This document shows, piece after piece, positions 1 to 21,936 of a DNA stretch of 21,936 nucleotides (the stretch's first letter is position 1; each line of letters begins with the position of its first letter). A model generated the notes under the pieces. That model was not told where the DNA came from and ran no database searches. It worked only from the letters and a program-made list of their open reading frames with translations. This DNA is from a virus: the IMG/VR virus record IMGVR_UViG_3300048586_000085, positions 1 to 21,936 of that record, one strand, 5' to 3'. A program made the position numbers and the translations under genes.

Positions 1-205
1 TGGCTGCGATGTTGGCCGCGAACTCATTACGCAGCCGCTCGTAGCTGCCATCGTCGTTACTCTTCATCTCACGGCCAGCCTCGCGGATTGCATCAATGGC
101 TTCCACTTCATGCGTGGTGGTGGTGTGGCGGTTGCCTGCGGCATCTTCGATGGTGACGCGGTAGGTGCCGTAGCCTGTCTGGGTGTAGTTGATCAGTGTG
201 TACAT
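1..205 (-). CDS. Partial small protein of unknown function (C-terminus off window)
   Basis: The minus-strand frame opens with ATG at 205-203 and stays open to the window edge, giving 68 residues beginning MYTLINYTQTGYGTY. The visible part looks like a short beta-hairpin (YGTYRVTIEDAAGNRHT) followed by a helix rich in charged residues (EAIDAIREAGREMKSNDDG). I do not recognise the family. A well-formed Bacteroidota promoter lies 28 bases upstream, and the start has no Shine-Dalgarno motif, both of which support a real, separately transcribed gene. Its direction matches the repressor, so it may belong to the lysogeny side of the phage, or to host DNA if the phage end lies between it and the DUF4468 gene. 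Confidence 0.6.
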   Translation of the reverse strand, partial: MYTLINYTQTGYGTYRVTIEDAAGNRHTTTTHEVEAIDAIREAGREMKSNDDGSYERLRNEFAANIAA

Positions 206-232
206 CGTGGTAGGTGTTTGTTGTTGACCCGA

Positions 233-265
233 CAAACGTAAGGAGCCGATATAGTTGTATCCAAA
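233..265 (-). promoter_or_regulatory. Bacteroidota-type promoter for the leftmost gene
   Basis: On the minus strand TTTG (265-262) is followed by exactly 21 bases and then TACGTTTG (240-233), which matches the Bacteroidota -33/-7 form TTTG...TAnnTTTG. The ATG at 205 lies 27 bases beyond the -7 element, leaving a short A/C-rich leader. Spacing is identical to the rightward early promoter at 1579-1611. Confidence 0.7.
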
Positions 266-301
266 TAAATGTGATGAATGGTTAGGACGGTCAGGAAACA
301 A

Positions 302-325
302 CAAGGGGAGCCGAAGCCCCCCTTG
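302..325 (-). terminator. Intrinsic terminator after the DUF4468 gene
   Basis: Read on the minus strand, arms CAAGGGG (325-319) and CCCCTTG (308-302) enclose a GC-closed TTCG tetraloop (cUUCGg type, very stable), with one mismatch inside the stem. The stem is followed by TTGTTTCC, a short and imperfect T-rich tail. It lies about 95 bases beyond the stop of the DUF4468 gene at 420, on the correct strand to end that transcript. Confidence 0.6.
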
Positions 326-419
326 CCGCCCTAAACCTCTGAACCATGCACACGCTGTCGAGACGTGAACCGATGCGAAGATGGGAAGGGATGGGAGGCA
401 TGGGGTCACAGTCGAAAGG

Positions 420-929
420 CTACCAATCCGCCTGTGGGTTTTGGTCCATGGATGCGCGTAGGCCCGCTATCATCTTGTCGAAGTTCTTATGGATGTCCGC
501 GCAGCATTGGTAGCTGGCCTGTCTGAAGGCGTTGCCCCCACCGTCGCATTCACCAAAGCAGCACTGTTGATTCCGCATCGGCTTATCATCGGCGGTCATC
601 TGGTAGATCTTGGTGCGGTAGCGGCCATCCTTGGCAGAGAACTCCATGGCGAAGTTGACGCGCACCGTCATGGACACCCGCACCAGGCCCTTCATTTCGT
701 ATGGCACCTCGAATGACCCACGGCCAACGATCGTGCGCGTAGCCGTATCCTTCAACTGGATCACATCGTTCGCGCTCCTGAAGGCATCCACGAACCAACG
801 CTCTGCCTTGGCGTAGAGATCCGCCGCGCTCCGGGTGCTGTCCATATTCACTACCTCGATCCGCTCGAAGTCCTGAGCCGGTGCCAGGGTGGAAAGGGCA
901 AGGGCGAAAAGTAGGGCTGTGGTCCTCAT
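420..929 (-). CDS. Secreted DUF4468-like protein
   Basis: 169 residues. The first ~18 residues (MRTTALLFALALSTLAPAQ) form a classical Sec signal peptide with likely cleavage after AQ, so the protein is probably periplasmic or surface exposed. The body carries the pattern of the DUF4468 (TBP-like fold) family seen often in Bacteroidota and their phages: SAADLYAKAERWFVDAF, a central DTATRTIVGRGSFEVP strand-turn, and alternating strands in VRVSMTVRVNFAMEF. The C-terminal part is unusual for its paired cysteines (QQCCFGEC and YQCCADI), which could form disulfides outside the cytoplasm. The gene is on the repressor strand, away from the lytic operon, which fits a lysogenic-conversion (moron) role, but that is inference. 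The 250 bases upstream (930-1179) contain no convincing gene. Confidence 0.75.
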   Translation of the reverse strand: MRTTALLFALALSTLAPAQDFERIEVVNMDSTRSAADLYAKAERWFVDAFRSANDVIQLKDTATRTIVGRGSFEVPYEMKGLVRVSMTVRVNFAMEFSAKDGRYRTKIYQMTADDKPMRNQQCCFGECDGGGNAFRQASYQCCADIHKNFDKMIAGLRASMDQNPQADW

Positions 930-1179
930 GGGGCATTCCGGGGAGTTCGTTCCTCAAGATCGGCAACAACACCAAGGTCATGCCGTTTGTTCTCAACAAT
1001 CATTCCTATTGTGTCACGGCATTGCAATGATCCGGCTATTTTGCCGCTCGATAGTAGTTGAACTCTCACCATGCGCCTCACCCCTGAAGACCAGCCCACG
1101 CAAGTAGCGGCTCCGATCACGGTGCCTTGCCTTGTTGCACAGATCAGGGAGGCCATGGAGGACATGAGAGTTACCGAGG

Positions 1180-1545
1180 CTACGGCTTTGGACTGCCTTG
1201 CAGAGCGCGTAGCTGCTCCCGAAGGTTCCGAACCTCCTCCACCAGCAGGTCGATAACGTTGTTGTTCCGCTTGGCCTGGGCCACCATGTCTTGAATGGCG
1301 GTGGTGAGGTCGGGAGTGATGTCGCCAGACTTGGCACCGTAAGAGAATGGGATGCCGGTGGCTTCCTGAACTTTGTCAATGAAGTTGTCGGGGATCCCCC
1401 TGGCACCAGAGAGCCTGCCCGATAGCGCAGCCTCACTCTCTCCCAGCTTGGCGGCAAGGTCCCGCTGAAGCACGCCGCGAGCCTTTACAGCCGCTACGGC
1501 ATCCCTCAGGTATTCCCGCTTTGCTATGGTCAGAACGCTATCCAC
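1180..1545 (-). CDS. cI-like HTH phage repressor
   Basis: 121 residues starting at GTG (1545-1543); an in-frame TGA lies two codons upstream, so no longer start exists. Residues ~25-65 form a helix-turn-helix: VLQRDLAAKLGESEAALSGR, followed by NFIDKVQEATG as the closing helix, as in XRE/lambda-repressor-like domains. The C-terminal third (about residues 85-115, IQDMVAQAKRNNNVIDLLVEE and on) looks like a helical or coiled-coil oligomerisation segment; there is no LexA-type protease domain, so induction would not be by self-cleavage. The gene is divergent from the early operon across a 74-base region full of inverted repeats, the expected place of a master repressor. Confidence 0.8.
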   Translation of the reverse strand: MDSVLTIAKREYLRDAVAAVKARGVLQRDLAAKLGESEAALSGRLSGARGIPDNFIDKVQEATGIPFSYGAKSGDITPDLTTAIQDMVAQAKRNNNVIDLLVEEVRNLREQLRALQGSPKP

Positions 1546-1549
1546 TTGT

Positions 1550-1557
1550 CAAATGTT
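1550..1557 (-). promoter_or_regulatory. Possible leftward -7 element for the repressor gene
   Basis: AACATTTG on the minus strand differs from TAnnTTTG at one base and mirrors the rightward -7 element within the inverted repeat. It lies only 4 bases before the GTG start, which would make the repressor message leaderless. No good -33 TTG is visible at the usual distance, so a promoter slightly further upstream remains possible. Confidence 0.35.
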
Positions 1558-1578
1558 GATAAGTCGTTCAACATAAGC

Positions 1579-1611
1579 TTTGAAGTTTCTGTAAACTATT
1601 AACTACATTTG
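1579..1611 (+). promoter_or_regulatory. Rightward early promoter, Bacteroidota type
   Basis: TTTG (1579-1582), 21 bases, then TACATTTG (1604-1611), an exact match to TTTG...TAnnTTTG. Transcription would start about 1615-1618, directly before the ATG at 1620, so the first gene is either translated from an almost leaderless message or from the inner ATG at 1659. The -7 element lies inside the operator repeat 1605-1617, so a bound repressor should block it. Confidence 0.75.
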
Positions 1612-1619
1612 TCAAGTCG

Positions 1620-1928
1620 ATGCCCGTCACATGGGTTCGACCAGAACAAGATAGCGCAATGGGAACAGGCATCAATACCAAGGCTCGGACGGTCAGCAAG
1701 TCCGACATCCAACACCGGGGCCGGGCACTTCAGCACCGCTTCAGAATGGCCGGTATTCCTCAGTATACGCGGTGGTTCGCCGATGTCAGCCCCGGCATGA
1801 AGGGCGATGCAACAGCCATGCACCGGATCCGGCTACTGTTCAACGGACAGGGTTCCATGGACGACCTGGCCCTTCTCGAAAAGTGTGAAGTACTTGCCGC
1901 GCTTCACTTGAACAGTAAAGCCGCCTAA
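1620..1928 (+). CDS. First early gene, candidate Cro-like regulator (family not recognised)
   Basis: 102 residues from ATG 1620, or 89 residues from the inner ATG at 1659. The second start is attractive because it is preceded by an A-rich stretch like other starts here and would leave a leader of about 40 bases, whereas ATG 1620 is nearly at the predicted transcript end. The sequence is basic in its N-terminal half, with a helical core (RALQHRFRMAGIPQYTRWFA) followed by MHRIRLLFNGQGSMDDLALL and a final helix. Layout resembles small HTH proteins, and position directly opposite the repressor is that of Cro, but I see no definite family signature. Confidence 0.6.
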   Translation: MPVTWVRPEQDSAMGTGINTKARTVSKSDIQHRGRALQHRFRMAGIPQYTRWFADVSPGMKGDATAMHRIRLLFNGQGSMDDLALLEKCEVLAALHLNSKAA

Positions 1929-1931
1929 GCT

Positions 1932-2165
1932 ATGATCCGTCGCCCCGACCCCTTCATGTCCTTCGACCCCTTCGCGGACTTTGAGCCAAGGGAAGAGCGC
2001 ACCTACCATGACGCCGACGAGTACCGCTGTGACGGTGGCTGTGGCCGAATGGTGGAGAACCTGGGCCAGTGGTGCGACACCTGCACAGTGGCCAACGCCC
2101 AAGCCTGTGGTGATTGGGATGAGGAAGCGATCGAGGCCGCTGAACGGATCGGTGTAAAGCATTGA
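1932..2165 (+). CDS. Small acidic zinc-ribbon-like protein
   Basis: 77 residues. Cysteines occur as CDGGC near residue 33 and CDTC near residue 48, spaced like a single zinc ribbon or knuckle; the rest is acidic (FADFEPREERTYHDADE and DWDEEAIEAAE). It starts three bases after the preceding stop, and an inner ATG at 1956 (MSFDPF) is also possible. No known function can be assigned; small zinc-binding proteins in early phage operons often contact host enzymes, but that is only general experience. Confidence 0.65.
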   Translation: MIRRPDPFMSFDPFADFEPREERTYHDADEYRCDGGCGRMVENLGQWCDTCTVANAQACGDWDEEAIEAAERIGVKH

Positions 2166-2168
2166 GCC

Positions 2169-2381
2169 ATGCCGCGCATCCAGTTCATACACCCGGACAC
2201 CGCCTGTGAGCGCCTTGGCCTTGTGCCTCGCCCCGGTGAGGGCAAGTGGGCCAAGTACGACCGCCGCCGTCACCTCGCATCCCTTGGACTGACCAAGCAT
2301 ACCGGACCATTCAAAGGCTTCCGATACCGCGCTGACGAGGTGGACGCGCTGGCAAGGAAGACCATTCAGATCGCTGCATAA
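2169..2381 (+). CDS. Small basic HTH/excisionase-like protein
   Basis: 70 residues, starting three bases after the previous stop. The order of elements is that of the MerR/excisionase winged-helix group: an N-terminal helix with ACERLGLVPRPGEG, a basic stretch KWAKYDRRRHLASLGL, and the ending GFRYRADEVDALARKTI, which resembles the strand-plus-helix R-Y-x-x-D-E-V seen in HTH_17-type domains. It could act in DNA binding during early transcription or excision; no integrase is visible in the window to support the latter. Confidence 0.6.
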   Translation: MPRIQFIHPDTACERLGLVPRPGEGKWAKYDRRRHLASLGLTKHTGPFKGFRYRADEVDALARKTIQIAA

Positions 2382-2405
2382 CCAAACCTCCAAACCTCAA
2401 CACCA

Positions 2406-2720
2406 ATGTCGAAAATGAAGACCACCACCAAGATCCTCGAACTGCTGGCCACAATCGTTCCCACGGCGGACTACCTCGCCGCCTGTAACGCAGCCCGTGG
2501 CATCGGCGAAACCCGCGAACGCCTTGAACAGCGGTTGAAGTTCATCACCCGCCTGACCGAAGACCTCGCATATGAGGTGGACACGCTGGCAGAGAAAGTA
2601 GAGGACGCCTTGACCATGGAAAGCGAAGTGAAGAGCCTGCTGGACTTCCGCGCCCTTGACCATGGGCACCTGATCACCGAACGATTCCCGGTGGATGATG
2701 AGCACAGCAACGCGGCCTGA
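2406..2720 (+). CDS. Helical early protein of unknown function
   Basis: 104 residues, largely helical by composition. The middle (residues ~35-75, ETRERLEQRLKFITRLTEDL onward) has heptad-like spacing of hydrophobic residues and probably forms a coiled coil. It precedes the recombination pair with a 26-base gap. The start is preceded by an A/C-rich leader without a Shine-Dalgarno motif; Met4 is an alternative start. The family is not recognised; a partner role to the RecT-like protein is conceivable from position only. Confidence 0.6.
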   Translation: MSKMKTTTKILELLATIVPTADYLAACNAARGIGETRERLEQRLKFITRLTEDLAYEVDTLAEKVEDALTMESEVKSLLDFRALDHGHLITERFPVDDEHSNAA

Positions 2721-2746
2721 ACAGAAAACCCAACAACCTAAAGATC

Positions 2747-3502
2747 ATGTCGAACGAACTCACTACCACCAACGACCAGCAAGCGCAGTACGGGCGCATT
2801 GAACAGGTCCAACTCTTTGACCTTGCACAGCGCGAAGCGATCGCATGGAGCAAGGCCGGTATCGTGCCCAAGGCATATCAGAACAAGATCAGCGACTGCA
2901 TCGTGGCCTTGGACGTGGCAAAGCGAATGGGAGCCTCGCCCCTTCAGGTGATGCAAAACCTGTACATCGTTCACGGTACGCCGTCATGGTCGAGCACCTT
3001 CCTGATTGCGGCTGTGAACCATTGCGGCCGCTACGGGTCACTGCGATACGAAGAGCGTGGCGACATCAACTCTGACGATTACGGCGTCCGCGCATACGCT
3101 TACGAAAAGGGCAGCAGCGACAAGCTGTGCGGCTCATGGATCACTTGGAAGATGGTCAAGGCCGAGGGCTGGCTGGACAAGGCCGGGTCCAAGTGGAAGA
3201 CCATGCCCGAGCAGATGTTCCGCTACCGCGCGGCCGCGTTCTGGCAACGCACCTACGCACCCGAGATCGGGATGGGATTCAGCACCGCCGAAGAGGTGGA
3301 GGACATCGGGTATGCGGAGGTATTGAATGAGCGCCCCGTCCGCCTGTCCATCCCCATGATGAACCAGGCGAAGGCCGAACTGGAAAGCGATACCGCCACC
3401 TTGGATGACATCCTGTCCAAGTTCCCCAACCTCCCACAAGACCAAGTGGACGAACTCCGCGGCATGTCCAAGCCCATCACCCTCAATACCTCAGCAGCAT
3501 GA
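2747..3502 (+). CDS. recT: RecT-like single-strand annealing recombinase
   Basis: 251 residues. The pattern is that of a RecT-like family common in Bacteroidota phages: FDLAQREAIAWSKAGIVPKA, a helix CIVALDVAKRMG, the strongly conserved block VMQNLYIVHGTPSWSSTFLI, and a later EQMFRYRAAAFWQRTYAPEI. Such proteins bind single-stranded DNA and anneal complementary strands during phage recombination. The C-terminal ~50 residues are acidic and variable. Its stop overlaps the start of the next gene, a lambda-exonuclease-like nuclease, by ATGA, giving the classical exonuclease/annealing-protein pair in which the nuclease makes 3' tails that RecT coats. Confidence 0.85.
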   Translation: MSNELTTTNDQQAQYGRIEQVQLFDLAQREAIAWSKAGIVPKAYQNKISDCIVALDVAKRMGASPLQVMQNLYIVHGTPSWSSTFLIAAVNHCGRYGSLRYEERGDINSDDYGVRAYAYEKGSSDKLCGSWITWKMVKAEGWLDKAGSKWKTMPEQMFRYRAAAFWQRTYAPEIGMGFSTAEEVEDIGYAEVLNERPVRLSIPMMNQAKAELESDTATLDDILSKFPNLPQDQVDELRGMSKPITLNTSAA

Positions 3503-4521
3503 ACACCTCCGCACCCCAACAGACAGACCGCAAGGCGTGGCATGATACCCGGATCGGAAGGTTCACAGCCTCCACCATGGGTAAGCTGATGACCGAACCA
3601 CGGAACAAAGGCGACAAGGAAGCCGGGAACCTGAGCGAGACGGCGCTGACCCTGGTCAAGTCCAAGGCCGTGGAACGTGTGATCGGCCGTCCACTGCACA
3701 CGCCCGCCAACTTCAGCATGAAGCGCGGAACCTTGCTTGAACACGCCGCCTGCTACCTGCTCTCCGTGTATTGGGATGCCTTGGACGCATGTACCTGGAT
3801 GCCCATCGGCGACAACGCAGGAGCCACGCCCGACTTCCTGAAAAGGGACAACAGCCCCGGCGACATCAAGTGCAAGGAGAGCGAGGCCGAGATCTTCGAC
3901 TTCGCCACGGAGGTAAGCGATTGGGATAGCCTGCTGGCCTTCAACAAGGATGAGGCATGGCAGATCGCGACCCAAGCCCTTGCCGCTGGAACGACCAAGG
4001 CGACGCTGATCTACTTCACGGACAAGGTGGCTGCAGTCCACATCACCGACGAAGAGTTCCTGACCTGCAACGCCATCATGGAGACCATGGGGCAAAAGCT
4101 GTTCGACCTCACTGGTCAGATCTATGACTACCGCTACAACAGCAATGAGGGGAACCCTGGGTTCATGTTCGTGGCCCGGACCATCGACATCCCCACTGAA
4201 GCCTTCGACCGGATCCGCAAGGTGATCGCACGGGCTGAACAGGAGTGCCAAGCCTACGTGAAGCAGTACGAAGGCATCTACCACGGTGCGCCATCGGTGG
4301 AAGAGGTGGAAGCCGTCTCGGATCTGATCGAAGACGCGGACATTGAAACGGAAGAGGCCCATGACATCGGGGAACTGGAAACGCTGGTGGACTACCTGCT
4401 CCGGTTCCCGCCCATGGACCTGAAGACGGCGCAAGCACAGCACACGATGGGCCTTGTTCGGAAGCGCCTCAATGAGGCTGTGGACATGATCACCGGGACT
4501 ATCAACAAGGATCTGCGATGA
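3499..4521 (+). CDS. YqaJ/lambda-exonuclease-like PD-(D/E)XK nuclease
   Basis: 340 residues. The N-terminus contains WHDTRIGRFTAST, the RxGxxTAS signature of the YqaJ viral recombinase family. Probable metal ligands follow in order: E81 in GTLLEHAA, D112 in ATPDFL, and D122-x-K124 in PGDIKCK. A conserved-looking AWQIATQALA helix follows near residue 155. The C-terminal ~90 residues are acidic and helical and exceed the minimal nuclease fold. It would degrade one strand of duplex ends for the RecT-like protein encoded directly upstream; both junctions are ATGA overlaps, suggesting coupled translation. Confidence 0.85.
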   Translation: MNTSAPQQTDRKAWHDTRIGRFTASTMGKLMTEPRNKGDKEAGNLSETALTLVKSKAVERVIGRPLHTPANFSMKRGTLLEHAACYLLSVYWDALDACTWMPIGDNAGATPDFLKRDNSPGDIKCKESEAEIFDFATEVSDWDSLLAFNKDEAWQIATQALAAGTTKATLIYFTDKVAAVHITDEEFLTCNAIMETMGQKLFDLTGQIYDYRYNSNEGNPGFMFVARTIDIPTEAFDRIRKVIARAEQECQAYVKQYEGIYHGAPSVEEVEAVSDLIEDADIETEEAHDIGELETLVDYLLRFPPMDLKTAQAQHTMGLVRKRLNEAVDMITGTINKDLR

Positions 4522-5084
4522 GCAAGGAACGGCCAATACTATTCTCCGCTCCGATGGTTCGTGCCATCTTGGAAGGATGGAAAATCCAGACGCGGCGGAT
4601 CGTAAATAACATGCCGACCGAAGTTCCTGGCGGATACTTCGACGCCTACAACAAAGAGAACTGGTGGAATTGGTGGACAAAGGACCATCGCCCCGCGCTG
4701 CCACAGATCAACTGCCCATACGGCAATCTTGGTGACCGCCTGTGGGTGCGCGAGACATGGGCACCGGCATTTGAGCCTTACGAGTTCATCTACCGCGCCG
4801 ACAATGTGGACCCGATTGACCGCTGGCGTCCATCCATCCACATGCCCCGATGGGCCAGCCGCATCACCTTAGAGGTGGAGAGCGTAAGGGTGGAGCGACT
4901 TAATGATTGCAGCGCAGAGGATGCTCTTGCCGAAGGCGTCAGTGACCGCGACCCAGATACCGGAGCGTGGCAGAACCCGAAGGAGCAATACGCCGACCTC
5001 TGGGAATCCATCAACGGCCCCGGAAGCTGGGAGGCGAATCCTTGGGTATGGGTGGTGACGTTCCGCAGGATCAAGCCAGAGTAG
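4518..5084 (+). CDS. ASCH/PUA-like phage protein
   Basis: 188 residues. The beginning, RPILFSAPMVRAILEGWKIQTRR, is the hallmark of a widespread phage family with an ASCH (PUA-like, probably nucleic-acid binding) fold. Further family-like blocks are GDRLWVRETWAP, ASRITLEVESVRVERL and the ending NPWVWVVTFRRI. The aromatic-rich insert around residues 45-60 (NKENWWNWWTKDH) fits the same family. The biochemical role is not established; ASCH proteins are thought to bind RNA or modified bases. It is translationally linked to the exonuclease by ATGA. Confidence 0.8.
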   Translation: MSKERPILFSAPMVRAILEGWKIQTRRIVNNMPTEVPGGYFDAYNKENWWNWWTKDHRPALPQINCPYGNLGDRLWVRETWAPAFEPYEFIYRADNVDPIDRWRPSIHMPRWASRITLEVESVRVERLNDCSAEDALAEGVSDRDPDTGAWQNPKEQYADLWESINGPGSWEANPWVWVVTFRRIKPE

Positions 5085-5203
5085 TACCCACCAGGGCCGG
5101 TCACGCCGTATGCCGCAAGTGCAGCCCTGTTGACAAGGAACGCCGATCGCCTCAAAGGATCACCGCTGGGAAGCGTAGATGTAGGTGCCGACACGAGCTG
5201 TAG
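5048..5203 (+). CDS. Possible 51-residue basic Cys protein
   Basis: A short frame starts at ATG 5048 inside the end of the ASCH gene and ends at TAG 5201-5203. It encodes HAVCRKCSPVDKERR and a C-terminal RRCRCRH, so four cysteines in CxxC/CxC spacing within a strongly basic peptide, a possible zinc knuckle. It would otherwise leave a 187-base gap (5085-5271) in a region where genes are tightly packed. There is no homologue that I recognise and the 37-base overlap is unusual for this operon, so this is tentative. Confidence 0.3.
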   Translation: MGGDVPQDQARVVPTRAGHAVCRKCSPVDKERRSPQRITAGKRRCRCRHEL

Positions 5204-5271
5204 CAGTTACAGGCACAAAGGGAGTTTGTCGAGATCACCAACAGCCCCACGTGTGGCCAATTCCCATCGCC

Positions 5272-5610
5272 ATGAACCTTGAACCGTTGATCGAGCAGCG
5301 CATGAAAGGTGCCAAGCTCAACGAGATCGCCGCAAAGAACGGGCTGTCGCATAGCTACCTACGGAAGGTCTGGAGCAAGGCGGATCTACCAACGCCAGAA
5401 AAGCAACGCAGGGAGCAAGTCCTGAAGCTGTGGGGCCGTGGAACCGTGAAGGAGATCGCGGAGTACTTGGAACTGGACGTGGCCACAGTTCGCGGCATCG
5501 CCCTTCGGATGGGGCTGCGTGAAGGGACACGGCAGATCGCCATTTGGTTGTGGTGCTTCCCGACCAGGAGGAAGCGCAGGGCGAAACGTAAAGCACAGAG
5601 GGCAGCATGA
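5272..5610 (+). CDS. Tandem HTH DNA-binding protein
   Basis: 112 residues from ATG 5272; a longer frame from GTG 5185 exists but the ATG gives a compact protein. Two helix-turn-helix units are visible: residues ~15-37 (LNEIAAKNGLSHSYLRKVWS) and residues ~58-82 (VKEIAEYLELDVATVRGIAL). The tail is very basic ([15 protein letters not shown]). It is likely a small transcription regulator of the early operon or a DNA-architectural factor. The stop overlaps the next start as ATGA. Confidence 0.65.
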   Translation: MNLEPLIEQRMKGAKLNEIAAKNGLSHSYLRKVWSKADLPTPEKQRREQVLKLWGRGTVKEIAEYLELDVATVRGIALRMGLREGTRQIAIWLWCFPTRRKRRAKRKAQRAA

Positions 5611-5789
5611 TCACCATCACCGTTCTGGGCACCATCGGCCACGAAGCCTACGCCCAACTCCTGAGCCAGATGCAGGCCATGGAAAAGACCTCCGGCCCTG
5701 TGGCTATAGCCATAACCAACAAGCACGGTATCCCCACCCTTGAGTGGATGGACATCGCGCCTCACCAACCTACACTCTTTGACCAATGA
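5607..5789 (+). CDS. 60-residue protein ending in a clamp-binding-like motif
   Basis: Sixty residues, joined by ATGA overlaps to both neighbours, which supports it as a real gene. The N-terminal part predicts a strand-helix-strand arrangement ([20 protein letters not shown], then [12 protein letters not shown]). The C-terminus reads HQPTLFDQ, matching the Q-x-x-L-F pattern by which bacterial proteins dock on the beta sliding clamp. If functional, the peptide could bind the host or phage replication clamp. No family is recognised. Confidence 0.6.
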
Positions 5790-6292
5790 ACACATACACA
5801 CCCGACCAACTGAAAGACATCCTTGCCAAGCACGCCGCATGGCTGCGTAATGAGGAAGGAGGCCAACATGCCGACCTGAGCGGTGCCAACCTGAGCGGTG
5901 CCGACCTGAGCGATGCCGACCTGAGCGGTGCCAACCTGAGCGGTGCCTACCTGAGCCGTGCCTACCTGAGCCGTGCCGACCTGAGCGGTGCCGACCTGAG
6001 CCGTGCCGACCTGAGCCGTGCCAACCTGAGCCGTGCCGACCTGAGCGGTGCCGACCTGAGCGGTGCCGTTCACGCATGGGCACAGGTCGCATTCATGGGC
6101 CACGGAGAATGCGGACGGATGTTGACCGCAGTGATCTACAAGGAAGGCGAACTGCCGGTATATCAATGCGGATGCTTCAGCGGATCGGCGGAAGAACTCA
6201 AGGCGTACATCGACAACGGGCCAGACAACTACAAGACGTCACGGTCCCGTGCATTCGAGGTCGCAACCGAACTGCTGAACATCGGACAGTAG
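5786..6292 (+). CDS. Pentapeptide-repeat protein with C-terminal extra domain
   Basis: 168 residues. After a 28-residue helical N-terminus there are 13 consecutive pentapeptides of the form A(D/N/Y)LS(G/R/D), residues 29-93, which should fold as a short right-handed quadrilateral beta-helix. The remaining ~75 residues form a different domain with [20 protein letters not shown] and a [10 protein letters not shown] helix. Pentapeptide proteins such as Qnr and McbG mimic DNA and protect gyrase, but most phage members have no known function. The repeat DNA is a nearly perfect 15-bp tandem array, so copy number may vary. Start and stop contexts: ATGA overlap upstream, two-base gap downstream. Confidence 0.75.
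5870..6064 (+). repeat. 15-bp tandem repeat, 13 copies, coding for pentapeptides
   Basis: Thirteen in-frame copies of roughly GCCRACCTGAGCSGT are read as the pentapeptides of the surrounding gene. Divergence between copies is limited to a few positions (GAC/AAC/TAC and GGT/CGT/GAT), suggesting recent expansion by slippage or unequal recombination. Confidence 0.85.
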
Positions 6293-6294
6293 CA

Positions 6295-6738
6295 ATGAAC
6301 ACCAGCTACTTCAACGCCCGCGAGTTTGACTGTTGGATCACCGGAGAGCGGAACCTGCCTGAACTGCCTGAACTGCCACGCATCGCCACGCCAAAGGTCA
6401 AGTCTGAGATCATCCGCGATTCGTCGTGGCAGTATTACGCCAACGAGACGCCCGTTCACGAGCCAACGCCACTGTCAACAGTCGCACACCTATCCAAGAT
6501 GATCCGTTGGGATCTGGACAACGACAGGGCAATGATGGACCACGCCTTGGGACGAAAGGCGATCGAGCACTTTGGCACCATTTACACGCCACAGCAGGAC
6601 CGTCACATCCTTGAGGCTACCGACCCGCTTCACATCATTGCCAAGGCCATGGGTCGCAGCTATTGTGCCGTGAGGAACCGCCGCCGCCGGTTACTTGCCG
6701 AAATGCGCCAACGTGCTGAACAGTTCAGGAACGCATGA
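6295..6738 (+). CDS. SANT/Myb-like or HTH DNA-binding protein
   Basis: 147 residues from ATG 6295. The C-terminal ~40 residues (IYTPQQDRHILEATDPLHII followed by AKAMGRS and AVRNRRRRL) follow the SANT/Myb or HTH arrangement: acidic helix 1, then IAKxxGRS as helix 2, and a basic recognition helix. The N-terminus contains a short proline-rich repeat LPELPELP encoded by a 9-bp DNA repeat. The protein is probably a DNA-binding regulator or structural factor of replication. Joined to the next gene by ATGA. Confidence 0.6.
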   Translation: MNTSYFNAREFDCWITGERNLPELPELPRIATPKVKSEIIRDSSWQYYANETPVHEPTPLSTVAHLSKMIRWDLDNDRAMMDHALGRKAIEHFGTIYTPQQDRHILEATDPLHIIAKAMGRSYCAVRNRRRRLLAEMRQRAEQFRNA

Positions 6739-6962
6739 GCACCTGGACCCAATACCCGAACCGATGGGGATGGTACCGCGAAATGGACGGCCTGGTCCTC
6801 ACAGCAAGGGAGAACGGCGCTTGGTCGGTCCATGATCCACTTGGAGAGACGCCGGCGAAGTGCAGCACCATGGCGCCGGCTCTTTCTCCTGGTCTGGAAC
6901 GGGCCATGAGATCGGCGGAAAGTGCGGCGAAGGAACTACTTGAACGGACTACAACGAACTGA
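6735..6962 (+). CDS. Small protein of unknown function
   Basis: 75 residues, coupled by ATGA to the preceding gene and ending two bases before the next. The first half is aromatic (TQYPNRWGWYREMDG) with a likely beta-hairpin (LVLTARENGAWSVHDP), the second half one amphipathic helix (LERAMRSAESAAKELLER). Nothing identifies its role; the location right before the replication initiator suggests an accessory. Confidence 0.55.
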   Translation: MSTWTQYPNRWGWYREMDGLVLTARENGAWSVHDPLGETPAKCSTMAPALSPGLERAMRSAESAAKELLERTTTN

Positions 6963-6964
6963 AA

Positions 6965-7672
6965 ATGGCGAAGAGATTCATTGATACCGACCTGTTCCGC
7001 AAGCCATTCATGAGGGGCTTGGAAGCGCCTTATAAGGCCCTTTGGATCTACCTGCTGTGCGAGTGTGACCACGCCGGGGTATGGGTGGTGGAGTTGGACG
7101 TTGCACAGATACGCATGGGCCTGAAGTTGGACCCGGATAAGGTGATTGAAAAGATGGCCGGTGCGGTTGTTCCGGTCGGCGATGGGAGCAAGTGGTTCCT
7201 GCCCGATTTCGTGACCTTCCAGTATGGCACTTTGAACCCATCGAATCGGGTCCATGCCTCGGTGATTGATCGACTTACTTCCCTTGGAATAGATCCTGAA
7301 AATAAGCCCCTTGAAAGCCCCTTAGAAGGGGCTAAGGATAAAGACAAGGATAAAGACAAGGATATTCAGGGAGGAAAGGAACGCGCGATCGCTGAACGAA
7401 TCGAAGCCTTCGCCGCCGAGGTCGAACGGATCAACGCCGAGCGCGGCACACTTCAGCCATCCGAGTTGGTGAAGTTCATCGCCCATTGGACCCAGGCCGG
7501 ACCCAACGATCGGAAGTTCCACGCCGAAAAGCAGCAGACGTTCGGGATCGCCGGTCGGCTTGTTGGCTGGGCTGGGAACGTGAAGACCTACCCGGCCAAG
7601 GGCGGAGCACCACCAGCCCCGATGGACCGGAACGCGCCGATCGAAACTGACATGGTAACCCGCAGAGCATGA
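6965..7672 (+). CDS. Phage replication initiator-like protein with winged-helix N-terminus
   Basis: 235 residues. The N-terminus (FIDTDLFRKPFMRGLEAPYK, then ALWIYLLCECDHAGVW and VELDVAQIRMGL) is the winged-helix seen in phage replisome organisers and DnaD-like proteins, including the aromatic FVTFQYG ending. A flexible linker with five KD dipeptides (residues ~125-135) separates it from a C-terminal helical domain of about 90 residues. The linker is encoded by a 12-bp DNA repeat. It is followed by a DnaC-like loader through an ATGA overlap, the usual initiator-loader pair, so it probably binds the phage origin and recruits the loader and host helicase. The origin itself was not found. Confidence 0.7.
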   Translation: MAKRFIDTDLFRKPFMRGLEAPYKALWIYLLCECDHAGVWVVELDVAQIRMGLKLDPDKVIEKMAGAVVPVGDGSKWFLPDFVTFQYGTLNPSNRVHASVIDRLTSLGIDPENKPLESPLEGAKDKDKDKDKDIQGGKERAIAERIEAFAAEVERINAERGTLQPSELVKFIAHWTQAGPNDRKFHAEKQQTFGIAGRLVGWAGNVKTYPAKGGAPPAPMDRNAPIETDMVTRRA

Positions 7673-8607
7673 AACTCCACCAGATCAAATTAGGGCTTCA
7701 AGCCAAGCTCGACGAGGTATCCGGCCGGGACGAGGGCTGGATCATCGACGACGACAACCGGGATTGCCTTCGCCGTGTGAGCGAATGGATCCACGAGGGC
7801 GACTACCGCCGAGGCTTCACGCTTCGCGGTCCTGTGGGCACCGGAAAGAGCCGGGTGGTGGAGGCTGCCGGACGGGTGTTGATCGCGCTTCACGGCAAGG
7901 GCATCCGAAGGATCGAAGCGGTTGAGTTGGTGAACATCGTGGCCAAGGCAAAAGGCGACCGATCCGTTCTGGAGAAATACGCCGACCATGTGACCTACCC
8001 GTTCCTGTGGATCGAAGACCTGGACACCGAAGGCAATGCCCCGAGCTTCGTCACCGGCGATGGCGGGATCAATTGCGTTGCGGAGCTGGTCCAAGTCAGG
8101 TACAAGCGATGGGAGCAGGGTTTGAAGATCACCACGGGCTTCACGACCAATGCGACCAACTCCCGCCTTTTGGAGCGATACGGGGAGCGGTGCTGTTCAC
8201 GGATGAATCACATGGCGCAAGTGATCCCGCTGCCTGGTCCCGACCGTAGGGCACAGAACGCCACGCTCCCGAACGTTCAGCAGCGCATTGAGTTCCACCA
8301 ACCGGCAACCTCCGAAGTTGCAACAGCGGCCCTTTCTCCCATCCTGGCAGAGTTCCAGCAAGCCCACGACCTGAGAGTTCTTGAGCGCAACCGGAACGAA
8401 GCGGAGCGGAAGGCGAAGTACTTGGATGAGCTGCGGATGAAGGTCCGGCGCTTGCAGTTGGCCGAACTCCACCAAGTGATCCAGACGGATGTATTCAGCG
8501 AAGCCAGGGACATTGCCCGTAATCAGTTCAACAGCGTTTCTCCGATCACTTACGATCAGTTCTGTGAACAACTGGAAACGGCAAGGACGGCAAGTCAGGG
8601 AGCCTGA
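7669..8607 (+). CDS. DnaC-like AAA+ helicase loader
   Basis: 312 residues. Walker A is GPVGTGKS (residues 54-61); Walker B is FLWIEDLD (112-119); a sensor-1-like TTNAT and an arginine-bearing SRLLERYGERCCSRM follow near residues 160-180, all in the order of DnaC/DnaI loaders. The C-terminal ~100 residues are helical and charged and are longer than in DnaC, possibly the surface contacting the helicase. The protein would load the host replicative helicase at the phage origin using the upstream initiator-like protein as a guide. Confidence 0.8.
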   Translation: MKLHQIKLGLQAKLDEVSGRDEGWIIDDDNRDCLRRVSEWIHEGDYRRGFTLRGPVGTGKSRVVEAAGRVLIALHGKGIRRIEAVELVNIVAKAKGDRSVLEKYADHVTYPFLWIEDLDTEGNAPSFVTGDGGINCVAELVQVRYKRWEQGLKITTGFTTNATNSRLLERYGERCCSRMNHMAQVIPLPGPDRRAQNATLPNVQQRIEFHQPATSEVATAALSPILAEFQQAHDLRVLERNRNEAERKAKYLDELRMKVRRLQLAELHQVIQTDVFSEARDIARNQFNSVSPITYDQFCEQLETARTASQGA

Positions 8608-8652
8608 TCGACTGTGACCCTAACCACCCAGAACCATGAACATCTTTCGACC

Positions 8653-9222
8653 ATGAGCCTCCCCAAGATCAGCCAAAAGCGCAAGGCCACGACCAGGCTC
8701 CGGCACAACTCCACCTTTGGAGCCAAAGCCCCGGCTAAGTCGGTGATGACCATCGCGGAGTTGAGGGCTTCGGGATTGCTGACCAAGGCATCCGAGTTGG
8801 GCAAGGGGAAGAGTGACAAGGCCAAGGCGAAGGCACGGGCTTGGAAGTGGTTTAGCATGTTCATCCGCCTTCGGGACAGTGGCCCGGACGGTCGCGGGAA
8901 GTGCATCACCTGCGATCACACCGCCCATTGGAGGGCCATGGACGCGGGCCACTACATCACACGGGCCAAGGAATCCACCTTGTTCGATGAGCGGAATGTT
9001 TCGCTCCAATGCAAGGGCTGCAACCGCTTCCAAGGCGGCAAATTCTTCGAGCATTCCCAGGCCATTGACCGCAAGTTCGGAGAGGGAACCAAGGCGGCTA
9101 TTGAGGCCAAGGCATCGCAGCCATGCCGCCGTGACCTGACCGATTACCTGTTCATCGAATCGAGCTACAAGGCCCGTGTTGACTGGATCAAGCAGCATGA
9201 GCCGACCAAGTTCAAACCATAA
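8653..9222 (+). CDS. NinG-like recombination nuclease
   Basis: 189 residues from ATG 8653; an upstream GTG (8614) is in frame but less likely because a six-codon leader frame (ATG 8636) ends exactly in ATGA over this start. The core matches the lambda NinG/Rap family: C84-x2-C87 (KCITCD), AGHYITRA at 98-105, N115 and C120-x2-C123-N124 (CKGCN), an HNH/treble-clef-like metal site. Rap is a Holliday-junction and branched-DNA endonuclease; the same activity is inferred here. It ends the replication/recombination module. Confidence 0.8.
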   Translation: MSLPKISQKRKATTRLRHNSTFGAKAPAKSVMTIAELRASGLLTKASELGKGKSDKAKAKARAWKWFSMFIRLRDSGPDGRGKCITCDHTAHWRAMDAGHYITRAKESTLFDERNVSLQCKGCNRFQGGKFFEHSQAIDRKFGEGTKAAIEAKASQPCRRDLTDYLFIESSYKARVDWIKQHEPTKFKP

Positions 9223-9232
9223 AACCTAGGCC

Positions 9233-9322
9233 ATGACATACGAAGAGGCTCCGTTTAAAAGAGGCGATGCCGCCCTCGCCTCCCTCCGGGCTGTTGGGGT
9301 AACGCCCAACGGTGGCGGGTAA
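9233..9322 (+). CDS. Possible 29-residue ORF ending in the attC-like site
   Basis: ATG 9233 to TAA 9320-9322. The peptide begins MTYEEAPFKRGDAALASL. Its stop codon is the TAA of the first attC-like inverse core, as is often the case for cassette genes. It may be the remnant of a truncated cassette gene. No independent evidence of expression. Confidence 0.25.
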   Translation: MTYEEAPFKRGDAALASLRAVGVTPNGGG

Positions 9323-9397
9323 CGGACAGAGCTTGACGCAGTGCGCCCGTGCGGTGGGTCGTGGAGCGGGGCGCATTGAGGCAAGCGTGTGTTAGGT
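9317..9397 (+). repeat. attC-like recombination site, first (81 bp)
   Basis: Inverse-core-like GGGTAAC (9317-9323), then an 18-base arm 9331-9348 (GCTTG...TGCGCCC) and its complement 9369-9386 with 15 of 18 pairs, then the core GTTAGGT (9391-9397), which fits GTTRRRY. A 20-base loop lies between arms, and the left side has three extra bases, recalling the extrahelical bases of attC hairpins. It shares TAACGGAC with the second site. Length and order R''-L''-stem-L'-R' are as in integron attC sites. Confidence 0.6.
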
Positions 9398-9422
9398 GCC
9401 GCCTTTTTCAAAACATCACCCC

Positions 9423-10079
9423 ATGAAAGTATTGATAGCGTGCGAGAGTAGCGGAACGGTTCGGGAGGCATTCCGGGCATTAGGCCATGAGGCCTGGAGC
9501 ACCGACCTGCTTCCTGCTGATGACGGTTCGCCGTACCACCTACAAGGTGACGCGCTCCAGGTTCTGGCCAATGGTTGGGATTTGATGGTCGCGCACCCGC
9601 CATGCACATACCTGAGCGTGTCGGGTATGCACTGGACCACACGCGGTCTTCGTGACCCCAAGCTAACCGAAGATGCGCTGGCGTTCGTTCGCGCACTGAT
9701 GGATGCCCCAATACCTCGGATCGCCATTGAGAACCCAGTGAGCATAATATCCAGCCGCATCCGCAAGCCTGACCAGATCATCCAGCCTTGGCAGTTCGGT
9801 GATGACGCGAGCAAAAAGACGTGCCTTTGGCTGAAGAACCTGCCCAGGCTGAACAACGAGGACAGGTCCAGGTGGATACCGGGCCGCATCGTTGGGAAGG
9901 ACAAGCGCGGAATGACGATCGTGAGATGGGCGAACCAGTGCGACAGCGGACAGAACAAGCTGGCACCTTCGGCAGACCGATGGAAGGAACGAAGCAAAAC
10001 GTACAACGGCATCGCGCAGGCGATGGCACAAACATGGGGCAATGAAGCGAGTGTGGAAACAAGTGGTCTTCTCTTTTGA
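9423..10079 (+). CDS. Putative DNA cytosine methyltransferase-like phage protein
   Basis: 218 residues from ATG 9423. It begins MKVLIACESSGTVREAF, a SAM-binding-like loop, contains HPPCTYLS (residues 58-65, motif IV-like with Cys61 as possible catalytic nucleophile) and IENP (102-105, motif VI-like ENP). Blocks RIRKPDQIIQPWQFGDDASK and CLWLKNLP are typical of a widespread phage family distantly related to C5-methyltransferases. It is much shorter than classic Dcm enzymes (~400 residues) and lacks a clear target-recognition domain, so activity on DNA is not certain. It could protect phage DNA against host restriction. It lies within a cassette-like unit and overlaps the next gene by 38 bases. 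Confidence 0.7.
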   Translation: MKVLIACESSGTVREAFRALGHEAWSTDLLPADDGSPYHLQGDALQVLANGWDLMVAHPPCTYLSVSGMHWTTRGLRDPKLTEDALAFVRALMDAPIPRIAIENPVSIISSRIRKPDQIIQPWQFGDDASKKTCLWLKNLPRLNNEDRSRWIPGRIVGKDKRGMTIVRWANQCDSGQNKLAPSADRWKERSKTYNGIAQAMAQTWGNEASVETSGLLF

Positions 10080-10269
10080 GTTCGGCGAGGATGCCGACCA
10101 GCCGTGTCCGCAGTGCGCGGAGTTCGACGGCTGCTGTGATTGCCCTGGGCCGAACAGCGAAACCGAAGACGGAACGCCGTTCGAGTTCAAGGAAGTTCAT
10201 GGGGTGATGTTCGCTCGCCCTCCCCGTGGCTATGACTGGTCGGGCGAGCGTCTTTCAGGTGGCACCTAA
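10042..10269 (+). CDS. Small Cys-rich protein paired with the methyltransferase-like gene
   Basis: 75 residues. An N-terminal strand (RVWKQVVFSFEFG) is followed by CPQCAEFDGCCDCPGP (residues ~22-37), a dense cysteine cluster fit for zinc, and FEFKEVHGVMFARP. Similar CDCPGP proteins occur in many phages, but no function is known to me. Its stop TAA is part of the inverse core ACCTAAC of the second attC-like site, an arrangement typical of cassette genes. Confidence 0.6.
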   Translation: MKRVWKQVVFSFEFGEDADQPCPQCAEFDGCCDCPGPNSETEDGTPFEFKEVHGVMFARPPRGYDWSGERLSGGT

Positions 10270-10322
10270 CGGACGAGTGCATACGGCGTTGGCTCTGCAA
10301 TGCCGTATGCACGTAGTTGTAC
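10264..10322 (+). repeat. attC-like recombination site, second (59 bp)
   Basis: ACCTAAC (10264-10270, fits RYYYAAC) is followed by GGACGA, a perfect 11-bp arm GTGCATACGGC (10277-10287), a 14-base loop, the complementary arm GCCGTATGCAC (10302-10312), three bases, and GTTGTAC (10316-10322, GTTRRRY with one deviation). The whole fits a compact attC. Confidence 0.6.
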
Positions 10323-10575
10323 GGCGTTCTCTTTTCAGGCATTAAGTAAAAGGCAACAGGCATGAACAAGTGGATAAGCGTAAAGGAGCAAAGGCCAGAG
10401 GCGTACACATGGGTGCTGGTGTACTGTGATACCGGAGACGTTGGCGACTTCCCATTCGATATCGGGCGAATTATCAGCGGAGAATGGAGGTGCCTTGGAT
10501 GGGACTACCCTGTGACACACTGGATGCCTTTGCCCAAAGCTCCAAGTGGTAATTGAATGCCGTACAACTAGGATG
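10317..10575 (+). mobile_element. Integron-like gene cassette 2, lacking a full attC stem
   Basis: The leading GTTGTACGGC (10316-10325) is the exact reverse complement of GCCGTACAAC (10559-10568) directly after the DUF551 stop codon. Instead of a long stem, only six bases (TAGGAT) separate this inverse core from another GTTGTAC (10575-10581), so the recombination site appears to be collapsed. Either the site is deleted or this marks the junction back to phage DNA. Confidence 0.45.
10362..10556 (+). CDS. DUF551-like protein
   Basis: 64 residues. The sequence NKWISVKEQRPEAYTWVLVY at the start and VTHWMPLPKAPSG at the end are the signature of DUF551, a small domain common in phage early regions. 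Function is unknown. It is the only gene of the second cassette-like unit. The start is preceded by an A-rich stretch (about 10345-10361) usable as a Bacteroidota translation-start region. Confidence 0.75.
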   Translation: MNKWISVKEQRPEAYTWVLVYCDTGDVGDFPFDIGRIISGEWRCLGWDYPVTHWMPLPKAPSGN

Positions 10576-10617
10576 TTGTACCAATTAACATAATGTAGCC
10601 GTCCAACAAACGACAGC

Positions 10618-10968
10618 ATGAGCACACCAGAACGACCCACGAAAACAGCCGATGAGCAGGCGGCAGAGCGGTATCAATCCAGCAATGAGGACGGCTACCT
10701 TGTCGTGAGGGACATGGCCCAGCCAAAAGGCCACCGTATAATGAGCATGATGGACCCCAAGGATGCAAGTCATGTGGACTGGATCAGGAGGGGCTACGCA
10801 GCCGCCCTTGTCGAACGCGCCATCCCCGCAGAGCAGGCCCTGAGGCTGGCGATGGAGTATGTCAAGGCATTGGGTGTCTACTACCAGACGGGTAACGCAA
10901 AGCAGGAGCGGGACGCATGGAGCGCCCTCCGTGCCGACCCAATCGCCGCTAAGATGCTCGAGGATTAG
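10618..10968 (+). CDS. Protein of unknown function
   Basis: 116 residues, hydrophilic N-terminus (MSTPERPTKTADEQAAERYQ) and two probable helices in the second half (SHVDWIRRGYAAALVERA and EQALRLAMEYVKALGVYYQ). It is the first gene after the cassette-like region. No motif or family recognised. Confidence 0.55.
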   Translation: MSTPERPTKTADEQAAERYQSSNEDGYLVVRDMAQPKGHRIMSMMDPKDASHVDWIRRGYAAALVERAIPAEQALRLAMEYVKALGVYYQTGNAKQERDAWSALRADPIAAKMLED

Positions 10969-11017
10969 CGTAGCGACTGTGACCCCAACTTTATGCGCGT
11001 GGTCCACCTTTGGGACC

Positions 11018-11182
11018 ATGCAACACCTGAAGTCTCCCAGCGGCAAGGTGATCTCTACCAAGGGCAAGACATTGGCCCAGGTTCTACGGGCTGAAGGTTG
11101 CCAGGATACCACGCCTCCCAAGTCCAAGAAGGACAAGAAGGGCACGTACTACACAGACCACGCTTTCACCCATGGATACTAA
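11018..11182 (+). CDS. Small basic protein of unknown function
   Basis: 54 residues from ATG 11018; a longer frame upstream overlaps the previous gene and looks unnatural. A short SPSGKVISTKGKTLAQVLRA strand-turn-helix is followed by a lysine-rich stretch (PPKSKKDKKGTYY). The stop overlaps the next gene by 11 bases. Function unknown; the basic stretch could bind nucleic acid. Confidence 0.45.
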   Translation: MQHLKSPSGKVISTKGKTLAQVLRAEGCQDTTPPKSKKDKKGTYYTDHAFTHGY

Positions 11183-11381
11183 AGAGGTGGCGCTGGAGAT
11201 CTTGGCCGCCATGGGCAGCACCACGCCCGGCGCGAAGCTCGATTGGGGTCCGGCCGGCAACAAGGCCAGGGCCATCTACTTGGCCGCTCGGATGGGTCAC
11301 CACTTCGATCCGAAGTGCTCAAGCTGTGAGGGGGATCTGCTGGCCGTGGTTAGGTACGCATCAAAGCCAAGGGTCCAATGA
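11172..11381 (+). CDS. Small protein with a CxxC pair, unknown
   Basis: 69 residues, starting within the end of the previous gene and joined by ATGA to the next. A helix (TKEVALEILAAMGS) is followed by NKARAIYLAARMGHHFDPKC with the pair CSSC near residue 50. A single CxxC could be half of a zinc site in a dimer. No family recognised. Confidence 0.5.
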   Translation: MDTKEVALEILAAMGSTTPGAKLDWGPAGNKARAIYLAARMGHHFDPKCSSCEGDLLAVVRYASKPRVQ

Positions 11382-11653
11382 GCGCTTGCTGGATAATGTA
11401 TGCCCATCGCCAATGTCCGTTCGACATGATGCCAGAGAGGCGTCATTTGAAGGGATTGTCTGATGAAGAATACGATGCAGGGAAGGCAAGGCAGGATAGA
11501 TGGCTAAACGCATGGCTCGTCCTGTGTGGCGAAGTGGAGGCAGAACACGGGTACAAGGTGTCCAAGGAGTATTCCCACGACCAAAGGATGGACATTGAAG
11601 GTAGGATGCGGGATGAGATCATGAAGCGGTGGAACAAAGTGCGCGTCCAATGA
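11378..11653 (+). CDS. Hydrophilic protein of unknown function
   Basis: 91 residues, highly charged and probably mostly helical (SDEEYDAGKARQDRWLNAWL and HDQRMDIEGRMRDEIMKRWN). Both ends are ATGA junctions with neighbouring genes, a strong sign of a real coding region in this operon. Family unknown. Confidence 0.55.
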   Translation: MSACWIMYAHRQCPFDMMPERRHLKGLSDEEYDAGKARQDRWLNAWLVLCGEVEAEHGYKVSKEYSHDQRMDIEGRMRDEIMKRWNKVRVQ

Positions 11654-11811
11654 AGCACGAGTTCATCCTGTGGGGCCGTGTGGATTCCGGGCTGAGGTCC
11701 GCCAGCACCTACACCCGTCACGGGGTGGTCACGATGCGTGCGTGTGAGGAGGCGGTTGCCGCTGCGCCGTATTGCGGGTGTCCGTTGAACGTAAGACAGA
11801 GCACGAAATGA
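11650..11811 (+). CDS. 53-residue protein of unknown function
   Basis: The start ATG 11650 and the stop are both in ATGA junctions. A strand (KHEFILWGRVDSG) and a helix (TMRACEEAVAAAPYCGC) with three cysteines are visible. It is too short for further inference. Confidence 0.5.
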   Translation: MKHEFILWGRVDSGLRSASTYTRHGVVTMRACEEAVAAAPYCGCPLNVRQSTK

Positions 11812-12401
11812 GCGCGAAGAAGGCACCTCGACAGGAATCCAAGGTAAAAGGGGTGTCCCATGAGGGGAGCATTTCCGGGCCTTTGGGATTCCAAGTCACA
11901 CCCGTTTCAAAGCTTAAGGCGAACCCGACGAACCCGCGCGTCCTGCGGGATGAGAAGTTCGCCAAGCTCAAAGCGTCCATCCAGTCCTTCCCGGACATGC
12001 TCAATTACCGGGGCATCGTGGCTGTGACCGACACAGATGGAAGGTTCATGGTCCTTGGCGGTAACATGCGCCTTCGTGCGTTGCAAGATCTCGGCATCAA
12101 AGAAGTGGCGGTGATGCTTGCCGACCACTGGACCGAAGAGCAGCGCCGTGAGTTCATCATAAAGGACAACGTGGGCTTCGGGGAATGGGATTGGGACCAG
12201 CTGGCGAACGAATGGGATGCGGGGGAGTTGAGTGAGTGGGGGCTTGACCTGCCGAAAGACCCATTGCCAGCCGATGAAGGCCAAGAGGACTACATGCCCG
12301 GCTTTCGTCTGGTGATCGAATGCACCAGCGAGGCTCAGCAACAACAGTACTTCAAAGAGATCACCAACCTTGGTATCGAATGCAAGCCATTGACATTGTG
12401 A
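11808..12401 (+). CDS. ParB/sulfiredoxin-like domain protein
   Basis: 197 residues from ATG 11808 (ATGA junction). Residues ~25-100 form a ParB/Srx-like domain: FQVTPVSKLKANPTNPRVL, MLNYRGIVAVTDTDGRFMVL and the hallmark GGNMRLRAL (84-92). The following KDNVGFGEWDWDQLANEWD block is typical of phage ParB-like proteins that occur next to DNA modification or terminase genes. ParB/Srx folds bind or hydrolyse nucleotides, and some are nucleases. The end overlaps the ABC/GNAT gene by 22 bases. A role in DNA modification together with the next genes is inferred from context only. Confidence 0.75.
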   Translation: MSAKKAPRQESKVKGVSHEGSISGPLGFQVTPVSKLKANPTNPRVLRDEKFAKLKASIQSFPDMLNYRGIVAVTDTDGRFMVLGGNMRLRALQDLGIKEVAVMLADHWTEEQRREFIIKDNVGFGEWDWDQLANEWDAGELSEWGLDLPKDPLPADEGQEDYMPGFRLVIECTSEAQQQQYFKEITNLGIECKPLTL

Positions 12402-13348
12402 TCGAGAGCGAGGTGCCGCGCACCTTCCGGACATCTTCATTGGAGAGCGTCTTCGACTGCCCCATCGGCAAGAAGCAGCGCCTCGAATGGCATGTGGAGA
12501 TACCTGGCCCAGAAGACGAATGGAGCATCGGCATGATCGTAGGCCCGTCAGGATCTGGTAAGTCCACCGTAATGAAGCACGCCTATGGAGAGCCGATCGA
12601 ATGGAAGTGGCCCCACGATAAGGCATTGGTCGACGCGCTAGCCCCGGAGAAGCAGATGACCGAGGTGAGCGCCGCCCTTGGGGCTGTGGGGCTGAACACC
12701 ATCCCATCATGGGCGCGACCGTTCCACGTACTGAGCAACGGGGAGCAGTTCCGGGCGATCATCGCCCGCCACTTCCTTGAGGACGAACGCGACCCCATCG
12801 TGATCGACGAGTTCACGTCCGTAGTGGATCGCCAAGTGGCACAAATCGCCAGCCACGCCGTTCAGAAGTTCATCCGCAAGAACAACAAGCGCTTCGTCGC
12901 CGTCACGTGCCACTACGACATCATCGAATGGCTGCAACCCGATTGGGTTCTGGACATGGCTACCGGGCGGGTCGAGCGCCCGGAACGAAGGCGACGACCA
13001 GCCATCGAGGTCACCTTGGCGCGTGTACCTCGAAGCCTCTGGGCGACCTTTGCGCCGTATCACTATATGAGCGCCGAACTACATAAGGCGGCACAGTGTT
13101 ACGCAGCGTTCGTGCATGATCGACCGGTGTGCATCGCGGCTATGATGTACAGACCCGCACCTACGGGTAAGAAGCATTCTCCTGTGTATGGGTTGAGTAG
13201 GTTGGTTACTCTACCAGACTACCAAGGGCTGGGCCTTGCATTCGTCCTTGCCGATGCCTTGGGCGGCAAGGCTCGCCAACCGAGGGGAGCGAATGAACGC
13301 ATACCCAGCACATCCTGCATTGATCGCCTCATTCGCTCGGAACGATAA
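12380..13348 (+). CDS. ABC-type ATPase fused to a GNAT acetyltransferase-like domain, frameshifted
   Basis: 322 residues as read. N-terminal ABC ATPase: Walker A GPSGSGKST (55-63), signature-like LSNGE (118-122), Walker B IVIDEFTSVVD (140-150, DE at 143-144) and H-loop THC-like VTCHYD (H178). There are no membrane segments, so it is not a transporter. The second half (from ~210) is GNAT-like with LSRLVTLPDY and the acetyl-CoA loop QGLGLA (283-288), reminiscent of the Mu Mom DNA-modification family. The frame then drifts at about residue 300: the downstream sequence expected for this fold continues in another frame (13288-13469). A probable role is nucleic-acid base modification or DNA-end sensing, inferred from the neighbouring ParB and ASCH genes. 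Confidence 0.7.
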   Translation: MQAIDIVIESEVPRTFRTSSLESVFDCPIGKKQRLEWHVEIPGPEDEWSIGMIVGPSGSGKSTVMKHAYGEPIEWKWPHDKALVDALAPEKQMTEVSAALGAVGLNTIPSWARPFHVLSNGEQFRAIIARHFLEDERDPIVIDEFTSVVDRQVAQIASHAVQKFIRKNNKRFVAVTCHYDIIEWLQPDWVLDMATGRVERPERRRRPAIEVTLARVPRSLWATFAPYHYMSAELHKAAQCYAAFVHDRPVCIAAMMYRPAPTGKKHSPVYGLSRLVTLPDYQGLGLAFVLADALGGKARQPRGANERIPSTSCIDRLIRSER

Positions 13349-13469
13349 ATGGAAAAGAATCAAAGCGCCAGGCTCTTTCTCTCCCAGAGTCGGAAACAAA
13401 AAGATGGGTTCTTCAAGGCCCAACGCAGTATATTCATACGTCGGCCCGAAGCTCGCCATACAACTATGA
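13288..13469 (+). other. Displaced C-terminal coding segment of the ABC/GNAT gene
   Basis: The +1 frame, open from upstream of the GGGG run at 13284-13287, encodes NAYPAHPALIASFARNDKW and, further on, NAVYSYVGPK. AHPALI...W looks like the last GNAT-type strand and helix expected after QGLGLA. The segment ends with TGA 13467-13469 overlapping ATG 13466 of the next gene, the junction type used throughout this operon, whereas the zero-frame end at 13348 has no such relation. Joining both frames gives a protein of about 362 residues. Confidence 0.65.
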
Positions 13470-13798
13470 AGACACTGCACCTGACCCTGTTCCGCCGCTG
13501 GTTCATCGACATCCTCGAAGGAACCAAGACCGAAGAGTATCGAGAGATCAAACCGTTCTGGGCGAAGCGCCTGTTCCAGCAGTACGACACAGTGACCTTC
13601 AGGAATGGCTACGCGAAGGACGCACCACTGATGGTCGTGGAGTTCAAGGGCGTTGAGACCAAGGCAATTTACCACCCGATCCACCACAAGTCGATGGTGG
13701 TGTTCGCAGTCAAGTTGGGCCGCATTCTGCACGCCGAGAACTGCGATAAGTTGGTGAGTGACAAGCAACTGAGCATCGCGATTGAAACAGTGAGCTAA
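13466..13798 (+). CDS. ASCH domain protein
   Basis: 110 residues from ATG 13466; an upstream in-frame ATG at 13349 would only read the displaced ABC/GNAT segment out of frame. The sequence TLHLTLFRRWFIDILEGTKT, EEYREIKPFW, and YDTVTFRNGY is the hallmark of the Bacteroidota-phage ASCH group, a PUA-like fold that may bind RNA or modified nucleotides. It differs clearly from the ASCH-like protein at 4518-5084. The last gene before the terminase, one base after whose stop the small subunit begins. Confidence 0.8.
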   Translation: MKTLHLTLFRRWFIDILEGTKTEEYREIKPFWAKRLFQQYDTVTFRNGYAKDAPLMVVEFKGVETKAIYHPIHHKSMVVFAVKLGRILHAENCDKLVSDKQLSIAIETVS

Positions 13799-13800
13799 CA

Positions 13801-14169
13801 ATGGGAACAGCAAACCTCAAGCCCTTCAAGAAGGGGCAGACAGGCAACCCCAAAGGACGCCCGCCAAAGCTACTGTCCGCCATGGTCAGGGAGTTAAAAG
13901 AGCAGGGCTACGAACGGGTCGGCCCATCGACCATGCTGCACACCATTGAGACAATGATCGGGCTGCCTACATCCAAGCTGGAGGCCATGTCTTCAGACGC
14001 GGACGCTCCTATTGCACAGCGGATCATTGCCACGCACCTTTTGAGCAAGACCGACCGCTTGCGGCTGTTCATGGAATTGCTGGACCGTGCCCACGGCAAG
14101 GCGAAGCAATCGGTGGACCTGAACGAATCGGGCAACGTCACCCACACGATCACATTCAAGCGTGGCTAA
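13801..14169 (+). CDS. Terminase small subunit (putative, DUF5681-like N-terminus)
   Basis: 122 residues. It opens with LKPFKKGQTGNPKGRPPKL, the GQSGNPxGRP motif of DUF5681, which occurs on small terminase or DNA-packaging proteins. The middle (TMLHTIETMIGLPTSKLEAM and IAQRIIATHLLS) is helical, as expected of a DNA-recognition subunit. It overlaps the large subunit by 8 bases. Assignment rests on this motif plus the position. Confidence 0.7.
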   Translation: MGTANLKPFKKGQTGNPKGRPPKLLSAMVRELKEQGYERVGPSTMLHTIETMIGLPTSKLEAMSSDADAPIAQRIIATHLLSKTDRLRLFMELLDRAHGKAKQSVDLNESGNVTHTITFKRG

Positions 14170-15547
14170 CATCGAGATCGAACTGCCCACCCTTGCGCCG
14201 TTCCAGGAGGAATGGCTGAAGGCCACGGAGCGGTTCATAGCCATTGAGGGAGCCACAGGAACGGGGAAGACCTACGTCTGGGAGCCTGAAGTGTTCAAGG
14301 AAGGGCACGATGTGTCCAACCGCGGTGATGAGTTCTGGTGGGTATCCCCGACCATTGCCCAGGCCCGAGCCGTTTACGACAACATCAAACGATCCCTTCA
14401 GGATGCCGGTGTTCTGCACCTGTACCGATGCGTTGACACCTTGCGCGAGATCCACACGCCCGAGGGTGGCATCCTGTGCTACCATACCGGGGAAGACCCC
14501 AACAGCCTCTTTGGTATCCGTAACGTTCGGATGATCGTGGTGGATGAGTTCACCCGCTGCCGGATGAGCTTGTGGCCGGCCTTGCTGTCCGTGGCCAATA
14601 AGACCGGGTGCCGTGTGATCTTCATCGGGAACTACCAGGGGGATGATACGGAGTGGCACCTATGGGTCAAGAAGATGATGGCCACGCCTAACTTCAGGTA
14701 CTTCAGGACCACGGCGTTGGAAGCTGTAGCGGCCGGGATCATGCCACAGGAGGCCATGGATACGGCCAGGGCCACGCTACCAGAGGGGATCTTCAACGCC
14801 CTTTACCTGTGCCAAGGGTCCAGCGACCCGAGCCTATTGGTCCGCCATGCTGCAGTTGCCGACCTGTGGAGCAATTCGTTCGTCCCTGAAGGAAAGAAGG
14901 CGCTGACCTGTGACATCGCCCTGCATGGGTCCGATCGGTTCGTCATGCACGCATGGAGTGGGATGATACTGAAGGAAATCACCGTGTTGACCAAGCGCGA
15001 TGCCAGTGACGTGACCGCCATCATCCAAGGCAAGGCGATCGAACACCAGGTGCCACGACATAACATAGTGTACGATGCGGATGGGCTTGGGGCGTACCTG
15101 AAAGGCTACCTTCAAGGAGCCACACCATACCAAGGGGGCCGGGCATCGGAGCCACAGCAGGGGCAAAAGATGAGCTACCAGAACCTTCGCAGCCAGTGTC
15201 ACTTCCTTGCCGCCGATGCGATCAACGATGGGAAGATGTGGATCGACACGGACGCCTACCGGGACGAACTGGAGCCGGAGATATTCGCCTGCCTTCGGAC
15301 CAGTGGACAGGACGCCGCGCTACGTTGGGGCATCATACCAAAGGACAGCGATAACCCCAAGATGCCGGGGGCGAAGCGTAGGCTTGGACGGTCGCCCGAC
15401 CTGTTCGACCCGATCCCGATGCGTATGTTCCTTGAAATGACCCCTTCGCCCATGTTCCTGGACCAGACCAAGCAGCTCGCAGACCGGGAGAGAAAGCGTA
15501 TTGTTCTGCGGAGGGATAAGCCATCAACTACATTTGGGGAACGATGA
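14162..15547 (+). CDS. terL: Terminase large subunit
   Basis: 461 residues from GTG 14162, inside the end of the small subunit. The ATPase domain has Walker A GATGTGKT (30-37) and Walker B MIVVDE (124-129, catalytic E129), with WVSPTIAQARAVYD as the adenine-side block and VIFIGNYQGDD as coupling motif-like. The nuclease domain starts near LTCDIALHGSDRF with an acidic DI that fits the first RNase H-fold aspartate, followed by IVYDADGLGAYLKGYL, where the second acidic residue lies. The enzyme pumps and cuts phage DNA at the portal. Its last codons contain a possible promoter for downstream genes. Confidence 0.9.
   Translation: MANIEIELPTLAPFQEEWLKATERFIAIEGATGTGKTYVWEPEVFKEGHDVSNRGDEFWWVSPTIAQARAVYDNIKRSLQDAGVLHLYRCVDTLREIHTPEGGILCYHTGEDPNSLFGIRNVRMIVVDEFTRCRMSLWPALLSVANKTGCRVIFIGNYQGDDTEWHLWVKKMMATPNFRYFRTTALEAVAAGIMPQEAMDTARATLPEGIFNALYLCQGSSDPSLLVRHAAVADLWSNSFVPEGKKALTCDIALHGSDRFVMHAWSGMILKEITVLTKRDASDVTAIIQGKAIEHQVPRHNIVYDADGLGAYLKGYLQGATPYQGGRASEPQQGQKMSYQNLRSQCHFLAADAINDGKMWIDTDAYRDELEPEIFACLRTSGQDAALRWGIIPKDSDNPKMPGAKRRLGRSPDLFDPIPMRMFLEMTPSPMFLDQTKQLADRERKRIVLRRDKPSTTFGER
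15526..15536 (+). promoter_or_regulatory. Possible late promoter -7 element inside the terL end
   Basis: AACTACATTTG is an 11-base exact copy of the -7 region of the early promoter at 1601-1611. ATG follows after 7 bases, compared with 8 at the early promoter. A canonical TTTG is not found 21 bases upstream (TTG lies 25 upstream), so strength is uncertain and an activator may be needed. If used, the message would be near leaderless. Confidence 0.35.
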
Positions 15548-16083
15548 GCCATTCATTCATTTGGACCAGAGAGCAACTCAAGGCATTCGCCGAAGAACGC
15601 CAAGCGACCATGAACACCAACGACGAGCAGGCCAAGTATGGAACGCCTGAAGAGCGGGATGCGCTGCAATCCACATTCCTGAAAGCCGCAGAGGCTATGG
15701 AGTGGTGGCGGGATTCGGCAAAGGCAAGGCTTGGTGGCCAGACCAAGGGCTACACCGTAAACCATGAGGACGAGCCAGGTATCGAGGGGATGCGCGTCCC
15801 GATAACTTTCAACACCAAGGACATGGAGCAGACCAAGCGGGAGCCGATGTTGAGCGATGAGGCGATGGAAGCCTTGAGGCACGATTATGAGAGCTGGTCC
15901 GACATGATGGATGTCAGAGCTTGGTACGAATCCAAGATCACCAGCGGGGAGTTGGTGGTGGTGAAGCAGGTGGAGTGGGACCACTCAGGAAACAAATGCA
16001 AGTCCTGCAATTGGGGGAATGATGGCATCTACCAAGGCACCAACTACTGCGGTGGATGCGGAGGCAAGATCGTGAAGCCATGA
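15544..16083 (+). CDS. Protein with C-terminal zinc ribbon, unknown
   Basis: 179 residues, ATGA-joined to terL and to the next small gene. The N-terminal two thirds are helical and charged (SFIWTREQLKAFAEERQATM and LSDEAMEALRHDYESW). The last 40 residues hold KCKSCN and YCGGCGGKI, a C-x2-C...C-x2-C zinc ribbon. Position between terminase and tail chaperone-like genes suggests no evident structural role; it could be a DNA- or protein-binding accessory. Confidence 0.6.
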   Translation: MSHSFIWTREQLKAFAEERQATMNTNDEQAKYGTPEERDALQSTFLKAAEAMEWWRDSAKARLGGQTKGYTVNHEDEPGIEGMRVPITFNTKDMEQTKREPMLSDEAMEALRHDYESWSDMMDVRAWYESKITSGELVVVKQVEWDHSGNKCKSCNWGNDGIYQGTNYCGGCGGKIVKP

Positions 16084-16193
16084 GGAACAAGTTGAGTGAT
16101 TTGGCATTCTATGGGGCTTGTGCGATATACATTGCCTCAGCATTAGGGACGCTGGGTTGCACTTTGTACCTCATTTGCCTACGCACCCAATGA
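16080..16193 (+). CDS. 37-residue single-span membrane protein
   Basis: ATG 16080 overlaps the upstream stop as ATGA, and its TGA (16191-16193) overlaps the following ATG 16190 as ATGA. The peptide MRNKLSDLAFYGACAIYIAS continues ALGTLGCTLYLICLRTQ, so nearly the whole length from residue 8 to 33 is one hydrophobic segment, with positive residues at both ends and two or three cysteines. Being framed on both sides by the operon's standard junction makes it a credible gene. A holin-like or envelope-interacting role is possible but unsupported. Confidence 0.65.
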   Translation: MRNKLSDLAFYGACAIYIASALGTLGCTLYLICLRTQ

Positions 16194-16993
16194 CCATCCG
16201 CATCGAACTAGCCCCCGGCGATCACCACGACATTGATGTGAGGCCCTTCGACCAGTTGACGGTGGAGGACCATATCCGCCTGTACGAATCCAACGACGAG
16301 GACAAGGGGGGCAGCACCTTGGAGGTGGTCAAGGCGCGTCTGGTACGCATGACCGGGATGCCTTCGCGCTTCGTGCGGGCCATGAACGCGGACGAGGTGT
16401 CGCGCACCATGGAGGCCATCGACCGGCAGATAAGCGCCAACGATGCCACCATGAACGCGCTGGCAAAGGTTCACGAGACGCTGGAGAAATGGGAGGAGGA
16501 GCACGATGGACAGCCGTGGACCATCCACGATGCTCAAGCAGTCATGGACGGGCTGGGCATCTTCAAGGATTCGATCACCGTGGCTGGTAAGACGTTCACC
16601 GCGCCCGACGTGTCCATGGCACCCTTCGGCAAATGGATCGACCTGAGCGCGGCCATGTCCATACCCAACGCCAAGGAGTCGGAATCCTTCGTGCGTGCCT
16701 GTGCGATCATGATGGACGGGCCGGACGGTCCATACCCAACGCAAGGGGAGGAAGAGACGGACCTGGCCTACGCTGACCGGGGCAACGCATACACGGAAGA
16801 GCGCCGCAAGCTGTTCACCAAGGAGGCCCGCTTCGTGGATGTGCTGGGATGCGCCGCTTTTTTTTTCTCCAAGTCCGAGCACTTCGCCGCGATCACCGCC
16901 CACAGTATGCCGTCCTTGCGAGCGTTGAGGCAGCATGGGCAAAGGCCGGAGGCGATCAATTTGCAGAGCGTTACGGTGCCTACGCCGAACTGA
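16190..16993 (+). CDS. Tail assembly chaperone-like protein (short form, G-like)
   Basis: 267 residues from ATG 16190. The build fits the N-terminal chaperone of siphovirus tails in Bacteroidota phages: IRIELAPGDHHDIDVRPFDQL, a helical region DEVSRTMEAIDRQISAN, and the strand pair ITVAGKTFTAPDVSMAPFGK with WIDL. A run of nine T at 16858-16866 interrupts the last quarter; a -1 slip joins this frame to one that ends at 17157 (G and GT forms in lambda). The family call is by resemblance and by this slippage site rather than a clear signature motif. Confidence 0.6.
   Translation: MTIRIELAPGDHHDIDVRPFDQLTVEDHIRLYESNDEDKGGSTLEVVKARLVRMTGMPSRFVRAMNADEVSRTMEAIDRQISANDATMNALAKVHETLEKWEEEHDGQPWTIHDAQAVMDGLGIFKDSITVAGKTFTAPDVSMAPFGKWIDLSAAMSIPNAKESESFVRACAIMMDGPDGPYPTQGEEETDLAYADRGNAYTEERRKLFTKEARFVDVLGCAAFFFSKSEHFAAITAHSMPSLRALRQHGQRPEAINLQSVTVPTPN
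16858..16867 (+). promoter_or_regulatory. Nine-T slippage site for -1 frameshifting
   Basis: The zero frame reads GCT TTT TTT TTC; it contains T-TTT-TTT, a strong -1 slip sequence, and could also promote polymerase slippage. In this GC-rich sequence nine T in a row stand out. The -1 frame remains open for about 290 bases to TGA 17155-17157. Confidence 0.65.
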
Positions 16994-17157
16994 GGCGGGC
17001 CGCTCGTTGCTTTGACGACCTGTGCGCCATCTACGGCCGCAAGCGGGACATCACAGAGTTCAGCGCCGGGGCGGTGCTCAAGGAACTATCAGCACAGACC
17101 GACGACCAACGCTTGCAGGATCTCGCCTCCCACCACATGAGCAAGCAGCGCCGGTGA
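16864..17157 (+). CDS. Tail assembly chaperone C-terminal extension (GT-like) in the -1 frame
   Basis: The -1 frame after the T run encodes about 97 residues, helical and rich in Ala/Arg (AVLASVEAAWAKAG, YGAYAELRRAARCFDDLCAI, ITEFSAGAVLKELSAQ). It extends 164 bases beyond the short-form stop at 16991-16993 and has no well placed start of its own except ATG 16849 next to the T run. The long form would have about 323 residues. Its end is followed by a 47-base gap, the first non-coupled junction of the late operon. Confidence 0.55.
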   Translation, partial: FLQVRALRRDHRPQYAVLASVEAAWAKAGGDQFAERYGAYAELRRAARCFDDLCAIYGRKRDITEFSAGAVLKELSAQTDDQRLQDLASHHMSKQRR

Positions 17158-17204
17158 TAGAAAAACTAGCCTAGCCGCACCAGCTGTGACGTCATATTCG
17201 GCGC

Positions 17205-18968
17205 GTGACGGTTACCGATGTACGCACCACCCTTCAGGCTGTTGTAGAGGCGCACGCCACGCATAACACCTGGTATTCCGTCTGGTCAGTAGCCAAGGAC
17301 CAGGAGAGCGAACCCATCTATCCGTGTGTCGTTTGGGACCAATGGACCTCGCGCCTGGCTGAAGATGAGCTTGGCGCTCTGGTCCGTACCGTTCTGGTCC
17401 GTCTGGCTGTGATCACCTCAGTAGCCACCGACCGTACCCAAGCCGAACGGGATGCCGCAGTTGAGGCTGCGGACAACGCCGCTGCGGACTTCATCCTGAA
17501 GCTTCGTGCGGATTACGAGGACGTTCTGACCGTGGGCAACGTGTCCACCAGCACCTTGTTCGATGATGGTAGCCGCCTCGAAACGGGCGTGCTGTTGACC
17601 TTCAGCCTGACCGGGCAGGGGCTGTGCTTGGATGAGGACACGTTCAACCCGCCTGCCGATTGTCCGACGCTTTGCGAATTGCTGGGTAGTGCAGCATGGT
17701 CCACGATCCGCCCATGTATGACCGAAGGGGCCATCGAAGACGCGATCGAAGACCTGTGCGAGATCACCCCGCCGACCACGGTCAATGGAACTGAGATCAC
17801 CGGACAGACGGTTACCGTAACCCAAGGCGGTATCGAGGTGGGTACCGTGAACGCTGCAACGGGAGAGGTTGAGGTGCCACCATGCGAAGGTGGAGGGGAA
17901 GACGCCACGGCCATCATGGTGGACAGCCTTGGCACTGAGCTGGACACCCAGACCGTAGCGCCCGGTGGAGAGGTGACGCTGATCGCCCCGGACGTGACCA
18001 TTCTGCAAAGCGACAGCAACCCAGGTATCCCGGTCGGCACCACGCCGGCAGGATCGACGTACCCGCTGCCTATGTCGGTGGTCCAGTATGAATTGGACGA
18101 AGGCGGGAACACTGTAACCACGGCCGTTGATACCCTCTACATCGGGCCGACGATCGTTCCTGACCTGATCATCCCAGCCCGTGACCTGCTGAACGCAGCA
18201 GACGAAGTGGTAGGCGACCGGAAGATCACCCTTGTGGACCTGATCAATGACACGGTGCCCACGTGCCCGGTGACGGAGACGCCATCGCTGTGTGAGTTGA
18301 TCACAGAAGGCACATCGGCAGAGGTCGCCATCTGTGTCACCTCCAGCGGCAAGCGTGCCGGGGTGCTGGCCGAACTGATCCCGACCGTGGATGACGCGGA
18401 CGTACTGACCCAGATCATCGCGCCATTGACGGTATCGCAGGACGCGGTTGTTGCTGTGACCGTGCAGCTACGGGATAGCGCGGCGGGCAACATCGGATCG
18501 GCTGACGTGTACGCACCAGGCACCACGACCACGAAGACCGCGCCGGACGGCTCCGTCACCATTCGCAACAGCGTCCCCACCACGCTGCACACCGTAGCGG
18601 TGAAGAGCAACGGGACGGCCACGCAGGACATCGCGGACAGCACAGCGGTGATCAAGAACCTGAACGGGACCACGATCAAGACGGAGGCTATCCCCGCTGC
18701 GGTATCGGAGAACATCACAGCACCCATCCCGCTGAAGTTCGGATGGGGTGCGGGGGATGCCGATACGCTGACGTGGACGGTGACCGATGATGAAGCTGGC
18801 ACCTACGGCACCTACACGCAGGACGGCGGGTCAGGCACCATCACCTACAGCAAGAACGGGGGCGGATTCGCGGCCGTCTCCGGGGCTATCTCGTTGGCCG
18901 TGGCCGATACCATCGTTGTGCGCCGTACCACCACCACAAACGCAGGCTTCAGCCGATGGGTACCCTGA
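17205..18968 (+). CDS. Virion structural protein, tail-completion-like N-terminus with beta-rich repeats
   Basis: 587 residues from GTG 17205; no in-frame ATG nearby upstream. Residues 1-140 (TLQAVVEAHATHNTWYSVWS, IYPCVVWDQWTSRL, RLETGVLLTFSL) look like the tail-completion or neck-type domains of Bacteroidota phages. Two Cys-rich segments follow, CPTLCELLGSA near residue 150 and PSLCELITEG near 362, with similar layout C-x-x-C then a helix. The remainder is beta-rich with many T/V/D residues, ending in a globular strand repeat (LKFGWGAGDADTLTWTVTDD). It probably contributes to the tail tip or fibre. The end overlaps the next gene by 13 bases. Confidence 0.6.
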   Translation: MTVTDVRTTLQAVVEAHATHNTWYSVWSVAKDQESEPIYPCVVWDQWTSRLAEDELGALVRTVLVRLAVITSVATDRTQAERDAAVEAADNAAADFILKLRADYEDVLTVGNVSTSTLFDDGSRLETGVLLTFSLTGQGLCLDEDTFNPPADCPTLCELLGSAAWSTIRPCMTEGAIEDAIEDLCEITPPTTVNGTEITGQTVTVTQGGIEVGTVNAATGEVEVPPCEGGGEDATAIMVDSLGTELDTQTVAPGGEVTLIAPDVTILQSDSNPGIPVGTTPAGSTYPLPMSVVQYELDEGGNTVTTAVDTLYIGPTIVPDLIIPARDLLNAADEVVGDRKITLVDLINDTVPTCPVTETPSLCELITEGTSAEVAICVTSSGKRAGVLAELIPTVDDADVLTQIIAPLTVSQDAVVAVTVQLRDSAAGNIGSADVYAPGTTTTKTAPDGSVTIRNSVPTTLHTVAVKSNGTATQDIADSTAVIKNLNGTTIKTEAIPAAVSENITAPIPLKFGWGAGDADTLTWTVTDDEAGTYGTYTQDGGSGTITYSKNGGGFAAVSGAISLAVADTIVVRRTTTTNAGFSRWVP

Positions 18969-19726
18969 TAGGATCCACCTTCCGCAATGCGCTCTGTTCC
19001 GACTTCAACGGGACGGATGAGTATATGAGCCGCACGGGCGCGTCTTTCTCAGGCGACACGGCGGGAGCGTGGTCGTTCTGGGTGAAGCTGGATGCGGTGT
19101 TCGGTGTCAACGATAACGATGTAGTGGTAGGATTTGGCGTTCGTTCTGGAGCCAATAACTCTGAGATGTTCTTTGGCCCAAGACGGAACATCAACACCGG
19201 CACTGGAACCTTTATGGCCATCACCCACCGGGCAACCAACGCGGGGACCATAAACGGTTACAGCGGAACGACCACGCCATTAACGGCAGGATCGTGGCAT
19301 CACATCATCGTGCAGTCGAATGGTACGGCGTGGTCAATGTGGGTGGATGGTACCTCACAAACCATGACGCTATGGGCTGGAGGTGGGTCTAATACTGGAG
19401 ATTGGTATGGTGATGTCAGCGGGTCGGACCACAGCCTATCTATTGGCGCTCGATTCATGAGCAACGTATTCGGCCCGAACTACTACGCTGGGCTGCTGGA
19501 CGAGGTTGTCTACTTGGGTGGCCGCATCTTCACCTCGGGCGAGGTGGCAGAGATCTACAACGGAGGGGTCCGAAAGAACCCGCACCGCCTGTCCATGATC
19601 GCCGACCTGGATGTCTGGTGGCGGATGGGCGACAGCCGCGACAGCGCCACCACCGTGTTCGATGAGATCGGCAGCAATGACCTGACGCTGGTGAATATGG
19701 ACGCATCGAACTACGTGGCACCATGA
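18956..19726 (+). CDS. LamG/concanavalin-like tail or fibre protein
   Basis: 256 residues. The blocks FNGTDEYMSRTGASF, AWSFWVKLDA, LTAGSWHHIIVQSNGTAWSM and LDEVVYLGGRIFTSGEVAEI follow the strand order of LamG/concanavalin A-like (Laminin_G_3) domains, which bind carbohydrates. After this comes WWRMGDS, also typical of such phage proteins. It likely mediates binding to surface polysaccharides. Its base use resembles the neighbouring genes. Confidence 0.75.
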   Translation: MGTLIGSTFRNALCSDFNGTDEYMSRTGASFSGDTAGAWSFWVKLDAVFGVNDNDVVVGFGVRSGANNSEMFFGPRRNINTGTGTFMAITHRATNAGTINGYSGTTTPLTAGSWHHIIVQSNGTAWSMWVDGTSQTMTLWAGGGSNTGDWYGDVSGSDHSLSIGARFMSNVFGPNYYAGLLDEVVYLGGRIFTSGEVAEIYNGGVRKNPHRLSMIADLDVWWRMGDSRDSATTVFDEIGSNDLTLVNMDASNYVAP

Positions 19727-19767
19727 GCACCGTGGCCCCGATACTCCTGACGTGACAAAACAACACC

Positions 19768-20331
19768 ATGGCCTACAATCTCACCATCGCCCAACTGCGC
19801 TACACCAAGGCGCAATTCACAGCGACCAACCCCGTGCCCTTGTCGGGCCAACTCTGCATTGAGACGGACACCCAAACCGCGAAGGTCGGGGATGGGTCCA
19901 CGGCATACGCTTCCCTTCCTGTTGTGCCCCTGAGCGGGGATGAAAGGAGGAGCGCGGATGATGTGTGGGCGGGCATGAACTTGGCCGAAGACCATCCACG
20001 CGAGTACATCGCGGTGATCTCGCAATCGGGAACTGATGCGCCTACAGCGGTTGTGATCAGGAACACTTTGGGTGTAAGTGTAACACTTGAAAGGGCTGTC
20101 GCTGGACAATATGCTATCAACGCAGAAGGGGCCTTTGCCGAAGGCGCTGCCGTGATAGGGCTGGGCGGTGTCCAGACATATCTCGCCATGTTCGACACCA
20201 ATGCCGAGGCGATGTTCTATCTCAACTGCACAGTGTCTGCGGACGTGGTGACATTCTCCACACTTGACGCAGCCCTGAGCGCAGACGACATCGGGTTCGA
20301 TAGCATTCCAGTTCACATCATCGCAAAATAA
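19768..20331 (+). CDS. Tail fibre-like protein with tropism-determinant N-terminus
   Basis: 187 residues. The N-terminus IAQLRYTKAQFTATNPVPLS, GQLCIETDTQTAKVGDGSTA, YASLP is the repeated pattern of phage fibre/hyaluronidase or Mtd-type N-terminal domains (attachment to the virion). The C-terminal ~110 residues (YIAVISQSGTDAPTAVVIRN, QYAINAEGAFAEG) match the whole of the next gene product, so a domain is duplicated here. This domain is common in Bacteroidota phage tails. A short ATGA-coupled 10-codon frame (19724-19756) lies just before it. Confidence 0.7.
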   Translation: MAYNLTIAQLRYTKAQFTATNPVPLSGQLCIETDTQTAKVGDGSTAYASLPVVPLSGDERRSADDVWAGMNLAEDHPREYIAVISQSGTDAPTAVVIRNTLGVSVTLERAVAGQYAINAEGAFAEGAAVIGLGGVQTYLAMFDTNAEAMFYLNCTVSADVVTFSTLDAALSADDIGFDSIPVHIIAK

Positions 20332-20337
20332 AGCACC

Positions 20338-20664
20338 ATGCGCACCTACAAAGCCAACATCATGCAGTCCGGGACATCGGACCCCACTGCCCAAGTATTC
20401 GAGAACGTGGGATTCACCACGCCTCCGCAGTTCGTTCGCCTTGCGGATGGTCAGTACCAGATCCAGGCGACCGGGATGTTCAACGGTCCAACGTTTATCC
20501 AGATCGGCAACTACCGGACAGAGATCCAGGACGTGAACTCATGGCGCATAAACGCCGGGCGCATTGACGACGATACTTGCAGCCTGTACCAAGATGCGTT
20601 CGTGGTGGATGAGATCCTGACCGCTGACGGTTTCGTGTGCGCGATCGAGATCACGGTGTACTGA
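20338..20664 (+). CDS. Small paralogue of the preceding fibre C-terminal domain
   Basis: 108 residues. YKANIMQSGTSDPTAQVFEN, LADGQYQIQATGMFNGP line up with the C-terminal domain of the upstream protein (IAVISQSGTDAPTAVVIRN, VAGQYAINAEGAF), showing a tandem duplication, with the first copy fused to an attachment domain. The rest ends in a strand-rich VVDEILTADGFVCAIEITV. Probably a decoration or fibre-associated protein. Confidence 0.65.
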   Translation: MRTYKANIMQSGTSDPTAQVFENVGFTTPPQFVRLADGQYQIQATGMFNGPTFIQIGNYRTEIQDVNSWRINAGRIDDDTCSLYQDAFVVDEILTADGFVCAIEITVY

Positions 20665-20668
20665 ACCC

Positions 20669-21151
20669 ATGACCACGATCAAGTTCATATCCGGCCAAGC
20701 TGCCCTTCGCAATTTCATCGAAGGCATCCACGCTGATGTGGACAAGGGTCTGGACGCGCGGAGCATCAACGCATCGGGACGGCTCAAGAAGTCGAACCGG
20801 ACAGAGGTGATCGTGGGCCTTGGAAGTTCATCGGCCACGCTCTACGCTTTGGGGTACTGGAAGCAAGCCGGAAGCGGATCGCCGCCAGGGACCAAGGTAT
20901 CCCCGGATGATCTGGCGAAATGGGCCATGGTCAAAGGGCTGGCCAACAACGAACGGCGTGCCCTGAAGATCGGGGCCTTGGTATCGCGCAAGATCGAACG
21001 GTTCGGTTCACAGCAGTTCCGCGTGGGTGGGGAGAATGAGTACGCCAAGGCCGTGGAAGGTTCAGCGGACAAGGTGCCAGACGTGCTCTCCGCATTCATC
21101 GCAGACATCCCCAAGGCCGTGGTCAGGGAATTCAAATCAGCCTTCGCCTAA
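20669..21151 (+). CDS. HK97 gp10-like head-tail connector or neck protein
   Basis: 160 residues. LKKSNRTEVIVGLGSSSATL, followed by YWKQAGSGSPPGTKVSPDDL and WAMVKGLANNERRALKIG, has the layout of the gp10/virion-morphogenesis family: a strand, a P-x-G-x-x-x-P loop, then I/L-x-x-W-x-x-x-K-G. The family forms the head-tail joining or tail-completion ring. The stop overlaps the next start by one base (TAATG). Confidence 0.65.
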   Translation: MTTIKFISGQAALRNFIEGIHADVDKGLDARSINASGRLKKSNRTEVIVGLGSSSATLYALGYWKQAGSGSPPGTKVSPDDLAKWAMVKGLANNERRALKIGALVSRKIERFGSQQFRVGGENEYAKAVEGSADKVPDVLSAFIADIPKAVVREFKSAFA

Positions 21152-21936
21152 TGGCCGCAACGATCACATCCGTACCGGCCAATCACATGGCCGTGTACCG
21201 TCCGATGTTCCTCAAGGTTCAGCGGACAGACCCATCGCCCAACCTGGTGGAGGAAGTGTTCATCGCGGATTCCTCGGACGTGTCCACCTTGGGCAATGGT
21301 TTGGAGGTTGGTGATGTGGTGCTGCATTGGACCAGCACCGTCCAAGGGCCTATCCCTGTGGTCAATGGGCAGACAATCATCCTTGACGCTGACATGGGGC
21401 CGTACAAGGGCGTCCACACCGTCACCAACTATTTCACGGACGGCAGCGACAAGTACGCGGTGATAGACGCCCAGAACTTCGGAGCCTTCACGCCGGACGC
21501 CTTCCTCGGGTCCATGCGGATCTGGCTGGACAACTACACCATCCACGTCAAGGTGTTGGTGTACACCTCACCAAGCGGAACGCCCGTCGAGATCCTGTTG
21601 GAAGCATCACCGGACAATACCGGGTTGAGCACGATCGAACTTGGCGACCGGATCAAGGACTACTTCAGCCACCTGATCAACCCATTCGCAGAGGCCGTTT
21701 CAGGCGGTGGCGTGGTTCAGGACGCCCATGGAGTGACGGCCCTGTTCTACCGCCTGCACGTTGCAGAGGTGTACGATGTTCCGGGGGAAACCGGAGTGGT
21801 CGATCCTTACGACGGGGACCACGATGTGGAGGTAGATGATGTGGAGGACAACGCGACATTCAAGGTGGCCGTGAACGCGATCCACCCCTACAGCGGGACG
21901 TTGGTGGACTGGCAGACCGCGAACCTGGAGGACTTC
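21151..21936 (+). CDS. Virion structural protein, partial
   Basis: 262 residues are visible from ATG 21151 before the window ends. The sequence is beta-rich (FLKVQRTDPSPNLVEEVFIA, TIHVKVLVYTSPSGTPVEIL) with the segment TIELGDRIKDYFSHLINPF, a layout seen in large Bacteroidota phage tail or tail-tip proteins. The C-terminus is missing, so neither length nor role can be fixed. Confidence 0.6.
   Translation, partial: MAATITSVPANHMAVYRPMFLKVQRTDPSPNLVEEVFIADSSDVSTLGNGLEVGDVVLHWTSTVQGPIPVVNGQTIILDADMGPYKGVHTVTNYFTDGSDKYAVIDAQNFGAFTPDAFLGSMRIWLDNYTIHVKVLVYTSPSGTPVEILLEASPDNTGLSTIELGDRIKDYFSHLINPFAEAVSGGGVVQDAHGVTALFYRLHVAEVYDVPGETGVVDPYDGDHDVEVDDVEDNATFKVAVNAIHPYSGTLVDWQTANLEDF

Follow-up and report, generated by a model that had tools for sequence, protein, structure and literature searches.

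Whether the genes lying between NinG and the ORF at 10618 of this phage are mobile cassettes, and to which cassette family they would then belong, is the question raised by this locus. The stretch of DNA analysed here, hereafter the window, is a viral contig of 21,936 bases classed as linear, which often means a fragment, and the interval in question holds two gene units (Table 1). The original prediction, made from the sequence, took them for integron cassettes carried by a phage, a reading that is right as to the kind of element and wrong as to the family.

Table 1. Features of the cassette region and its landmarks, in positions of the window
Feature	Position	Strand	Remarks
DnaC-like loader	7669-8607		family match; left of the cassette region
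NinG	8656-9222		family match; nearest gene left of the cassette region
29-aa ORF	9233-9322	+	TAA stop falls in the R'' box of site A; perhaps what is left of an earlier unit
Site A, R'' GGGTAAC	9317-9323	+	putative crossover 9322/9323
Site A, hairpin	9324-9390	+	arms 9331-9347 and 9370-9386; spacers 7 nt (left) and 4 nt (right)
Cassette 1, start GTTAGGTGCCGCC	9391-9403	+	position 11 is G; R' GTTAGGT at 9391-9397
Cassette 1, DNA methyltransferase	9423-10079	+	phrog_757, E 3.5e-63
Cassette 1, small Cys-rich ORF	10042-10269	+	TAA stop within R'' of site B
Cassette 1, end GGTGGCACCTAAC	10258-10270	+	R'' ACCTAAC of site B at 10264-10270; putative crossover 10269/10270
Site B, hairpin	10271-10315	+	arms 10277-10291 and 10298-10312, 93% complementary
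Cassette 2, start GTTGTACGGCGTTC	10316-10329	+	position 11 is G; R' GTTGTAC at 10316-10322
Cassette 2, DUF551 gene	10362-10556	+	PF04448, E 2.1e-10
Cassette 2, end GAATGCCGTACAAC	10555-10568	+	putative crossover 10567/10568
Site C, GTACAAC-TAGGAT-GTTGTAC	10562-10581	+	collapsed; bare 7-bp palindrome without inner stem
Next ORF	10618-10968	+	49 nt past the last R''; no family match, not a recombinase
TerL	14162-15547		family match; farther right

Unit 1 (9391-10270) comprises the methyltransferase gene and the small Cys-rich ORF, and unit 2 (10316-10568) the DUF551 gene; all three cassette genes lie on the plus strand, and their stop codons sit within or right before the R'' boxes. Both units begin and end with exact 10-bp reverse complements, matched in 10 of 10 bases (9391-9400 with 10261-10270, and 10316-10325 with 10559-10568), and each pair extends to 13-16 bases with a single mismatch at base 11, the ends reading GTTAGGTGCC[G]CC against GTTAGGTGCC[A]CC and GTTGTACGGC[G]TTC against GTTGTACGGC[A]TTC. 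The coordinates and the two 10-bp pairs of the original prediction were correct, and were also recovered independently by a finder; likewise, the collapsed third site announced behind the DUF551 cassette is borne out as site C, and the phage-type cargo expected in the units is present in the form of the methyltransferase. The hairpin of site A is imperfect, with three arm mismatches and no bulge, while that of site B has a left spacer of 6 nt (GGACGA), a right spacer of 3 nt (GTA) and a stem without a bulged base. Site C may be a site that suffered a deletion, or else an attI-like end that has diverged. At the R'' of site A the 15-mer ACGGTGGCGGGTAAC carries a T at position 11 of the cassette family described below, and the expected start of the preceding unit, GTTACCCGCC (GTTACCC), is absent from the window. 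A small inverted repeat, GTTGGG-GTAACG-CCCAAC (9293-9310), stands immediately to the left of site A, with a box order that is the reverse of that of a cassette site.

Another phage, L001, carries a methyltransferase 90% identical in amino acids to the copy of the window, without hairpins, and right after it a Cys-rich ORF 64% identical over 58 residues. The homologous block falls entirely within cassette 1, so that the methyltransferase/Cys-rich pair exists in two settings, as ordinary genes of a phage and in a cassette. Nested within cassette 1 is also a perfect 16-bp inverted repeat, AACATCACCCCATGAA / TTCATGGGGTGATGTT (9412-9427 and 10196-10211), which spans the methyltransferase start codon and is missing in L001. 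Close relatives of the phage were sought with TerL and NinG and none was found, and the RecT, DUF551 and methyltransferase searches returned distant relatives or isolated shared genes only, leaving no empty site for comparison. Elsewhere in the window, a pentapeptide-repeat-like protein is encoded at 5786-6292, where DNA repeats some 60 bp long stand in tandem (5869-6068) and are 91-92% identical, and a protein at 12320-13348, adjoined by an ORF that is ParB-like in appearance (11772-12401), matches both ABC-type ATPases and GNAT acetyltransferases, possibly for DNA modification.

Among viral contigs, near-identical sites were found in the Polaribacter phage P12002L only, and these are built like the sites of the window (TAACGGACGAGTATATACG... 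compared with TAACGGACGAGTGCATACG... of site B). As the P12002L sites are of this make, their geometry was used as a search pattern, which led to a cassette family: 24 viral contigs matched, carrying tandem cassettes in arrays of up to about ten, and none of the 296 genomes of the sampled phylum did. With blastn, site B gave chance stretches only in these 296 genomes and no match in plasmids. The ends of the phage arrays agree over 15 bases save position 11, where the start has G and the reverse-complemented end has A, a mismatch equivalent to a G.T pair on the gene strand that both window units possess. This position was not imposed, and G/A is nevertheless found there in 25 of 26 cassettes of bacterial arrays, whereas none of 18 cassettes from canonical integron arrays has it. 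The family signature was accordingly taken as a 10-bp end pair, G/A at position 11 and then at least three of four bases matched, and both window units carry it. Family spacers measure 5-6 nt on the left and 2-3 nt on the right, the left being the longer, as in the 6/3 of site B and the 7/4 of site A, and nearly all ORFs in family arrays are on the plus strand relative to the site, as they are in the window.

A covariance model of the phage family, R2, was built from AT-rich sites and finds five P12002L sites outside its training set with E-values of 1e-9 to 0.006. In the window, which is GC-rich, its sole and top hit is site B (10260-10330, 13.9 bits, E 0.19), and site A is unmatched, so that the assignment of the window to the family is carried mostly by the end signature and the geometry and less by the model. 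R2 gave no hits in the canonical arrays searched, those of phages included, and, conversely, a model of canonical sites, R1, sees canonical arrays and is near background on the window sites. Family sites also occur in 14 of the 149 genomes of a class sample (the class to which a Flavobacteriales genome belongs, presumably Bacteroidia, as group names are here presumptive), and the signature of the bacterial arrays L371, L372 and L374 is identical to that of the phage family; an integron integrase is present in one of these 149 genomes, outside the 14 with family sites. As regards the units that the original prediction proposed to seek in other phages or hosts, related arrays exist in phages and in Bacteroidia, and near-identical sites, among viral contigs, in P12002L only. 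In the phylum sample, integron integrases score above the cut-off in 104 of 395 genomes, compared with the single genome of the class sample, so that other classes of the phylum seem to be the home of canonical integrons. In the arrays L331, L338, L339 and L348 hairpin lengths cluster near 40, 80 and 118 nt, and several of the 118-nt sites contain a start codon within the hairpin, in a frame that crosses R' into the next cassette.

The bacterial arrays are adjoined by a tyrosine recombinase that retains the catalytic residues in alignment A3 and is present in 106 of 295 genomes. It reaches 194 bits for the integron-integrase family, the cut-off of which is 265, and is devoid of some 42 residues that IntI4 (PDB 2A3V) has at that place, an insertion on which the function of integrons is reported to depend (PMC8138268). 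An attI-like TATAnnnnAGTTA, followed by a cassette end, lies about 80-104 bp beyond the recombinase stop in at least 22 of 28 bacterial loci, compared with 64 of 5,278 background windows; every cassette detected at the bacterial loci is directed at the recombinase, and several of them finish precisely on this junction. Contigs tend to break at the same place: 13 recombinase hits have their 3' side less than 300 bases from a contig start, compared with one for the 5' side, and contigs L401 and L405 terminate exactly at the attI-like GTT(A), two contig ends reading ..AAGTTA and ..GAGTT. Such breaks are expected if that point varies between cells, and the ends of L401 and L405 are a sign of variation within a population. 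A scan with A3 further revealed phage recombinases of 40-49% identity. Upstream sequence sufficed at 59 distinct phage loci; in 53 of them signature cassettes lie immediately upstream, on the strand of the recombinase (two or more cassettes in 44), the junction TAAC|TATTATATATA...ATG being conserved and cassettes being almost lacking downstream. A phrog_2 terminase match, in a search that also matches most control bacteria, is found in 10 of 26 such phage records, so at least those 10 are phage-like. A recombinase start 36 or 52 nt past the last R'' is frequent in these phage platforms; in the window, the ORF at 10618 lies 49 nt past the last R''.

With this family at hand, other origins of the window units may be weighed. 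That the hairpins are unrelated palindromic terminators, or inverted repeats that flank phage genes by chance, is hardly credible. Taken singly, they are moderately stable compared with shuffled sequences, and their folding free energies alone are moderately unusual (z of -1.8 to -3.7 for the window sites); Rfam gave no matches. However, a hairpin plus a 10/10 pair with both stems as strong as in the window was met in none of 2,058 dinucleotide shuffles, not one of 11,422 shuffles of the window held two signature pairs, and the signature recurs in tens of arrays tied to a recombinase. The finder, which requires hairpins on both sides and matched ends, returned the A-B unit of the window; over about 2.5 Mb of other loci, its one further find was the integron array already known from Shewanella phage M16-3. 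Matched ends of 10 bp are in fact normal for integron cassettes, as seen in M16-3, the positive control, and in 79 cassettes from integron arrays, and bona fide pairs such as GTTAGGTGGC...GCCACCTAAC speak for a capture by the phage of canonical cassettes with attC sites recognised by IntI. To this may be added that the R' GTTAGGT fits GTTRRRY and that the published array of phage TJE1 also holds DUF551-like and methyltransferase genes. In the window, GTTAGGT/ACCTAAC match the core sites GTTRRRY/RYYYAAC and GTTGTAC/GTACAAC do not strictly do so, a departure also seen in the bona fide GTTATAC/GTATAAC. Nevertheless, the canonical origin is improbable. The R1 model, built from 31 attC sites of integron arrays, recovers sites of M16-3, TJE1 and MW202573 (about 13-26 bits), the last two being phage arrays left out of its training, but gives 3.3 bits to site A, on the minus strand, and 1.8 bits to site B, both near background, its best hit in the window being elsewhere. 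Bona fide attC sites have a spacer of about 2 nt after R'', one of about 6 nt before R' and a bulged base in the left arm, whereas the window spacers are mirrored and no bulge is present. On these scores and spacers classical attC membership fails, and as G/A at position 11 is moreover absent from the 18 cassettes of canonical arrays, canonical attC was rejected for the window sites. Background scores for both hairpins were the very outcome that the original prediction had named as its refutation, and its reading of them as attC sites is thereby given up; what stands is the reading as cassette units with matched ends, integron-like in kind, which, judged from the many related arrays, would work as integron cassettes do.

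It is harder to judge whether a single arrival brought in cassettes of the new family that are by now fixed phage genes with inactive sites, a view compatible with family membership. The collapse of site C, the divergence of site A from the family model and the missing start of the preceding unit all point that way, as does the composition of the record, in which a profile search over all 21,936 bases gave no TIGR02249 match for an integron integrase and no recombinase of any such type is present. However, the end pairs are intact to 13-16 bases bar the family mismatch, when an old relic would decay, and family arrays devoid of a recombinase are common, so that we hold a relic to be possible but rather doubtful. 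From the comparisons described above, we regard 9323-10568 as probably a two-cassette array of an integron-like system of Bacteroidota and their phages, distinct from classical IntI/attC. Given the lack of a recombinase, the collapsed site C and the diverged site A, this array may be mobile in trans only, or may be a relic.

Seen directly are the build of the cassettes, their signature, the existence of a family and the association of its arrays with the recombinase. Each cassette begins with GTT(A/G)-N6-G-NNN and closes with the reverse complement, save for the fixed G.T pair at position 11, and the hairpin between neighbouring cassettes, with a spacer of 5-7 nt after R'' and one of 2-4 nt before R', is a mirror image of attC. 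As to catalysis, crossover point, host and present-day mobility, we infer the following course of events. Once the cassette is circularised, its end, hairpin and start are predicted to fold as one long stem, which a XerA/IntI-like tyrosine recombinase without the IntI insertion would cut at GTT, on the strand opposite the genes. The enzyme would then move cassettes into the attI-like site by its own gene, with the cassette genes directed toward it. For the array of the window, since the record holds no recombinase, movement would require one supplied in trans, by the host or by a co-infecting phage. The mirror geometry and the junction together suggest an exchange at G|TT opposite the genes, equivalent to the AA|C of each R'' (Table 1), and the cut points of the original prediction, 9391, 10316 and 10575, are less likely. 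The hairpin would consequently travel with the gene downstream of it. A comparison of shared segments, in which most blocks begin at the AAC of R'' and continue into the downstream leader, mostly fits such a crossover; a first reading of the same segments, with the hairpin travelling with the upstream gene, was dropped, as the hairpins concerned differ and the blocks start at AAC.

The cassette system looks widespread in Bacteroidota bacteria and phages. We think it likely that both run a cassette exchange parallel to integrons, with another recombinase, mirror-image sites bearing the position-11 G.T pair and genes that face the recombinase, in which phages would carry complete platforms (array, attI and recombinase) as well as stray arrays and swap, for example, anti-restriction methyltransferases. 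The Bacteroidia sample is almost devoid of classical integrons, yet the second type of recombinase is common; standard tools may overlook the system, as its enzyme does not reach the IntI threshold and a model trained on attC gives its sites scores near background. If true, a large bacterial phylum and its viruses own an unrecorded gene-swapping platform, two inventions of one trick, or one invention mirrored, become directly comparable, and complete phage-borne platforms would make the rapid swapping of anti-defence genes testable in culture.

The carriage of cassettes by phages is in itself a published idea. Qi et al. 2023 (PMC9892861) described phage cassette arrays (CALINs) with methyltransferases that are used by IntI1, and reported recombination of P12002L_attC2 with IntI1, so that the original prediction of a new route for phage gene swapping had been preceded. 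P12002L itself, published as a phage CALIN, belongs by its sites to the Bacteroidota/phage family. A separate recombinase, mirrored sites and a fixed position-11 pair are not found in the literature searched, and a Bacteroidota integron-like, non-IntI system of reversed polarity was likewise not found in the open-licence literature, a scope outside which bioRxiv and most subscription journals fall. The array of Tetrasphaera phage TJE1 (L214) resembles that of the window in its gene content, its first gene, in the interval 77-321, encoding a DUF551-like protein that shares, by eye, the WMPLP motif with the DUF551 protein of the window, and in a collapsed R''-R' site, GGCATAACAAGTTATGCC (304-321), like site C; it differs in that the attC model recognises its sites (15-18 bits) and R2 does not. 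The best family match of the recombinases is with the XerA-like simple tyrosine recombinases (NF040815; PDB 5hxy), at 208-217 bits for the bacterial and 186-197 bits for the phage forms against a cut-off of 220, and the catalytic residues are conserved. XerA-like enzymes, however, act on a dif site, whereas the array-linked genes lie next to cassette arrays, at a junction that is conserved, and the bacterial array-linked form is extended by about 95 residues at its N-terminus. With integrons and CALINs the family shares arrays of small units, hairpins between units, TAAC/GTTA boxes, unit starts complementary to their own ends, an attI-like junction by a tyrosine recombinase and carriage by phages with methyltransferase cargo. 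It differs from them in its spacers (5-7/2-4 instead of about 2/6), in its fixed position-11 G.T pair and longer end match, in genes that face the recombinase, in an enzyme that is devoid of the IntI insertion and falls below the IntI cut-off, and in sites to which the attC model is blind.
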